From Limnochorda pilosa (GTDB taxonomy: Bacteria; Bacillota; Limnochordia; Limnochordales; Limnochordaceae): a DNA stretch of 64,000 nt. Positions 1 through 64,000 of this stretch are shown one piece after another; within the stretch, counting starts at the first letter, position 1; each line of letters begins with the position of its first letter. Under the pieces are notes generated by a model. That model saw nothing but the letters and a program-made list of their open reading frames with translations. It was not told the origin of the DNA and ran no database searches. Location of the stretch: assembly GCF_001544015.1 (NCBI RefSeq), contig NZ_AP014924.1, positions 1,302,001-1,366,000 of the forward strand. The letters run 5' to 3'. The position numbers were made by a program, and so were the translations under genes.

Positions 1-332
1 TTCAGTTCGCCGGCAACCGCTACCAGGCCCCGGCCGGGACCGAGCACGCCCAGAGGGCACCCGAGGTGGAGCTCCGCTATCACCCGCTGCGCCTTGAAGA
101 ACTGGAAGTCTGGCGGGAGGGCCGCTTCGCGGGGAAGGCGAGGCCTCTGGACCTCTACCGCTCCCGGCTGGACCGGGTGGCCCGGGCCCACGAGCCTGCA
201 GCCCCCAAGCGCACGGGGCTGCCGTACCTCGAGCTCCTCCTCCACCGCCACGAGGAGCGGAAGCGCCAGGCCCTCTCGCCCCTGCAGCTGCACCGCCCCG
301 AACCCGGGAAGGAGGGCGAGCCTCGTGTATGA
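1..332 (+). CDS. Mu/TniA-type DDE transposase, C-terminal end only
   Basis: Open frame running in from the left edge of the window; the start and the catalytic core lie outside it. The visible ~109 residues contain the C-terminal beta-barrel pattern of Mu/IS481-like transposases: GNRY near the beginning, then ELRYHPLRLEELEVW and a GKARPLDLYRS stretch close to the end. The gene ends 8 bases inside the next gene, an ExeA-like ATPase. That pairing is typical of TniA/TniB or Mu-A/Mu-B type transposition modules. Whether the catalytic domain is intact cannot be judged here. Family assignment rests on the pattern of the C-terminal domain and on the neighbour. Confidence 0.7.
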   Translation, partial: QFAGNRYQAPAGTEHAQRAPEVELRYHPLRLEELEVWREGRFAGKARPLDLYRSRLDRVARAHEPAAPKRTGLPYLELLLHRHEERKRQALSPLQLHRPEPGKEGEPRV

Positions 333-1134
333 GGCCTTCTTCGGGCTCTCCCGAGCCCCCTTCACCCGGGAGATCGCCCCTTCGGACCTCTTCACCTCCC
401 GCCAGCACAAGGAGCTCCTCGAAAGGCTCCGGTACGCGGCGGAGCGAAGGCTCGTGATGCTCCTCACCGGCGAGGTGGGCTCGGGCAAGTCCACCGCCCT
501 GCGGGCGCTCCGAGAGCACCTGGACAGCGCCCGCTACGAGGTGCTCTATCTCGCCGACGTCGCCTTCTCCCCCAGGAGCTTCTTCCACCGGCTCCTGGAG
601 GAGCTTCACGTCGAGGCCCCCTACCAGCTCACCCGGGCCAAGCGGCTCGCTTACCGCACCCTCCTGGAACGTCACCAAACCCAGCACCGGACCCCGGTGC
701 TGGTGGTGGACGAGGCCCAGCACCTTCCCCGGGCCGTTCTGGAGGAGGTCCGGGGGCTCCTGAACTACGACTGCGACGCCTTCGCTCCCTTCGCTCTGAT
801 CCTCTCGGGCACCCGGCCCCTGGCGGAACTCCTCCAGCTTGCGAGCCTCGAACCGCTCTCCCAGAGGATCGACCTCCGCTTCCACCTCCAGGGCCTCACC
901 CTCGAGGAGACCCAGCAGTACGTGCGCCACCTGCTGAACCTCGCCGGCGTCGGGCAGGAGATCTTCTCCCGGGAGGCCCTCACCCGGCTCCACCTGGCCT
1001 CCGAGGGGATCCCGAGAAAGATCAACCGCCTGGCCACCCTCACCCTCATGGCGGCCGCCGCACAGGAGCGCCGCGTCATCGACGACGGCTTCCTCGACCA
1101 GGTGGCCTCGGCGGAGCTCAGCTGGACGGCCTGA
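325..1134 (+). CDS. ExeA/TniB-like AAA ATPase, transposition partner
   Basis: 269-residue AAA-type ATPase. The N-terminus (YEAFFGLSRAPFTREI) is the ExeA-family signature. The Walker A is GEVGSGKST and the Walker B is PVLVVDEAQHL; a C-terminal helical part contains GIPRKINRLATLTL. I chose GTG at 325 because homology begins there and AAGGAGG lies about ten bases upstream; the frame stays open further upstream but that part has no family resemblance. It overlaps the transposase stop by 8 bases, so the two are translationally coupled. Related ATPases (TniB, MuB, IstB-like) select targets and activate the transposase; that role is inferred from the family and the neighbour. Confidence 0.85.
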   Translation: MYEAFFGLSRAPFTREIAPSDLFTSRQHKELLERLRYAAERRLVMLLTGEVGSGKSTALRALREHLDSARYEVLYLADVAFSPRSFFHRLLEELHVEAPYQLTRAKRLAYRTLLERHQTQHRTPVLVVDEAQHLPRAVLEEVRGLLNYDCDAFAPFALILSGTRPLAELLQLASLEPLSQRIDLRFHLQGLTLEETQQYVRHLLNLAGVGQEIFSREALTRLHLASEGIPRKINRLATLTLMAAAAQERRVIDDGFLDQVASAELSWTA

Positions 1135-1157
1135 ACGAACGGAAAGGAGGCTCATTC

Positions 1158-1397
1158 GTGCGCTTCACGGTGAAAGGGACGACCTACGTGGACAGCGAGC
1201 ACCGATCCGGCAGGAAGGGAGGCCTGAAGGGCCGGATCCGACTGGTGACAGGCAATCAGGAGCTGGTGCTCAACCTCTCTTCCCTCAGAGCCGCCGAGCG
1301 GCTCATCGACCACCTCTGGAGCGCCGCCTACGGCCCCGAGGAGGACCCGGCCACGCTATCCGACGAAGCCCTCAGCCAGCAGTCCCTGCCGTTTTGA
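1158..1397 (+). CDS. Small protein of unknown function behind the transposition ATPase
   Basis: 79 residues, GTG start, with AAAGGAGG about ten bases upstream. I do not recognise a family. The first half is rich in beta-prone and basic residues (RFTVKGTTYVDSEHR, GRIRLVTGNQELVLNL), followed by a helical, acidic second half (AAERLIDHLW, GPEEDPATLSDEAL). It lies 23 bases after the ATPase on the same strand and is probably the third gene of the same mobile module. A small accessory DNA-binding or targeting protein is possible, but nothing in the sequence proves it. Confidence 0.55.
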   Translation: MRFTVKGTTYVDSEHRSGRKGGLKGRIRLVTGNQELVLNLSSLRAAERLIDHLWSAAYGPEEDPATLSDEALSQQSLPF

Positions 1398-1488
1398 ATC
1401 ACAGCCCTGGCGGCTCACCCTGCCAGGGCACCGTTTCCAAACTCGAACCTGCGGCCACGGAGCATGAGATGGGGGTGGACAAAGAGCG

Positions 1489-1959
1489 TGACTCGCGACA
1501 GAACTCTTTCCTCACGCCCGGTTCGTCCTGGACTACTACCACCTGTCCGAACACGTATATCGAGCGGCGGAGGAGATCTTCGGAAAGGAGAACCCTGAAG
1601 GCAAAGCCTGGGCGAAACAGGTGAGCGAAGCGCTCCTGCGCAAGGGCAAGATCGACGAGGCGTTGCAGGCCATTCGAGATCTGCCGGCTCGCGGCCGGGC
1701 GGCCCGGGAGGAGCGGCGGAAGCTGTTGGCCTACGTGGAGAACCACCGCGACAAGATGATCTACCCTGAGCTTGAAGCCCAAGGCCTGCCGATAGGGAGC
1801 GGCGCGGTGGAGAGCGGGTGCAAGCGGGTGGTTGGGAAGCGTCACAAGCAGGCGGGGATGCGCTGGAGCCGACCTGGGGTGGGCGCCATGCTCAGCTTAG
1901 CCGCCTTCCGCTACAGCAGGCGGTGGGACGCCTTCTGGACGGCAAAGCGGGCTGCCTGA
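1489..1959 (+). pseudogene. ISKra4-type transposase remnant, 5' truncated
   Basis: In-frame remnant of about 156 codons with stops in the same frame at 1465 and 1486, so no complete gene can be read. The visible part includes FVLDYYHLSEHVYRAAEEIF, then LPIGSGAVESGCKRVV and KQAGMRWSRPGVGAMLSL near the end, the C-terminal region of ISKra4-family transposases. A start codon at 1621 would give a 112-residue fragment, but homology continues upstream of it. It is inactive as a transposase and abuts another transposase fragment directly downstream. Confidence 0.7.
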
Positions 1960-2306
1960 CCCCCTACGTTTCTGGCGTACACCCCTTTTACAATCAGCGC
2001 TGCACCGCCGAGAACGGGATCAAGGAGCTGAAGGAGGGACTCGGCATCGACTCCATCGGCAAGGAGACCTTCTGGCCCAATGCGGCGGACCTGCTGATCA
2101 AGGGGATCGCCTACAACCTCCTGCTCCGGCTCAAGGCGCTGGCCCCGGCGCCCTATCGCCACTACACCGCGACCCGCCTGCAACGGACCCTGCTGCGGGT
2201 GCCGGTCCTGGTGGTGCGCCATGCCCGGCGGCTGATCCTCCGGCTTCCAGCGCTGTGGCCGCACCGAGCTGCATGGCAGGCCATCCGGCTTGCACTGAGC
2301 ACGTAG
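1960..2306 (+). pseudogene. IS1380-type transposase remnant, C-terminal end
   Basis: C-terminal fragment of about 115 codons with FYNQRCTAENGIKELKEG, then LLIKGIAYNLLLRLK and VPVLVVRHARRLILRLP. This is the characteristic end of IS1380-family DDE transposases. It begins in a different frame right where the ISKra4-like fragment stops, so the junction near 1960 marks an insertion or deletion that fused two dead elements. No start codon or catalytic residues from the front of the protein are present. Confidence 0.75.
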
Positions 2307-2633
2307 CGTACCCGGAACGCCGTGGGCAAGGAGCGGAGGCCACCAGTAGGGGCGGGTGGCCCAGGCAGCTGCGCCCTTCTGGCGCCTCCCGAGCCGTTGC
2401 TCACGCCGTTTCGCCCACCTCTGTGCGTCGTCCACGCCTCTCATCACGGCGATTCCGGGCTCACATTTCCAACGTGTCCTACCAATTGTCGTCAACCGTG
2501 TTCCATTCCTTGCGATCCTCTGTTCGGTTCGCGTCCGTCGAAGGGACGCATGCGAAATCCGGGCTGAAGCCACCGTGACGGCGTCCCAACCTCCAGCTCC
2601 GTCCATCCAGGCCATACCAGCGGCATGCTGACG
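2307..2633. other. Non-coding tail behind the IS1380 remnant
   Basis: About 330 bases without a convincing gene; the short open frames here do not resemble proteins. Around 2548-2572 lies ATGCGAAATCCGGGCTGAAG, placed where a terminal inverted repeat of the IS1380 remnant would be expected. I cannot confirm it without the matching left end, which is lost. The stretch also holds the downstream side of the convergent DUF4279 gene. No clear terminator stem was seen. Confidence 0.3.
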
Positions 2634-3080
2634 CTAGTCGTCGGCCTCGTCCTCATCCACGCGGACCATCCCCCATGAGAAGACGGAGACGGTTATGGAG
2701 ACACCGGTTTCGGAAAGGAACGCCATGACGTCTGGGGGTATCTGAAACGTACCCTGCGCATAGTCGGTGACATAGCTACACCACACGGTTACTGACCAGT
2801 CCTGCGCCATACGTTTCAGAACTGCCTGTCTCGGCCTTAGGTCGGAGACAAGCGCGCGAAGGTGTGTTTCCATCGGACGGTCGGTAGGGACCGGAACGGT
2901 ATACCTCCATACATTGGTCACGGCCCTTACCCCACCCGGACCGACGGTTCCTTCTTTCGTGAAGCGGGTAGGAGCTAAGGACAGTTGACTTGTCACCCAG
3001 TCACCGTCAAGTCCGCTGCCAGCGACACGGAGTGCCGCTCTCTGCAAGATGCCTTCATCATGATGCCTCGGGGTGGTCAC
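2634..3080 (-). CDS. DUF4279-domain protein, candidate immunity partner of the RHS protein
   Basis: 148 residues. The pattern fits DUF4279: an N-terminal strand-helix (AALRVAGSGLDGDWVTSQL), a middle VWRYTVPVP strand, and a C-terminal end with IPPDVMAFLSETGVSITVSV. I placed the start at GTG 3080 because GGAGGG lies six bases upstream and the codon shares one base with the RHS stop (TAGTG). The frame is open 16 codons further upstream, but inside the RHS gene. Translational coupling directly behind a polymorphic-toxin-like protein is the usual position of an immunity protein; that function is inferred. Two 60-base lines counted (2701-2820) are 52-57% GC, below the surrounding genes. Confidence 0.75.
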   Translation of the reverse strand: MTTPRHHDEGILQRAALRVAGSGLDGDWVTSQLSLAPTRFTKEGTVGPGGVRAVTNVWRYTVPVPTDRPMETHLRALVSDLRPRQAVLKRMAQDWSVTVWCSYVTDYAQGTFQIPPDVMAFLSETGVSITVSVFSWGMVRVDEDEADD

Positions 3081-6000
3081 TAGTATCCCTCCAGAAACTG
3101 ACGGGCCAGTGCTTCTAGCTGCTTCCAAGTCAGGTCGCGGCCGCCCGTTATGTCGTCTTTCATCTCTTCGATGAAATCACCGAATGCTCGACGCTGCTCT
3201 GGCGTCATCTTGAACTTACGAGCGACCTGCTCAACCTGACGGATGTCGCCTTTCTTCGCGAACATCTGTAGATTGATGCGTGATGAAGATGCCCCCGTTC
3301 CAGACAGCCTCGATTGAATCCAGGAGTACACTCGCACTGCCACACCCGCGGCTGCGCCGGAAGAGGCGACTTGGATGCCGGTCGCTGCGCCGATAACAAA
3401 CAGCGTGGGAGTCAGCCAATCCGCCCTTACCGAGTCATTGCTGAGGTCGTACCCCTGGGGGTAGCTCTCGGTCCGCGGTAGTAGTATCTCCTGGCCTGGG
3501 TAGATAAGGTCGGGATCCCGAAGGGCGAACGGTTGCATGCGCACTATTTCCGTATATAGAGACGCATCACCGTAGACTTTTCGTGCAATGCCAGAAAGGG
3601 TGTCTCCAGGTTCGACGGTACCCCACTGCCCCGAGGGATCGACCTTGAAGAGGCCCAGCGGATCGACGAGGGCCGTTGGCCTGTTGTCAACGTACACGTA
3701 CCAGTTCAACCCATCCCTCACCAGGTCCTGGCTGGCCCACCGCCCCACCTCCGGGTCGTACCAGCGCGCCCCGAAGTAGTAGAGCCCCGTCTTCGGGTCG
3801 TACTCCTTCCCCGTGAAGGCGTAGCGGTTGTACGGGCCCATCACCCCCGCCCAGACCTGCCCGAAGACCTCGTAGGAGTACTGCACCACCACCTCGCCCT
3901 TGCGGTCCGTGAGCGCCTGCACGCTCCCCAGAGCATCCGTGTGGTAGAAGAGCAGTCCTCCCCGGGTCCTGAGGAACTCCTCGTTCCCCGGCGCCTTCCG
4001 CCCGTGAAAGCCGAACATCTTCCTGGCGAGGAGCTGCCCGTTCGCGCGGTAGTACTCCGCCAGGGGCGGAAGACCCTCCCCCGGGGTCCCCGCGTACTCC
4101 ATCAGCACGTCGAGGCCGTCGTAGAGGTAGTGGGTGATCTCGGTCTTCTGCTTCTGTGCGTTCTGCCAGTAGCTCTCCTCCCGGTAGACCCGCCTCCCGA
4201 AGGCGTCGTAGGCATAGCGCACCCAGGTGCCGTCGGGGAAGTCGACCCGGGTCAGCTGATTCCTCGAGTCGTAGGTGTAGCGGATCGTTTTCTCCTGGTC
4301 CGCCCGCTCGACCACGTTGCCGTTGGCGTCGTACCGGTAGGTGACCACACCCGCACGGAGCAGGCGGTTGAGGGTGCCGTAGGTGTAGGGGAGGATCCCC
4401 GCATCGGTCTGCAGCGTGAGCCGGTTGCCCACCCGGTCGTAGGTGTAGCTCGCCCGTGCGAAGGGATCCGGCCAGGAGACGGCGCCTCCCGGGTCGTCCG
4501 GCCTGCCGCCCCCGGGCTTCCCTCCCTGGCCCGGAGGTTCGCTGGGAGGCTGCCTGCCCTCCGAGGTCCCAGGCGCCTGCGGGATGGCCTCCACCACCTC
4601 ACCTTCCGGCAGGGAGGGCACGCGGGTAGGTGGAACCGGGAGGGTCGGAGCGAGCGGGTATGAGGTCGCGCCTTGCGACAGGCCCTTCCCCGGAGGGAAC
4701 GTCCCGTCCTGCCAGGCCCGGATCGCCTCGATCGCCTCCAGGGGGTACTCCACCCGCACCAGGCGGTCCAAGAGGTCGTAGGCGTAGCGGGAGACGGCCC
4801 CGCCTCCCTCCCCCCGCTCCAGGGGGTTGCCCACCGCGTCGTAGCGGTACGTGTAGCGGAGGATCTCCTCGAAGGGGCTCCCGGTCACGAGGCTCGCGAG
4901 CCTGCCCGCGACGTCGTAGCCGTACCGCGTCTCCACCTGGTTCGGATGCCGCACCCGCTCCAACCTCGCCAGGGCGTCGTAGGAGAACTCGAACCGCTGC
5001 CCTTCGGAACCCGTGAACTGCTCGAGCCGCCCCAGGGGGTTGTACGCGTACCTGAAGACCCGTCCCTCCGGGTCGGTGAGGCTGGTGCGGAGCCCCCTCG
5101 CGTCGTAGGTGGTCCTGAGGGTCTTGTTGAGGGTGAGGTTCTGCACCTCGATGAGCCGCCCCATCGCGTCGTAGGCATACCGCTCGCTGAGGGCCGGGTT
5201 CGAGGCTAGAGTCATGCGGCCGGCCGCGTCGTAGGCGAAGCGCACCGTCTCGTCCGGGTAGACGATCTCGGTGAGCAACCCTCGGGCATCGTAGGCGAAG
5301 CGGGTGGTGCGCCCGGCCAGATCGGTCCGGGTGGCGACGTTGCCGAGAGGGTCGTAGGTGTAGCGGATCCGCCCCTGAGGCGACTCCTCCTCCACGAGCT
5401 GCCCCGCCGCGTCGTAGGTCCAGCGGAAGAGGTTGCCGCCTGGGTCCACGCGACGGATCAGCCGGCCAAGAGGATCGTACTCGTACTCCATCACCCCGCC
5501 GGAGGGGTCCTCGACGCGGACCGGCCGGCCCGACGGGTCGTAGGCCAGCTCCGTGCTCCTTCCCAGCGCATCGGTGAGCTCCCTGAGCCTGCCGAGCTCG
5601 TCGTACGCGTAGCGGGTCTTCTCCCCGGCCGGGTTGGTCGCCCGGGTCAGCCGGCCGGCCGCGTCGTACGCGTAGCGGAAGGTCCGATTCAGAGGGTCGG
5701 TCGCCGCCAGGAGCTTGCCCCCGGCGTCGTACTGGAAGCGTTGAACCTGTCCAAGGGGATCCGTGTATTGCACGACCCGCCCGAAGGGATCGTAGGACCA
5801 GGTGTAGACCGCCCCGGAGGGGTCCACGTACGAGAGGACGTGCCCATCGGCATCGTACGTGTAGCGGTGCTCGGCCCCTGTCGGCTCCTGTACCCGGAGC
5901 ACGCGCCCCAGGCCGTCGTACTCGAGGCGGGTGGTCTTCCCGAGAGGATCGGTCATGGTGAGGAGGTGGCCCAGACCGTCGTAGGTGAAGCGAGTGACCG

Positions 6001-7807
6001 CCCCTGAAGGATCCGTGATGGACGTGACGTTCCCGTGCGCGTCGTAGGCAAACTCCGTCGTCTGTCCCTTGGAATTCGTGACGCCGCGAAGGAGGCCGCG
6101 GGTGTCGTAGGAGTACGTCGTGGTCCGGTTCAGCGGATCGGAGAGGCCGACCAGATTGCCCCGCCCGTCGTAGGTCATGCGGGTGCGGTTTCCAAGGGGG
6201 TCGACGATCTCGGTGAGCCTGTTGAAGCCGGGCTCGTACTGAAACCGGTACACCTCGCCCGACCGGCCGGTGAGCTCCACCACGTTCTTCTTCCCGTCGT
6301 ACCTTGCCCGCGTCACCGCCCCGGTGGGATCGACCGTTCGAATGCGGTTGAAGCCTTCGTCGTACTCGTACTGGGTTACCTTGCCCAGGGGGTCCCGCTT
6401 CGAGGTCAGGTGGCCCTCGGCATCGAAGACATAGACCGTCGTTCCGCCTCTCGGGTCGGTGTACTCGGTGCGGTAGCCGCTGCCGCGCTGGTAGGTGAAG
6501 CGGTTGTAGAGAGAGCCATCCGGCGCGACGACCTCGACCACCCGGCCCTCGGCGTCGTACCGGTAGCTCATGCTGAAGCCGCGCGGGCCCGTGTAGCGGG
6601 TGAGGCGACCCTCCTCATCGTACTGGAAACGCCAGCGGCTCCCGATCGGGTTGATCACCTCCTTCAGGCGCCCTCTTTCATCGTAATCGTACTGCAGCCG
6701 CCTGCCGGCCGGGTCCCTGAGCTCCACCAGGAGAGACCCCTCGTAGGTGAGGTGGTACTTCCGGCCCGCTGTATCGACGATCTCCGTGAGCCGCCCCTGG
6801 CCGTCGTAGTGAAAGGCCAGGCGATTGCCGTTGGAATCGGTGATGTCCATCAGCCTGCCCGCCGTCGGCGACTGGTTGCTTCCCCGCCAGCGGGCCCAGT
6901 AACCGGCGTACCGGTACGCGATGCCGTCCTTCGTCCGCTCCGTGTACGTCCCGTCGGGGTTGCGGGCGAGGGTGTTGGAGTTGAGGACCGACGACTCGAA
7001 GTACCCGCGGTCCAGCCTGATCTCGATCAACGGGTCGCCGTCGAAGGAGCTCACCGGCACCTCGGGGTCCGGCACGAATCGGTAGTGCAGGCGGCGTCCC
7101 TGGCCGTCCCGGACGTCCATGGAGTAGTTCCAGTTCATCGTCAGCGTTCGATGGTACGTGTGGGTCCACTTCGCGCCGAGAGGCCCATCGACCGGTGAAT
7201 TGGACGCGTACGTCCGCGCGAACGAGAAGGGGAGACCGGCCCCCGGAACGGTGAGGTCCGTTTGGGTCAGGATGTACTCCCCCGTCAGGGGGTTGACCGG
7301 ATCGCCTGACAGGTCGTGGTTTCCTTGCTCACCCGACTCTTCCACGAGCTCTCCGGCCTCGTTACCAGGCTCTTGAGGTACGCTGCCGTCATCCTTGGTG
7401 CCGGTTCCGGCACGCCGCTCTGTGTTGTCTGTAAAGTCGTCGTTGTCGTCATCAACATCCTGCGAATCGGGGATACCGTCGCCGTCCGCATCCGGCGGCG
7501 GGGGCTCACCATCATCGTCGTCACCATCGTCCCCACCATCGTCGCCATCATCGTCGGCCTCGTCCCCATCATCGCCCTCATTACCGTCGCCGTCGTCCCC
7601 GGGATCCTCCCCGGTACCAGGATCCTCTTGATCCCCGGTATCGCCTTGGCCGCTGTCGTCTGATCCACCCTCACCCGGATCAAACGAAACCGGGGGATCC
7701 GCATGTACGGGTGAAACCTGCGCAACGCCAACCACGACAACCAGAACAATAACGAGCAAGATGATCGCAGTATGAATCAGCGTGCGGCCTCGGCAGGTGA
7801 TAGTCAT
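3080..7807 (-). CDS. RHS/YD-repeat protein with signal peptide, acidic linker, LysM domain and variable tip
   Basis: 1575 residues. The start is ATG 7807, eight bases after AGGAGGT; the frame is open 14 codons further upstream without a ribosome site. Order of parts: a signal peptide with a long hydrophobic core ending VSPVHA; an Asp/Gly-rich linker with a thrombospondin-3-like DADGDGIPDSQDVDDDND; a DUF6531-like entry (DPVNPLTGEYILTQTDL); some thirty YD repeats; the conserved RHS core end (FTGKEYDPKTGLYYFGARWY) and DPLGL; a LysM domain near residues 1396-1445 (VEPGDTLSGIARKVYG, IYPGQEILLP); a short hydrophobic segment; INLQMFA; and a final ~60-residue tip. RHS shells of this kind encapsulate toxic C-termini. 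The tip family is unknown to me, so toxin activity is inferred. It follows a secretin gene by 73 bases; a 7-bp hairpin (CGCTTTC/GAAAGCG, 7837-7866) lies in that gap. Confidence 0.9.
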   Translation of the reverse strand: MTITCRGRTLIHTAIILLVIVLVVVVGVAQVSPVHADPPVSFDPGEGGSDDSGQGDTGDQEDPGTGEDPGDDGDGNEGDDGDEADDDGDDGGDDGDDDDGEPPPPDADGDGIPDSQDVDDDNDDFTDNTERRAGTGTKDDGSVPQEPGNEAGELVEESGEQGNHDLSGDPVNPLTGEYILTQTDLTVPGAGLPFSFARTYASNSPVDGPLGAKWTHTYHRTLTMNWNYSMDVRDGQGRRLHYRFVPDPEVPVSSFDGDPLIEIRLDRGYFESSVLNSNTLARNPDGTYTERTKDGIAYRYAGYWARWRGSNQSPTAGRLMDITDSNGNRLAFHYDGQGRLTEIVDTAGRKYHLTYEGSLLVELRDPAGRRLQYDYDERGRLKEVINPIGSRWRFQYDEEGRLTRYTGPRGFSMSYRYDAEGRVVEVVAPDGSLYNRFTYQRGSGYRTEYTDPRGGTTVYVFDAEGHLTSKRDPLGKVTQYEYDEGFNRIRTVDPTGAVTRARYDGKKNVVELTGRSGEVYRFQYEPGFNRLTEIVDPLGNRTRMTYDGRGNLVGLSDPLNRTTTYSYDTRGLLRGVTNSKGQTTEFAYDAHGNVTSITDPSGAVTRFTYDGLGHLLTMTDPLGKTTRLEYDGLGRVLRVQEPTGAEHRYTYDADGHVLSYVDPSGAVYTWSYDPFGRVVQYTDPLGQVQRFQYDAGGKLLAATDPLNRTFRYAYDAAGRLTRATNPAGEKTRYAYDELGRLRELTDALGRSTELAYDPSGRPVRVEDPSGGVMEYEYDPLGRLIRRVDPGGNLFRWTYDAAGQLVEEESPQGRIRYTYDPLGNVATRTDLAGRTTRFAYDARGLLTEIVYPDETVRFAYDAAGRMTLASNPALSERYAYDAMGRLIEVQNLTLNKTLRTTYDARGLRTSLTDPEGRVFRYAYNPLGRLEQFTGSEGQRFEFSYDALARLERVRHPNQVETRYGYDVAGRLASLVTGSPFEEILRYTYRYDAVGNPLERGEGGGAVSRYAYDLLDRLVRVEYPLEAIEAIRAWQDGTFPPGKGLSQGATSYPLAPTLPVPPTRVPSLPEGEVVEAIPQAPGTSEGRQPPSEPPGQGGKPGGGRPDDPGGAVSWPDPFARASYTYDRVGNRLTLQTDAGILPYTYGTLNRLLRAGVVTYRYDANGNVVERADQEKTIRYTYDSRNQLTRVDFPDGTWVRYAYDAFGRRVYREESYWQNAQKQKTEITHYLYDGLDVLMEYAGTPGEGLPPLAEYYRANGQLLARKMFGFHGRKAPGNEEFLRTRGGLLFYHTDALGSVQALTDRKGEVVVQYSYEVFGQVWAGVMGPYNRYAFTGKEYDPKTGLYYFGARWYDPEVGRWASQDLVRDGLNWYVYVDNRPTALVDPLGLFKVDPSGQWGTVEPGDTLSGIARKVYGDASLYTEIVRMQPFALRDPDLIYPGQEILLPRTESYPQGYDLSNDSVRADWLTPTLFVIGAATGIQVASSGAAAGVAVRVYSWIQSRLSGTGASSSRINLQMFAKKGDIRQVEQVARKFKMTPEQRRAFGDFIEEMKDDITGGRDLTWKQLEALARQFLEGY

Positions 7808-7880
7808 CGAGTAGGACCTCCTCCCTAGACGTGCCGCGCTTTCGACCACCCACAGGAATGAAAGCGAAAGATGAGCCAGC

Positions 7881-9227
7881 CTACTGGATCAGGTAAGGCG
7901 TCACAATGATGAACAACTCGGTCTCCTTGGCCTCGCTCCGGAAGTTGGTGAAGAGGGCCCCGAGGTACGGGATGTCGCCCAGGAGGGGGATCTTATCCCG
8001 GTGCTCGATCTCCCGTCGTTCCAAGAGGCCGCCGATGACGATGGTCTCGCCCGAGCGGACCCGGATGGTCGTCTCCGCCTCCCGGCTGCTGGTGGTCGGG
8101 TAGCCTTCGGAGGTCGTTCCCGTGATGGACGTCACGTCGGTCTTGATCTCGGTGGTGATCTCCCCATCCCCGTTGTGACGCGGGGTGATCGAGAGGGTGA
8201 TGCCGGCCACGATGTCCTGCTTCACCCGGAAGGCCTGGTCTCCACTTGTCTGGGTGACGAAGACGGGGAAGCGCTCCTCGGTCCGCACAAGGGCGGGGAT
8301 GCCGTCCACCGTGGCCACCCGGGGGTTGGCCAGGACCTGGGCCTTGCCCTCACCCTTGAGGAGATCCAGGGTGGCCATGATCTCCACGGGCGTACGAACG
8401 AAGGGCTGGAGCGGCAAAGGAATCGTCCCGTAGTACTGGCTCTCCTCCCGGAAACGGACGGAGAGCGACGCGCTCACGTTCAACCCCAGGTGCGAGGCGG
8501 CATCGGCATGAATCTCGACGATCTGCGCGTCGATGAGGATCTGATCGCCCGGCCGGTCCAGCTCCTCCGCCAGGCGGCGGATGTCCTCGAAGCGGTCCAT
8601 GGAACTGTCGAGAATGAGGCGGTTCAGCCGCTCATCCACCTGAATGACGGTGTCGCCGTACGGGACGAGCCGGCGCAGGGTGGAGGCGAGGTCCCCAGCG
8701 TCTGCGTAACGAAGGGAGAGAGTCTGAAAACCTCCCTCCGGGAGAGAAGCTTCGGTGGGCTTCACCGTGGCCTCCGGCGTCAGGGCGATCTGGATCCGCC
8801 GGCCGTCGGGCGCTACGAACCCCTGCTGGTGGGCGGGGCCGGCCAGACGAAGGCGAATGTGCGTAGTTGCCCCTGGCAACCCCTTTGCGGGAACCACGGT
8901 CACCGAAGCCTCTTCCACGTAGCGGCTCTCGCCGGTGGCCACCAGCGGCTCCTCGGCTGGGCGGGTACGTGGGAGGGAGAGGGTGAGCTCGTTCCGTTCC
9001 GGTCCCGAGATGACCTGGTAGAAGAAGAGGCGCTGCCCAAAGATCTCAACCCAACGATCCCGGTACGTGACGCGTTCCACAACGCCCTCGCGGGCGACGG
9101 CCTCCCATGGGAAGTCCGGAGCAGCGCCTGCGGTGACGGGAGGTACGAAGAGGATCAGGAAGAATGCTGTGGCCGCGAGGAGCAGACGTCGGAGACGGTC
9201 ATGCCCGCGACGGTGTATTCTCGCCAC
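7881..9227 (-). CDS. Secretin (GspD/PilQ-type outer-membrane channel)
   Basis: 448 residues from the preferred start. There is a basic N-terminus and signal peptide (LLLAATAFFLILFVPPVTAGA), an N-terminal beta-rich part that could be AMIN-like, an N1-type ring domain (ADAGDLASTLRRLVPYG, ILDSSMDRFEDIRRLAEELD), and the secretin barrel domain with GKAQVLANPRVATVDG and a C-terminal VRSGETIVIGGLLE, IPLLGDIPYLGALF. Start choice: GTG 9227 gives a normal signal peptide. An in-frame ATG at 9347 has a better ribosome site but adds 40 residues whose codon use looks non-coding. Secretins oligomerise in an outer membrane. No other type II or type IV pilus genes are near; it is first in a line with the RHS protein and DUF4279. 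Confidence 0.88.
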   Translation of the reverse strand: MARIHRRGHDRLRRLLLAATAFFLILFVPPVTAGAAPDFPWEAVAREGVVERVTYRDRWVEIFGQRLFFYQVISGPERNELTLSLPRTRPAEEPLVATGESRYVEEASVTVVPAKGLPGATTHIRLRLAGPAHQQGFVAPDGRRIQIALTPEATVKPTEASLPEGGFQTLSLRYADAGDLASTLRRLVPYGDTVIQVDERLNRLILDSSMDRFEDIRRLAEELDRPGDQILIDAQIVEIHADAASHLGLNVSASLSVRFREESQYYGTIPLPLQPFVRTPVEIMATLDLLKGEGKAQVLANPRVATVDGIPALVRTEERFPVFVTQTSGDQAFRVKQDIVAGITLSITPRHNGDGEITTEIKTDVTSITGTTSEGYPTTSSREAETTIRVRSGETIVIGGLLERREIEHRDKIPLLGDIPYLGALFTNFRSEAKETELFIIVTPYLIQ

Positions 9228-9361
9228 GATGGATCCATGACCGCAAAGGTGTCCAGCGGCGATACTGCCCAACTTGGGGTGGATTCTGCGGCCGTCCCAT
9301 TCCCCAGAGGGACGGACCGGGTGACCCCGATCCCGTCGAGGACCCATGGCTTCAGCTCCAT
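9155..9361 (-). CDS. Possible small ORF overlapping the secretin start
   Basis: 68 codons from ATG 9361 (GGGGA eight bases upstream) to a stop at 9155, inside the secretin signal-peptide region. In 9228-9346, about 31 of 40 third codon positions in this frame are G or C, against about 24 of 40 in the secretin frame. This hints that this frame, not the extended secretin frame, was under coding selection there. The predicted product (MELKPWVLDGIGVTRSVPLG...) resembles nothing I know. It may be spurious. Confidence 0.2.
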   Translation of the reverse strand: MELKPWVLDGIGVTRSVPLGNGTAAESTPSWAVSPLDTFAVMDPSWREYTVAGMTVSDVCSSRPQHSS

Positions 9362-9520
9362 GAGTCCGATCCCCAATCCAGATACCCCCGTACCCATGGT
9401 TTCGTCACACATGTGAGACGGCTTGAGGGCGCGGTTTCTGAGTCGGGCGGGGTAGGGGACCTGGCCAGGCTGGAGCCTCCCGACGGGTACTCCAACCGCC
9501 GCACCGTCCGGAAGATCTGC

Positions 9521-9550
9521 TTGCATCAATATGCGGATCTGGAGTATAAT
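9521..9550 (+). promoter_or_regulatory. Promoter of the arginine operon with ARG-box-like dyad
   Basis: TTGCAT (9521-9526), an 18-base spacer and a perfect TATAAT (9545-9550), ahead of argJ at 9772. The -35 hexamer is part of TGCATCAATATGCG (9522-9535), a dyad GCAT-N4-ATGC that resembles the ArgR/AhrC operator half-sites (TG-AT-N4-AT-CA) with one mismatch. Repression by an ArgR-type regulator in the presence of arginine is inferred. No argR gene is in the window. Confidence 0.6.
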
Positions 9551-9614
9551 CATGCCAACGTGCCTCCGAGATCCGGTCCCGCGGGTTGCCGAGGGTCCCA
9601 CCCGGGGTCCATGG

Positions 9615-9745
9615 CCGGGGAGAGGCCTTCCCCGGCGACCTCACGGGCCCGGCGGAGCCTGGAGGGCGAGAGCCGGGCCCGTGCCGAGCGAGCGGAGGCC
9701 AGGGAGGGCCGTAGCGAGCGCTCGCCGGGGAAGGCCTCTCCCCGG
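9615..9745. repeat. 131-bp palindromic element in the argJ leader
   Basis: Perfect 24-base inverted repeats at 9615-9638 and 9722-9745 (each starting or ending CCGGGGAGAGGCC) enclose about 83 bases containing GGAGCCTGGAGGG and GAGCGAGCGGAGGCC. Read on the other strand, the interior matches the element at 27968-28108. It lies between the promoter and the argJ start, so the mRNA would carry a long stable hairpin shortly before the ribosome site. No T-run follows, so it is not a classical terminator. Confidence 0.8.
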
Positions 9746-9771
9746 CATCCCGAAAGCGAGGAGGAACCGTC

Positions 9772-10998
9772 TTGGCCGTCTTGCTCGAGAGCCCATCGGA
9801 GCCCCGCCCCGTCCCCGGAGGGCTCGACGCCGTCCGGGGCATCCAGGCCGCCGGGGTTCACTGCGGCATCAAGGGCCGGAACCCGGACCTGGCCGTGGTG
9901 GTGACCCATCCGCCGGCAGTGGCCGCGGGAACCTTCACCACGAACCGGGTGCAGGCAGCACCCGTGGTGGTCTCGCGGGAGCACCTGGCCCGGGGTGGCC
10001 TGGTGCGGGCCATCGTGGTCAACTCAGGCATCGCCAACGCCTGCACCGGCGAGCAGGGCCTGGCCGACGCCCGTCGCATGGCGGCCGTGCTGGCCGAGAG
10101 GCTGGGGGCGGCGCCCCAGGAGGTTCTGGTGGCCTCCACGGGCGTGATCGGCCAGAGCCTTCCCATGGAGAAGGTGGAGGCGGGGATCCAGGCGGCCGTG
10201 GAGCAAGTGCGGGCCGGGGGCGGGGCCGACGCGGCCCGGGCCATCTGCACCACCGACACCCGCATCAAGCAGGCAGCGGTGAAGGTCTCCTTGCGGGGCG
10301 GCACCGTCCGGGTGGGCGGCATGGCCAAGGGCTCGGGCATGATCCACCCCAACATGGCCACCATGCTGGCCTTCGTGGCCACTGACGCCGCGGTGGAGCG
10401 GGAGTGGCTCGAGGAGCGGTGGCGCCGGTCGGTGGCGGCCAGCTACAACCGGATCACCGTGGACGGCGACACCTCCACCAACGACATGGCCCTGGTGCTG
10501 GCCAACGGTGCCTCCGGCGTGCGGCCCGACGGCCCCGGGGAGGAGGCCCTGCTGGGCGAGGCGCTGGACCAGGTGAACCTGGAGCTGGCCCGGATGATCG
10601 CCGCCGACGGAGAAGGGGCCAGCCACCTGATGGTGGTGCGGGTCACGGGCGCGGCCAGCCCCGAGGAGGCGGACCGCTGCGCCCGCACCATCGCCGCCTC
10701 GCCGCTGGTGAAGACGGCGGTGGCCGGGCGCGACCCGAACTGGGGCAGGATCCTGGCGGCCGCGGGGCGAAGCGGCGTTACCCTGGACCCGTCCCGCCTG
10801 GACCTCTGGATCGGCGGGGTACAGGTGGCCGCGGGGGGCGCCGGGCGGAAGGGCGCCGAAGAGGCCGCCCGGGCGCGCATGGAGCCCTTCGAGGTCGAGA
10901 TCCGGCTGGACCTGGGCTCAGGCCCCCACGAGGGGCTGGCCTTCGGCTGCGATCTGACCGAGGGCTACGTGCGGATCAACGCGGAGTACCGCAGCTAG
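9772..10998 (+). CDS. argJ: Bifunctional ornithine acetyltransferase / N-acetylglutamate synthase
   Basis: 408 residues. It transfers the acetyl group from N-acetylornithine to glutamate (and may use acetyl-CoA), the recycling step of arginine synthesis. Family features: GIQAAGVHCGIKG at the front, FTTNRVQAAPV, and the autocleavage site HPNMATMLAF with Thr197 as the nucleophile that separates alpha and beta chains. The GRDPNWGRILAAAGRS motif is intact. TTG 9772 is taken as start, with GAGGAGG seven bases upstream; no nearer ATG or GTG fits. It is the first gene of argJ-argB-argD-carB-argG-argH. No argC or argA is visible beside it. Confidence 0.95.
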   Translation: MAVLLESPSEPRPVPGGLDAVRGIQAAGVHCGIKGRNPDLAVVVTHPPAVAAGTFTTNRVQAAPVVVSREHLARGGLVRAIVVNSGIANACTGEQGLADARRMAAVLAERLGAAPQEVLVASTGVIGQSLPMEKVEAGIQAAVEQVRAGGGADAARAICTTDTRIKQAAVKVSLRGGTVRVGGMAKGSGMIHPNMATMLAFVATDAAVEREWLEERWRRSVAASYNRITVDGDTSTNDMALVLANGASGVRPDGPGEEALLGEALDQVNLELARMIAADGEGASHLMVVRVTGAASPEEADRCARTIAASPLVKTAVAGRDPNWGRILAAAGRSGVTLDPSRLDLWIGGVQVAAGGAGRKGAEEAARARMEPFEVEIRLDLGSGPHEGLAFGCDLTEGYVRINAEYRS

Positions 10999-11031
10999 CT
11001 GCGGGCGGTTTCCGCCAGAGGAGGTGGGGCG

Positions 11032-11982
11032 GTGGGCACGCCGTCCAACACGTCGGCCAACGGCGAGGCGCAGGGCCCGGCCGCCAAGACCATGAGCGGG
11101 GGCCCCCTGGGGCAGAGCGAGCTGGAACGGAGGGCAGGGGTCCTCATCGAGGCCCTGCCTTACATCCGCTCCTTCGCGGGGAAGAGCTTCGTCATCAAGT
11201 ACGGCGGCAGCGCCATGAGCGATCCGGCGCTCCAGCAGGCGGTGATCACGGACCTGGTGCTCCTCAAGTACGTGGGGCTCCACCCGGTCGTCGTCCACGG
11301 AGGGGGCGGGCGGCTGAGCCAGTGGATGCGCCGCCTGGGCATGGAGCCCCGGTTCGTGGAGGGCCTGCGGGTCACCGACGCGGAGACCATGCAGCTCGCG
11401 CAGATGGTGCTGGTGGGAAGCGTCAACCAGGAGATCGTCGCCCTCATCAACCGCATGGGCGGCCGGGCCGTGGGGCTCTCGGGCACCGACGGCAACCTGA
11501 TCGTGGCCCGCAAGCGCCAGACGCCCGGCAAGGAGGCGGTCGACCTGGGCTTCGTGGGCGAGGTGGAGAAGGTCAACGCCGGCCTCATCCACCTCCTGGA
11601 GCGGGACGGGTACATCCCGGTCATCTCCTCCATCGGGGTGGGGCTCTCGGGAGAGCCCTACAACATCAACGCCGACACGGTGGCAGGGGAGGTGGCCGCC
11701 GCGCTCAAGGCCGACAAGCTCATCCTCCTCACCGACGTGCGGGGGGTGATGGAGGATCCCGCGGACCCCGGCACCCTCATCAGCACCCTGGACGTGGAGC
11801 AGGCCCGCCACCTGGTGACGGGCCACGCGGTGAAGGAAGGGATGATCCCCAAGCTCGAGGCGTGCGTCAAGGCGCTGGAGGCGGGGGTCCCCCGCGCGCA
11901 CATCATCGACGGGCGCCGGGAGCACGCGCTGCTCCTGGAGCTCTTCACCGACCGCGGCATCGGCACCATGGTGGTCGGGTAG
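11032..11982 (+). CDS. argB: Acetylglutamate kinase
   Basis: 316 residues. It phosphorylates N-acetylglutamate, the second step of arginine synthesis. Amino-acid-kinase fold motifs are clear: FVIKYGGSAM, VVVHGGGGRLSQWMRRLG, and the late INADTVAGEVAAALKADKLI and TDVRGVMEDP. The GTG start at 11032 follows AGGAGG by seven bases. About 30 extra N-terminal residues precede the family core, including LERRAGVLIEALPYIRSF, which corresponds to the N-terminal helix present in arginine-sensitive enzymes. It follows argJ by 33 bases. Confidence 0.95.
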   Translation: MGTPSNTSANGEAQGPAAKTMSGGPLGQSELERRAGVLIEALPYIRSFAGKSFVIKYGGSAMSDPALQQAVITDLVLLKYVGLHPVVVHGGGGRLSQWMRRLGMEPRFVEGLRVTDAETMQLAQMVLVGSVNQEIVALINRMGGRAVGLSGTDGNLIVARKRQTPGKEAVDLGFVGEVEKVNAGLIHLLERDGYIPVISSIGVGLSGEPYNINADTVAGEVAAALKADKLILLTDVRGVMEDPADPGTLISTLDVEQARHLVTGHAVKEGMIPKLEACVKALEAGVPRAHIIDGRREHALLLELFTDRGIGTMVVG

Positions 11983-12059
11983 GCCGGGTCCCGAGAAGGC
12001 AGGGTCCCTTCCCGCCGGCCGGGGGAGGGCGCGCAGAAGGACGCGAGGAGGCGCGAGGG

Positions 12060-13358
12060 ATGGCTTCGGAAGCTCCGGATCGTCACCTGATGCCCACGTA
12101 CCGGCGGCACCTCACCCTGGTGCGCGGCCAGGGAAGCTACGTGGAGGACGCGTCGGGCCGCCGCTACCTGGACTGGGTGGCCGGCATCGCGGTCAACGCG
12201 CTGGGGCACCGGCATCCCCGGGTGCTGGAGGCGCTGGGGCGTGCCGCGGAGAGGTTCCTCCACGTGTCGAACCTCTACCTCACCGAGCCCCAGCAGGAGC
12301 TGGCGGGGCGGCTCAGCCGGCTGACGGGGCTCGACCGGGTCTTCTTCGCGAACTCGGGCGCGGAGGCCAACGAGGCGGCCATCAAGCTCGCACGGCGGTA
12401 CTTCGCGCAGCAGGGGAAGAGCGGCCGGGTGGAGATCCTCGCCGTGAGCCACGCCTTCCACGGCCGCACCCTGGCCACCCTGGCCGCCACCGACAAGCCC
12501 GCCTACCAGCAGGGTTTCGGGCCGCTGCCCCGGGGCTTCCACCGCATCCCCCGCTCCGACGAGCCGGGCGCGCTCCTGGCGCTCCGGCGGGGAATCGGGC
12601 CCCAGACGGCCGCCGTGATGCTGGAGGTGGTGCAGGGCGAGGCGGGCGTCCACCCCCTGGACCCGGAGTACCTGCGGGAGGTGCGCCGGCTCTGCGACCG
12701 CTGGGGCGCGCTCTTGATCGTGGACGAGGTCCAGTCTGGCATGGGGCGCACGGGCCCCTTCGCCGCCTACCAGCGGGTGGGCATTCAGCCCGACATCTGC
12801 ACCCTGGCCAAGGCGCTGGGCGGCGGGTTGCCCCTGGGGGCCACCTGTGCCCGGGAGGCGGTGGCCCAAGCCTTCCAGCCCGGAAGCCACGCCTCCACCT
12901 TCGGGGGGAACCCGGTGGCCTGCGAGCTGGCCCTGGCGGTGCTGGACCTGCTGGAGAGCGAGGGGTACCTGGGCGAGGACGGGATCGTGGCCCGGCTGGG
13001 GGCCGCCTTCGGGCGGCGGCTTCAGGAGCTGAAGGCGGCCGGCCTCCCCATCACCGCCATCCGCCAGGTGGGGCTCATGATCGGCGCCGACGTGGCCGTG
13101 CCGGCCGAGGCGGTCGTCCGGGCCGCGGAAGGCGAGGGGCTCCTGGTGAACGCCACGGGCCCCCACACCCTGCGGCTCCTGCCTCCCTACACTACCACCC
13201 AGCAGGAGCTGGAGGAGGGCTTCGCCAAGCTCGAGGCCGCCCTGCGGGCGGTGGCGGCGGAGCCGCCTGCCAGGGACGGTGCCCCGCCGGGAGCCGGGCC
13301 CGCCGCCGGCCCCACGGAAGGTTCGACGCCGCTGAAGGAGCGGACGCCTCGTGCCTAA
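12060..13358 (+). CDS. argD: Acetylornithine aminotransferase
   Basis: 432 residues, PLP-dependent class III aminotransferase converting N-acetylglutamate semialdehyde to N-acetylornithine. Visible motifs: [47 protein letters not shown] and the PLP lysine in [17 protein letters not shown] 12060 is preceded by GAGGAGG at about eight bases. The last ~35 residues ([17 protein letters not shown]...) are a low-complexity tail outside the family fold. The stop overlaps the carB start by 8 bases, suggesting translational coupling. Confidence 0.95.
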
Positions 13359-16300
13359 GGACCCGAGCGTGCGCCGGGTGCTGGTGATCGGCTCGGGCCC
13401 CATCGTCATCGGGCAGGCGGCCGAGTTCGACTACGCCGGTACCCAGGCCTGCCGGAGCCTCCGGGAGGAAGGGGTGGAGGTGGTGCTGGTCAACTCCAAC
13501 CCGGCCACCATCATGACCGACCCGGACATGGCCGACCGGATCTACTTCCAGCCGCTCACCCTCCCCTACCTGGAGCGCATCATCGCCCGGGAGCGGCCCG
13601 ACGGCCTGCTGCCCACCCTGGGGGGCCAGACCGGTCTCAACCTGGCGGTGGAGCTGGCCCGGGCCGGGGTACTGGATCGGTACGGCGTGCGCCTGCTGGG
13701 GACGCCCTTGGCCACCATCGAGAAGGCCGAGGACCGCCAGCTCTTCAAGAACGCCATGGAGGCCATCGGAGAGCCGGTGATCGAGAGCCGAACGGTGGGC
13801 TCGGTGGCCGAGGGCCTCGCCTTCGCGGCGGAGGCGGGCTACCCGGTCATCATCCGCCCGGCCTTCACCTTGGGCGGCACGGGCGGGGGCATGGTCCGGG
13901 ACGAGCGAGCCGCCCGGGAGGTCCTGGCCCGAGGGCTGAAGCGCTCGCCCATCGGCCAGGTGCTGGTGGAGCGGAGCGTGGCCGGCTGGAAGGAGATCGA
14001 GTACGAGGTGATGCGGGACAAGGCCGACACCTGCATCGCCGTCTGCAACATGGAGAACCTGGACCCCATCGGCGTCCACACGGGCGACTCGGCCGTCATC
14101 GCGCCCAGCCAGACCCTTTCGGACCGGGAGTACCAGATGCTCCGGTCCGCCTCCCTGCGGATCATCCGGGCCCTGGGGGTGGAGGGTGGCTGCAACATCC
14201 AGTTCGCGCTCTCGCCCACCTCGCTCGACTACTACGTCATCGAGGTGAATCCCCGGGTGAGCCGCTCGAGCGCCCTGGCCTCCAAGGCCACCGGCTACCC
14301 CATCGCCCGGGTGGCCGCCAAGATCGCGGTGGGGCTCACCCTTCCCGAGATCGCGAACGCGGTGACGGGCAAGACCACCGCCTGCTTCGAGCCGGCGTTG
14401 GACTACGTGGTGATGAAGCTGCCCCGCTGGCCCTTCGATACCTTCGGCGCGGCGGACCGCTCCCTGGGCACCCAGATGAAGGCGACGGGCGAGGTGATGG
14501 CCATCGGCCGCACCTACGAGGAGGCCCTGATGAAGGCGATCCGCTCCCTGGACCAGGGGCCCGACGGACTCCTGGCGCCGGGGCTCGAGCGGCTCCCCGA
14601 GGCGGCCCTGGCCCGGCGGCTGGAGCAGCCCGACGACCAGCGCCTCTTCCTCCTGGCCGAAGCCCTGCGGCGCGGGTGGAGCGTGGAGCGGGTCTCGGAG
14701 CTGTCGAAGGTGGACCGCTTCTTCCTGGACGGGATGGCGCGGATCGTGGACGCGTACGGCCAGGCGGCGCGGCTTGCGCCCTCGGCCCGGGGGGCGGAGG
14801 GCGCGCCACCCGTGGCGGCCGGGGAGCTGCAGCGGCTGAAGGCCTTAGGGCTAGCCGACTCGGAGCTGGCCCGGCTCTGGGACGTGCCCGAGAGCTCGGT
14901 GCGGGAGCTCCGCCGGCGCCTCGGGGTGCGGCCCGTCTACAAGATCGTCGACACGTGCGCGGCCGAGTTCGAGGCGAGCACCCCCTACTATTACTCCACC
15001 TACGATCAGGAGGACGAGAGCCGCCCGGGCGACCGCCCCGCGGTGCTGGTGCTGGGATCCGGTCCCATCCGCATCGGGCAGGGCATCGAGTTCGACTACG
15101 CGTGCGTCCACTCGGCGTGGGCCCTGCAGGAGGCCGGCTACCGGGCGGTGATGGTCAACAGCAACCCGGAGACGGTGAGCACCGACTTTGACACCTCCGA
15201 CGCCCTCTATTTCGAGCCCCTCACCCTGGAGGACGTACTCCGCGTGGTGGAGGTCGAGCGACCCGCCGGGGTGGTGGCCCAGTTCGGGGGACAGACGGCC
15301 ATCAACCTGGCGGCTCCCCTCCACGAGGCCGGGGTGCCCATCCTGGGCACGAGCCCCGAGGCCATCGACGTCTGCGAGGACCGGGAGCGGTTCGCGGACC
15401 TCTGCCGGCGCCTGGGCATCCCCCAGCCCGAAGGGGTCACCGCCACCTCGGTGCAGGAGGCGATGGGGTACGCCCTGAAGCTGGGCTTCCCCCTGCTGGT
15501 ACGCCCCTCCTACGTCCTGGGCGGCCGGGCCATGGAGATCGTCACCCACGAGCAGGAGCTCTTCGAGTACCTCCAGTCGGCGGTGGAGGTCTCCCACCGC
15601 CACCCGGTGCTGGTGGACCGCTACCTCCCGGGCCGGGAGGTGGAGGTGGACCTGATCGCCGATGGGGAGCAGGTGCTCATCCCCGGGATCATGGAGCACG
15701 TGGAGCGGGCCGGCGTGCACTCGGGCGACTCCAGCGCCTTCTTTCCGCCCCGAAGCCTGAGCCCCGAGCAGCAGCAGGAGCTGGCCGGCATCGCCCGGCG
15801 CCTGGCGCTGGCGGTGGGCGTGCGGGGCATCTTCAACATCCAGTTCGTCCTCTACCAGGACCGTTTCTACTGCCTGGAGGCCAACCCCCGGGCCAGCCGG
15901 ACGGTGCCCTTCCTCAGCAAGGTCACCGGCGTGCCCATGGTGCGGCTGGCCACCCAGGTGATGCTCGGAAAGAGCCTGGCGGAGCTGGGGTACGCCGGCG
16001 GTCTCCTGCCGGCCCCCCGCACCGCGGGCGGGCCGGGCGGCTACACCGCGGTGAAAAGCCCCGTCTTCTCCTTCGAGAAGATGCAGGCGGTGGAGACCTC
16101 CCTGGGACCCGAGATGAAGTCCACCGGCGAGGTGATGGGCCTCGACCGGGATCCGGAGCGGGCCCTGGCCAAGGCGCTGGCCGCGTGCGGCATGGGGCTT
16201 CCGGCGCCCCTGCCCCAGGGCGGCCGGGGGCGGGCGCTCCTCTCCATCGCCGACCGCGACAAGCCCGAGATCGTCCCCTTGGCCCGGCGCCTGGCTGAGC

Positions 16301-16746
16301 TTGGGTTCGAGCTCTGCGCCACGCCCGGGACGGCCGCGGTGCTGCGCGAGGCGGGGCTGGAGGTGGACGTGGTGCCCCGCACCGGTGAGGGCCACCTGGA
16401 CCCGCTCGAGCGGGTGCGCGCAGGCGAGGTGCGGCTGGTGGTGAACACGCCCACCCAGGCTCGCCAGCCTCTCCGCTGGGGCTTCCAACTGCGGCGGCTG
16501 GCGGTGGAGTTCGGGGTGCCCTGCTTCACCTCCCTGGACACCCTTGCCGCCGCCCTACGGGCCGCAGGCAACGGGGGCCCGGTGGAAGTGGAGCCGCTGG
16601 ACTTCTACGTGGAGGCGGCTCAGGCGGCACGGAGGCGGGGTGGGGCCCGCCGTGGCCGGGCGGTCACGGAGCCCCCGGGCACCCGAGCAGCAAGCCGGTG
16701 GATCCCCCTGGTGCGGCCCGCGGCCGGCCAGGCGCTGGACGGTTGA
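13351..16746 (+). CDS. carB: Carbamoyl-phosphate synthase large subunit
   Basis: 1131 residues. It makes carbamoyl phosphate from bicarbonate, ATP and ammonia delivered by the small subunit. Two homologous ATP-grasp halves are seen ([18 protein letters not shown] in the first, [17 protein letters not shown] in the second), joined by an oligomerisation domain and ending in an MGS-like allosteric domain ([37 protein letters not shown]). GTG 13351 overlaps argD. The small-subunit gene carA is not in this window. Placement between argD and argG suggests service to arginine synthesis, though sharing with pyrimidine synthesis cannot be excluded. A 40-residue basic tail extends past the normal end. 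Confidence 0.95.
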
Positions 16747-16780
16747 TCGAGGTTCATGCGAGGAACGGAGGCGGTAGGCG

Positions 16781-18031
16781 ATGGCGTTGGATGGAAAGGC
16801 GACGGGTGGCGTGAAGAAGGTGGTGCTGGCCTACTCGGGGGGCCTGGACACCTCGGTGATCATCCCCTGGCTGAAGGAACGCTACGGCTGCCAGGTGGTG
16901 GCGATGGTGGCCGACGTGGGCCAGGAGGAGGACCTGGGGGAGGTGCGGGCCAAGGCCCTGGCCAGCGGGGCCGAGCGGGTCTACGTGGAGGACCTGAGGG
17001 AGGCCTTCGTCCACGACTACATCCTGCCGGCGGTGCAGGCGGGCGCGGTCTACGAGGAGGGGTACCTGCTGGGCACCTCCATGGCCCGGCCCCTGATCGC
17101 CACCCGCCAGGTGCAGATCGCGGAGCGCGAGGGCGCCGACGCCCTGGCCCACGGGGCCACGGGGAAGGGGAACGACCAGGTCCGCTTCGAGCTGACCTAC
17201 AAGGCCCTCCGGCCGGACCTGAAGGTGATCGCCCCCTGGCGCGAGTGGGAGCTGCGCTCCCGCAGCGACGAGATCCGCTACGCCCAGGCCCACGGCGTGC
17301 CGGTGACGGCCACCGCGGAGAAGCCCTACAGCATCGACGAGAACCTGTGGCACACCAGCTACGAGGGCGGTGTGCTGGAGGATCCCTGGAACGGGCCCGA
17401 TCCTTCCATGTTCCGCCGCACCGCGGCGCCCGAGACCGCGCCGGACCGGCCGGAAGAGGTGGAGATCGCCTTCCACGCGGGCGTGCCCGTCGCCCTCAAC
17501 GGTCGCCGGGTGGAGCTCCTGGCCTTCCTTCAGGAGCTGAACGCCCTGGCCGGCAAGCACGGGGTCGGGCGGGTGGACCTGGTGGAGAACCGCCTCGTGG
17601 GGATGAAGTCCCGGGGCGTCTACGAGACGCCGGGCGGCACCGTCTGGATGGCGGCCCACCGGGCGCTGGAGACGCTGGTCCTCGACCGGGCCACCGCACA
17701 CATGAAGGCGGTCCTGGCCCAGCGCTACGCGGAGCTGGTCTACGACGGGCTCTGGTACACGCCACTCCGGCAGGCGCTGGACGCCTTCGTGGCCAGCACC
17801 CAGGAGCGGGTCACGGGCGAGGTGCGGCTGCGCCTCTTCAAAGGAAGCGTGCAGGTGAAGGGCCGCCGCTCGCCCCACGCCCTCTATGACGCCGAGTTCG
17901 TCACCTTCGAGGAAGACTCGGTCTACCGCCAGGACGACGCGGCGGGCTTCATCCGCCTCTTCGGCCTGCCCGTGGAGATCGCCGCCCGGCGCCGGGTGCA
18001 GGAGGGAGCCAGGGCTTCCACGGCGGTCTAG
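16781..18031 (+). CDS. argG: Argininosuccinate synthase
   Basis: 416 residues. It condenses citrulline and aspartate with ATP. The ATP-pyrophosphatase loop is [10 protein letters not shown] near the N-terminus, followed by [16 protein letters not shown] and [19 protein letters not shown], all typical of the family. ATG 16781 has GGAGG upstream. It lies 34 bases after carB and 78 bases before argH in the same operon. Confidence 0.96.
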
Positions 18032-18109
18032 TCCGGTTCGGAGCGCCCTCAGCCGCTCCCGAGGCCGTCGGGGGCGGCCGGGGGGCGCGCCCGGAGAGGG
18101 GATGAGACG

Positions 18110-19489
18110 ATGCAGGCCAGGTCCGGACGTTTCCGCGAGCCGCTGGATGAGACGGTGGCCGCCTTCCAGAACTCCTTTCCCTTCGACCAGCGTCTCTTCC
18201 GCCAGGACGTCCAGGGGAGCCGCGCGCACGTGCGGATGCTGGCCCGGCAGGGCATTCTCGCCCAGGACGAGGTCGAGGTCCTCCTGGAGGGCCTGGACCG
18301 GGTGGAAGCCGAGTTCGCGGAGGGCCGCTTCGAGGCCCGGCCCGACGACGAGGACGTCCACATGGCCGTGGAGCGGCGGTTGGTGGAGCTGGTGGGCGAC
18401 GCCGGGAAGCGGCTCCACACCGCCCGCAGCCGAAACGACCAGGTGGCGCTGGACCTCCGGCTCTGGCTGCGGGAGGAGATGGAGCTCCTGGACGAAGAGC
18501 TCCTGGGGCTCCAGGCCGCCTTCCTGGACCTGGCCGAGGCCCACCCGCGGGCGGTGATGCCGGGGTACACCCACCTCCAGCGGGCCCAACCCGTGCTGCT
18601 GGCCCACCACCTGCTGGCCTACGTGGAGATGCTGGAGAGGGACCGGGAGCGCTTCCGGGACGCCCGCCGGCGCATGAACCTCTCGCCCCTGGGGGCTGGC
18701 GCCCTGGCGGGGGTGCCGTACCCTGTGGACCCCCAGGGGGTCGCAACCGAGCTGGGCTTCGCCGGGGTGTGCGCCAACAGCCTGGACGCCGTCTCGGACC
18801 GGGACCACGCGGTGGAGTTCCTGGCCGCGGCCAGCCTCCTCATGGTCCATGTCTCGCGCCTGGCGGAGGAGCTGGTGCTCTGGAGCAGCCAGGAGTTCGG
18901 CTTCGTGGAGCTCCCGGACCGCTTCGCCACGGGGTCCAGCATCATGCCCCAGAAGAAGAACCCCGACGTGCCCGAGCTGGTGCGGGGCAAGACGGGCCGG
19001 GTGGTGGGGCACCTGGTGGGGCTGCTGGTGACGCTCAAGGGGCTGCCCCTGGCCTACAACAAGGACCTGCAGGAGGACAAGGAGCCCCTCTTCGACACCG
19101 CGGACACCCTCCACGCCACCCTGCGGGTGCTGGCAGCCCTGGTGCCGGCCCTGCGGGTGGACGAGGAGCGCATGCGCCGGGCCGCCGAAGACGGCTACCT
19201 GACGGCCACCGAGCTGGCCGACGCCCTGGTGCGCCGGGGCGTTCCCTTCCGGGAGGCGCACCACGCCGTGGGCGCCCTGGTGGCCTACGCCCGCGAGCGC
19301 GGCTGCCGGCTGAGCGACTTGACCGGGGAAGAGCTGGTTCGCTTTCACCCGAGGCTCGGGGTGGAGCTCCTCCCCCTGACGGAACCCCAGCGGGCCGTGG
19401 ATGCCCGAAAGAGTTGGGGCGGAACCGGGTACGCTCAGGTGGAGGAAGCGCTCGCCCGGGCACGGAGGCGGCTGGAGCAGCGCGGCTAG
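18110..19489 (+). CDS. argH: Argininosuccinate lyase
   Basis: 459 residues. It splits argininosuccinate into arginine and fumarate, the last step of the pathway. The superfamily signature GSSIMPQKKNPD is intact, with the earlier HTARSRNDQVALDLR and PGYTHLQRAQPVLLAHH segments. ATG 18110 follows GAGGGGATG. It is the last recognised arginine gene; a sugar-kinase gene follows at 45 bases on the same strand. Confidence 0.96.
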   Translation: MQARSGRFREPLDETVAAFQNSFPFDQRLFRQDVQGSRAHVRMLARQGILAQDEVEVLLEGLDRVEAEFAEGRFEARPDDEDVHMAVERRLVELVGDAGKRLHTARSRNDQVALDLRLWLREEMELLDEELLGLQAAFLDLAEAHPRAVMPGYTHLQRAQPVLLAHHLLAYVEMLERDRERFRDARRRMNLSPLGAGALAGVPYPVDPQGVATELGFAGVCANSLDAVSDRDHAVEFLAAASLLMVHVSRLAEELVLWSSQEFGFVELPDRFATGSSIMPQKKNPDVPELVRGKTGRVVGHLVGLLVTLKGLPLAYNKDLQEDKEPLFDTADTLHATLRVLAALVPALRVDEERMRRAAEDGYLTATELADALVRRGVPFREAHHAVGALVAYARERGCRLSDLTGEELVRFHPRLGVELLPLTEPQRAVDARKSWGGTGYAQVEEALARARRRLEQRG

Positions 19490-19533
19490 CCCGCCCTTCA
19501 CCCGCCGGCGGGCAGCGGCGGGAGGGCTGGGCG

Positions 19534-21027
19534 GTGAGGGACTTCTGGCAGGCGGAGCTGGCGGCCGCCGGGCGCATGAGGCCGCGGGTGCGGGTGCTGG
19601 CGGGCTTCAACGTCAACGTGGACCGGGTCGTCCACCTGGACCCCGGGTGCTGGCAGGCGCTCCTGGCCAGCCGTCCTGAGGCCACGCCCGAGCGGGTGGA
19701 GCGGGGGGCCGAGCACCCGCCGGCTGAAGCCGACGAGCCGTTGCAGCTCCTGGCCCTCCTCTGGAACCGCCTCTCCCAGGGTCGCTCCCACCACATGACG
19801 GTGGAGGCTCCGGACCTCCTGGCCTGGCTGGAGGGGCGCCTGGCCGCCGGCGAGGCGCGGGTGGGCGGCCAGGCGGGCATCATCGCCAACCAGGCGGCCG
19901 CCCTGGATCTCGAAAGCCTCCTGGTGACCCCTGCCCTCTCGCCGCCCCAGGCAGGCCACCTGCGAAAGACGGTGCGCGCCCCGAGCCTGCGGGCAGGGCG
20001 CCTCGCATGGCTTCCGGTCGCGGAGGCCGCGGACCCCTCGGCCCCCACCAAGGTCAACTGGATCCTGGAGTACGATCGGGGCCAGGTCTTCCACCTGGAC
20101 GGCCGCCAGGTCCGGGTACCTCGCTCCAACCGGGTGATCGTGGCCAGCCGTCCCCGCGGTCTGGTCATGGCCTTTCCCCCAGAGCTGGAGCCGCACCTGG
20201 ATGAACTGGGCGCCAGCGTGGACGTCGCCTTCCTGGCCGGCTACCACTACGCCGCACCCGTCCTGCCCGACGGGAGGAGCTTCGACGAGTACCTGAGCGA
20301 CTCGATCCGGCACGTCCGGCTCCTGAAGCGGCGCAACCCCACCCTTGTGGTCCACGTGGAGTACGTCCTCATGAAGCACGTCAACCTCGAGATCCCCTTG
20401 CTGGCGGCCCTGGGGCCTGCCGCCGGCAGCTTCGGGATCAATGAGAACGAGCTGCGGGGCGTGCTGGAGCGATCGGGCGAGCCGCTCCTGGCCGCGGAGC
20501 TCCGGTCCGACGAGCGGCCGTACCTCCTCTACCGCGGGGCTCGGGTCCTCCTGGAGCGCTACGCGTTCCAGCGGGTGCAGGTGCACAACCTGGGCTACTA
20601 CTGCCTGGTGGAGCGCCTCTCGACCCAGGAATCCGGCAACCCCGCCTGGGCGCGGCGCCGCCTGGAAGCGATGCGGCGGGGCGGGCTCTTCGGGACCGCG
20701 GTCACCCAGCACCGGGCTCGCTTCGGCACCGAGGCCGGGCCGGACGACGTGACCCGGGAGGCGTCCACGCCGCTCTCGGACCTGGGCCTGGAGGCCGTGC
20801 GGGCCTTCGAGGCAGAGATCATCGCCCGGGAGGCGGTCCAGCCGCTGGCCCCCGGAGGGTTCCGGCTGGACGACCTCCTGGTGCAGGTGGTTCCGGCCCA
20901 CGTCCAGGACCGGCCCGTCCTCACGGTGGGGATGGGCGACACCATCTCCTCGACCAGCCTCATCGCCGAGCGGTGGCTCCTTGGGCTGGAAGGGCGGCCC
21001 CTGGAACCGATTCCCCAACCGAGCTGA
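19534..21027 (+). CDS. ADP-dependent phosphofructokinase/glucokinase family protein
   Basis: 497 residues. The protein fits the ADP-dependent sugar kinase family (PF04587): RVLAGFNVNVDRV at the N-terminus, GGQAGIIANQAA, FLAGYHY, INENELRGVL and the C-terminal catalytic TVGMGDTISS with Asp469 as the expected base. These enzymes phosphorylate glucose or fructose 6-phosphate with ADP as donor. They are best known from Euryarchaeota and are sparse in bacteria. GTG 19534 is chosen, with GGGAGG upstream; the frame is open far upstream but only as a shadow of argH. The substrate cannot be told from sequence. It is co-directional with argH, so co-transcription with arginine genes is possible. Confidence 0.85.
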   Translation: MRDFWQAELAAAGRMRPRVRVLAGFNVNVDRVVHLDPGCWQALLASRPEATPERVERGAEHPPAEADEPLQLLALLWNRLSQGRSHHMTVEAPDLLAWLEGRLAAGEARVGGQAGIIANQAAALDLESLLVTPALSPPQAGHLRKTVRAPSLRAGRLAWLPVAEAADPSAPTKVNWILEYDRGQVFHLDGRQVRVPRSNRVIVASRPRGLVMAFPPELEPHLDELGASVDVAFLAGYHYAAPVLPDGRSFDEYLSDSIRHVRLLKRRNPTLVVHVEYVLMKHVNLEIPLLAALGPAAGSFGINENELRGVLERSGEPLLAAELRSDERPYLLYRGARVLLERYAFQRVQVHNLGYYCLVERLSTQESGNPAWARRRLEAMRRGGLFGTAVTQHRARFGTEAGPDDVTREASTPLSDLGLEAVRAFEAEIIAREAVQPLAPGGFRLDDLLVQVVPAHVQDRPVLTVGMGDTISSTSLIAERWLLGLEGRPLEPIPQPS

Positions 21028-21054
21028 CAAGCCCGGCCGGCGCGCGATCGGGCG

Positions 21055-21282
21055 TCAGGCCAGCTCCCGAACGTGAAGGAGCTCGTTCGGGTTCATCGGG
21101 CGGACGTCCTTCGACCCCAGCGTGACAACGCCGACCGTCCTGCCCCCTCCCGAGACGAACTCCACCTCGAAGGCATCCCCGCCCTGGTATCGGTGCAGGA
21201 TGGCACCCACGTCCCCGCGTTTCAGCCCGTACTCGGGCAGGTCACGCGTCAGGACGACCGTGTCCAGCTCTTCGGTTCCCAT
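21055..21282 (-). CDS. DUF4926 domain protein
   Basis: 75 residues. The whole protein matches the DUF4926 pattern: LDTVVLTRDLPEYGLKRGD, then VGAILHRYQGGDAFEVEFV and a final ELLHVRELA. ATG 21282 follows GGAGGG at six bases; the frame is open 32 codons upstream without a ribosome site. DUF4926 genes often sit beside a small partner gene (toxin-antitoxin-like), but no partner is visible here. It converges with the sugar-kinase gene, leaving 27 bases between the stops. Confidence 0.8.
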   Translation of the reverse strand: MGTEELDTVVLTRDLPEYGLKRGDVGAILHRYQGGDAFEVEFVSGGGRTVGVVTLGSKDVRPMNPNELLHVRELA

Positions 21283-21691
21283 AAGGTTCCCTCCCACGGG
21301 TAACCGAGGATCTTCTCTGGAGGAACGTAGGCTTTGGAGCGACAAGGGAGCTTCATGCCGATACCTCGCGAAGAGCACGATATGGACCCGGCTTCGCTAG
21401 CATGACACGCAGCAGAGGACCAAGGCAGTCCGCACCACATCCTTCCCATCTGTGGCCCAGGCAGTCGCGCGGAAAAGCCTCCGAGGAAAGGGCCTCTTCT
21501 GTCCCGAAGGGAAAACGGTGGAGGCTGGTCGGACGGCCGCGGGAGGATGGCGCGGGAAGCGCGTCGAAAGACGTGGCCAGCCCGCCGCCGGGGCCGATCG
21601 TCTCGGTAGGGTACCGAGGCGGGCATGCGGCCGGCAACCCTGCAGATTCCACACCAGACGAGGCAGGAGACGACAGGGAGGGATCGGGCCG
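21283..21691. other. Divergent intergenic region without a recognisable gene
   Basis: About 410 bases between the DUF4926 gene (minus strand) and the flavodoxin-like gene (plus strand). Open frames occur on both strands but none has a family resemblance or a consistent ribosome site. It must hold promoters for both flanking genes, yet I could not find hexamers with proper spacing that convinced me. Confidence 0.4.
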
Positions 21692-22114
21692 GTGCGGGCG
21701 CTGGTGCTCTACGGTTCGGACCGCCGGCTGGAAGCGGTGGCGCAAGGTGTGGCGGCGGGTCTGGAGGCCGCCGGACTCGAGGTGGACCGGAAACGGATGG
21801 ATCAGGTGGGGGCGGGCCCCATCACCACCGCTCAGTACCAGCTAGTGGCGGTAGGCTCCACCTCGCGGGGCTTCCTTGGGGGCAAGGTACCGGCCGAGGT
21901 GGCGGAGACCGTGCCCCGCTGCAGCCGGCTCCAGGGAAAGCAGACCGTGGCGTTCATCGTCCCGGGGCCGTTCGGCAGCACCAAGACGCTGCGGGCGCTC
22001 ATGGCCTTGCTGGAAAAGGAAGGCGCCTGGGTTCAGGACTTCGCCGCCCTCAAGAGCAGCGCCGAGGCCCGGGAGTTCGGAAGCCGGTTGCGCAACCTCC
22101 TGGAGACGCGATAG
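21692..22114 (+). CDS. Flavodoxin-like domain protein
   Basis: 140 residues. The N-terminus [22 protein letters not shown] has the strand-loop-helix of flavodoxin-like domains. It is followed by [19 protein letters not shown] and [19 protein letters not shown], consistent with the second and third strands and their loops. GTG 21692 is selected, with GGGAGG about ten bases upstream. Whether FMN is bound is uncertain because the phosphate loop (YGSDRRLEA) lacks the usual T-x-T-G-x-T. It is followed after 115 bases by ilvD; an electron-transfer link to the Fe-S enzyme IlvD is conceivable but unproven. Confidence 0.6.
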
Positions 22115-22229
22115 GGGTCCAGGCGCGGTTCGGATCGCGTTCCGCGGGATCGTCAGGACAGCGCACGATCGGTGCCGGCGGGCGCGGCCGGCACGACTGG
22201 CGGGGTGGGGGCAGGAAGGGGCGAGCAGG

Positions 22230-23915
22230 GTGGCGGTGCAGGTGCAGACGGGTCGCCGGAGCGACCAGATCAAGCGGGGAGTCGATCGGGCCCCGCATCG
22301 GAGCCTCCTGCGGGCGACGGGGGTGCGGGAAGAGGACTTCGACAAGCCCTTCATCGCGGTGGTGAACTCGTACGTGGACATCGTCCCGGGTCACGTTCAC
22401 CTCCAGGCGTTCGGCCGGGTGGTGAAGGAGGCCATCCGGGAGGCGGGCGGCGTGCCCTTCGAGTTCAACACCATCGGCGTGGACGACGGCATCGCCATGG
22501 GCCACCTGGGCATGCGCTACTCGCTGCCCAGCCGGGAGCTGATCGCCGACTCGGTGGAGACCATGGTCACCGCCCACTGGTTCGACGGCATGATCTGCAT
22601 CCCCAACTGCGACAAGATCACCCCCGGCATGATGATGGCCGCCATGCGGCTCGACATCCCCACCATCTTCGTGAGCGGCGGCCCCATGCGGGCAGGCCGC
22701 CTGAACGGCCGGGCGGTGGACCTCATCTCGGTCTTCGAGGCGGTAGGCGGCCACCAGACGGGCCAGGTGAGCGACCAGGAGCTGCTGGCCCTGGAGCGGG
22801 TCGCCTGCCCGAGCTGCGGCTCCTGCTCGGGCATGTTCACCGCCAACTCCATGAACTCCCTGGCCGAGGCGCTGGGCCTGGCCTTGCCCGGCAACGGCAC
22901 GATCCTGGCCGACACCCCCGAGCGCGAGGAGCTGGCCCGCCGGGCGGCACGGCGCATCCTGGAGTTGGTGGAGGAGGGCGTCACCGCGCGCGGCCTGGTC
23001 AACGAGGCGAGCTTCGACAACGCCTTCGCCCTGGACATGGCCATGGGCGGCTCGACCAACACGGTCCTCCACGGGCTGGCCATCGCCCACGAGGCGGGCG
23101 TCGACTACCCCCTGGAACGGCTCGACGCCCTCTCGCGGCGGGTCCCCCACCTCTGCAAGGTGAGCCCCGCCTCGAGCCACCACATGGAGGACGTGCACCG
23201 GGCGGGCGGCATTCCGGCGATCCTGAAGGAGCTGGCCCGCATCCCGGACCTCCTCCACCTGGACGCGCCCACCGTCTCGGGGAAAACCCTGGGCCAGATC
23301 GCCGAGGAAGCAGAGGTGACCGACCCTGAGGTGATCCGGCCCCTGGAGCGGGCCTACAGCCCTGAGGGCGGCCTGGCGGTCCTCTTCGGCAACCTGGCAC
23401 CCCAGGGGGCGGTGCTGAAGACGGGCGCCGTCGACCCTGAGATCAAGGTCCACGAGGGACCGGCGGTCCTCTACGAGTCCCAGGAGGAGGCCTCCGAGGG
23501 CATCGCCCGGGGCGAGGTGAAGGCGGGGGACGTGGTGGTGATCCGCTACGAGGGCCCCAAGGGCGGCCCCGGCATGCCCGAGATGCTGGCGCCCACTTCC
23601 GCCCTGGTGGGGCGGGGGCTGGGGAAGAGCGTCGCCCTCATCACCGACGGGCGCTTCTCCGGCGGCACCCGGGGGATCTGCCTGGGGCACATCAGCCCCG
23701 AGGCGGCCGAGGGCGGCCCCCTGGCCCTGGTGGAGCCCGGGGACCGGATCCGCATCGACATCCCGAGTCGCCGCCTGGAGCTCCTGGTGGACGAGGCGGA
23801 GCTGGAGCACCGCCGCCAGGCCTGGACGCCCCCCGAACCCCGGATCCGCCACGGCTACCTGGCCCGCTACGCCCGCCAGGTGACGTCGGCCCACACGGGC
23901 GCCATCCTGCGCTGA
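22230..23915 (+). CDS. ilvD: Dihydroxy-acid dehydratase
   Basis: 561 residues. It dehydrates 2,3-dihydroxy-isovalerate or -methylvalerate, the third common step of valine and isoleucine synthesis. The Fe-S ligand regions [11 protein letters not shown] and [17 protein letters not shown] are intact, as is [20 protein letters not shown] 22230 is chosen because AGGAAGGG lies nine bases upstream; another GTG two codons on is equally possible. It lies upstream of the T-box-controlled ilvB operon but outside its transcript, so it probably has separate control. Confidence 0.95.
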
Positions 23916-24052
23916 GCAGGACGGGGGAGCCATGGCCAGTCATGGCTCGCTTGCTTGACGGTGCGTGCATGGCTTCCATCTCGGGCATCCGGCAGTGGTA
24001 CCGGATCGCCGGTGCAACGGCCTTCCGACTGCAGAGATTTGCACAAAGAGGG

Positions 24053-24081
24053 TTGACATGGAGCGGGAGGCTGAGTATCCT
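24053..24081 (+). promoter_or_regulatory. SigmaA-type promoter of the ilvB operon
   Basis: TTGACA (24053-24058) is a perfect -35; TATCCT (24076-24081) is the -10 after exactly 17 bases. Transcription would begin near 24088 and run into the T-box leader. It lies in an AT-richer pocket of an otherwise very GC-rich stretch. Confidence 0.75.
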
Positions 24082-24171
24082 TGAGCCAATACCTCGGCGG
24101 CCCACCGGGATCGAGAACGTCCCTGGGCGCATACGGGACCACGCATACCGAACGGAATCGTGTGGATACGG

Positions 24172-24462
24172 CGATGACGGGGAGCAGTAGGCGGCCCCCA
24201 GGGGGCCCAGAGAGCCGGCGGTTGCTGCGAGCCGGCCCCCCTGGACCACTGAACTCGCCCCCGAGCCTCGGACCGAACGGCCGGCCTCTCACGGCTCAGT
24301 AGGCTCCGACGGGAATCCGATGGCGCCCGTTAGCGCGCCGGCTCTCGGCTCCCGCCCGCAGGCGAGCCCTGAGCCTTGAGGCCGAACGCCGCGAGGCGTC
24401 GGCGAACAGGGTGGTACCGCGATCATTGTCGCCCCTGGCCCGGTACGGGTCAGGGGTTTTCT
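24172..24462 (+). ncRNA. T-box riboswitch leader of ilvB
   Basis: The leader begins with the typical stem I base (GATGACGGGGAGCAGTAG, about 24173-24190) and has AGAGAGCCGGCGGTTGC (24209-24225), the conserved distal part of stem I. It ends with the hallmark antiterminator bulge AACAGGGTGGTACCGCG (24405-24421) that pairs with the tRNA acceptor end. A terminator stem-loop follows. The specifier codon is probably CTC (leucine, 24254-24256) in the GAACTCG loop, but I did not fold the RNA. When the matching tRNA is uncharged, the antiterminator forms and ilvB-ilvN-ilvC are read. Confidence 0.9.
24431..24462 (+). terminator. Intrinsic terminator of the T-box leader
   Basis: CCCCTG-G-CCCG, loop GTA, CGGG-T-CAGGGG followed by TTTT: a stem of about 11 pairs with one G-T pair, then a U-run. 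It lies ten bases after the T-box antiterminator sequence and 27 bases before ilvB. Confidence 0.88.
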
Positions 24463-24488
24463 GTTACCTCACTCAGGGAGGGATCGGC

Positions 24489-26330
24489 ATGGAAGCGGCG
24501 GCAGCCAGAGCGTGGGACGCAGCCGAAGCGGCCGAGGAGGCGCCGGCGACGGTTCCCGCATCGGAAGCACGGGGGTCGGAGCCCCTCACGGGCGCCGAGC
24601 TCCTGGTGCGGTGCCTGGAGGCGGAGGGCGTCGAGGTCCTCTTCGGGTACCCAGGCGGCGCGGTGCTCCCGATCTACGACGCCATCTACCGTGCCGGGAT
24701 CCGCCACGTCCTGGTGCGCCACGAGGCCGGCGCCGTCCACGCCGCCGACGGATACGCCCGGGCCACCGGGCGAACCGGGGTCTGCCTGGCCACCTCCGGC
24801 CCGGGCGCCACCAACCTGGTGACCGGCCTCGCCACCGCCCACATGGACTCCATTCCCCTGGTGGCCTTCACGGGCAACGTCCCCACCACCCTCATCGGCC
24901 GGGACGGCTTCCAGGAGGCGGACATCACCGGCATCACCATGCCCATCACCAAGCACAACTTCCTGGTTCAGCGGGCCGAGGACCTGCCCCGCATCGTGCG
25001 GGCGGCCTTCACCCTGGCGGCCACGGGCCGCCCGGGCCCGGTGCTGGTAGACCTCCCCAAGGACGTGAGCAACGCCCGGGTGGCGGGCTTCCGCTACCCC
25101 CGCCGGGTGACGCTGCGGGGCTACAAGCCCACGCTCCAGGGCCACCCCCGGCAGCTCGAGGCCACCGCCGAGGCCCTCGCAAAGGCCAAGAGGCCCGTGC
25201 TCTACCTGGGCGGGGGCGTCATCGCGGCCGGGGCCCACGCCGAGGTGCGCGAGCTGGCCGAGCGGGCCTCCATCCCCACCACCAGCACCCTCATGGGGCT
25301 GGGCGCCTTCCCGCCGGACCACCCGCTCTGGATGGGGATGCTGGGCATGCACGGCACCCCCACCGCCAACTACGCGGTGACCCACTCGGACCTGCTCATC
25401 GCGGTGGGCGCCCGCTTCGACGACCGGGTGACGGGCCGCACCGACCGTTTCGCCCCCGGCGCCCGTATCGTCCACATCGACGTGGACCCGGCCGAGATCG
25501 GGAAGAACGTGGAGGCGCACATTCCCATCGTGGGCGATGCCCGCGAGGTTCTTCAGGCGCTGCTACCCCTGGTGGCGCCCAAGCACGAGGCGGCGTGGCT
25601 CGCTCAGGTGGCCGGCTGGAAGCAGCGCTACCGCTTGCGGTACCGTCCCCGCCCCGACGAGATCCTGCCCCAGGAGCTGGTGGACCGCCTGGCCCGGACG
25701 GCCCAGGCCCACGAGGAGGCCACGGGCCGGGAGGTCGTCGTCACCGCCGACGTGGGGCAGCACCAGATGTGGGCGGCCCAGTTCTTCCCCTTCCGCCGGC
25801 CCCGCAGCTACATCAACTCAGGGGGGCTCGGCACCATGGGCTACGGGCTTCCGGCCGCGGTGGGCGCCCAGGTCGCCCGGCCCGACGCCACCGTGGTCTG
25901 CCTGACGGGCGACGGCTCCATCCAGATGAACGTCCAGGAGATGGCCGTGGTGCGGAGCCTGGGGCTTCCCATCAAGGTCGTCATCATGAACAACGTCTAC
26001 CTGGGCATGGTCCGCCAGTGGCAGGAGCTCTTCTACGACGGCCGCTACAGCCACTCGGCCCTCTTCGACAACCCGGACTTCGTCCTGCTGGCCCAGGCCT
26101 ACGGGGTGCCGGCGGCTCGGGTGGAGCGGCCCCAGGAGCTGGAGGCGGCGCTGGAGCGGGCCTTCGCCGAGCCCGGCCCCTACCTGCTCGACGTGCGGGT
26201 GCGCCCCGAGGAGAACTGCTGGCCCATGGTACCCGCCGGCGGGGCCATCGACGAGATGATCGGCGTGGACGAAGCCACGCTGGCCGGGGAAGAGCAGGCC
26301 GCCCCGGAGCGAACGGAGGTGCCTGTTTGA
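24489..26330 (+). CDS. ilvB: Acetolactate synthase large subunit
   Basis: 613 residues, thiamine-diphosphate enzyme making acetolactate or acetohydroxybutyrate. Motifs: FGYPGGAVLPIYDAIY, the catalytic glutamate in VRHEAGAVHAADGYARA, ATSGPGATNLVTGLATAH, and the cofactor-binding CLTGDGSIQMNVQEMAVV ... VIMNN. ATG 24489 is preceded by AGGGAGGG. An Ala/Glu-rich ~35-residue N-terminal extension precedes the family core. Control is by the T-box in front. Its stop overlaps the ilvN start by four bases. Confidence 0.96.
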   Translation: MEAAAARAWDAAEAAEEAPATVPASEARGSEPLTGAELLVRCLEAEGVEVLFGYPGGAVLPIYDAIYRAGIRHVLVRHEAGAVHAADGYARATGRTGVCLATSGPGATNLVTGLATAHMDSIPLVAFTGNVPTTLIGRDGFQEADITGITMPITKHNFLVQRAEDLPRIVRAAFTLAATGRPGPVLVDLPKDVSNARVAGFRYPRRVTLRGYKPTLQGHPRQLEATAEALAKAKRPVLYLGGGVIAAGAHAEVRELAERASIPTTSTLMGLGAFPPDHPLWMGMLGMHGTPTANYAVTHSDLLIAVGARFDDRVTGRTDRFAPGARIVHIDVDPAEIGKNVEAHIPIVGDAREVLQALLPLVAPKHEAAWLAQVAGWKQRYRLRYRPRPDEILPQELVDRLARTAQAHEEATGREVVVTADVGQHQMWAAQFFPFRRPRSYINSGGLGTMGYGLPAAVGAQVARPDATVVCLTGDGSIQMNVQEMAVVRSLGLPIKVVIMNNVYLGMVRQWQELFYDGRYSHSALFDNPDFVLLAQAYGVPAARVERPQELEAALERAFAEPGPYLLDVRVRPEENCWPMVPAGGAIDEMIGVDEATLAGEEQAAPERTEVPV

Positions 26331-26848
26331 AGCGTACTCTCTCCATCCTGGTGGAGAACCATTTCGGCGTGCTCGCCCGGGTGGCGGGGCTCTTCAGCCG
26401 GAGGGGCTTCAACATCGAGAGCCTCTCGGTGGCCCCCAGCGAGGACCCCACCCTCTCCCGCATCACCCTGGTGACCCCGGCCGACGAGCGGGAGCTGGAG
26501 CAGCTCACCAAGCAGCTCCACAAGCTCGTGGACGTGGTGAAGATCAGCGACATCACCCAGGACGACCGGATCGAGCGGGAGCTGGCCCTCATCAAGGTGG
26601 CGGCCCAGCCCGCCAACCGCCAGGAGATCCTGCAGGTGGTGGACATCTTCCGGGCCCGGGTGGTGGACGTGAGCGAGCGGAGCGTGGTGGTGGAGGTGAC
26701 GGGCGACGAGGGCAAGGTGGACGCCATGGAGCAGCTCCTGCGACCCTACGGCATCAAGGAGATGGTCCGCACTGGAAAGGTGGCCATGGTGCGGGGCGCC
26801 CGCACGGCTCCGTTGATGGCCGCTCGCGAGGCGGAGCGGGCCGGCTGA
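26327..26848 (+). CDS. ilvN: Acetolactate synthase small (regulatory) subunit
   Basis: 173 residues. An ACT domain comes first (LSILVENHFGVLARVAGLFS, RRGFNIESLSVAPSED), followed by the C-terminal regulatory half. This subunit gives valine feedback control of IlvB. TTG 26327 is used as start: GGAGG lies six bases upstream, and the codon overlaps the ilvB stop as TTGA, a typical coupled junction. Confidence 0.94.
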   Translation: MKRTLSILVENHFGVLARVAGLFSRRGFNIESLSVAPSEDPTLSRITLVTPADERELEQLTKQLHKLVDVVKISDITQDDRIERELALIKVAAQPANRQEILQVVDIFRARVVDVSERSVVVEVTGDEGKVDAMEQLLRPYGIKEMVRTGKVAMVRGARTAPLMAAREAERAG

Positions 26849-26902
26849 GCCGGCCGGCGAGGTGGGGTTGGCGGAACGAGACCCAACGAGGAGGCAGCGA
26901 CG

Positions 26903-27910
<1,008 letters not shown>

Positions 27911-27967
27911 TCTCCGGGGTCAGCGCCGACGGCGGCGTCTTGCTCGTTGACGCCCGTCGCGTGGCGT

Positions 27968-28108
27968 CGCTCCGGGCGGGGGAGGCCCTGGCGAGGGAAC
28001 GCTCGCTCCGCCCTCCAGGCTCCGCTCGCTCTGCACCGGCTCGGCTCCGCCATCCGTGGCTCCGCCGGCCGGAGAGGTCCCTCGCCAGGGCCTCCCCCGC
28101 CCGGAGCG
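27968..28108. repeat. 141-bp palindromic element between ilvC and serA
   Basis: Perfect 31-base inverted repeats at 27968-27998 and 28078-28108 (outer ends CGCTCCGGGCGGGGGAGGCC and its complement) enclose about 79 bases with ACGCTCGCTCCGCCCTCC and CTCCGCTCGCTCTGCAC. The interior matches the complement of the element at 9615-9745. The 416-base gap here holds no gene; this element and the partial copy next to it account for its structure. Confidence 0.8.
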
Positions 28109-28263
28109 GTGCAGTGGTGAGCGCGAGCGAGCCGGAGCGCCCGCCGGGCGAGGGCTCGGAGCCTGGGCCGGCGAACCCCGTCGGAGTGGGAGGGGTGCGG
28201 CGGCTGGCCGGGGGGCTGGGGCGGTCCTGGTGGGGATGCGATGGATGGGCCAGAGCGGCGGCA

Positions 28264-28313
28264 GCTGGAGGGCGGAGCGGGCGTTCCCTTTCGGGGACCC
28301 CGCCCGCCCGGTG
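28264..28313. repeat. Partial copy of the palindromic element
   Basis: CTGGAGGGCGGAGCGGGCG, then TTCCCT and CCCGCCCGCCCGG, closely matches the complement of one end of the neighbouring element at 27968-28108 with a few changes. Only one arm is present, so it is a solo half or decayed copy. It directly precedes the serA ribosome site. Confidence 0.55.
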
Positions 28314-28326
28314 AGGGGGAGACGGC

Positions 28327-29982
28327 GTGCGGGCACGGGTGCTGGTGGCGGACACGCTGGATGCGGCGGGGGTGGAGAGGCTCCGGGCCGAGCCTGAGCT
28401 GGAGGTGGAGGTGCGCACGGGGCTGGGCCGGGAGGCGCTTGTGGAGGCGATCCCGGCGTACGACGGGCTGGTGGTCCGCTCCTCGACGCAGGTGACGGCC
28501 GAGGTCCTTGAGGCCGGCAAGCGGCTGCGGGTGGTGGGCCGGGCCGGGGTGGGCGTGGACAACATCGACGTGGAGGCGGCCACCCGGCGGGGCGTGCTGG
28601 TGGTGAACGCCCCCGAAGGGAACACCCTGGCTGCGGCGGAGCACACCCTGGCCATGCTGCTGGCCGCGGCCCGCTGGATCCCCCAGGCCCACGCCAGCCT
28701 GGTGCGGGACCACCAGTGGGACCGGAAGCGGTTCATGGGCGTGCAGCTCCAGGGCAAGGTGCTGGGCGTGGTTGGGCTGGGCCGCATCGGCAGCGAGGTG
28801 GCCCGCAGGGCCCGGGCGCTGGGCATGCGGGTCTTGGCCTACGATCCCTTCATCGGCCCGGAGCGGGCGGGGGAGCTGGGGGTGGAGCTGCGGGAGCTGG
28901 AGGCCATCTACCCGGAGGCCGACGCGTTCACGCTCCACACGCCGCTCACCGAGCAGACCCGCCACCTCCTGGGTGCGGAGGCCTTCGCCCGCATGAAGCG
29001 GGGGGTCATCCTGGTCAACTGCGCCCGGGGCGGCCTGGTGGACGAGGCAGCCTTGCTTGCGGCGCTGGAGTCCGGGCAGGTGCGGGCGGCGGCCCTGGAC
29101 GTCTTCGAGGAGGAGCCGCCCCGCTCGAGCCCCTTGCTGGAGCATCCGCACGTGGTGGCCACCCCCCATCTGGGCGCCTCCACCCACGAAGCGCAGCTCC
29201 ACGTGGCGCTGGAGATCGCCGAGCAGGTGGCCCGGGCCCTCAAGGGCGAGCCCGTGGCTCACGCCGTCAACGCGCCGGGGCTGCCGCCGGAGCTGGCCCG
29301 GCAGCTGGAGCCTTACGTGCGGCTGGCCCAGAAGCTGGGCGAGCTCTTCACGGGCTGGGCGTCGGGGGCTGGGGCCTTCTGGCCCCGGGTGGAGGTGGTC
29401 TACTCAGGAAGCATCGCCTCCCGGGACGTGCGCCCCCTCACCAACGCCCTCCTGGTAGGCCTGCTGCAGCCGGTGCTGCAGGAGGCGGTGAACGCGGTCA
29501 ACGCCCCCGTCCTGGCCCGGCAAAGGCAGTTGCGGGTGAACGAGGTCCGGGAGGCCGACGGGGGCGGGCCAGGCCGCATCACCGTCCGGGCCGGGGGCGA
29601 TGCACCCGGCTCCGAGGGGTTGCGGGGAGGCGCAGAGGCGGCTCCGGTGGGGGGGCGGAGCAGCGGGCCGCCCCAGGTGTCGGGCACTGTGGACGACGCG
29701 GGGCGGCCCATCCTCGTGGCTGTGGACGGGTATCCCGTGCACGTCTCTTCCACGGGCCACGTGCTCCTGGCGTACAACCGGGACCAGCCCGGGGTGATCG
29801 GAGCCGTGGGCACGCTGCTCGGCCAGTCCGGGGTGAACATCGCCTTCATGCAGGTGGGCCGCAGGCGCCCCGGCGAGGAGGCGGTGATGGTGCTGGGGCT
29901 CGACAACCCCATCCCGGACCCGGTAGCCCGGCGGCTGAGGGAGTTCGATGAGCTCTGGCACGTGGTCATCGCACGCTGGTAG
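28327..29982 (+). CDS. serA: D-3-phosphoglycerate dehydrogenase
   Basis: 551 residues. First committed step of serine synthesis. Domain order: substrate-binding part, nucleotide-binding part ([18 protein letters not shown]; the catalytic arginine in [20 protein letters not shown]), an intermediate regulatory domain, and a C-terminal ACT domain ([20 protein letters not shown]). A low-complexity insert ([20 protein letters not shown]) sits in the linker before [14 protein letters not shown] 28327 follows AGGGGGAGA. It lies between ilvC and leuA on the same strand, an unusual place for a serine gene. Confidence 0.93.
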
Positions 29983-30037
29983 GAGCGAAGGAACGGTGCG
30001 CCAGCGGAGGGTGGGGGACACGGAAAGGAGCGCGACG

Positions 30038-31687
30038 ATGATGGAACGGGTACGGATCTTCGACACGACCTTGAGGGACGGCGAGCAGTCGCCTGGCTTC
30101 AGCATGAACCAGGAGGAGAAGCTGCAGCTGGCGAGGCAGCTCGCCCGGCTTCAGGTGGATGTGATCGAGGCCGGGTTCCCCATCGCCTCGCCGGGGGATT
30201 TCGAGGGCGTGCGCGCGGTCGCCCGGGAGGTCCGGGGCCCCGTGATCGCCGCCCTGGCCAGGACCCACCCCGCGGACGTCGAGGCCGCGGCCCGGGCCCT
30301 GGAGCCTGCGGAGCGAGCCCGGATCCACACCTTCATCGCCACCTCGCCCATCCACATGCGCCACAAGCTGCGCAAGGAGCCCGACGAGGTGGTGGAGATG
30401 GCCGTCAAGGCCGTGGCACAGGCCCGCCGCTACGTGGACGACGTGGAGTTCTCGGCCGAGGACGCCACCCGCAGTGACTGGGATTTCCTGGTGCGGGTCT
30501 TCAGCGCCGCGCTGGGGGCGGGGGCCACCACCCTGAACGTTCCCGACACCGTGGGCTACACGACCCCCGAGGAGTATGCCGCCCTGATCCAGCACCTGCG
30601 GGAGGAAATCCCCGGGTGCGACCGGGCGGTCCTCAGCGTCCACACCCACGACGACCTGGGGCTGGCGGTGGCCAACGCCCTGGCCGCGGTCCAGGCGGGC
30701 GCACGGCAGGTGGAGGGGACGATCAACGGCATCGGAGAGCGGGCGGGCAACTGCTCGCTGGAAGAGGTCGTCATGGCCCTCCGCACCCGGCACGATCGGA
30801 TGCCCTACGACACCGGCGTGGAGACCACCCAGATCTACCCCACCAGCCGCCTGCTGGTGGCCCTCACCGGCGTGGAGGTGCAGCCCAACAAGGCCATCGT
30901 GGGCGCCAACGCCTTCGCCCACGAGGCGGGCATCCACCAGGACGGGGTTCTCAAGGAGCGGAGCACCTACGAGATCATGACGCCCCAGTCCATCGGCCTG
31001 GCGCGCAACCGGCTGGTGCTGGGAAAGCACTCGGGGCGCCACGCCGTGCGGGCGCGCCTGGACGAGCTGGGCTTCCACCTGGCCCAGGAGGAGCTTGAGC
31101 GCGTCTACCAGCGTTTCCTGGAGGTCGCCGATCGAAAGAAGGTGGTCACCGACGGGGACCTGGCGGCGCTCGCGGGCGACGAGGCCCATCCCGCCCAGGA
31201 GCAGGTGCAGCTGGTTCACTTCCAGGTCAGCACCGGCACCGGGGTGGAGCCCATGGCCTCCGTGCGGCTCCAGCGGGGTGAGGAGGTGCTCCGGGCGGCC
31301 GCGAGCGGCGACGGCCCCGTGGACGCCCTCTACCGGGCCATGGATCAGGTCCTGGGCCTCGGCGTGGAGCTCGCCCACTACCAGCTCCAGGCCACCGGTG
31401 AGGGCCGCGACGCGCTGGGGCAGGTCACCGTGCGGCTGCGGCGACGGAGCCCCGAGGAAGCCCGCGGTCAGCAGGCGGGAAACGGCGGGACGAGCAACGG
31501 CGCTCACCTTGGCGCCGGCACCGATCTCGCCGACAGCGAGCCCGCCGGCCGGGAGTACGTGGGGCACGGCTCCAGCACCGACATTCTCGAGGCCAGCGCC
31601 CGGGCGTACCTGCAGGCGGTGAACAAGCTGCTGGCGGACCAGGCCTCGGCCGCCTCCACGGTTCAGGCCGCCTCGGAGGCCGTCTGA
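30038..31687 (+). CDS. leuA: 2-isopropylmalate synthase
   Basis: 549 residues. It condenses 2-oxoisovalerate with acetyl-CoA, the first leucine step. TIM-barrel motifs: [36 protein letters not shown] and [18 protein letters not shown]. The C-terminal allosteric domain carries a Gly/Asn-rich insert ([17 protein letters not shown]) before the conserved end [19 protein letters not shown]. The first of two adjacent ATGs (30038) has AAGGAG at eight bases. It lies one base before leuB. Confidence 0.93.
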
Positions 31688-31688
31688 G

Positions 31689-32849
31689 ATGGGTCCTGCG
31701 GGGGAACGAAGCTCTTCTGAGACGGCCCGAGCAGGCGGCTCCGGCCCGGGGGGCTCCCAAGCCGGAGAGCCCGCCGTCCTGCTGCTTCCGGGGGATGGCA
31801 TCGGCCCCGAGGTGGTGGAGGCCGCCCGCCGGGTGCTGGAGGCGGCCGCCCACGCCCATGGCCTGAGGATCCGGTTCGATGAGGTGCTCATCGGCGGGGC
31901 GGCCATCGATCAGGCGGGCGACCCCTTGCCGGAGGCCACCCTGGAGAAGGCCCGCAGGGCCCGGGCGGTGCTCCTGGGTGCCGTGGGCGGCCCTGCCTGG
32001 GACGACCTGCCGGTGGATCGGCGTCCCGAGAAGGGGCTGCTGCGCCTGCGCCAGGCCCTGGGGCTCTTCGCCAACATCCGACCGCTGCCTGGGTTCGTGG
32101 CCGCCTACGGGCGCTCACCCCTGAAGCCGGAGCTGCTTCGGGGGGTGGACCTGGTGGTGGTGCGGGAGCTGACGGGAGGCCTCTACTACGGTCCCCGGGC
32201 CCGCAGGGCACTGGAGGAGGGCGGCGAGGAAGCCTACGACACCCTCCTCTACCGCACCCACGAGATCGAGCGGGTGGCCCGGGTGGCCTTCGACCTGGCC
32301 CGTACCCGCCGGCCCGTGGGCCAGCGCCGGGTGGCCTCCATCGACAAGGCCAACGTCCTCACCAGCTCCCAGCTCTGGCGGGAGACGGTGCGCCGCGTCG
32401 CCGCCGACTATCCGGACGTGACCCTCGAACACCTCTACGTGGACAACGCGGCCATGCAGCTCGTCCGGGACCCGGGCCGCTTCGACGTCCTCCTCACCGG
32501 CAACCTCTTCGGCGATATCCTGAGCGACGAGGCCGCCGCCCTGGCGGGTTCCCTGGGCGTCCTGCCCTCGGCCAGCCTCGGCGGCCCGGTGCCGCTCTTC
32601 GAGCCGGTCCACGGCAGCGCGCCGGACCTGGCGGGCCGGGGTGTGGCCAACCCCGTAGGAACCATCCTGAGCGCGGCCCTCCTCTTCCGCTACGCCCTGG
32701 GGCATGAGGCCGCCGCCGCGATGATCGAGCGGGCCGTGGAGCAGGCCCTGGCCGATGGGGCCCGCACCGCGGACTTGGCGGGCGAGGGTGAGGGGGCCCT
32801 CGCCACCGAGGAGATGACGGCGGCGATCCTCGAACGGCTGCGGGTGTGA
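31689..32849 (+). CDS. leuB: 3-isopropylmalate dehydrogenase
   Basis: 386 residues. It oxidatively decarboxylates 3-isopropylmalate. Motifs: LLPGDGIGPEVVEAARRVL, VRELTGGLYYGPRARRAL, and the metal/substrate region LTGNLFGDILSDEAAALAG with EPVHGSAPDLAGRGVANP. ATG 31689 follows GGAGG by nine bases. About 28 extra N-terminal residues precede the core. No leuC or leuD lies nearby, so isopropylmalate isomerase must be encoded elsewhere. Confidence 0.95.
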   Translation: MGPAGERSSSETARAGGSGPGGSQAGEPAVLLLPGDGIGPEVVEAARRVLEAAAHAHGLRIRFDEVLIGGAAIDQAGDPLPEATLEKARRARAVLLGAVGGPAWDDLPVDRRPEKGLLRLRQALGLFANIRPLPGFVAAYGRSPLKPELLRGVDLVVVRELTGGLYYGPRARRALEEGGEEAYDTLLYRTHEIERVARVAFDLARTRRPVGQRRVASIDKANVLTSSQLWRETVRRVAADYPDVTLEHLYVDNAAMQLVRDPGRFDVLLTGNLFGDILSDEAAALAGSLGVLPSASLGGPVPLFEPVHGSAPDLAGRGVANPVGTILSAALLFRYALGHEAAAAMIERAVEQALADGARTADLAGEGEGALATEEMTAAILERLRV

Positions 32850-32921
32850 GGACGCGCCCCGGACCCGCCTCCATCGGTGGAGACCCTTCGGTGCCCGGCG
32901 AGTTGAAAGGAGGCGAAGGAG

Positions 32922-34544
32922 ATGAGCGCTAACCTACGGGACGCGGTCTACCTCTATGACACCACGCTCCGGGACGGTACCCAGGGAGAGGGCATCTCCC
33001 TCTCGGTGGAGGATAAGCTTGCCCTTCTCCGGTTCCTGGACACCTTCGGCGTCGCCTACGTGGAGGGCGGGTGGCCCGGCTCGAACCCCAAGGACCTGGA
33101 GTTCTTCCGGCGGGCGGGGGACGTACCGCTCCAGCGCGCCCGCCTCGCGGCCTTCGGTTCCACCCGCCGGCCGGGCTCGGCCTGTGACGATGATCCCAAC
33201 CTGGCCGCCCTCCTGGAGGCCGGCACACCGGTGGTGACCCTCTTCGGGAAGAGTTGGGACCTGCACGTCACCCAGGCCCTGCGCACCAGCTTGGAAGAGA
33301 ACCTGGCCATGATCCGGGAGAGCGTGGCCCACATGGCGGGCCAGGGCCGTGAGGTTGTCTACGACGCCGAGCACTTCTTCGATGGCTACCTGCGGAACCC
33401 CGAGTACGCCTGGGCCACCCTCCGGGCGGCCCGGGAAGGCGGCGCCCGCTGGATCGTGCTCTGCGACACCAACGGCGGCACCCTTCCCCACGAGATCGAG
33501 CGCATCACCGCCGAGGTGGCCCGCCGGCTGGACGTGCCGCTGGGGATCCACTGCCACAACGACTCGGGCGTGGCGGTGGCCAACTCCCTGGCCGCGGTGC
33601 GGGCCGGCGCCCGGCAGGTGCAGGGGACGATCAACGGGTTGGGCGAGCGTACCGGAAACGCCGACCTGGTGACGATCCTACCCAACCTGGCGCTGAAGCT
33701 GGGGTACCGCCTGGTGCCCGAGCCCCAGATGGAGCGGCTTCAGGAACTCTCCCGAACCGTGAGCGAGCGGGTGAACCGCCCCCCCGATCCCTTCCACCCC
33801 TTCGTGGGCGAGAGCGCCTTCGCCCACAAGGGCGGCATCCACGTGAGCGCCGTCCGCCGCCAACCCGAGACGTACGAGCACGTGCCGCCCGAGCGCGTCG
33901 GCAACCGCCGGCGGGTGCTGGTGTCGGAGCTCTCGGGGGCCAGCAACGTTCTGTACAAGGCGCGCGAGTACGGCCTCGAGTTGGACCCGGAGACCCCCGT
34001 GGTGCGGGACCTGCTGCGCCACGTCAAGGAGCTGGAGCATCAGGGCTACCACTTCGAAGCGGGCGAGGCCTCCTTCGAGCTGCTGCTGCGGCGGGCCTTG
34101 GGGCTGGTACCGCCCTTCTTTACGCTGGAAGGGTTCCGTCTCACGGTAGCCAAGGGCGGCCCCGATGGTACTCCCGGTCCCGACGCCGAGGCGACCATCC
34201 GGCTGCGGGTGGGGTCGGAGCGCATCCACACCGCGGCTTCGGGCAACGGACCCGTCAACGCCCTGGACCACGCCCTGCGCAAGGCCCTGCTCCCGGTCTA
34301 CCCCACCCTCGCCTCCTTCCGGCTGGTGGACTACAAGGTTCGGGTGCTGGACGGCCAGGCCGGCACCGCGGCCCGGGTGCGGGTGCTCATCGAGACCGCG
34401 GCCGACTCGACCCGGTGGGGTACCGTGGGCGTCTCCACCAACATCATCGAGGCCAGCTGGCTGGCGCTGGTGGACAGCGTCGAGTACGGGCTGATGAAGA
34501 TGCAGGTCGAGCGGCCGGGCAATTGGGCGGTGTCGACCGGTTAG
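32922..34544 (+). CDS. cimA: (R)-citramalate synthase
   Basis: 540 residues. It condenses pyruvate and acetyl-CoA to citramalate, the threonine-independent route to isoleucine. It differs from leuA in the family-specific front LYDTTLRDGTQGEGISLSVE, FGVAYVEGGWPGSNPKD and TLFGKSWDLHV. It shares HCHNDSGVAVANSLAAVRAG and GTINGLGERTGNADL with the wider family, and has the regulatory C-terminal domain. ATG 32922 follows AAAGGAGG. It closes the branched-chain operon, so 2-oxobutyrate could be supplied through citramalate by the leucine-type enzymes. Confidence 0.93.
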   Translation: MSANLRDAVYLYDTTLRDGTQGEGISLSVEDKLALLRFLDTFGVAYVEGGWPGSNPKDLEFFRRAGDVPLQRARLAAFGSTRRPGSACDDDPNLAALLEAGTPVVTLFGKSWDLHVTQALRTSLEENLAMIRESVAHMAGQGREVVYDAEHFFDGYLRNPEYAWATLRAAREGGARWIVLCDTNGGTLPHEIERITAEVARRLDVPLGIHCHNDSGVAVANSLAAVRAGARQVQGTINGLGERTGNADLVTILPNLALKLGYRLVPEPQMERLQELSRTVSERVNRPPDPFHPFVGESAFAHKGGIHVSAVRRQPETYEHVPPERVGNRRRVLVSELSGASNVLYKAREYGLELDPETPVVRDLLRHVKELEHQGYHFEAGEASFELLLRRALGLVPPFFTLEGFRLTVAKGGPDGTPGPDAEATIRLRVGSERIHTAASGNGPVNALDHALRKALLPVYPTLASFRLVDYKVRVLDGQAGTAARVRVLIETAADSTRWGTVGVSTNIIEASWLALVDSVEYGLMKMQVERPGNWAVSTG

Positions 34545-34776
34545 GCCGAAGGTACGGGTAATGGCGGGCTGACCCGGCCGTGCCCCCAGTCTGAAGTCCC
34601 TGCACCTTATCGCCGCCTCGGCCATAAGCTCCCATCCTGGAAGGGATTCGGCCTGCAGGCAGCGAAAGGCGGACCCGGCGCGCTGGCAAGCTATGGGCGG
34701 GGCGTACGAAGCGGGCGTCGGGATCGCCGCGACGAGGGGACGCGCGGCCTGCGGGCGCCGGGCAGAGGTGGCACGG

Positions 34777-36126
34777 GTGGGGCGACTCTTTGGAACGGAT
34801 GGGGTTCGGGGCGTGGCCAACCGGGAGCTGACACCTGAACTGGCCTTCCGGCTCGGCCGGGCGGCGGCGCAGGTGGTGGCGCATCGGGGAAGCGGGCGCC
34901 CAAGGGTAGGGATCGGAAGAGACACGCGCTCGTCGGGGGAGATGCTGCAGGCGGCCCTCGCGGCCGGCCTCGCGTCGGCGGGGTGCGACGTAGAGCTGCT
35001 GGGCGTCGTTCCCACGCCGGGCGTGGCCGCGCTCACGGGTCTCCTGGGCCTCCAGGCGGGGGCGGTCATCTCCGCCTCCCACAACCCCGCCGAGGACAAC
35101 GGGATCAAGTTCTTCGGGCCCGACGGCTACAAGCTGCCCGACGACGACGAGGCAGCCATCGAGGCCCTCTGCGAAGCCGGCGAGGACCGTGGCCCGCGGC
35201 CCGTCGGCGCCCGGGTGGGGCGGATCGAGCACCGGGAGGACGCCAACGAGCGCTACATCGACTTCCTCCTTCGGAAGGTGCCGGTGGATCTCTCCGGCAT
35301 GCGGCTCGTGGTGGACTGCGCCAACGGCGCCGCGTACCGAACCGCGCCCGAAGTGCTCAGGCGGTTGGGGGCGGAGGTGATCGCCCTCAACGTCGAGCCC
35401 GACGGCAGCAACATCAACGTGGAGTGCGGCTCCACCCATCCCGAGGTCATCCAGCAGGCGGTGGTGGAGCACGGGGCCCACGCCGGCTTCGCCCACGACG
35501 GCGACGCGGACCGGCTCATCGCCGCGGACGCCCTGGGCCGCCTGCTGGACGGCGACCGGACCCTTGCCATCTGCGCGATCCACCTGGCCGAACGGGGGCG
35601 GCTGCGGGGAGGGGCGGTGGCCGCTACCCGGTACAGCAACCTGGGACTCGCTCACACCCTCGAGCGGTACGGCGTTCGGGTCATCGCTACCGACGCCGGC
35701 GACCGGCAGGTCCTCGCGGCCATGCTCGAGCACGGCCTCGTGCTGGGCGGGGAGCAGTCGGGGCACGTCATCTTCCTGGAGGAGACCACCACCGGCGACG
35801 GCATCCTCACGGCCTTGAAGCTGCTGCAGGTCGTGCGCGAGCGGGAGACGCCGCTGGCCGAGCTGCGCGACTGGATGCACGAGGTGCCCCAGCACCTGGA
35901 GAACGTCCGCGTTGCCCACAAGGAACGCCTGGAGGAATCGGAGGCGTGCCGGGCCGTCATCGCCGAGGCGGCCGAGCGCCTGGGAGAGCGGGGACGCATC
36001 TTCGTCCGGGCTTCGGGCACCGAGCCGGTGATCCGGGTGCTGCTGGAAGGCGAGGACCCGACCTTGCTGCACGAGCTGGCCGACCGGGTGGGGGGCGCGA
36101 TCCGCCGCGAGCTTGGGGAAGCCTAA
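34777..36126 (+). CDS. glmM: Phosphoglucosamine mutase
   Basis: 449 residues, the usual length. It interconverts glucosamine-6-P and glucosamine-1-P for peptidoglycan precursors. Motifs: RLFGTDGVRGVANRELTP, the phosphoserine loop ISASHNPAEDNGIKFFGPDG (Ser101), the metal loop FAHDGDADRLIAAD, and the phosphate-binding RASGTEPVIRVLLEG. GTG 34777 is taken as start because the protein then begins VGRLFGTDGVRG as in the family, with GAGGTG six bases upstream; the frame is open further upstream. The 232-base gap ahead has no gene. A small dyad CTTAT...ATAAG (34604-34628) is all I noticed there. Confidence 0.93.
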   Translation: MGRLFGTDGVRGVANRELTPELAFRLGRAAAQVVAHRGSGRPRVGIGRDTRSSGEMLQAALAAGLASAGCDVELLGVVPTPGVAALTGLLGLQAGAVISASHNPAEDNGIKFFGPDGYKLPDDDEAAIEALCEAGEDRGPRPVGARVGRIEHREDANERYIDFLLRKVPVDLSGMRLVVDCANGAAYRTAPEVLRRLGAEVIALNVEPDGSNINVECGSTHPEVIQQAVVEHGAHAGFAHDGDADRLIAADALGRLLDGDRTLAICAIHLAERGRLRGGAVAATRYSNLGLAHTLERYGVRVIATDAGDRQVLAAMLEHGLVLGGEQSGHVIFLEETTTGDGILTALKLLQVVRERETPLAELRDWMHEVPQHLENVRVAHKERLEESEACRAVIAEAAERLGERGRIFVRASGTEPVIRVLLEGEDPTLLHELADRVGGAIRRELGEA

Positions 36127-36159
36127 CTCCGGGCGGGGTGGCGCCCGGGGGGAATGGGG

Positions 36160-37986
36160 ATGTGCGGCATCATGGGGTTCACCGGTGAGCGGCCGGCGGC
36201 CCCCGAGCTCCTGGCAGGCTTGGAACGGTTGGAATACCGCGGCTACGACTCCGCCGGCCTCGCGGTGACCTCCTCCGCCGGGCTCCAGATCCGCCGGGTG
36301 GTGGGGCGGGTGGAGGCGCTGGCCCGCCTGCTGGAGCAGGACCCGGTGGCGGGCGCCGCCGGCATCGGACACACCCGCTGGGCCACCCACGGGCGCGCCA
36401 GCGTGGAGAACGCGCACCCCCAGACCGACTGCGACGGGACCCTCGCGGTCGTTCACAACGGCATCATCGAAAACCAGGAGGAGCTCAGGGCCGGGCTGGA
36501 GGATCGGGGCCACCGCTTCCGCTCCCAGACCGACACGGAGGTGGTCGCCCACCTGCTGGAGGAGGAGGCCGACGCCCCGCCCATGGAGGCCCTCCAGAAG
36601 GTCCTGCAGCAGGTGCGGGGCTCCTACGCCCTGGCGGTGATCTGGGGCCGGCGTCCGGGCCTCATCGTGGCCGCCCGCCACCGAAGCCCCCTCTGGGTGG
36701 GGCAGGATCAGGAGGCGGCGTGGCTCGCCTCGGACGTGCAGCCCCTCCTGGGGGGAGCCCGGGAGCTTTACCCTCTGGACGAGGACGAGCTCGCGCTCCT
36801 CACGCCGGGGAAGGCCCAGATCGTCACCCGGGACGGAGAGCCGGTGGAGCGGCAGCCCGACAAGAGCCCGCCCGAGGTGGCCGCAGCCGGCAAGGGCGAG
36901 TTCGCCCACTTCATGCTGAAGGAGATCCACGAGGCCCCCCGGGCCGTGGCCCGCACCCTGGAAGGGCACGTGGACTGGAGCCGGGGCCGGGTGGCCGAGG
37001 GTCTCCTCCTGCCCGGCGGGCAGCGGCGGGGCTTGCGGCGGCTCTGGCTTGCAGGGATGGGCACCGCCTACCATGCCTGCCTGCTGGGCGCGTGGTGGGT
37101 GGAGCAGATCGCCGGAATCCCAGCCCGCGCCGTCCTGGCCAGCGACTTCCGCGACGACCCGCCCCGGGAAGGCGAGGGCGAGCGCGGCCTGCTGGTGGCC
37201 GTCAGCCAGTCGGGCGAGACGGCCGACACCCTGGAGGCGGCCCGGGCCGCACAGGCGCGAGGAATCCCGGTCTACGCCCTCTGCAACGTGCCGGGGAGCA
37301 CCCTCGCCCGCCTGGCCGACCGGGTCCTCATGACCCGGGCCGGGACCGAGGTGGCCGTAGCCGCCACCAAGAGCTACGTCGCCCAGATGGTGGGCCTCCT
37401 CCTCCTGGCCCTTGCCCTGGCGGAGGGCGAGGAGGGCCGGGTCCGGCGGAGCCAGGTTCTGGACGGGCTCGCGTCCAGTGTGGAGGCGGTCTCCCGCAGC
37501 CTGGCGCTGGAGCCGGCCATGGCGGACCTTTCCCGGCGCCTGGTTCGGGAACGCGCCGTCTATCTGGTGGGGCGGGGACCGGATCATGCCGCCACCCTCG
37601 AGGCCGCGCTGAAGCTGAAGGAGGTCGCTTACCTCCACGCCGAGGCCATGGCCGCCGCGGAGCTGAAGCACGGTTCCCTGGCGTTGATCGAGGAAGGCAC
37701 CGCGCTCCTGGCCCTCAGCGGCCGCGCCCACCTGGCCGCCCGTCTGGCTTCCAACCTGCGGGAGGCCGCCTCCCGGGGCGCCGACGTCTTCGTGTGGACG
37801 CACCTGGACGGCGCCCCCTTCCAAGCAGCCCGCCGGACCTACCGCCTGCCCGATCCGGGCCACGAGCTCCTCGCCCCGCTGGTGCAGGCGCCGCCGCTTC
37901 AGCTCCTGGCCTACTACGTGGGCCTGGGCCGGGGCACCGAGATCGATCGCCCCCGCAACCTGGCCAAGAGCGTCACCGTGGAGTGA
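36160..37986 (+). CDS. glmS: Glutamine-fructose-6-phosphate aminotransferase
   Basis: 608 residues. It makes glucosamine-6-phosphate from fructose-6-P and glutamine. The glutaminase domain starts MCGIMGFTG, with Cys2 the nucleophile after Met removal, so ATG 36160 is the start and not the in-frame ATG two codons earlier. Two SIS sugar-isomerase domains follow (GMGTAYHACLLGAWWVEQIA, AVSQSGETADTLEAAR, VGRGPDHAATLEAALKLKE), ending in RNLAKSVTVE. Only 33 bases separate it from glmM, leaving no room for a glmS ribozyme. Confidence 0.96.
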   Translation: MCGIMGFTGERPAAPELLAGLERLEYRGYDSAGLAVTSSAGLQIRRVVGRVEALARLLEQDPVAGAAGIGHTRWATHGRASVENAHPQTDCDGTLAVVHNGIIENQEELRAGLEDRGHRFRSQTDTEVVAHLLEEEADAPPMEALQKVLQQVRGSYALAVIWGRRPGLIVAARHRSPLWVGQDQEAAWLASDVQPLLGGARELYPLDEDELALLTPGKAQIVTRDGEPVERQPDKSPPEVAAAGKGEFAHFMLKEIHEAPRAVARTLEGHVDWSRGRVAEGLLLPGGQRRGLRRLWLAGMGTAYHACLLGAWWVEQIAGIPARAVLASDFRDDPPREGEGERGLLVAVSQSGETADTLEAARAAQARGIPVYALCNVPGSTLARLADRVLMTRAGTEVAVAATKSYVAQMVGLLLLALALAEGEEGRVRRSQVLDGLASSVEAVSRSLALEPAMADLSRRLVRERAVYLVGRGPDHAATLEAALKLKEVAYLHAEAMAAAELKHGSLALIEEGTALLALSGRAHLAARLASNLREAASRGADVFVWTHLDGAPFQAARRTYRLPDPGHELLAPLVQAPPLQLLAYYVGLGRGTEIDRPRNLAKSVTVE

Positions 37987-38069
37987 GAGGGATTCCGCCG
38001 CCGGGGGCGTAGCCACTCCTGGAAGAACGAATCATCGCCGGGCGGCGCCCGGACGGGGGGCCTGCCAGC

Positions 38070-38471
38070 CTGGAGATCATCGGAATCGGTGTGGACCTGA
38101 TCGAGGTGGCCCGCATCCGGGCAGCCTGGAACCGCTTCGGCGACCGCTTCCTGAACCGGATCTTCGCCGCAGGCGAGCGGGCCTACGCGTTGAGCCGGCC
38201 GGACCCCGCGGAGTCCCTGGCCGCCCGTTTCGCGGCCAAGGAGTCGGTGATGAAGGCCCTGGGAACGGGCCGGCATGGGGTGAGCTGGCGGGAGATCGAG
38301 GTGGTGCGGGCGCCCGGTGGGCGCCCGGGCATCGCCCTCTCCGGGAGGACCCGCGCTCTGGCCCGGCTGCTGGGAGTGGCCGCCTGGCAGCTCTCCCTCA
38401 GCCACAACCGGGAGCAGGCGCTGGCCCAGGCCATCGCCCTGGGAGAGGCCGGCGTGGGCCGCAAGCGGTAG
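38070..38471 (+). CDS. acpS: Holo-[acyl-carrier-protein] synthase with probable CTG start
   Basis: About 133 residues. It transfers 4'-phosphopantetheine from CoA to acyl carrier protein. The family N-terminus IIGIGVDLIEVARI and the second magnesium motif ARFAAKESVMKALGTG are intact. The first ATG/GTG/TTG in frame is GTG 38091, which would cut off the IIGIG strand. Upstream to the stop at 38010 there is no standard start codon, only CTG 38019 and CTG 38070. I take CTG 38070, seven codons before the Val-Asp, with a G-run (38055-38060) upstream. The start is inferred, the family is clear. It follows glmS and precedes nnr. Confidence 0.85.
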   Translation: MEIIGIGVDLIEVARIRAAWNRFGDRFLNRIFAAGERAYALSRPDPAESLAARFAAKESVMKALGTGRHGVSWREIEVVRAPGGRPGIALSGRTRALARLLGVAAWQLSLSHNREQALAQAIALGEAGVGRKR

Positions 38472-38482
38472 GGGGTGGCGAA

Positions 38483-40066
38483 GTGAGACTGGCAACGGCG
38501 GCGATGGTGCGAGAGGCCGATGGCCGGGCGGAGGCGTTGGGTGTCCCCACCCGGATCCTCATGGAGAACGCAGGCGCCCGGGTGGCTGACCTGGTCCAGC
38601 GGATCACCCGCCCCGGCGACCCGGTGCTGGTCTTCTGCGGCCGTGGGAACAACGGCGGTGACGGCTTGGTGGCCGCCCGCCACCTCCGCGATGCGGGCCG
38701 CCGGGTGCGCGTCTGGCTGGCCGCGGCCGAGGACGCGTACACGGGGGATGCGGCCGCCAACCTGGACCTGGTGCGCCGCTGGGGCATCGACCTGAAGCTG
38801 GCGCCCCGGGAGGCCCTGGCCCTGGACCATGGCCTCGCAGGTCACCGGGTGGTGGTGGATGCCCTGCTCGGCACCGGGGTGACGGGCCCCCTTCGGGATC
38901 CGTACCCCCTCTGGGTTGCGGCCCTCAATCGGTTCGAGGGCACGGTGGTGAGCGTCGACCTCCCCTCGGGCCTCGACGCGGACACGGGCCAGGCCCATCC
39001 CGAGGCGGTTCGCGCCCACTGGACCGTGACCCTGGGCCTTGCCAAGCCGGGCCTCTTCCTGCTGCCCGGAGCCGAGTACGCCGGCCGGGTGGAGGTGGCC
39101 TCCATCGGGTTGCCTCCCGAGGCCCTGGAGGACCCGGCCCAGGCGCCCATCGAGCTGCTGGAGGGGCGGGACGTGGCGGCCCTGCTCCCGGCCCGGCCTG
39201 CCGACAGCCACAAAGGAACCTACGGCCACCTGCTGGTGGTGGCGGGCTCCCAGGGGATGTCGGGGGCGGCGGTGCTGGTGGCCCGGGCCGCCCTGCGGAG
39301 CGGGGCCGGGCTGGTGACCCTGGCCGTGCCTGCCAGCGTCCAGGCCCAGGCAGCCGCCAGCCTGCCCGAGGCCCTCACCCACGGCTTGCCCGAGACCAGC
39401 GAGGGAACCCTGGGGGTAGAGGCGGCGCGCGAAGTGGTCCGCCTCCTGGGCCCCCGGGACGCTCTGGCCCTGGGGCCCGGCATCGGCGCTGGCCGGGAGA
39501 CGGCGGCGCTGGTCTTCGAGCTTCTGTCCCGGGAGGAGATCGTGGTCAAGCCCTGTGTGCTCGATGCGGACGCCCTCACCCTGCTGGCTCGGGAGCCCCG
39601 CCGCCTGGACGAGGCAGGCCGGGCGCTGGGCGCCGCCCTGGGGATGGTGATCACCCCCCACCCTGGCGAGATGGCCCGGCTCCTGGGCTGCACCGCCGGC
39701 GACGTCCAGGCGGATCGGCCGGGCAAAGTGCGGGAGGCCGCTACCCGTTTCGGGGCGGTCGCGGTGCTGAAGGGGGCGCGTACCCTGGTGGCCGATCCGG
39801 CCGGGCGCTGGGCCATCAACCCCACGGGCAACGCCGGAATGGCCACCGGCGGCATGGGAGACGTGCTGACGGGTGCCGTCGGCGCGCTCTTGGCCCAGGG
39901 CCTGGCCCCGTGGGACGCGGCCCGGGCGGCCGTCTACCTCCACGGCCTGGCGGGGGACCTGGCGGCGGCTGAGCGCGGGGCCGCGGGCCTCCTCGCGAGC
40001 GAGGTGGCAGACCACCTGCCGGCGGCGCGCCGTCGGGTGCTGGAGGAGGCAGGCCAAGATGGCTGA
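38483..40066 (+). CDS. nnr: Bifunctional NAD(P)H-hydrate epimerase / ADP-dependent dehydratase
   Basis: 527 residues, a fusion of two repair enzymes that restore damaged NAD(P)H hydrates. The N-terminal YjeF-type epimerase shows ILMENAGARVADLV, VFCGRGNNGGDGLVAAR and SVDLPSGLDADTG. The C-terminal carbohydrate-kinase-like dehydratase shows GHLLVVAGSQGMSGAAVL, ALGPGIGAGRET, TPHPGEMARLLG and NAGMATGGMGDVLTG. GTG 38483 is the start, 11 bases after acpS. Its last 8 bases overlap alr. Confidence 0.94.
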   Translation: MRLATAAMVREADGRAEALGVPTRILMENAGARVADLVQRITRPGDPVLVFCGRGNNGGDGLVAARHLRDAGRRVRVWLAAAEDAYTGDAAANLDLVRRWGIDLKLAPREALALDHGLAGHRVVVDALLGTGVTGPLRDPYPLWVAALNRFEGTVVSVDLPSGLDADTGQAHPEAVRAHWTVTLGLAKPGLFLLPGAEYAGRVEVASIGLPPEALEDPAQAPIELLEGRDVAALLPARPADSHKGTYGHLLVVAGSQGMSGAAVLVARAALRSGAGLVTLAVPASVQAQAAASLPEALTHGLPETSEGTLGVEAAREVVRLLGPRDALALGPGIGAGRETAALVFELLSREEIVVKPCVLDADALTLLAREPRRLDEAGRALGAALGMVITPHPGEMARLLGCTAGDVQADRPGKVREAATRFGAVAVLKGARTLVADPAGRWAINPTGNAGMATGGMGDVLTGAVGALLAQGLAPWDAARAAVYLHGLAGDLAAAERGAAGLLASEVADHLPAARRRVLEEAGQDG

Positions 40067-41192
40067 CGCGACCGCCTCGCCGCGCACGTACCCGGCTCGC
40101 ACCTGGGCGGAGGTGGACCTGGGGCGCCTGCGGGAGAACACCCGGGCGCTGGCCCGGGTCGCGGCCCCGGCGCGCCTCATGGCCGTGGTGAAGGCCGATG
40201 GGTACGGGCACGGCGCTGTCCCGGCGGCCCGTGCGGCTCTGGAGGGTGGGGCGTCGGCCCTGGCCGTCGCCCGGCCTGATGAGGCCATCCCCCTGCGGGA
40301 CGCAGGGATCGAGGCCCCCGTGCTCGTCTTCGCCCCCGCCTCACCCGAGGAGGTCGATCTCTACGGCCGGCTCCACCTCACCGCCACCGTGGTCGGTCGC
40401 GACCAGGCAGCGGCCCTGGCCCGGGCCGCGCGGGAGCAGGGGGTGCGCCTCGCCGCCCACGTGAAGGTGGACACAGGGATGGGCCGCCTGGGTTTCCTGC
40501 CCGATGAGGCGCTGGCCTTCTGGGAGGAGCTCCGCGGCCTGGAAGGGTTGGAGCTGGAAGGTCTCTACACCCACTTCGCCACCGCCGACGAGCCCGAGGC
40601 TGCCTACGCCCGCCTCCAGTGGCAACGCTTCCGGGGCCTGGTGGATCACCTGGAGGCCCGGGGCGTGCGCCCGCCGCTGGTCCATGCCGCCAACTCGGCC
40701 GCCCTGCTCCGCATGCCCGAAGCCCGCCTCGATCTGGTGCGGGCGGGGATCGCCCTCTACGGGGTCCGCCCGCCGAACACGCCCCCTCGAACCCACCTGG
40801 CGCCCGCCCTCACCTGGAAGTGCCGGGTGAGCACCGTCCGGACCCTTCCCCCGGGCTGGGGCGTGAGCTACGGCAAGGAGTTCGTCGCCTGGCGTCCCAG
40901 CCGGGTGGCCACCCTCGCCGTCGGCTACGCCGACGGCTACCGCCGCTCCTCGGCGCACCGGGCCCAGGTGCTCCTCCAGGGCCGCCGCGTTCCCCTCATC
41001 GGCCGGGTGACCATGGACCAGGTGATGGTGGACGTCACCGAGCTCGACGGAGACCCGGGCTCGGAGGCCGTCCTCCTGGGCGGTACCGGCCCCCACGCCA
41101 TCGAGCCCGAAGAGGTCGCCGCGTGGATGGAGACCATCCCCTACGAGGTCTTCACCGGTCTGAGCGCCCGGGTGGAGCGAAGGTACGTCTAG
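40059..41192 (+). CDS. alr: Alanine racemase
   Basis: 377 residues. It makes D-alanine for peptidoglycan. The PLP lysine is Lys45 in MAVVKADGYGHGA; VKVDTGMGRLGF and the catalytic-tyrosine region of the C-terminal beta domain (TLAVGYADGYRRSSAHRAQV) are present. ATG 40059 has GGAGGAGG upstream and overlaps the nnr stop. It ends the glmM-glmS-acpS-nnr-alr run and converges with glnA. Confidence 0.95.
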   Translation: MADATASPRTYPARTWAEVDLGRLRENTRALARVAAPARLMAVVKADGYGHGAVPAARAALEGGASALAVARPDEAIPLRDAGIEAPVLVFAPASPEEVDLYGRLHLTATVVGRDQAAALARAAREQGVRLAAHVKVDTGMGRLGFLPDEALAFWEELRGLEGLELEGLYTHFATADEPEAAYARLQWQRFRGLVDHLEARGVRPPLVHAANSAALLRMPEARLDLVRAGIALYGVRPPNTPPRTHLAPALTWKCRVSTVRTLPPGWGVSYGKEFVAWRPSRVATLAVGYADGYRRSSAHRAQVLLQGRRVPLIGRVTMDQVMVDVTELDGDPGSEAVLLGGTGPHAIEPEEVAAWMETIPYEVFTGLSARVERRYV

Positions 41193-41239
41193 GGGGCCCG
41201 GGCCTGCGATTCCAGCGTCACGACGGCGTGGGCGCAGCC

Positions 41240-42574
41240 TCAGAAGACCCCCAGGTACTGCTCCACTTCCCAGCGGTGCACCTGGCTGCGGTAGATGTCC
41301 CACTCGATTCGCTTCGCCTCCAGGAACCGGGCGTAGACGTGCTCGCCCAGCGTCTCCCGCATGAGCGGGTCCGCCTCCATGGCCCGGGTGGCGTCCTGCA
41401 GGCTTCCGGGCAGCTCGGCGATCCCGTGCTCCCGCCGTTCCTGGGGGGTCAACTCGTAGATGTTCTTGTTCAGGGACTCAGGGGGCTCCAGCTCGCGCCG
41501 CACGCCGTCCAGCCCCGCTCGGATCATGACGGCCAGGGCCAGGTAGATGTTGCAGGAAGGGTCGGGGGAGCGCAGCTCCACCCGGGTGCCCTGCCGTCGG
41601 CTGGCCGGGACCCGCACCAGCGCACTCCGGTTCTGGGCGGACCAGGAGACGTAGACAGGCGCTTCGTAGCCCGGCACCAGCCGCTTGTAGGAGTTCACCA
41701 GGGGGTTGGTGAGGGCGGTGAAGCCCGGCGCGTGCTCCAGCAGCCCGGCGATGAAGTGGAGGGCGATCCTGGAGAGCTGGTAGGGGCCGGAGGGGTCGTA
41801 GAAGGCGTTCTCCCCGTCCCGGAAGAGGGAGAAGTGGGTGTGCATGCCCGAGCCGTTGATGCCGAAGATGGGCTTGGGCATGAAGGTGGCGTGGAGCCCG
41901 TGCTCCGCGGCCACGGCCCGGGTGACGACCTTCAGGGTGGTCACCCGGTCGGCGGTGAGCAAGGCGTCGTCGTAGCGGAAGTCGATCTCGTGCTGCCCCT
42001 GGGCCACCTCGTGGTGGGAGGCCTCCACGTGGAAGCCCATCTCCTCCAGCGCGAGGACGATGTCGCGCCGGGCGTCCTCGCCCCGGTCCACGGGGCCCAG
42101 GTCGAAGTAGCTACCCTCATCGTGGGTCTCGGTGGTGGGAGCCCCGTCGGGGCCCAGTCGGAAGAGGAAGAACTCGCACTCGGGTCCCACGTTCACCTGG
42201 AAGCCCATCTCCCGCGCCTCGACCAGGACCCGCTTCAGGATGTAGCGCGGGTCGCCCTCGAAGGGCTCGCCCGTGGGCCTGTAGACGTCACAGATGAGCC
42301 GGGCCACGTTGCCCTTGGCGCTCGCCCGCCAGGGGAAGATGGCGAAGGTGTCGTAGTCCGGCCGCAGGTTCATGTCCGACTCCTCGATGCGGGCGAAGCC
42401 CTCGATGGAGGAGCCGTCGAACATGATATCGTCGTTCAGCGCCTCCTCCAGTCGACTCACGGGGATGGCCACGTTCTTGACCACGCCCAGGATGTCTGTG
42501 AACTGAAGGCGCACAAACTTGACGTCGCGTTGCTGGGCCGTTCGGATGATCTCTTCCTGGGTGAGGCTCGCCAC
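41240..42574 (-). CDS. glnA: Glutamine synthetase, type I
   Basis: 444 residues, the length of the short Firmicutes (GSI-alpha) type. It forms glutamine from glutamate, ammonia and ATP. Motifs: FTDILGVVKNVAIP, IMFDGSSIEGFARIEESDM, VGPECEFFLF, GINGSGMHTHFSLF and NRSALVRVPASR. The adenylylation-tyrosine loop of long enzymes is absent, as expected for this type, which is controlled by feedback inhibition and GlnR. Start GTG 42574 with AAAGGAG upstream. It lies 139 bases downstream of glnR, as in Bacillus glnRA. Confidence 0.96.
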   Translation of the reverse strand: MASLTQEEIIRTAQQRDVKFVRLQFTDILGVVKNVAIPVSRLEEALNDDIMFDGSSIEGFARIEESDMNLRPDYDTFAIFPWRASAKGNVARLICDVYRPTGEPFEGDPRYILKRVLVEAREMGFQVNVGPECEFFLFRLGPDGAPTTETHDEGSYFDLGPVDRGEDARRDIVLALEEMGFHVEASHHEVAQGQHEIDFRYDDALLTADRVTTLKVVTRAVAAEHGLHATFMPKPIFGINGSGMHTHFSLFRDGENAFYDPSGPYQLSRIALHFIAGLLEHAPGFTALTNPLVNSYKRLVPGYEAPVYVSWSAQNRSALVRVPASRRQGTRVELRSPDPSCNIYLALAVMIRAGLDGVRRELEPPESLNKNIYELTPQERREHGIAELPGSLQDATRAMEADPLMRETLGEHVYARFLEAKRIEWDIYRSQVHRWEVEQYLGVF

Positions 42575-42713
42575 GGTGGGCTGCCACTCCTTTCTTCTGC
42601 CAGGGGTGAGGATGGATTGGGCCGCTGCACCGGGCGCCCGGGGGAACGCCCGGCCGGCGGGGTCAAGCGGGAGGGGGCCGCGGGGTTCCGGGCGGCCGCG
42701 GCGCGCTCGCCCT

Positions 42714-43193
42714 TCACGAGGAATCGTCGGAGCGGGTCTCCTGCAGCTTGCGCACCAACTCGGCCTGGTTGTTCACCGGGTAGAGGGAGGAGAGGGGCCG
42801 GCCCGAGCGCATCGCCTGGATGAGACGCAGGTGCTCCTCGGAGGAGATGCGTTCGGGGGCGGTCTCAACGGCGGCCGGGGGCGCATCGGGGGCCGGCGCC
42901 GCGAGGGGCACCGGAACCTCCACCCGACCCGCCCGCCTCCGGCCCAGACTGCCGTACCGCTCGGCCAGCCGGGTCTTGACGCCCTCCACGTTGTACCCCT
43001 GGGCCAGGAGCTCTTTGATGTCCAGGAGGAGGTCCACCTGGTTGGGCGAGTAGAGGCGCTGGTTGCCAGGGGTCCGTGTGGGCGTCAGGAGGCCGGCCTT
43101 CTCGTAGTAGCGGATCTGCCGGCCGGTGAGGCCGGTCAGCTTCTGAACGATGCCGATGGGGTAGACGGGTGCGTCTCGATCCAGCTGAGCCAA
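42714..43193 (-). CDS. glnR: MerR-family nitrogen regulator, GlnR-like
   Basis: 159 residues. The N-terminal MerR winged helix is VYPIGIVQKLTGLTGRQIRY then YYEKAGLLTPTRTPGNQRLY; a short coiled region and a variable C-terminus (SSLYPVNNQAELVRKLQETR) follow. GlnR represses glnRA and other nitrogen genes when feedback-inhibited glutamine synthetase binds its C-terminus. I place the start at TTG 43193, with GGGGAG five bases upstream. The in-frame ATG at 43229 lies inside the -10 hexamer of the promoter and has no ribosome site. Confidence 0.88.
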   Translation of the reverse strand: MAQLDRDAPVYPIGIVQKLTGLTGRQIRYYEKAGLLTPTRTPGNQRLYSPNQVDLLLDIKELLAQGYNVEGVKTRLAERYGSLGRRRAGRVEVPVPLAAPAPDAPPAAVETAPERISSEEHLRLIQAMRSGRPLSSLYPVNNQAELVRKLQETRSDDSS

Positions 43194-43227
43194 GGCAGCT
43201 CCCCCACAAGGTGCGTTCGTCGAGCCC

Positions 43228-43266
43228 ATGATAACATGTGCTCGATGTCAGGTCAAACCCATGTTA
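43228..43266 (-). promoter_or_regulatory. glnR-glnA promoter with flanking dyad
   Basis: On the minus strand TTGACC (43256-43251), 17 bases, TATCAT (43233-43228). The promoter is bracketed by an inverted repeat TAACATG (43232-43238) and CATGTTA (43260-43266), one arm on the -10 and one just upstream of the -35. This suits an operator for the product, as GlnR represses its own operon in Bacillus. The classical TGTNA-N7-TNACA box is only approximately present (43262 onward, TGTTAGATAAGATCACC). Confidence 0.65.
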
Positions 43267-43335
43267 GATAAGATCACCGCAGGTCCCGGCGCCTCGGCGG
43301 CGAAAGGGAGTCGAACGGCCTAGGCCGTCCTGCAA

Positions 43336-43364
43336 TTGGGCGAAGAAGGACCCCGTGTTATAAT
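43336..43364 (+). promoter_or_regulatory. Promoter of hemA-hemX-hemC
   Basis: TTGGGC (43336-43341), exactly 17 bases, then a perfect TATAAT (43359-43364). The hemA TTG start follows at 43411, giving a leader of about 40 bases. It is divergent from the glnR promoter, with about 70 bases between the two -35 elements. Confidence 0.75.
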
Positions 43365-43410
43365 GAATCGTACCCGTTAGGCCGGGGCGGCCGTAGGGAG
43401 ATGGAAGCCG

Positions 43411-44748
43411 TTGCACCTCTTCGTTGCCGGACTGAACCACCGGAGCGCGCCCATCGCCGTGCGAGAGCAGATCCACTTCACCCCCGAGGCGACCCGCCAG
43501 TTCCTGGGCGGCCTGGCGCGGGAGGCTGAGGAGGTAGCGGTCCTTTCCACCTGCAACCGCACCGAGCTCTACGTAGCCGGAGAGGATCCCCGGGCGCCGG
43601 GGCGGCTGGTTCATCGCCTGGTAGGCTCCTCCTACGGCGAGACGCTGGACCCCTACCTCTACGTCCGGCAGGACAGCGAGGCGGCCCGTCACCTTTTCCG
43701 GGTCGCCGGCGGGTTGGACAGCATGATCCTCGGCGAGGCGCAGATCCTGGGCCAGGTGCGCGAGAGCTTCGAGATCGCCCGCGACGCGGGGACGGCCGGG
43801 CCGCTCCTGGGGCAGCTGGGGCGGAAGGCGGTGGAGACCGGAAAGCGGATCCGCTCCGAGACGGCCATCGGCGAGGGAGCAGCCTCCGTCAGCCACGCGG
43901 CGGTGGAGCTGGCCCGCAAGATCTTCGGGGAGCTCACGGGTTGCCGGGTGCTGGTGCTGGGCGCGGGGGAGATGGCCACCCTGGCCGCCCGGAACCTGCG
44001 CGAGCACGGGGCGGCGGCGGTGGTGGTGGCCAATCGCAACCGGCAGCACGCGGAGGAGCTGGCCCGGGCCTGCGGTGGGCACGCGGCCGGGTTCGAGCAA
44101 TTGGAGCCGCTCCTGGAGGCCAGCGACATCGTCCTCAGCTCCACGGCCGCCCCCCACGCGGTGGTCCGGCGGGAGACCGTCCAGCGGGTGATGCGGGTCC
44201 GGCGGGGCCGGCCGCTCTTCCTCATCGACATCGCGGTGCCCCGGGACGTGGAGCCCGGATGCGGGGACCTGGACGGGGTCTTCCTCTACAACATCGATGA
44301 CCTGCAGCAGGTAGTGGACGACAACCTGGCCCAGCGGCGCACCCAGGTGGGCCCGGCCGAGGCGATCGTGGAAGAGGCCGTGTACGAGTACGTGGCCTGG
44401 TGGCGGAGCCGCCTGGCGGTGCCTGTCATTCGCGCCCTCCGGCAGCGGGCGGAAGAGGTCCGGGAGGAGGAGCTGCAACGGGCCCTCCGGCGCCTGCGCG
44501 ATCTGGAGCCTCAGCAGCGGAAGGCGGTGGAGGCCATGTCCGAGGCCATCGTCAACAAGCTGCTCCACCCCCCCGTGACCCGGCTGAAGGCCGCCCTGGA
44601 GCAGGGAGACGGGGTGGCCCACCTGGAGAGTCTGAAGGAGCTCTTCGACCTGGAACCCGAGGGCACCGGCACCCCCAGCGCTTCGGCACCGGACCGGGCC
44701 CTTCGCCCCGACGACCGGCCGGCCGACCGCCGGGAGGGCCGGGCATGA
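43411..44748 (+). CDS. hemA: Glutamyl-tRNA reductase
   Basis: 445 residues. It reduces glutamyl-tRNA to glutamate-1-semialdehyde, the first step of C5 tetrapyrrole synthesis. The catalytic cysteine is Cys48 in VAVLSTCNRTELY. Other motifs are GLDSMILGEAQILGQVRES and the NADPH-binding VLVLGAGEMATLAARNL. TTG 43411 begins the conserved LHLFVAGLNHRSAPI, with GGGAG upstream; no other start fits. The stop overlaps the next start as ATGA. Confidence 0.95.
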   Translation: MHLFVAGLNHRSAPIAVREQIHFTPEATRQFLGGLAREAEEVAVLSTCNRTELYVAGEDPRAPGRLVHRLVGSSYGETLDPYLYVRQDSEAARHLFRVAGGLDSMILGEAQILGQVRESFEIARDAGTAGPLLGQLGRKAVETGKRIRSETAIGEGAASVSHAAVELARKIFGELTGCRVLVLGAGEMATLAARNLREHGAAAVVVANRNRQHAEELARACGGHAAGFEQLEPLLEASDIVLSSTAAPHAVVRRETVQRVMRVRRGRPLFLIDIAVPRDVEPGCGDLDGVFLYNIDDLQQVVDDNLAQRRTQVGPAEAIVEEAVYEYVAWWRSRLAVPVIRALRQRAEEVREEELQRALRRLRDLEPQQRKAVEAMSEAIVNKLLHPPVTRLKAALEQGDGVAHLESLKELFDLEPEGTGTPSASAPDRALRPDDRPADRREGRA

Positions 44749-45578
44749 ACCTTCTCGCCTCCGGGCTCGTCCTGGCCACCGGCTTCACCAGCTTGGGCGC
44801 ATCGGCCCTCTACCTGGTGCACTACCGGCGGAGCGACCCCGCGAGCGGCCGCGTGGCCAGCTTGCTGGCCGGGCTGGGCTGGGCCTTCCTGGGGATCCTC
44901 CTCCTCATGCGGGCGCTGGAGCAGGGGTACGTCCCGCTGGGCAGCCTGAACCAGAGTCTCTTCATCTTCTTGTGGCTCCTCATGGGCAGCTACCTGGTGG
45001 TGGAGCGCCGCTACGACCTCCGGGTGGCGGGCGGCCTCTTCTGGCCCAGCCTCACCCTGGTGCTGCTGGCCGCCCTGGCCTGGGTCCCCCAGGAGGCGAG
45101 CCCCGACATCGCCCGCAATCTCGCCGTGTCCGAGACCTCCATCTTCCTGCACGTGGCCTTCAACTTCCTGGCCTACTCGAGCTTCGCCCTCGCGGGCGTG
45201 GCCGGCCTCATCTACCTGCTTCAGGAGCGGCAGATCAAGACGCGCCGCCTGAGCTGGCTCTACTTCCGGCTGCCGCCCCTGGCGAGCCTGGACCGGGCCT
45301 CCCGCCACCTGCTGGCCAGCGGCTTCCTGCTCCTCACGCTGGGTCTCGCCATCGGCATGGTGAACGCCCGGCTGGCCTGGGGAAGCTTCATCCCAGAGGA
45401 CGGCAAGATCCTCTTCTCCCTGGCCCTCTGGGCCTACTACGGCGCTGGCCTGCTCGTTCACCGGGCCCGGGGGCTGAGCGGCCGGCGGGTGGCCCTGCTG
45501 AGCCTGCTGGGGTTCCTGGGGGCGCTGCTCAACCTGACCGGCCTCACCTGGTGGCTCACCAACGTGCACCGGTTCTGA
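44745..45578 (+). CDS. hemX: HemX/CcsA-like membrane protein
   Basis: 277 residues with about eight hydrophobic segments (for example GWAFLGILLLMRAL, LFIFLWLLMGSYLVV, LLTLGLAIGMVNARLAWG). It matches the cytochrome c assembly (CcsA/HemX) family, including YSSFALAGVAGLIYLLQERQ and the late WG-x-F / LFSLALWAYYGAGLL part. ATG 44745 overlaps the hemA stop by four bases. In Bacillus, HemX lowers HemA levels; the hemA-hemX-hemC order is the same here. A cytochrome c maturation role is the alternative. Confidence 0.85.
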   Translation: MNLLASGLVLATGFTSLGASALYLVHYRRSDPASGRVASLLAGLGWAFLGILLLMRALEQGYVPLGSLNQSLFIFLWLLMGSYLVVERRYDLRVAGGLFWPSLTLVLLAALAWVPQEASPDIARNLAVSETSIFLHVAFNFLAYSSFALAGVAGLIYLLQERQIKTRRLSWLYFRLPPLASLDRASRHLLASGFLLLTLGLAIGMVNARLAWGSFIPEDGKILFSLALWAYYGAGLLVHRARGLSGRRVALLSLLGFLGALLNLTGLTWWLTNVHRF

Positions 45579-45662
45579 AGGCGGCTGGACCCCACCCCAG
45601 GGCCGGGGGCGACCCCCGGCAGGGCCGGAAGAGGCACGAGACCCGGAGGAGGTGGCGCGACG

Positions 45663-46571
45663 ATGAACCGGCGCGTGGTGCGGGTGGGCACCCGGAAGAG
45701 CCCGCTGGCCCTGCGGCAGAGCCGGTGGGTGATGGATCGCCTGGCGGCGGCCTGGCCGGAGCTGGCGTGCGTGGAGGTGCCCATGGTCACCGAGGGCGAC
45801 CGGGTGCTCGACCAGCCCCTGGACCAGGCGGGCGGTCGCGGCCTCTTCGTGGCGGAAATGGAAGAGGCCCTCCTCCGAGGCGACATCGATCTGGCCGTCC
45901 ACAGCATGAAGGACCTCCCCATCGACCTGGCGACCGGCCTCACCCTCGGCCCGGTGCCCCTCCGGGCCGATCCCCGGGACGTGCTGGTGAGCCGCGAAGG
46001 GTGGACCCTGGAAGAGCTCCCCTACGGGGCCCGGGTGGGCACAGGCAGCCCCCGGAGGCGGGCCCAGCTCCTGGCGCACCGGCCGGACCTGCAGGTGGTG
46101 GCCCTGCGCGGCAACCTGGAAACCCGGCTCCGGAAGCTCGAGGAGGGACAGGCCGAGGCGCTGGTGCTGGCGGCTGCCGGACTGGATCGGATGGGCTACG
46201 GGGCGGAGCGGGTCCCCCTGGAGCCGCCGGCGTTCCTGCCCGCGGTGGGCCAGGGGGCGCTGGGGCTCGAGCTGCGGGCTGGGGACGCCTGGCTCCTCGA
46301 CCGCCTCGCGGCCCTGCGGGACCCGGCCGCCGAGGCCGCCACTCGGGCCGAGCGCGCCTTCTTGCACGCCCTGGGGGGCGGGTGCCACCTGCCCATCGCG
46401 GCCTGGAGCGAGGTCCGGGGAGACCGCCTGCACCTCCTGGGCCGCGTGGTGCGCACCGACGGCGCCCGCCGGCTCGAGGGCGAGGAGGAGGGCTCCGCGG
46501 ACGCCGCCGAAGACGTGGGGCGGCGCCTGGGCGAGGGCCTCCTGGCCAGCGGGGCCCGGGCGCTGCTGTGA
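45663..46571 (+). CDS. hemC: Hydroxymethylbilane synthase (porphobilinogen deaminase)
   Basis: 302 residues. It polymerises four porphobilinogen molecules. VRVGTRKSPLALRQSRWV at the N-terminus, AVHSMKDLPI, GTGSPRRRAQLLAHRPDL and the dipyrromethane-cofactor cysteine Cys241 in LGGGCHLPIAA are all present. ATG 45663 follows GGAGGAGG. It lies 84 bases after hemX. The operon ends here, since the next genes run towards it; hemD, hemB and hemL are elsewhere. Confidence 0.95.
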   Translation: MNRRVVRVGTRKSPLALRQSRWVMDRLAAAWPELACVEVPMVTEGDRVLDQPLDQAGGRGLFVAEMEEALLRGDIDLAVHSMKDLPIDLATGLTLGPVPLRADPRDVLVSREGWTLEELPYGARVGTGSPRRRAQLLAHRPDLQVVALRGNLETRLRKLEEGQAEALVLAAAGLDRMGYGAERVPLEPPAFLPAVGQGALGLELRAGDAWLLDRLAALRDPAAEAATRAERAFLHALGGGCHLPIAAWSEVRGDRLHLLGRVVRTDGARRLEGEEEGSADAAEDVGRRLGEGLLASGARALL

Positions 46572-46602
46572 CGAGACGCCCCGGAGCAAGGCCTCGACGC
46601 GC

Positions 46603-47544
46603 TCAGCTCTTCACCGCGCCCGCGGTGAGGCCCGCCACCAGGAAGCGCTGGAAGGCAAGGGCCAGCACCACGGGGGGAAGGGCGGCCACGAAGCCGGCGG
46701 CGGCGATCTGGTTGTGGGCCGTGATGTACTGGCTCCCCAGCTCGGCGACGAAGAGCGGCAGGGTGGCCGACTGGGGCGAGCGGGTGAAGACCAGCGCCAG
46801 CACGAACTCATCCCATGCGAGCAGGAAGGCGAGCAGGGCGGTGGCCATCAGCGCCGGCGCCGAGAGCGGTAGCACCACGTGGCGGAGGGCACCCAGACGG
46901 CTGCACCCGTCGATGGTGGCCGCTTCCTCCAGCTCCGCGGGGACCGTCCGGAAGTAGCCCTGCAGCACCCAGATGACGAAGCCCAGGATGAACGAGATGT
47001 AAAGGAGGATCAGGTTGGCCCGGGTATCGAACAGGTGCACGTTGCTGCCGTGGCCCACGAGGAAGGCGTCGATCTGGGAGACCACCACGAAGAATGGGAT
47101 CACCAGGGCAATGGTGGGCAACATGCGGACCACCACCAGCCCCAGGACCACACCCTTCCGGTGGGGCACTTCCAGGCGTGCCAGCGCGTAGGCCGCAAAG
47201 GTCCCTACCACCAGACAGATGGCGGTCACCGACAGGGAGACGACCGTGCTGTTGGCCAGGGCCATACGGAATCGGGTCCCCGTGTCGGTGGCCGGGCTCC
47301 ACATGTCCGTGAAGTTCCGGAGGGTCGGCTCGGGGGGGATCCAGTGGCCCACCCGGTCCGACACCAGGAAGCTGTAGGGTGAGATGGCCGAGAGGAAGAG
47401 CCACGTGACCGGAGCCAGGGTCCAGATGACGATGGCGCCCACCGCCAGGTAGAGCCCCACCCGCTTTGTCTGGGCCAGGACCCTCCACCGCCGGGCGCCC
47501 GCGGGGCGTGCGTGCGGCTCCGGTCCGTCGGCAGGAGCCCTCAT
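46603..47544 (-). CDS. Carbohydrate ABC transporter permease, MalG/LacG type
   Basis: 313 residues, six expected membrane segments. The cytoplasmic EAA loop that docks the ATPase is EEAATIDGCSRLGALRHVVL, as in CUT1 sugar permeases. ATG 47544 overlaps the upstream permease stop by four bases and has a purine-rich site (GAAGGGG) upstream; the open frame that extends further is a shadow of the neighbour. It works with the other permease and the binding protein upstream. The ATPase subunit is not in the locus. Confidence 0.9.
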   Translation of the reverse strand: MRAPADGPEPHARPAGARRWRVLAQTKRVGLYLAVGAIVIWTLAPVTWLFLSAISPYSFLVSDRVGHWIPPEPTLRNFTDMWSPATDTGTRFRMALANSTVVSLSVTAICLVVGTFAAYALARLEVPHRKGVVLGLVVVRMLPTIALVIPFFVVVSQIDAFLVGHGSNVHLFDTRANLILLYISFILGFVIWVLQGYFRTVPAELEEAATIDGCSRLGALRHVVLPLSAPALMATALLAFLLAWDEFVLALVFTRSPQSATLPLFVAELGSQYITAHNQIAAAGFVAALPPVVLALAFQRFLVAGLTAGAVKS

Positions 47545-48572
47545 CGCCCCTTCACCTCCGCCTCGTCGTCGGTGTAGAGCCACTTCATGTAGACCAGCGA
47601 GAGCCCCGCGATGAAGAGGCTGATCAGGAAGGCCAGCGCGGAGCCGCGGCCGAAGTGAAGGAACTTCATGCCCGTCTCGTAGGTGAAGACCCCGAGCACC
47701 CGGATGCTGTACTGCATCAGGATGTAGATGACGTCGAAGACCCGGAAGAGCTCCATGGTCCGGAGCACCAGGATCACCAGGAGCACCGGGCGGAGGAGCG
47801 GCAGCACCACGTGGCGCAGCCTCTGCCAGAAGCCTGCTCCGTCGAGGGTGGCCGCCTCGTGGAGGGAGGCGGGGACCGTCTGCAGGCCAGCCAGGAAAAG
47901 GAGGACGACCAGGGGCGTCACCTTCCAGGTGTCCGCCAGGATGATCATGTGGAGGGCGCGGCTCGCCCCCAGCCACTCGAAGAGGGAGCCCAGCACGGGC
48001 ACCCCGGCGAAGGGGACGTCGAAGCCGAGCCAAACCACATCCTGCCCCGGGGGCAGCAGGTGAAGGGTCTTCAGCAGGCCGTTCAGGGCGCCGTAGTTGG
48101 CCCCGGCGTAGATCCACTCCCACATGCGGGCGTTGACCACCGTCGGCACCCCCCAGGGGAGGAGGACCAGCGCCCGAACCAGCGGCCGTCCGAAGAAGGG
48201 CTGGTCCAGCACCAGGGCCATGCCGAGCCCCAGGACCAGCTCCAGGCCCAGCGAGGCGAGGGTGAAGTAGAGCGTCACCCGCACCGCGGGCCAGAAGAGG
48301 GGGCTCTCGATCAGGTAGTACCGGTAGTTGGCCAGGCCCACGAAACGGGTGAGCAGCCCGCCCACGGCGGGCTCGGCCCGGTGCAGGCTGAGGTAGAAGG
48401 CCAGGAGCAGGGGTACCACCACCACGCCGCCCACCAGCAACCCGGCCGGAGCCAGCAGCCGGAAGGCGAGCCGCCGGCTCGCCGCAGTGGTCCGGTTCCC
48501 CGCAGCGCTCGCCAGGGCCCGCGGAGGCACCGTCGCCAGGGGATCGAGCCCCCGCCGGCTCGTCCGGATCAC
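47541..48572 (-). CDS. Carbohydrate ABC transporter permease, MalF/LacF type
   Basis: 343 residues. The EAA loop is HEAATLDGAGFWQRLRHVVL; hydrophobic segments begin with LLAPAGLLVGGVVVVPLLLAFYL. I place the start at GTG 48572 because GGAGGAGG lies seven bases upstream; the in-frame ATGs at 48590 and 48593 would put that ribosome site inside the coding part. It lies 129 bases after the binding-protein gene and overlaps the second permease by four bases. Confidence 0.9.
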   Translation of the reverse strand: MIRTSRRGLDPLATVPPRALASAAGNRTTAASRRLAFRLLAPAGLLVGGVVVVPLLLAFYLSLHRAEPAVGGLLTRFVGLANYRYYLIESPLFWPAVRVTLYFTLASLGLELVLGLGMALVLDQPFFGRPLVRALVLLPWGVPTVVNARMWEWIYAGANYGALNGLLKTLHLLPPGQDVVWLGFDVPFAGVPVLGSLFEWLGASRALHMIILADTWKVTPLVVLLFLAGLQTVPASLHEAATLDGAGFWQRLRHVVLPLLRPVLLVILVLRTMELFRVFDVIYILMQYSIRVLGVFTYETGMKFLHFGRGSALAFLISLFIAGLSLVYMKWLYTDDEAEVKGR

Positions 48573-48701
48573 TCGTGATCCTCCTCCCATCATGCGTGGA
48601 AGCTTTCGCAAATCGACGCCCGTCGCGCCCGGCAAGGCGGGCGAGGCCGCATCGCTCGGCACGGCCTCGCCCGCGGCCCCGGGCGCCTCCCCGCGAAGAT
48701 G

Positions 48702-49979
48702 CTAGAGGACGCCGTTGATCTCGCGCACCGCTGCATCCAGCGCCTGCTGGGGCGTCATCTTCTTCTCCAAGGCCAGGTGGATGTACCGTTGCATGATCGA
48801 CGAGACCTCAGGGTAAGGCGGGACCTTGGGCCGGTGGTGCACCGCGCCCAGTTGCTCCGCCTTGACTCCGATGACCGGGTCCATGGTCTGGGCGTAGGCG
48901 CTCTGCTGCACCGAGGTCCAGACCGGCATCTCCTGCAGGAAGGCCCTCTGGACCAGGGGGCTGGTGATGAACCGGACGTACTTCCACGCGAGCTCCTTGC
49001 TGCGGGAGTTGGCCATGATCGCCGCGCCCTGGAAGCCGCTCACGGAGGCCGTGCGCGCTCCCGCCGCGCGAGCATCGGCGGCGACGGGGATGAGGCCCAT
49101 CCGGCCGTCCCCCACCACCTTGGAGACCGACGGGTCGTTCATGAGCCCGTACTGGAAGGTCCAGTTGGTGGTGAAGGCGGCGTTGCCGGCGATGAAGTCG
49201 TCCTTGGCCGCCGCTTCGTCGTTGGTGAGCGACTTGGGGTTGGCCAGGCCCTCGTCCAGGAGCCGCACCATGAACTCCAGGGCCTTCAGGCCCGGGCCCC
49301 GGTTGAAAACGGGGCGCCCCTGAGCGTCGAAAGTGTCGCCGCCGAAGGCGCCCGTGAGCCAGACGAACTCGCAGGTGAGACCTTCCTTCTGGTTCCAGGA
49401 GTCGGTCCAGGGGTACGAGACGATGCCCTTGGCCTTCATGGCCTTCATCTGCTCCACCATCTCCTCCAGCGTCTGGGGCGGGCCCGAGAAGCCGGCCTGC
49501 TCGATCATCCGCTGGTTGTAGAAGAAGAGCTGGAAGTTGGCCAGGAAGGGCATGGCCCAGGTCTTTCCGTCGAAGACGAAGGCGTCCAGGATGGCCGGCT
49601 TGATGTCGGCCCGCATCTGGGGGGTGATGAAGTCGTCGAGGGGAGCCACCATCCGCCGCGAGGCGAACTCGGCGGTCCAGATCAGGTCCAGCAACACCAC
49701 ATCGTAGGTGGCCACGGGGGCGATGGCGGAGGTCACGATCTTCTCGTGCATCTCGTCGTACTTTACGAAGGTGAGGTTGACCTTGGCGTCTGAGACCTCC
49801 TCGAAGAGGTCCGCCATGGCCCTCACGTCGTCGGGCTGGTAACCGGCCTGGGCCATGTACAGCACGTTGAGGGTGCCGCCGGCGCCCGCGGCGGGGAGGC
49901 TTGCGACGCCAAGGGCCAGGACCCACGCCAGCGCGCTCGCACACACGAAGCCCAGGAGGCGACTCCGACAGGTCTGCAT
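48702..49979 (-). CDS. Extracellular solute-binding protein, family 1 (sugar)
   Basis: 425 residues. A signal peptide of type I (LLGFVCASALAWVLALGVAS ending PAAGA) precedes the mature TLNVLYMAQAGYQPD; no lipobox cysteine is seen. The body is a CUT1 sugar-binding protein: YDVVLLDLIWTAEFASRR, WAMPFLANFQLFFYNQRMI, ITSPLVQRAFLQEMPVW. ATG 49979 has GAGGAG seven bases upstream. It feeds the two permeases downstream. The second binding protein at 51576 shares long stretches such as DSWNQKEGLTCEFVWLT, so the two probably bind related ligands. The sugar is unknown. Confidence 0.9.
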   Translation of the reverse strand: MQTCRSRLLGFVCASALAWVLALGVASLPAAGAGGTLNVLYMAQAGYQPDDVRAMADLFEEVSDAKVNLTFVKYDEMHEKIVTSAIAPVATYDVVLLDLIWTAEFASRRMVAPLDDFITPQMRADIKPAILDAFVFDGKTWAMPFLANFQLFFYNQRMIEQAGFSGPPQTLEEMVEQMKAMKAKGIVSYPWTDSWNQKEGLTCEFVWLTGAFGGDTFDAQGRPVFNRGPGLKALEFMVRLLDEGLANPKSLTNDEAAAKDDFIAGNAAFTTNWTFQYGLMNDPSVSKVVGDGRMGLIPVAADARAAGARTASVSGFQGAAIMANSRSKELAWKYVRFITSPLVQRAFLQEMPVWTSVQQSAYAQTMDPVIGVKAEQLGAVHHRPKVPPYPEVSSIMQRYIHLALEKKMTPQQALDAAVREINGVL

Positions 49980-50051
49980 CGACACACGCTCCTCTCCGAA
50001 CGATGATTCGCCCGTCTTGCCAGCCAGCCGGCCCGCATGGGGGCGAGCCCT

Positions 50052-50076
50052 TTCATTCATACAACGAGTGAAGTAA
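50052..50076. promoter_or_regulatory. Candidate operator in the ABC/ROK divergent region
   Basis: TTCATTCA-N9-TGAAGTAA, arms agreeing at 6 of 8 positions, in an AT-rich island within the otherwise GC-rich 347-base gap between the binding-protein gene (minus) and the ROK regulator (plus). It is 73 bases upstream of the binding-protein ATG, where a repressor would act. A TATGAA hexamer lies nearby on the minus strand but has no good -35. The rest of the gap shows no gene. Recognition by the ROK protein is a guess from location. Confidence 0.35.
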
Positions 50077-50326
50077 GTGGGGCGCGCCTCCCCCTTCCAT
50101 ATCAGACCGCAGCCCACTCCCAACGCCTCAGTAGACTGCGGTCCTGCCGCTGGCTGCGCCTCGCGTCCCGCCACCGTGCGCCCTGAGGCGCGTTCTGCCA
50201 TGGCAGGGCACGATGACCAGGCCCAGCCATTCCCTCGCCCTGGTAATTCCACTCCCTGCAGGAAGTTCCTCCCTGTTGGTCGAAAAGTCCTCACGAGTCG
50301 GGAAGCGAGCGGGAGGTCGGGCCGGC

Positions 50327-51568
50327 GTGTCAGGAGATCGGGTCACGGTCCTCAAGGGGAACAACGACCTCGTCAAGGCGATCAACACCCGCACGGTGCT
50401 GAACGTCATCCGCCAGCACGCGCCCGTCTCCAGGGCCGAGATCGGGCGGCTGGCCGCGCTTTACCCGGCCACGGTGTCCACGATCGTAACCTCGCTGCTC
50501 GAGGAAGGTCTGGTGAAGGAGACGGGCCGGGGCGAGTCCACCGGCGGGCGCCAGCCGGTCCTCCTGGAGTTGAACGCGGGCGCGCATCGGGTGGTGGGGC
50601 TCTTCGTGGGGGTCGGAAGGCTGGCGGCCGTAGTTTCTGACCTGAAAGGCGCGGTGGTCGCCCGCTGGACCGAGGAAGTCCCCAGGGCCGGTCCCCAGGA
50701 GATCCTCCCGCGGCTGGTGGAGGGCACTCGTTCCGTGCTGCGCTCGGCCGGGGTGGGTGAGGAGGGCGTCTTGGGGGTGGGCGTCGCCTTTCCAGGTCCA
50801 GTGGATGTGGAGGAGGGCGTCGTCCTCGCCTCGCCCAACCTCCCCGGATGGGGCCGTTTCCCACTGAAGGAGGCACTCACCTCCCGGTTGGGCCTCGAGT
50901 GCGTGGTGGACAACGACGCCAACGCCGCGGCGTGGGGCGAGCGGTGGCTGGGCGGTCCGGACGCGCTGGAGATGCTCTACTTGGTCTTCGACTGGTCCGT
51001 GGGCGGCGGCATCGTCGTCGACGGACAGATCTACCGGGGCTGGAGGCACGCTGCCGGCGAGTTCGGCCACGTGGTGGTGGAGACAGGGGGTGCCCAGTGC
51101 ACCTGCGGGAACTTCGGCTGCCTCCACACGGTGGCTTCCGGTGAGGCCCTGGTGGCCCGCGTGCAGAGAGACGCCAAGCAGGGAGCCTCCACCCTCGCGC
51201 TGGAACTCGCCGGCGGGGATCCCGACGGCATCGACCTCGATGCCGTCTTCCAGGCGGCCGATGCCAACGACCCCAGGGTCCTTGCTCTCCTGGAGGAAGC
51301 GGGCCGGTACGCGGGCATCGGCGTGGCCAGCCTCATCAATGCGTTCAACCCCCGGACCGTGGTGCTCGGCGGGAGGCTGGTGCACCGGAGCGCCACGTTC
51401 TATCGCCGGCTCGCGGAGACGGCCCTGCGCCGGGCCTGGAGCGCGGTGGCCAGGGACGTTCAGGTGACGCGTGGCAACCTGGGGGACGATGCTTTTGTCC
51501 TGGGGGCTGCCTCGCTGGTGCTGAGCCGCCTCTTCCTCCAGCCCCGCCTTCCGGTTGGGGCGCTCTGA
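50327..51568 (+). CDS. ROK-family transcriptional regulator
   Basis: 413 residues. An N-terminal winged helix (TVLNVIRQHAPVSRAEIGRL, VSTIVTSLLEEGLVKETGRG) is joined to a ROK sugar-kinase-like domain with VGVAFPGPVDVEEG, VDNDANAAAWGERWLGG, and the zinc-binding HAAGEFGHVVVE / CTCGNFGCL. GTG 50327 is the chosen start, with GGGAGG about ten bases upstream; the first possible start at 50213 would add 38 residues unlike the family. Divergent from the transporter genes and directly before a second binding protein, it is likely a sugar-responsive repressor of this locus. Confidence 0.9.
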   Translation: MSGDRVTVLKGNNDLVKAINTRTVLNVIRQHAPVSRAEIGRLAALYPATVSTIVTSLLEEGLVKETGRGESTGGRQPVLLELNAGAHRVVGLFVGVGRLAAVVSDLKGAVVARWTEEVPRAGPQEILPRLVEGTRSVLRSAGVGEEGVLGVGVAFPGPVDVEEGVVLASPNLPGWGRFPLKEALTSRLGLECVVDNDANAAAWGERWLGGPDALEMLYLVFDWSVGGGIVVDGQIYRGWRHAAGEFGHVVVETGGAQCTCGNFGCLHTVASGEALVARVQRDAKQGASTLALELAGGDPDGIDLDAVFQAADANDPRVLALLEEAGRYAGIGVASLINAFNPRTVVLGGRLVHRSATFYRRLAETALRRAWSAVARDVQVTRGNLGDDAFVLGAASLVLSRLFLQPRLPVGAL

Positions 51569-51575
51569 GGGTGAG

Positions 51576-52970
51576 ATGGAACCGTCAGCTGCCGAAGGTG
51601 GGGTGGGACGTGGGCGGGCAACCGGGGTAGGTGGACGTCCTGGACCTGGGTGGCTCCTCTTCCTGGCCGCCCTCCTCCTGGCCGCAGGCTGGGGGTGGCC
51701 CTTAAGCATGCTCGAGCCGGCGAGACTCCCTGGGACGGAGCGTCTTCCGGTGGCCCGTGCCGAGGGCGTCAGGGACGAGGGAGGCGCTGCAGCGGGCATC
51801 AACGTTCTGTACATGGCCCAGGCGGGTTACCAGCCCGACACCTTCCGGGCCATGGCCGAGGCGTTCCAGGGTGAGACGGGCATCCCGGTGCGGATCAACT
51901 TCACCCGGTACGACGACCAGTACCAGAAGATCCTCACCGCCGCCATCGCACCCATCGGCGCCTACGACGTCATCACCCTGGATCTGATCTGGGTGGCCGA
52001 GTTCGCCCGCAAGGGCTACGTGGTCCCGCTGGACGGTCGTCTCAGCCCCGAGGTCCAGGCCGACCTGGATCGACCCGTGCTTCGAGCCATGCAGTTCGAC
52101 GGGCGCACCTGGGCCATGCCCTTCCTGGCCAACTTCCAGCTCCTTTTCTACAACCGCCGCATGCTGAGCGAGGCGGGGTTTGAGCGCCCGCCCGCCACCC
52201 TCGAGGAGCTGGAGCACCAGATGACGGTGCTGAAGGAGCGGGGCATCGTCCCGTATCCGTGGGTGGACTCGTGGAACCAGAAAGAAGGGCTGACCTGCGA
52301 GTTCGTCTGGCTCACGGCCGCCTTCGGCGGCGAGCTCTTCGACCACTTCAACCAGCCCGTTTTCAACCGCCCGCCGGGGATCGCGGCCCTGGAGACCATG
52401 GTGCGCTGGCTGGAGAAAGGCCTGGTGCACCCGGTCTCGCTCTCGGCCGACGAGACCACGGCCAAGGACCTCTTCGTGGACGGGCAGGCGGCCTTCACCT
52501 CCAACTGGACCTTCCAGGATGCGCTCATGAAGGATCCCGCCCGGAGCCGGGTGGCTGGGGAGGGCGAGGTGGGGCTGCTCCCCGTCGCCTCCCAGGTCTA
52601 CGATCCCCAGCGCTTCTTCACCGTCTCGGTGAGCGGCTTCCAGGGGTTGGCCATACCGGCCAACTCCCGCCGCCAGGCGGAGGCGTGGGCCTTCATCCGC
52701 TACGTCTCCTCACCCGAGGTGCAGGCGCAGCATCTGGAGGAGGTGCCCGTCTGGCGCTCGGTGCGCGAGGATCCCGAAACCCTGCGGCGAGACCCCGACA
52801 TGGCCCTCAAGAGCGTGGCCATCGCGAGCGTCTTCCACCGCCCCCAGCTCGTGCGCTACCAGGAGGTCTCGGCGGTCCTACAGCGGTACCTGCACCTGGC
52901 CCTGGAAGGGCGCATGAGTCCCCGGCAGGCGCTGGACCTCGCGGCGGAGGCAGTGCGCCCGCTGCTCTGA
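51576..52970 (+). CDS. Second extracellular sugar-binding protein, paralogue without own permease
   Basis: 464 residues. An N-terminal hydrophobic segment (WLLFLAALLLAAGWGWPLS) serves as signal peptide or anchor, with no lipobox cysteine; a linker of about 30 residues follows, then the binding-protein body starting INVLYMAQAGYQPD. It is clearly paralogous to the protein at 48702-49979 (shared DSWNQKEGLTCEFVWLT, WAMPFLANFQL, plus a QxA-rich end). ATG 51576 lies eight bases after the ROK stop; GAGGGTGAG precedes it. Next comes a chemoreceptor-like gene, not a permease. Sharing the neighbouring permeases, or serving as ligand carrier for that receptor, are both possible. Confidence 0.88.
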   Translation: MEPSAAEGGVGRGRATGVGGRPGPGWLLFLAALLLAAGWGWPLSMLEPARLPGTERLPVARAEGVRDEGGAAAGINVLYMAQAGYQPDTFRAMAEAFQGETGIPVRINFTRYDDQYQKILTAAIAPIGAYDVITLDLIWVAEFARKGYVVPLDGRLSPEVQADLDRPVLRAMQFDGRTWAMPFLANFQLLFYNRRMLSEAGFERPPATLEELEHQMTVLKERGIVPYPWVDSWNQKEGLTCEFVWLTAAFGGELFDHFNQPVFNRPPGIAALETMVRWLEKGLVHPVSLSADETTAKDLFVDGQAAFTSNWTFQDALMKDPARSRVAGEGEVGLLPVASQVYDPQRFFTVSVSGFQGLAIPANSRRQAEAWAFIRYVSSPEVQAQHLEEVPVWRSVREDPETLRRDPDMALKSVAIASVFHRPQLVRYQEVSAVLQRYLHLALEGRMSPRQALDLAAEAVRPLL

Positions 52971-53037
52971 GACGGGGTCCGTGCCGGTTCACGACCGTAG
53001 CCTGGCGGTCCGGATCGGGAAGAGGAGGGGGAACCCC

Positions 53038-54801
53038 GTGATCCCACACCCGCAGCGCAGGTTCAAGACTGTTTCTCGGCTTGGGAAGGCCATCCGGGTC
53101 CTGCTCGGCCGCCTGGGTCCCCTGGGGCGGCGACGCGACGGGACCCTGGTGAACAGGGTGCGGTGGGGGCTGGGAGTGGGGCTCGCCCTCATCGCTACCC
53201 TGGGCCTGGCGGCGGTGGCGGTGGTATCCGATCTCCAGACCTCCACCGCAGAGTTGAACCGCTACCGCTGGCCGACGGTGCAGCTGGCCAACGCGATCAC
53301 CCGCCGGACCCTCTCCACCGGCCTGAGGGCCTACCAGGCCGTCTCTACGGGGACGGTCTTGGAACGCCCGGCGGACGAGCTGAACGAGATCGACATCCTG
53401 GTGGACAACCTGCGAGGCCTCCTCCGAGAGCGCCCCTTGCCCGGCAGCGGGGGCCAGGACCGCACCAGCCGTCTCCTGGGGTTTCTGGATGAGATCCACG
53501 CGGCACGATCGGACTACACCCACGTCTTGGTCCAGTTGATGCAGGCGCCTCCGGGAGGCGACCGCTCCCTGCTGCTCTACCGGCTGGGCGCCGCGGGGGA
53601 CGTGCTCGTCTCCCGGGCCGACGCCTTCGAGCGGGCCATCACCGAGGAGGTCGCCCGCCAGACCGGCGAGGCCCTGGCGGTGACGGGCGCGGCGCGTGCC
53701 GGCATGACTGTGCTCACCGTGGCGCTGGTCGCCTTGGGCTCCTGGCTCGTCGCGAGCACCCTCGCCACGGCGAAGCGGGTGGCGCGCCGGGTCCAGGAGG
53801 CGGCGGAGGCGGTTTGGAAGGACAGCGAGGGTTCCCAGGAGATGACCTCCGCCATGCGGGGAGCCGTTGCGGGGGCGCGAGCCAGCCTGGAGGAGGTGCA
53901 ACGGGAGCTCCGGTCGCTTGCGCACGAGAGCGGGCAGTTCCTGGCGTCGATCCGGGAGACCACCGGGCAGGTGGCCGGAACGGTGGAGGAGGCACGCTCC
54001 CTCATCGACCAGACCGGAGTGACGGGAGCCGCAGCCCGGGGCATGGAGCAGGTGGTGGCCGTCTGCCGGGCGCAGCTTCTCACGGGGAGCACCCACGTGC
54101 GGCGGGAGGTGCGTATGGCCGAGGAGAACCTGGCGGTCGCCGAAGAGGCCGCCCGCGTGGTGGAGCGCCTCCAGGAGCGGGTGGAGGAGGCCGAGTCCAT
54201 CCTGCGGCACGTCACCGGCATCGTGGATCAGACCAGCTTCCTGGCCCTGGCGGCCCGCCTCGAGAGCCAGGCGGTTCCCGCGGGCGAGCGGGGCGGCGGG
54301 GAGGGCCTGGCAACGCTGGCGGAGCAGATCGGCGGGTTGGCCGACCGGGGGGCCCTCTCCATCGACGAGATCCGGGGCGAGCTGGCCCAGGTGCGGGAGG
54401 CCGCGGGCGGCGTGGTCCTTCCGGTCTCCCGGGCGGTCAACGGGGTGCGGGACCTGGCGCGCCACGCGACGCACCTGGAGAGCAGCTTCGAGGCGGTGGA
54501 AGCCGCGTTCCGGGAGCTGAACGAGCTCATCGCCCGGGTGGGCGCGGCCGCCTCCGACGGCTCCGCGTGCAGCCGCCGGGTGGAGCAGGCCTTGCACCGG
54601 ACGGCGCGCTTTATCGAAGAGGCCTCCCGCCAGACACAGCGGGCTGGAGCGGCCATGCAACGGTTGAGCGAGGTGGCCGACCCGGTGGTGCGCCACCACG
54701 ATGCCCTGGCCCAGGAGATGGACCGCCAGATTCGTTTCCAGCGGCGCCAGGCGGAGCGGGCCCGGGAGATGATCGAGGAAGCCCGGGCCCTGGCGCGCTG
54801 A
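53038..54801 (+). CDS. Divergent methyl-accepting-chemotaxis-like membrane protein
   Basis: 587 residues. After a basic ~43-residue N-terminus come membrane segment one (about 44-63, GLALIATLGLAAVAVV), an extracytoplasmic helical region to about 220, and membrane segment two (221-240, VLTVALVALGSWLVA), then a long helical cytoplasmic part. Residues about 395-438 (IVDQTSFLALAARLESQA ... AGERGGGEGLATLAEQIGGL) recall the chemoreceptor hairpin tip [21 protein letters not shown] with many substitutions. No HAMP domain is evident. GTG 53038 is chosen because GAGGAGGGGG lies six bases upstream. It is 67 bases behind the second sugar-binding protein. Signalling to CheA/CheW is doubtful and must be inferred. 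Confidence 0.75.
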   Translation: MIPHPQRRFKTVSRLGKAIRVLLGRLGPLGRRRDGTLVNRVRWGLGVGLALIATLGLAAVAVVSDLQTSTAELNRYRWPTVQLANAITRRTLSTGLRAYQAVSTGTVLERPADELNEIDILVDNLRGLLRERPLPGSGGQDRTSRLLGFLDEIHAARSDYTHVLVQLMQAPPGGDRSLLLYRLGAAGDVLVSRADAFERAITEEVARQTGEALAVTGAARAGMTVLTVALVALGSWLVASTLATAKRVARRVQEAAEAVWKDSEGSQEMTSAMRGAVAGARASLEEVQRELRSLAHESGQFLASIRETTGQVAGTVEEARSLIDQTGVTGAAARGMEQVVAVCRAQLLTGSTHVRREVRMAEENLAVAEEAARVVERLQERVEEAESILRHVTGIVDQTSFLALAARLESQAVPAGERGGGEGLATLAEQIGGLADRGALSIDEIRGELAQVREAAGGVVLPVSRAVNGVRDLARHATHLESSFEAVEAAFRELNELIARVGAAASDGSACSRRVEQALHRTARFIEEASRQTQRAGAAMQRLSEVADPVVRHHDALAQEMDRQIRFQRRQAERAREMIEEARALAR

Positions 54802-54831
54802 CGGCGGTGACCTTCCGCTGGCGGTGAGCGC

Positions 54832-55074
54832 TCAGGCCCGGCCCTTCGCACCCCGCGACGGCCGGCCCTTCCTGCGGGGCCCGCGCGGCGGGCTGCCGCC
54901 CTCGTAGGGGTGGTGGGCCGCCGCGTCGTCCGGGTTGTCCAGGGCGACCAGGCTCTCAGGGTCGCCTTTCGGCTCGTCCCCTGTCAGGGGATCGTCGGGG
55001 CTGTCGTATCCGATCAGGTTGGCCTCGCGCGGGTCCACGCCCTTGCCTGCCCGGGGCTTGCTCGGCTCTGGCAT
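54832..55074 (-). CDS. Small charged hypothetical protein
   Basis: 80 residues, ATG 55074 with GGGAGGG seven bases upstream. No family recognised. The protein is mostly disordered-looking: a KPRAGKGVDPREANLIGYDS start, an acidic middle (DDPLTGDEPKGDPESLVALD), a short HHPYEGG and a strongly basic tail (RRKGRPSRGAKGRA). It stands alone between the receptor-like gene and the GT4 gene, on the opposite strand to both. Confidence 0.55.
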   Translation of the reverse strand: MPEPSKPRAGKGVDPREANLIGYDSPDDPLTGDEPKGDPESLVALDNPDDAAAHHPYEGGSPPRGPRRKGRPSRGAKGRA

Positions 55075-55312
55075 GATGGTTCCCTCCCTCGGGTAGTCTG
55101 CCCGGCGGGTGCACCGGGCAGCCCTCGGGCGCAGGCACCGCAGGCGCGCCGGACGCGGCCGGCGGCGGTTCCCCTCCACCCCCACGCGGGTGCATGGGTG
55201 CCCCGCCCCAGGGGGATCCTTCCTGTGAGCATCGGTGTCCGGGCGCGGGGGAAGCGTAGGAGATCGGTACGGCCCCCGGGCTGGCTCCGGCGGGGAGACG
55301 GAGGCGGTGGCC

Positions 55313-56641
55313 GTGCACGTGCTGATGCTGAGCTGGGAGTACCCCCCGCGGGTGGTGGGGGGGCTGGCGCGGGCGGTGGCCGGGCTCTCCCGGGCCCTGG
55401 CCGCCGGGGGCGTGGAGGTGAGGGTGCTCACCCTGGGCGAGGCGGGGAGCCCCTTTCGGGAGGAGGACGGGGGCGTCGAGGTGATCCGGCTCCGGAACGG
55501 GTTTCCACCCGCGCCGGACCTGGTGACGGCCGTGGCCCACTTCAACTTCGACGCGCTGCAGGAAGCCATCGCGCTCTCAGGGCGGGGGTTCGACCTCATC
55601 CACGCGCACGACTGGCTGGTGGCCTACGCTGCCCGTACCCTCAAGCACGGATTCCGGGTGCCCCTGGTCGCCACCCTCCACGCCACCGAGCACGGGCGCA
55701 ACCGGGGGATCCACACTCCTCTGCAGCGCTACATCCACGACATGGAGTGGACCCTCACCTACGAGGCCTGGCGGGTGATCCTCTGCAGCAGCGCGATGCG
55801 CGAGGAGACGGCCCGTCTCTTCAACCTGCCCGCCGACAAGACGCTGGTCCTCCCCAACGGCGTCGAGCCGGACGAGCTGGCGGTTCCGGCGGACGAGGAC
55901 CTGGCCGCCTTCAGGCGCATGCACGCGGCCCCCGACCAGACCCTGATCCTGGCCATGGGGAGGCTCGTGCCCGAGAAGGGTTTCGACGTGCTCCTGGACG
56001 CCTTCCGGCTCGTGCTCGATCGCTTCCCTCGGGCCAAGCTCGTCATCGCCGGCGAGGGCCCGCACCGGGCGGCCCTGGAGGAGCGCGCCGGGCGGCTGGG
56101 CGTGGCTCCCCACGTGTACTTCAAGGGCTTCGCAGCCGATCCGGTGCGGAACCGGCTCCTGCACGTAGCCGACGTGGCGGTCTTCCCCAGCACCTACGAG
56201 CCCTTCGGGATCGTCGCGCTGGAGGCCATGGGTGCCGGCCTTCCCGTGGTGGCCTCGCGCTGCGGCGGTCTTCCTGAGGTGGTGGAGCACGGAGAGACGG
56301 GGCTCCTGGTGCCTGCGGGAGATCCTGCGGCCCTGGCCGACGCGCTGGTGCCGCTCCTTCTCAGCCCGGGCCTGCGCGAGCACCTGGGCAGGCGCGGGCG
56401 GGAGCGGGTGGCGGCGCGCTTCGGCTGGCGCCGGGTGGCCGAACGGACCCTGGAGGAGTACCAGCGGGTCCTGGACGAGCGGCGCCGGGTGGCCTGGATC
56501 TCGCAGACGGACGGGCAGGGGAGCCGGGACGGGCGGAGCGTGGGCGTGAACGGCACCCCGGACCGGTACGCGCTTGGCCGTCAGGCCGAGGCGGGGGACC
56601 GGGAGATGGTCGGTTCGGCGGCTTCGCGCCGGGAGGCGTAG
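55313..56641 (+). CDS. GT4-family glycosyltransferase, glycogen-synthase-like
   Basis: 442 residues. The N-terminus VHVLMLSWEYPPRVVGGLAR has the glycine-rich acceptor/ADP-glucose loop; HAHDWLVAYAA, LPNGVEPDEL and MGRLVPEKGFDVLLDAFRLV follow, and the nucleotide-binding STYEPFGIVALEAMGAG carries the E-x7-E motif of GT4 enzymes. GTG 55313 has GGAGG eight bases upstream; GTG 55307 is an alternative. The last ~60 residues are a low-complexity tail that overlaps the end of the branching-enzyme gene. An alpha-glucan role is inferred from that neighbour. Confidence 0.85.
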   Translation: MHVLMLSWEYPPRVVGGLARAVAGLSRALAAGGVEVRVLTLGEAGSPFREEDGGVEVIRLRNGFPPAPDLVTAVAHFNFDALQEAIALSGRGFDLIHAHDWLVAYAARTLKHGFRVPLVATLHATEHGRNRGIHTPLQRYIHDMEWTLTYEAWRVILCSSAMREETARLFNLPADKTLVLPNGVEPDELAVPADEDLAAFRRMHAAPDQTLILAMGRLVPEKGFDVLLDAFRLVLDRFPRAKLVIAGEGPHRAALEERAGRLGVAPHVYFKGFAADPVRNRLLHVADVAVFPSTYEPFGIVALEAMGAGLPVVASRCGGLPEVVEHGETGLLVPAGDPAALADALVPLLLSPGLREHLGRRGRERVAARFGWRRVAERTLEEYQRVLDERRRVAWISQTDGQGSRDGRSVGVNGTPDRYALGRQAEAGDREMVGSAASRREA

Positions 56642-58212
56642 ACCGAGTAGTCCAGGAAGGGGAAGAGGTTGTCCCGTTCCTCCAGGAGGGCCAGGCGGTG
56701 GGGGTCCACGGCGCCCTGCACCAGGTCCTGGTGGAGGGCCAGGAAACGCTCCAGGTGCTCCACCACCCGCCGCCGGGCGTACTCCACCATGGTTCCCGTC
56801 TTCATGATGAAGGCCCAGTCGCTCGCCTGCGCGAGAAGGAGCTCCCGGGCGGCCTGGTTCAAGGCCCGCCGCTCGAGCCCGCCCGCGTGGGGGAAGCGGT
56901 CCGCAAGCTCCACCATCCGCTCGGCCGCCTTGTGGAGGTGGCGGTAGATCCAGTCGTTGCTTCCTTCGAGCCAGACCTCGTTGTATCCCTTGTAGCCCCA
57001 GCTGGAGAGGGTGGGCTCCACGAGGGCCAGCCCGTCCAGCCCGTCCAGGTGCTGGGCCGGGGTGGTGGTGTGGACGCTGGGGTTCCCCGCCATGAAGCGG
57101 AGGACGTCCTCCAGGAAGTCCGGTCCCTCGAACCACCAGTGGCCGAAGAGCTCCGCATCGTAGGGGGAGACGACCACGGGCGGGCGGTCCATCCCCCCGG
57201 CCAGGTACTCCACCTGCTTGGCCCGGTTGAAGACGAAGTTGCCCGCGTGCACCCGGGCCCGTTCCCGCCCGGCGTCCGGGTCGTAGAGCTCCTTCATGGG
57301 GGTGGGGCCGGTGATGCGGTGGTACTTGAAGCCCGTGGCTCCCCGTACCCCCGCCCGAAGGTAGGGGCGGACGTACTCCCAGTCCAGGTCCCAGCCGACG
57401 TCCCGGTAGAAGTCGCGGTAGACGGGGTCGCCCGGGTAACCCTCGGTGGCGCTCCACACCTGCTTGGACGACTCCCAGTCGCGCCCGAAGACCGCGAGTC
57501 CCGCGCCCGTCACCGCCGGCTCGTAGACCGCGTGGACGGGCCGGGGCCGGCCGAAGAGGAGCCCGTGCGCGTCCACGATGGTGTACTCGACCCCGTGCCG
57601 CCGCAGGATCCGATCGTGGCCGGGATGGAAGGCGCACTCGGGCAGCCAGAAGCCCCGGGGCGGCCGGCCGAAGAGCTCCTGGTACGCCTGGACGCCTACG
57701 GCCACCTGGGCCTCCACGGCCTGGGGCACCACGTCCATCAGGGGCAGGTAGCCGTGGGTGGCCGCCGAGGCCAGCACCTCCACGTGCCCGGCCTCCTGAA
57801 GCCGGGCCAGGGGGGCGATCAGGTCCCGGTGGTAGCGCTCGCGGTAGAGGCGATCCACCTCAGCGAGCCGTTCGCCGTGGAACCGGGCCAGACGGTGCAG
57901 GGCCGGTTGGTTCCGGGCGCGGACCTCTTCCCGCCCGGCCAGCTCGCGCATCAGCTCCAGGCGGCGGGTAAAGCGGTCCTGGAGCAGGGGGTCGCGCAGC
58001 ATGGCCGCCAGGGTGGGCGTAAGGGTGAAGCTCAGGCGGAAGGGCACACCCTCCTCGGCGAGCCGCTCCAGGCGGGCCAGGAGCGGGATGTAGCACTCGG
58101 CCATCGCCTCGTGGAGCCATCCTTCCTCCAGGGCGTCGGGGTGCTCCGGATGGCGCACGAAGGGGAGGTGGGCGTGGAGGACCAGCGCCACGCGCCCCAG
58201 GGATTCAGCCAC
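56581..58212 (-). CDS. GH57 1,4-alpha-glucan branching enzyme
   Basis: 543 residues. The front VALVLHAHLPFVRHPEH and the DUF1957-type C-terminal half mark a GH57 branching enzyme of the TK1436 type. The nucleophile is Glu192 in GFWLPECAFHPGHD and the acid/base Asp352 in SPYDAELFGHWWFEGPDF. It transfers alpha-1,4-glucan segments to alpha-1,6 branches. Start GTG 58212 with GGAGG upstream, overlapping the DUF4912 stop by 8 bases. Its last 61 bases overlap the convergent GT4 gene. Confidence 0.92.
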   Translation of the reverse strand: MAESLGRVALVLHAHLPFVRHPEHPDALEEGWLHEAMAECYIPLLARLERLAEEGVPFRLSFTLTPTLAAMLRDPLLQDRFTRRLELMRELAGREEVRARNQPALHRLARFHGERLAEVDRLYRERYHRDLIAPLARLQEAGHVEVLASAATHGYLPLMDVVPQAVEAQVAVGVQAYQELFGRPPRGFWLPECAFHPGHDRILRRHGVEYTIVDAHGLLFGRPRPVHAVYEPAVTGAGLAVFGRDWESSKQVWSATEGYPGDPVYRDFYRDVGWDLDWEYVRPYLRAGVRGATGFKYHRITGPTPMKELYDPDAGRERARVHAGNFVFNRAKQVEYLAGGMDRPPVVVSPYDAELFGHWWFEGPDFLEDVLRFMAGNPSVHTTTPAQHLDGLDGLALVEPTLSSWGYKGYNEVWLEGSNDWIYRHLHKAAERMVELADRFPHAGGLERRALNQAARELLLAQASDWAFIMKTGTMVEYARRRVVEHLERFLALHQDLVQGAVDPHRLALLEERDNLFPFLDYSVYASRREAAEPTISRSPASA

Positions 58213-59053
58213 GGGAGGTCGCCTCCTTCAGGGGTACCTCGGCGCCCCGGTCCGCGAAGCTCGCTCGGGTCACCAGGAGGGCGAAGGTCCGGCGCAGGCC
58301 GCCGTCCACGCTCACCGCCTCCAGGCCGAAGGGGAAACTCCCGTCGGGAAGCCCCACACGCAAGGAGAAGCTTCCGTCCGGCCGGAGGGAGACGGGATCG
58401 CGGTTGAGCCACAGGGTTGCGGTGGGCGCCGTCCGCCCGTGGAGGATCAGCTCCGCCTCCACCTCCAGGGGCAGGTCGGCCGCCGGGGAAGGGGCCCACG
58501 CTCCCGCGGGGCTCGCCCCCGGGCTCGTCACCCACGCGAGAGGCGATCCCTCGGCCAGGGGCAGCGCGAGCCCGGCAAGGAGCCTCTGGCGACGCTCGGC
58601 GAACTCGGGGGAACCCTGGGGGTCCATCCCCCGGAGCTGGCGGAGGACCACCTCCTGGGCACGGCTCACCCTGGGGGCGGTCAGGTAGGCCGGGTCACGG
58701 GGGGGCGTCTCCACGCGGTTGGAGCGGGCCACCAGGGTGAAGCCGCCGCCCGGGCCCCGCAGGCCCAGCTCTGCCTCGAACCGGTGGCCCGGCCGGCCTG
58801 CCTCGATGTACCAGCTCTCCGCCTCGCCCACGCCGATCTCCTGGAAGGGGCCGGTCTCGGCCAGGTCGTGCACCCGCAGGACCGGCTCCAGCTCCGTCTC
58901 CCGGCACGCCTGCTGGGCGGCCGCGACGCCGAACGAGGGAGGCGTGATCTCCCAGTACGCGAAGATCCATTCAGGGTCGCGTACCAGGAGCGTGACGCGA
59001 TCCTCGCCGTAGCGCGCCGGCAAGGCCGGGGTCTGAAGCTGAGCCAGACTCAC
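58205..59053 (-). CDS. DUF4912 domain protein
   Basis: 282 residues. The DUF4912 core is at the N-terminus: RVTLLVRDPEWIFAYWEI, LEPVLRVHDLAETG, ESWYIEAGRPGHRFEAELGL and GFTLVARSNRVETPP. A second, beta-rich C-terminal part (LWLNRDPVSLRPDGSFSLRV, PFGLEAVSVDGGLRRTF) follows. GTG 59053 is the start, after GGGGGATCC. DUF4912 proteins commonly accompany GH57 enzymes; here the two overlap and must be co-translated. The function is unknown; carbohydrate binding is a reasonable guess. Confidence 0.85.
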   Translation of the reverse strand: MSLAQLQTPALPARYGEDRVTLLVRDPEWIFAYWEITPPSFGVAAAQQACRETELEPVLRVHDLAETGPFQEIGVGEAESWYIEAGRPGHRFEAELGLRGPGGGFTLVARSNRVETPPRDPAYLTAPRVSRAQEVVLRQLRGMDPQGSPEFAERRQRLLAGLALPLAEGSPLAWVTSPGASPAGAWAPSPAADLPLEVEAELILHGRTAPTATLWLNRDPVSLRPDGSFSLRVGLPDGSFPFGLEAVSVDGGLRRTFALLVTRASFADRGAEVPLKEATSRG

Positions 59054-59256
59054 CGTGGATCCCCCTTCGCCGTGGGGCGGGCGTAGCAGGCCAGTGGGCG
59101 GCCGACCTTACTATGTTCGCGGCGCGGTGGCGGTATGCGGGAAAAGCTGTGCAGGGATGCGGTCCGGCGGGGAAGAAGTAGAAGCGCGCCCGGCCGATCG
59201 GGGCGTGTCTTCCAGCGACCGCGCCCGGTAGGCGCCGGCGTGAGGGGATGGTGGCC

Positions 59257-60609
59257 ATGTCAGGCACGACAGCCTGGCTCATCCGCGGGGCGAAGGTTCT
59301 GGCGGAGGACGGTTGGGACGACGGCGCGGTGCTGGCCGTGGTGGCGGGGCGCATCGCCTACCGGGGGGACCTGCGGGCCCTTCCCCGCCGGCTCGAGGTG
59401 GCCGGAACGGAGGTGGGGCGCCAGAGCCTGGAAGAGATCCAGGCCGAAGGCGGCTACCTCTGCCCCGGCTTTGTCGACATCCACGTCCACGGTGGGGGCG
59501 GCGCCGACGTGATGGACGCCTCGCCCGGGGCGTTGCGGCAGATCGCCCGCACCCACGCCCGCCACGGCACCGTGGCGCTCCTGGCCACCACCGTCAGCGC
59601 GCCCTACGAGCACGTGCGCCGGGTGATGGAAGCGGTGCAGGAGACGTCGGACGGCCTGGACGAAGGCTCGGAGATCCTGGGCGTTCACCTGGAGGGCCCG
59701 CACCTGAGCCCGAGGCGGGCGGGGGCCCAGAACCCCGAGTACCTCACCCCTCCGGACCCTCGCGAGCTGGAGGCCCTGATGGAGCGCTTCCCCGGCCTGC
59801 TGGCCATGGTCACCCTGGCGCCCGAGCTGGACGGTGCCTCGGAGCTGATCGAGCTCCTTCATCGCAGCGGCGTGGTGCCGGCCGTGGGGCACAGCGACGC
59901 CACCTACGAGCAGGCCGTGGAAGCCTTTCAGCACGGTGCCCAGCACGCCGTGCACACCTTCAACGGGATGAACCCCCTCCACCACCGGGCCCCCGGCGTG
60001 CCGGGCGCGGTGATCACCACTCGCCCCGTGACCGCGGAGCTCATCGCGGACGGCTTCCACGTGCACCCGGGAGTCGCCCGGCTCCTCTGGCAGGTGAAGG
60101 GCCCCGATCGGCTCGTGCTGGTGACCGACGCCATGCGGGCCACGGACCTGCCCGACGGACGCTACGAGCTGGGCGGGCTGGAGGTGGAGGTACACGCCGG
60201 GGCCGCGCGCCTGGCCGGCAGTGAGACCCTGGCGGGCAGCACCCTCACCCTGGAGCGGGCGGTCCGCTGGATGGCCAACGAGGTGGGCGTCCCTCTGGCC
60301 GACGCCGTGCGCCTGGCCTCCCAGAACCCCGCCCGTCGGCTGGGCTTGGGCGACCGCCTGGGCAGCCTGGAGGTGGGGAAGGACGGAAGCGTCGTCCTCC
60401 TGGACGGGGAGCTCCGGGTACGGCTCACCCTGCATCAGGGGTGGGTGCTCTACGACGGGCAGGGCAGCGAGTACGACGAGGCGGAAGCCGAGCGGAGCCA
60501 GGACGCGTTGGGTGATGGCCCGGCGGCGGCCGGCGGCCTGGGCGCGGAGCCCGAGGCGGAACCCAGCGCCAGCGTCCTGGCCCGCATGGAGCACGAGGAG
60601 GAGCTCTGA
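59257..60609 (+). CDS. nagA: N-acetylglucosamine-6-phosphate deacetylase
   Basis: 450 residues. It removes the acetyl group from GlcNAc-6-P. Metal and catalytic motifs: GFVDIHVHGGGGADVMDA, GVHLEGPHLSPRRAGAQ, GHSDATYEQA, FNGMNPLHHRAPG and VTDAMRATDLPDGRYELGG. ATG 59257 is chosen with GAGGGGAT seven bases upstream; ATG 59248 is too close to that site. A ~40-residue acidic/Ala-rich tail (EAEAERSQDALGDGPAAAGG...) follows the fold. It lies six bases before nagB. Confidence 0.93.
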   Translation: MSGTTAWLIRGAKVLAEDGWDDGAVLAVVAGRIAYRGDLRALPRRLEVAGTEVGRQSLEEIQAEGGYLCPGFVDIHVHGGGGADVMDASPGALRQIARTHARHGTVALLATTVSAPYEHVRRVMEAVQETSDGLDEGSEILGVHLEGPHLSPRRAGAQNPEYLTPPDPRELEALMERFPGLLAMVTLAPELDGASELIELLHRSGVVPAVGHSDATYEQAVEAFQHGAQHAVHTFNGMNPLHHRAPGVPGAVITTRPVTAELIADGFHVHPGVARLLWQVKGPDRLVLVTDAMRATDLPDGRYELGGLEVEVHAGAARLAGSETLAGSTLTLERAVRWMANEVGVPLADAVRLASQNPARRLGLGDRLGSLEVGKDGSVVLLDGELRVRLTLHQGWVLYDGQGSEYDEAEAERSQDALGDGPAAAGGLGAEPEAEPSASVLARMEHEEEL

Positions 60610-60615
60610 AGGTCC

Positions 60616-61374
60616 ATGCAGATCCGTGTCGTGGGGGAACCCTCGTCGGTGGCGGACGGAGCGGCCCGGGAGGTGATCCGCCAGGTGACGGAACGCCCGG
60701 ACAGCGTCCTGGGCCTGGCCACCGGCGCCACGCCCGAGGGGCTCTACCGGGAGCTGGTGAAAGCCTACCGGCGGGGCCGGGTGAGCTTCGCGCGGGTGAG
60801 CACCTTCAACCTGGACGAGTACGTGGGCCTGCCCGCCGGGCACCCCGCGAGCTACCACCATTACATGGAGCGCCACCTCCTGGCCTACGTGGACGTGGAC
60901 CCGCTCCACGTGCACATCCCCAACGGCCAGGCGCCCGACGTGGACCAGGAGTGCCGCCGTTACGAGGAGCAGCTCCGCCGGGCGGGCTACGTGGACCTGC
61001 AGATCCTGGGCCTGGGGCGGAACGGGCACATCGGCTTCAACGAGCCGGGAACCCCGTTCGGCAGCCTCACCCACCGGGTGGCCCTGGCAGAGACCACCCG
61101 GGAGGCGAACCGGGTCCACTTCCCGGCGGGCCAGGAGCCGCCCCGCGAGGCGATCACCATGGGCATCCGCTCCATCATGCAGGCCCGCCGCATCCTGGTG
61201 CTGGCCACCGGGGAAGCCAAGGCCGAGGCGGTGGCGGCGGCCGTCTTGGGGCCCGTCACCGAACAGGTTCCGGCCTCGATCCTGCAGCTTCATCCCAGCG
61301 TCACCTGGTGGCTGGACGAGGCTGCAGCCAGCCTGCTGGAAAAGGACCTCCGCCAGGTGGACAGAGCGCTTTGA
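60616..61374 (+). CDS. nagB: Glucosamine-6-phosphate deaminase
   Basis: 252 residues. It converts glucosamine-6-P to fructose-6-P and ammonia, the reverse of glmS. Motifs: GLATGATPEGLYREL, FNLDEYVGLPAGHPASYHHY, GLGRNGHIGFNEPGTPF and ILQLHPSVTWWLDEAAA. ATG 60616; GAAGGTCC precedes it. It forms an operon with nagA. A strong hairpin follows before rapZ. Confidence 0.95.
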   Translation: MQIRVVGEPSSVADGAAREVIRQVTERPDSVLGLATGATPEGLYRELVKAYRRGRVSFARVSTFNLDEYVGLPAGHPASYHHYMERHLLAYVDVDPLHVHIPNGQAPDVDQECRRYEEQLRRAGYVDLQILGLGRNGHIGFNEPGTPFGSLTHRVALAETTREANRVHFPAGQEPPREAITMGIRSIMQARRILVLATGEAKAEAVAAAVLGPVTEQVPASILQLHPSVTWWLDEAAASLLEKDLRQVDRAL

Positions 61375-61395
61375 GACCTTCATCGCGCGGGGTGG

Positions 61396-61434
61396 CCGGG
61401 TGCGCGCCCGGAAGGCACCCGGGCGCGCACCCGG
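61396..61434. terminator. Strong GC hairpin between nagB and rapZ
   Basis: Perfect 16-base inverted repeat (61396-61411 CCGGGTGCGCGCCCGG and 61419-61434) with a 7-base loop AAGGCAC, 22 bases behind the nagB stop. No T-run follows, so it would be a U-less terminator, an RNA-stability element or a processing site rather than a classical intrinsic terminator. Confidence 0.55.
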
Positions 61435-61507
61435 TCTGCTTCGGCCGGGGCATCGCCGGGCCCCAGGGGCACCCGGGGTGCATCCGTCCGGCTCGGGGGT
61501 GGCAAGC

Positions 61508-62377
61508 ATGCAGTTCATCCTGGTCACCGGGTTGTCGGGGGCCGGCAAGAGCGAAGCGATCCATGCCTTCGAGGACCTGGGCTTCTTCTGCGTCGACAAC
61601 CTGCCGCCCGCGCTGATCCCCAAGTTCGCGGAGCTCTGCCTCCAGTCGCAGGGCCGGATCACCCGGGTGGCGCTGGTGTGCGACATCCGCGGCGGGCTCT
61701 TCTTCCAGAACCTCTTTGAAGCCTTGAAGGAGCTGGAGCAGCTCAGCATCCACTACCAGATCCTCTTCCTGGAAGCCTCCGACGACGTGCTGGTGCGCCG
61801 CTTCAAGGAGACGCGTCGCCGCCACCCGCTGGTGGGCGAGGAGGGCACGGTGCTCGAGGGTATCCGCAAGGAGCGGAAGGTGCTGGACGAGCTCCGGGGC
61901 CGGGCCACCGTCATCCTCGACACGAGCCACCTGACAGGGAGGGAGCTGCGCTCGGAGATCGCGGAGCGCTACGGCGGCGAGCCCAACCGCCGCATGGTGA
62001 CCACCCTGGTCTCCTTCGGGTACAAGCACGGCATCCCCCTGGACTCGGACCTGGTGCTGGACGTCCGCTTCCTGCCGAACCCGCACTACGTGGAGTCGCT
62101 CAAGCAGCTGACGGGCAACGACGCCCGGGTGGAGGAGTACGTGCTGCGCTGGCCTGCGGCCCAGCGCTTCCTGCAGGAGGCCGAGCGTTTCCTCTCCTTC
62201 CTGGTGCCGCACTACGTGCAGGAGGGGAAGAGCCACCTGGTGGTGGGGGTGGGCTGCACCGGGGGGCAGCACCGGTCGGTGGTGATTGCCAACCGCCTGG
62301 CCGACTTCCTGCGCTCCCAGGGGTACCCCGTGGTGGTGGAGCACCGCGAGCTCTCGGAGACGCAGGGCAAGGAGTAG
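61508..62377 (+). CDS. rapZ: RapZ/YvcJ nucleotide-binding protein
   Basis: 289 residues, usual length. Walker A is GLSGAGKS at residues 8-15; further motifs are FFCVDNLPPALIPKFAEL, SDDVLVRRFKETRRRHPL, LVSFGYKHGIP and the C-terminal VGVGCTGGQHRSVVIANRL. In Enterobacteria RapZ senses glucosamine-6-P and steers decay of the glmS regulatory RNA; in Bacillus (YvcJ) it binds and hydrolyses nucleotides. ATG 61508 follows GGGGGTGG. The usual neighbour yvcK is missing between it and whiA. Confidence 0.94.
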   Translation: MQFILVTGLSGAGKSEAIHAFEDLGFFCVDNLPPALIPKFAELCLQSQGRITRVALVCDIRGGLFFQNLFEALKELEQLSIHYQILFLEASDDVLVRRFKETRRRHPLVGEEGTVLEGIRKERKVLDELRGRATVILDTSHLTGRELRSEIAERYGGEPNRRMVTTLVSFGYKHGIPLDSDLVLDVRFLPNPHYVESLKQLTGNDARVEEYVLRWPAAQRFLQEAERFLSFLVPHYVQEGKSHLVVGVGCTGGQHRSVVIANRLADFLRSQGYPVVVEHRELSETQGKE

Positions 62378-62395
62378 GGCGAAGGAGGGACGGAG

Positions 62396-63415
62396 CTGGC
62401 CGCTCAGCGTCCCGGCCCCTCGACGGGAGCCGGACCACACGCGCCGGGCCGCCCGCGTGCTTCCTCGTCCCGGCCGCTGCGGCTCCGCTTCGGCGGGGCC
62501 GTCCGCCAGGAGCTGGCGGCGGAGATCCCCCCCGAACGAAGCTGCCGGAAGGCCGAGCTCGCGGCGCTGATCCACGTGCTGGGCCGGCTTGGGCCCGGAC
62601 CCGACGGCCGGCTGGAGCTGGTCTCGGGCGAAGCATGGGTGGTGCGCGCCGCCTACCGGCTCCTCCGCCACCTGTACCGGGCCCCCCTGGAGATCGCCTA
62701 CCGGCGCAGCCCCCAGGGGCGGGCCAGCCGGTATGTGGTCCGGGTGTCCACGGGTGCCGCCACCCGGGTGATCCTTCGATCCTTGGGGATCGGCCGGCTC
62801 CCCCCCGAGGGAGACCTGGACCGGGCCGGCCACGGGACGGACTGCCCCTGGGCCTACCTGCGGGGGATCTTCCTGGCCCGGGGCTCCGTCAACCGGCCGG
62901 GCCGAGCGTACCACCTGGAGCTGGTCTGCGAGAGCGCCGCCGTGCACCGCCGGGTGGGCCGGCTGCTCGAAGGGACGGGGCTGCGGGCGGGCACGGCCGC
63001 ACGACGGGGCATGCTCCTCCACTACCTGAAAGGGGTCGATCAGGTGGTGGCCTTCCTGCAGGGGATCGGCGCAGACCGGGCCGTGCTGGAGCTGGAAAGC
63101 AGCCGGGCCCTCAAGGGCATGCGCAACCAGGTGAACCGCATGGTGAACGCGGAGACGGCCAACCTGGAGAAGTCGGTGGCAGCCAGCCTTCGCCAGGCGG
63201 AGGCCATCCGCCGCCTGCAACGCTCGGGGCGGCTGGCCGGCCTTCCGGACCCTCTGCGGGCAGTGGCCCGCGCGCGCCTGCGCCACCCGGACCTCTCCTT
63301 GCGGGAGCTGGGCCTCGCGCTGCGGCCGCCGGTCCCCAAGTCCACGGTGGAGTACCGCATGAACCGCCTGATGCGGCTCGCGGGCCAGCTTCCGGCCCGG
63401 GGGGACACGCACTGA
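62396..63415 (+). CDS. whiA: WhiA-family DNA-binding regulator with probable CTG start
   Basis: 339 residues if read from CTG 62396. The LAGLIDADG-like N-terminal domain includes VRQELAAE, CRKAELAALIHVLGRLGP and the core CPWAYLRGIFLARGSVNRPG. The C-terminal helix-turn-helix is LSLRELGLALRPPVPKSTVE then YRMNRL. No ATG, GTG or TTG lies in frame between the rapZ stop and GTG 62576, which would delete the conserved CxxAELAAL segment. CTG 62396 has a strong AAGGAGGG six bases upstream, so I take it as the start. The first ~27 residues are low complexity. WhiA influences cell division and chromosome segregation in Gram-positive bacteria. Confidence 0.88.
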   Translation: MAAQRPGPSTGAGPHAPGRPRASSSRPLRLRFGGAVRQELAAEIPPERSCRKAELAALIHVLGRLGPGPDGRLELVSGEAWVVRAAYRLLRHLYRAPLEIAYRRSPQGRASRYVVRVSTGAATRVILRSLGIGRLPPEGDLDRAGHGTDCPWAYLRGIFLARGSVNRPGRAYHLELVCESAAVHRRVGRLLEGTGLRAGTAARRGMLLHYLKGVDQVVAFLQGIGADRAVLELESSRALKGMRNQVNRMVNAETANLEKSVAASLRQAEAIRRLQRSGRLAGLPDPLRAVARARLRHPDLSLRELGLALRPPVPKSTVEYRMNRLMRLAGQLPARGDTH

Positions 63416-63523
63416 AGAGGGGGGAAGGATCTCCCCCTCCCTGGGAGAATAGCGTAGGGGATAGCTGTGTGTCGCCCTGCCGGGACCGTTTTCAGCCGCG
63501 CAGGGACGGCGGGCATCCCGGGG

Positions 63524-64000
63524 GTGAGGCGGTCCTTGGAGAACACGGGTCTGCTGCGGCGCATCGTTCCCGAGGCTGGGGAGCTGATCGAGAGGCGCTA
63601 CCTCTTGCTGCAGCACATTTCCTTCGCCCAACCGGTGGGGCGCCGGGCGCTCGCAGCCCATCTGGACTGGGCGGAGCGCATGGTGCGCAAGGAGATGGAT
63701 TTCCTGCGACGCCAGGGTTTGATCGTCTCGGATCCGGAGGGGATGCGGGTCACGGCAGAGGGTGAGGAGGTCCTGCGGGCGTTGCGCGAGTACCTGCGGG
63801 ACTTCCGGGGCATCAGCCAGCTCGAGCGGGAGCTGGAGCGCCGGCTGGTCTTGAAGCGGGTGACCATCGTGCCCGGCGATTCGGACCTGGATCCCACGGT
63901 GAAGAAGGAGCTCGCCCGGGCCACGGCCCAGTACCTCCAGGGCATCCTGCAGGCGGGCATGACCCTCGCGGTGACGGGGGGCACCACCCTCGCCGAGGTG
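63524..64000 (+). CDS. cggR: Central glycolytic gene regulator (SorC/CggR family), 5' part
   Basis: About 159 residues before the window ends. The N-terminal winged-helix region (IERRYLLLQHISFAQPVGRR, RMVRKEMDFLRRQGLIVSDP) and a linker (VLRALREYLRDFRGISQLER) lead into the sugar-binding domain (VTIVPGDSDLDPTVKKEL, TLAVTGGTTLAEV). CggR represses gapA-pgk-tpi-pgm-eno and is released by fructose-1,6-bisphosphate. GTG 63524 or TTG 63536 could be the start; the ribosome site is weak for both. Glycolytic genes probably follow outside the window. Confidence 0.85.
   Translation, partial: MRRSLENTGLLRRIVPEAGELIERRYLLLQHISFAQPVGRRALAAHLDWAERMVRKEMDFLRRQGLIVSDPEGMRVTAEGEEVLRALREYLRDFRGISQLERELERRLVLKRVTIVPGDSDLDPTVKKELARATAQYLQGILQAGMTLAVTGGTTLAEV

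What the first reader, a model, noticed from the sequence alone, without database searches (positions are those of the whole stretch)
2634..9227. Secretin, RHS/LysM protein and DUF4279 form a compact three-gene unit
Seen: three genes in line on the minus strand: a secretin with signal peptide, 73 bases later a 1575-residue RHS protein with its own signal peptide, then a DUF4279 gene whose start shares a base with the RHS stop. No other type II secretion or pilus genes are near. Known: secretins are outer-membrane channels, RHS shells carry toxic tips, and immunity genes follow the toxin. Inference: a dedicated outer-membrane exit (secretin) for a Sec-exported RHS effector with cognate immunity. 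I know of no described system with this layout.
Basis: partly seen in the sequence, partly recalled or inferred. Interest (0 to 1): 0.75.

Follow-up and report, generated by a model that had tools for sequence, protein, structure and literature searches.

The report
Outer-membrane channel paired with RHS toxin
Some bacteria that have an outer membrane carry an outer-membrane channel gene (a secretin) directly next to the gene for a giant, exported, exchangeable-tip toxin, and this pairing recurs in distant species that share little else around it, which suggests an undescribed route by which bacteria release weapons against each other.

Summary
It is not an accident. The genome (diderm Bacillota, class Limnochordia by inference) has no T2SS/T4P ATPase or platform protein, yet four secretins, and a second, diverged secretin–RHS copy (secretins 84% identical, dN/dS below 0.2). 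Among secretins sampled across Bacillota, all RHS-linked ones form one clade. Two further clade members, picked by the tree alone, proved to have an RHS gene 16–20 bases downstream. The window secretin's two best plasmid hits (Deinococcus) also lie in conserved RHS clusters. All 13 clade members of 106 secretins are RHS-linked, across Bacillota families and Deinococcota. Fuller loci add a secreted accessory gene, lost in the window. The tip–DUF4279 pair recurs in two other genera without a secretin, so it is an exchangeable toxin–immunity cassette, not part of the exporter. Best reading: a dedicated stand-alone secretin exports a Sec-delivered RHS polymorphic toxin, analogous to two-partner secretion. 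The conserved linkage is shown; export through the secretin is inferred. I found no paper describing it.

The parts
7881..9227 (-). Secretin, 448 aa: signal peptide, N-terminal domain unassigned by Pfam (about residues 36-150), Secretin_N, Secretin
   Evidence: start GTG 9227 (a longer ORF start exists at 9347)
7808..7880 (-). 73-base junction secretin to RHS with strong ribosome-binding site; in the second copy and in G219 an accessory gene lies at this place
3080..7807 (-). RHS polymorphic toxin, 1575 aa
7700..7807 (-). Sec signal peptide of the RHS protein (to ...PVHA)
   Evidence: cleavage point judged by eye
7345..7699 (-). acidic, Asp/Gly-rich linker with DADGDGIPD-type repeat
3650..3664 (-). 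DPLGL motif, the usual self-cleavage boundary of RHS shells
   Evidence: function from knowledge of RHS proteins
3476..3622 (-). LysM peptidoglycan-binding domain, on the tip side of DPLGL
3083..3274 (-). C-terminal toxin tip, 64 aa, no Pfam family; 46% and 53% identical to RHS tips in two other Bacillota genera
2634..3080 (-). DUF4279 gene, 148 aa, predicted immunity protein of the tip
2501..3750 (.). low-G+C stretch (0.57-0.59 against 0.65-0.72 in most of the RHS core) covering tip and immunity: probably a recently acquired cassette
   Evidence: tip and immunity have no match in the second copy
1818..2306 (+). transposase remnant flanking the unit
9772..10998 (+). argJ; argC lies on the far side of the mobile debris, so the unit sits inside a split arg cluster

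Best explanation
A dedicated secretin-RHS module. The secretin and a giant RHS polymorphic toxin are both exported by Sec. The secretin forms an outer-membrane ring of its own, without the T2SS/T4P motor, and lets the RHS protein out of the periplasm, much as TpsB does for TpsA in two-partner secretion. The RHS shell carries a C-terminal fragment (LysM or another peptidoglycan-binding domain plus a small toxin), is expected to cut itself at DPxGL, and delivers the toxin to neighbouring cells. DUF4279 protects the producer. Shown here: conserved linkage, shared ancestry of the RHS-linked secretins, signal peptides, absence of T2SS/T4P core genes in this genome, the recurring tip-DUF4279 pair, and exchange of tips. 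Inferred: that the RHS passes through this secretin, that the tip kills, and that DUF4279 neutralises it.
For: (a) Second copy in the same genome: secretin 84% identical with dN 0.097/dS 0.548 (NG86), secreted accessory 3 bases later, RHS with a 98% identical core, two further RHS 3' ends, one with Tox-REase-7 and a HEAT-type downstream gene. (b) No T2SSF and no T2SSE over cut-off in the genome. (c) Same order, secretin then signal-peptide RHS, in G219 (complete genome: secretin, 16 bases, accessory, overlap, RHS 3015 aa), G239 (RHS decayed), G107, G125, G158, G314, G148, with remnants in G010, G007, G012. (d) Tree of 106 secretins: the 13 RHS-linked ones form one clade, support 0.92; two were predicted from the tree and then confirmed, two (Deinococcus plasmids) were found by secretin similarity alone. 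(e) Signal-peptide-like N-termini on the RHS partners examined. (f) Tip plus overlapping DUF4279 gene in two other genera. (g) Limnochordia cells have an outer membrane (PMC11456536).
Against: No experiment. No energy source is known for moving a protein of 1500-3000 residues through a secretin. Several loci are damaged: RHS frameshift in the second copy, in-frame stop in the G239 secretin, frameshift in the G158 secretin, a stop near the start of the G107 RHS, remnants in G007, G010 and G012. Clade support is 0.92, not 1. Seven of the thirteen members carry a different secretin N-terminus and no accessory. In Deinococcus the RHS gene is divergent and an S8 protease lies between. Structure predictions failed.
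Confidence: 0.72

Rival explanations
1. The RHS protein stays in the periplasm or wall-bound and only the cleaved tip leaves through the secretin; the secretin is a toxin-release pore rather than a channel for the whole shell.
For: A peptidoglycan-binding domain lies next to the tip in the window RHS, in the second copy and in G012; a folded YD shell is large for a secretin gate (knowledge of the families).
Against: The peptidoglycan-binding domain lies beyond DPxGL, so it would stay with the released fragment, not with the shell; RHS shells elsewhere act outside the cell.
Confidence: 0.15
2. The secretin is a relic or member of a T2SS/T4P whose substrate happens to be RHS; other machine parts are encoded elsewhere.
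For: C-terminal half is 30-40% identical to other secretins and best matches GspD/PilQ in the PDB; one genome, G134, has a full T2SS operon next to an RHS piece.
Against: This genome lacks T2SSF and T2SSE over cut-off; the G134 secretin falls outside the clade; Pfam finds no STN/N0 domain in the window secretin.
Confidence: 0.08
3. Chance neighbours brought together by mobile DNA.
For: The unit sits among transposon debris and is patchily distributed.
Against: 13 of 13 clade members RHS-linked in two phyla, four of them found without using RHS as a criterion; purifying selection on both copies.
Confidence: 0.03

Closest known systems
Two-partner secretion (type Vb, TpsA/TpsB, including CDI)
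   Same: Large Sec-exported toxin with exchangeable C-terminal tip and immunity gene, encoded beside its own outer-membrane pore, no motor found
   Different: The pore is a secretin, not a POTRA/Omp85 barrel; the toxin stick is an RHS/YD shell, not a filamentous haemagglutinin helix with TPS domain
Type II secretion / type IV pilus secretins (GspD, PilQ)
   Same: Secretin and Secretin_N domains; GspD and PilQ are the best solved-structure matches
   Different: No GspE/PilB or GspF/PilC in the genome; GspD and PilQ scores far below NCBIfam cut-offs (157.8 of 351; 149.1 of 284); forms a separate RHS-linked clade
RHS polymorphic toxins (T6SS Rhs, WapA, T7SS Rhs)
   Same: YD repeats, RHS-associated core, DPxGL, swapped tips, downstream immunity, orphan 3' ends
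   Different: No PAAR or VgrG domain; partnered with a secretin and, in fuller loci, a secreted CarboxypepD_reg accessory
Rhs-Ntox33/DUF4279 pair of Salmonella SPI-19 (PMC13304343)
   Same: DUF4279 gene directly after an Rhs toxin, proposed immunity
   Different: Different tip and delivery route; the tip here has no Pfam family

Membership tests
RHS polymorphic toxin system | YD/RHS repeats and RHS-associated core | tested here: met
   25 RHS repeats, TIGR03696 1.4e-20
RHS polymorphic toxin system | Variable C-terminal tip after a conserved boundary, replaced between loci | tested here: met
RHS polymorphic toxin system | Cognate immunity gene downstream, paired with the tip elsewhere | tested here: met
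   protection itself not testable
RHS polymorphic toxin system | Toxicity of the tip | not testable with these tools
   no Pfam or PDB match above chance
Type II secretion system / type IV pilus | ATPase of T2SSE family | tested here: not met
   only matches below cut-off in this genome
Type II secretion system / type IV pilus | Platform protein T2SSF | tested here: not met
   none; 13 of 14 control genomes positive
Type II secretion system / type IV pilus | Full-length GspD or PilQ by NCBIfam cut-off | tested here: not met
Two-partner secretion | POTRA/Omp85 TpsB pore and TPS domain on the toxin | tested here: not met
   no such Pfam match in either protein
T6SS-delivered Rhs | PAAR or VgrG domain on the Rhs | tested here: not met
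   a T6SS elsewhere in the genome was not searched for
Secretin-RHS module (proposed here) | Secretin in the RHS-linked clade next to a signal-peptide RHS | tested here: met
Secretin-RHS module (proposed here) | RHS needs the secretin to leave the cell | not testable with these tools
   needs a deletion mutant

The most novel reading that the evidence does not exclude
A stand-alone protein secretion system: a secretin that works without T2SS/T4P motor parts and is dedicated to exporting its neighbouring RHS toxin, inherited as a unit in diderm Bacillota and Deinococcota.
Probability: 0.6. Interest if true: 0.9.

Novelty: new variant of a known kind. Interest (0 to 1): 0.8.

Why it matters
Secretins are known as parts of larger machines (T2SS, T3SS, T4P, Tad, filamentous phage). 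A secretin family tied to one class of substrate, in a genome with no T2SS/T4P core genes, makes it directly testable whether a secretin alone can act as an exporter. It also offers an answer to how RHS toxins cross the outer membrane in bacteria where no T6SS carrier is linked to them, and the secretin clade gives a marker for finding more such toxins.

Tried and rejected
Two scans of genome contigs with the secretin found no relatives; the patterns chosen were eight-residue exact words, so this is weak evidence of absence. A first profile search was spoiled because the protein file also held the RHS and DUF4279 sequences; it was repeated with the secretins only. AlphaFold2 on single sequences gave unusable models (mean pLDDT 31.8 and 54.1), so no fold search was run. 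The G134 case (T2SS operon then RHS piece) was set aside because its secretin is an ordinary GspD outside the clade. The Deinococcus Ig-like protein is not shown to be homologous to the Bacillota accessory (one 38-column match). Tip and DUF4279 gave no structural match. Chance adjacency was rejected.

Full report
What is there. The finding is exact. On the minus strand a 448-residue secretin (9227-7881) is followed after 73 bases by a 1575-residue RHS protein (7807-3080) and, sharing one base, a 148-residue DUF4279 protein (3080-2634). Both large proteins begin with a Sec signal peptide. The RHS protein has an acidic linker, 25 RHS repeats, the RHS-associated core, DPLGL, then LysM and a 64-residue tip. 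Tip and immunity lie in a stretch of lower G+C (0.57-0.59 against 0.65-0.72 in most of the RHS core).

Where it is. That class is diderm: outer membranes were seen in cultured members (PMC11456536). The unit lies among transposase remnants between argC and argJ.

The genome has secretins but no T2SS or T4P core. Four secretins are present. The platform protein family T2SSF is absent, while 13 of 14 control genomes have it, and no T2SSE match passes the cut-off. So this secretin cannot be serving a recognisable type II system or type IV pilus in this cell.

A second copy. At 1,473.9-1,485.5 kb the genome holds another secretin-RHS locus. Its secretin is 84% identical, with dN/dS 0.18 (NG86) or 0.06 (YN00), so both are kept by selection. 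The RHS cores are 98% identical over 3.9 kb, but signal peptide, tip and downstream genes differ. Three bases after the secretin stop an accessory gene encodes a 365-residue secreted protein with a carboxypeptidase regulatory-like domain. The RHS is broken by a frameshift in its 3' part, and two partial RHS 3' ends follow; one carries Tox-REase-7 and a HEAT-type partner. That is the usual anatomy of a polymorphic toxin locus with stored tips.

Toxin and immunity. Searching 399 Bacillota genomes with the tip found two good relatives, in G415 (46%) and G277 (53%). Both are ends of RHS proteins and both are followed by an overlapping gene that matches DUF4279 above cut-off. DUF4279 has been proposed as immunity to an Rhs toxin in Salmonella (PMC13304343). 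No secretin lies beside these two in the fetched stretches, so tip plus DUF4279 is a cassette independent of the exporter.

The pairing is conserved. In 24 Bacillota genomes outside the class that have both families, five secretins have an RHS core within 10 kb downstream on the same strand, against 0.56 expected. One of the five (G134) is a T2SS operon. Reading the loci gave: G219, a complete genome of another class, with secretin, accessory (homologous to that of the second copy) and a 3015-residue RHS in one tight row; G239 with secretin, accessory and decayed RHS; and a second type without accessory in G107, G125 and G158, with remnants in G010 and G007. In G125 the gap to the RHS contains masked bases. 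G012 keeps a decayed relative of the window's locus.

Phylogeny and two blind tests. In a tree of 102 secretins, nine RHS-linked ones fell into a clade of eleven (0.948). The other two, G314:C109 and G148:C84, had not been flagged because their contigs end before the RHS core. When fetched, both had a signal-peptide RHS gene 20 and 16 bases downstream. Separately, the window secretin's two best matches among 72,556 plasmids, in Deinococcus wulumuqiensis (40%) and D. gobiensis (35%), lie in the same four-gene cluster: RHS, Ig-like protein, S8 protease, secretin. Here the RHS is divergent and has a signal-like N-terminus only if read upstream of its annotated start. With them the clade is 13 of 106 secretins, all RHS-linked, support 0.92. 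With the G012 remnant, which is too short for the tree, the set spans nine Bacillota families and a second phylum; it does not follow the species, which suggests transfer as a unit.

Limits of this evidence. Nine of the thirteen were chosen because RHS was near; the other four were not. Many loci are damaged, as is common for toxin loci. Within the class of G219 no second example was found in 59 genomes. The non-RHS secretins were judged by positions of RHS-core matches, not by reading every flank.

Mechanism. The simplest reading is that Sec delivers both proteins to the periplasm, the secretin forms an outer-membrane channel of its own, and the RHS leaves through it; the released fragment carries a peptidoglycan-binding domain and a toxin. 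What drives transport is unknown. I give about 0.72 to this reading as a whole, about 0.95 to the linkage being real and functional, and about 0.9 to toxin-immunity.

Novelty. Full-text searches for secretin with Rhs, polymorphic toxin, YD repeat, Deinococcus or Limnochorda gave no paper describing such a pair (titles and abstracts were read, and the library lacks most subscription papers). The parts are known kinds; their fixed partnership, and a motor-less secretin devoted to one toxin class, are not described in anything I found.

Noticed in passing
L058, L064, L065, L066, L067 (G000 C1:3003001-3022000 and four Limnochordales relatives): Another secretin cluster without T2SS/T4P genes is conserved in the order: response regulators, a 257-residue secreted protein (YNPNGEALPPGA...), a 560-residue protein (SPLLIELEGPPGS...), the secretin and a barrel-like protein; it may be a second motor-less secretin system.
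   Followed up: partly
L057:4904-9343 (G000 C1:1534904-1539343) and L165:6814-11322: An MMPL transporter, a LolA-like protein and a DUF1302 barrel lie directly upstream of the third RHS gene in this genome and also beside the G148 secretin-RHS pair.
   Followed up: partly
G000 C1:454326-454403 (L061): A short remnant of the N-terminal domain of this secretin family, so a third copy probably once existed.
   Followed up: no
G000 C1:1480120-1480220 and 1483497-1483597: Both RHS 3' ends of the second copy share the same frameshift near the core; the window copy is open. Gene conversion, phase variation or a sequencing slip are possible.
   Followed up: no
L171:9632-11635 and L172:9592-11670: The Deinococcus loci add an S8 subtilase between the Ig-like protein and the secretin, a candidate protease for the RHS.
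   Followed up: partly
L091 (G134:C35): An RHS piece follows a complete T2SS operon; its secretin is outside the RHS-linked clade.
   Followed up: partly
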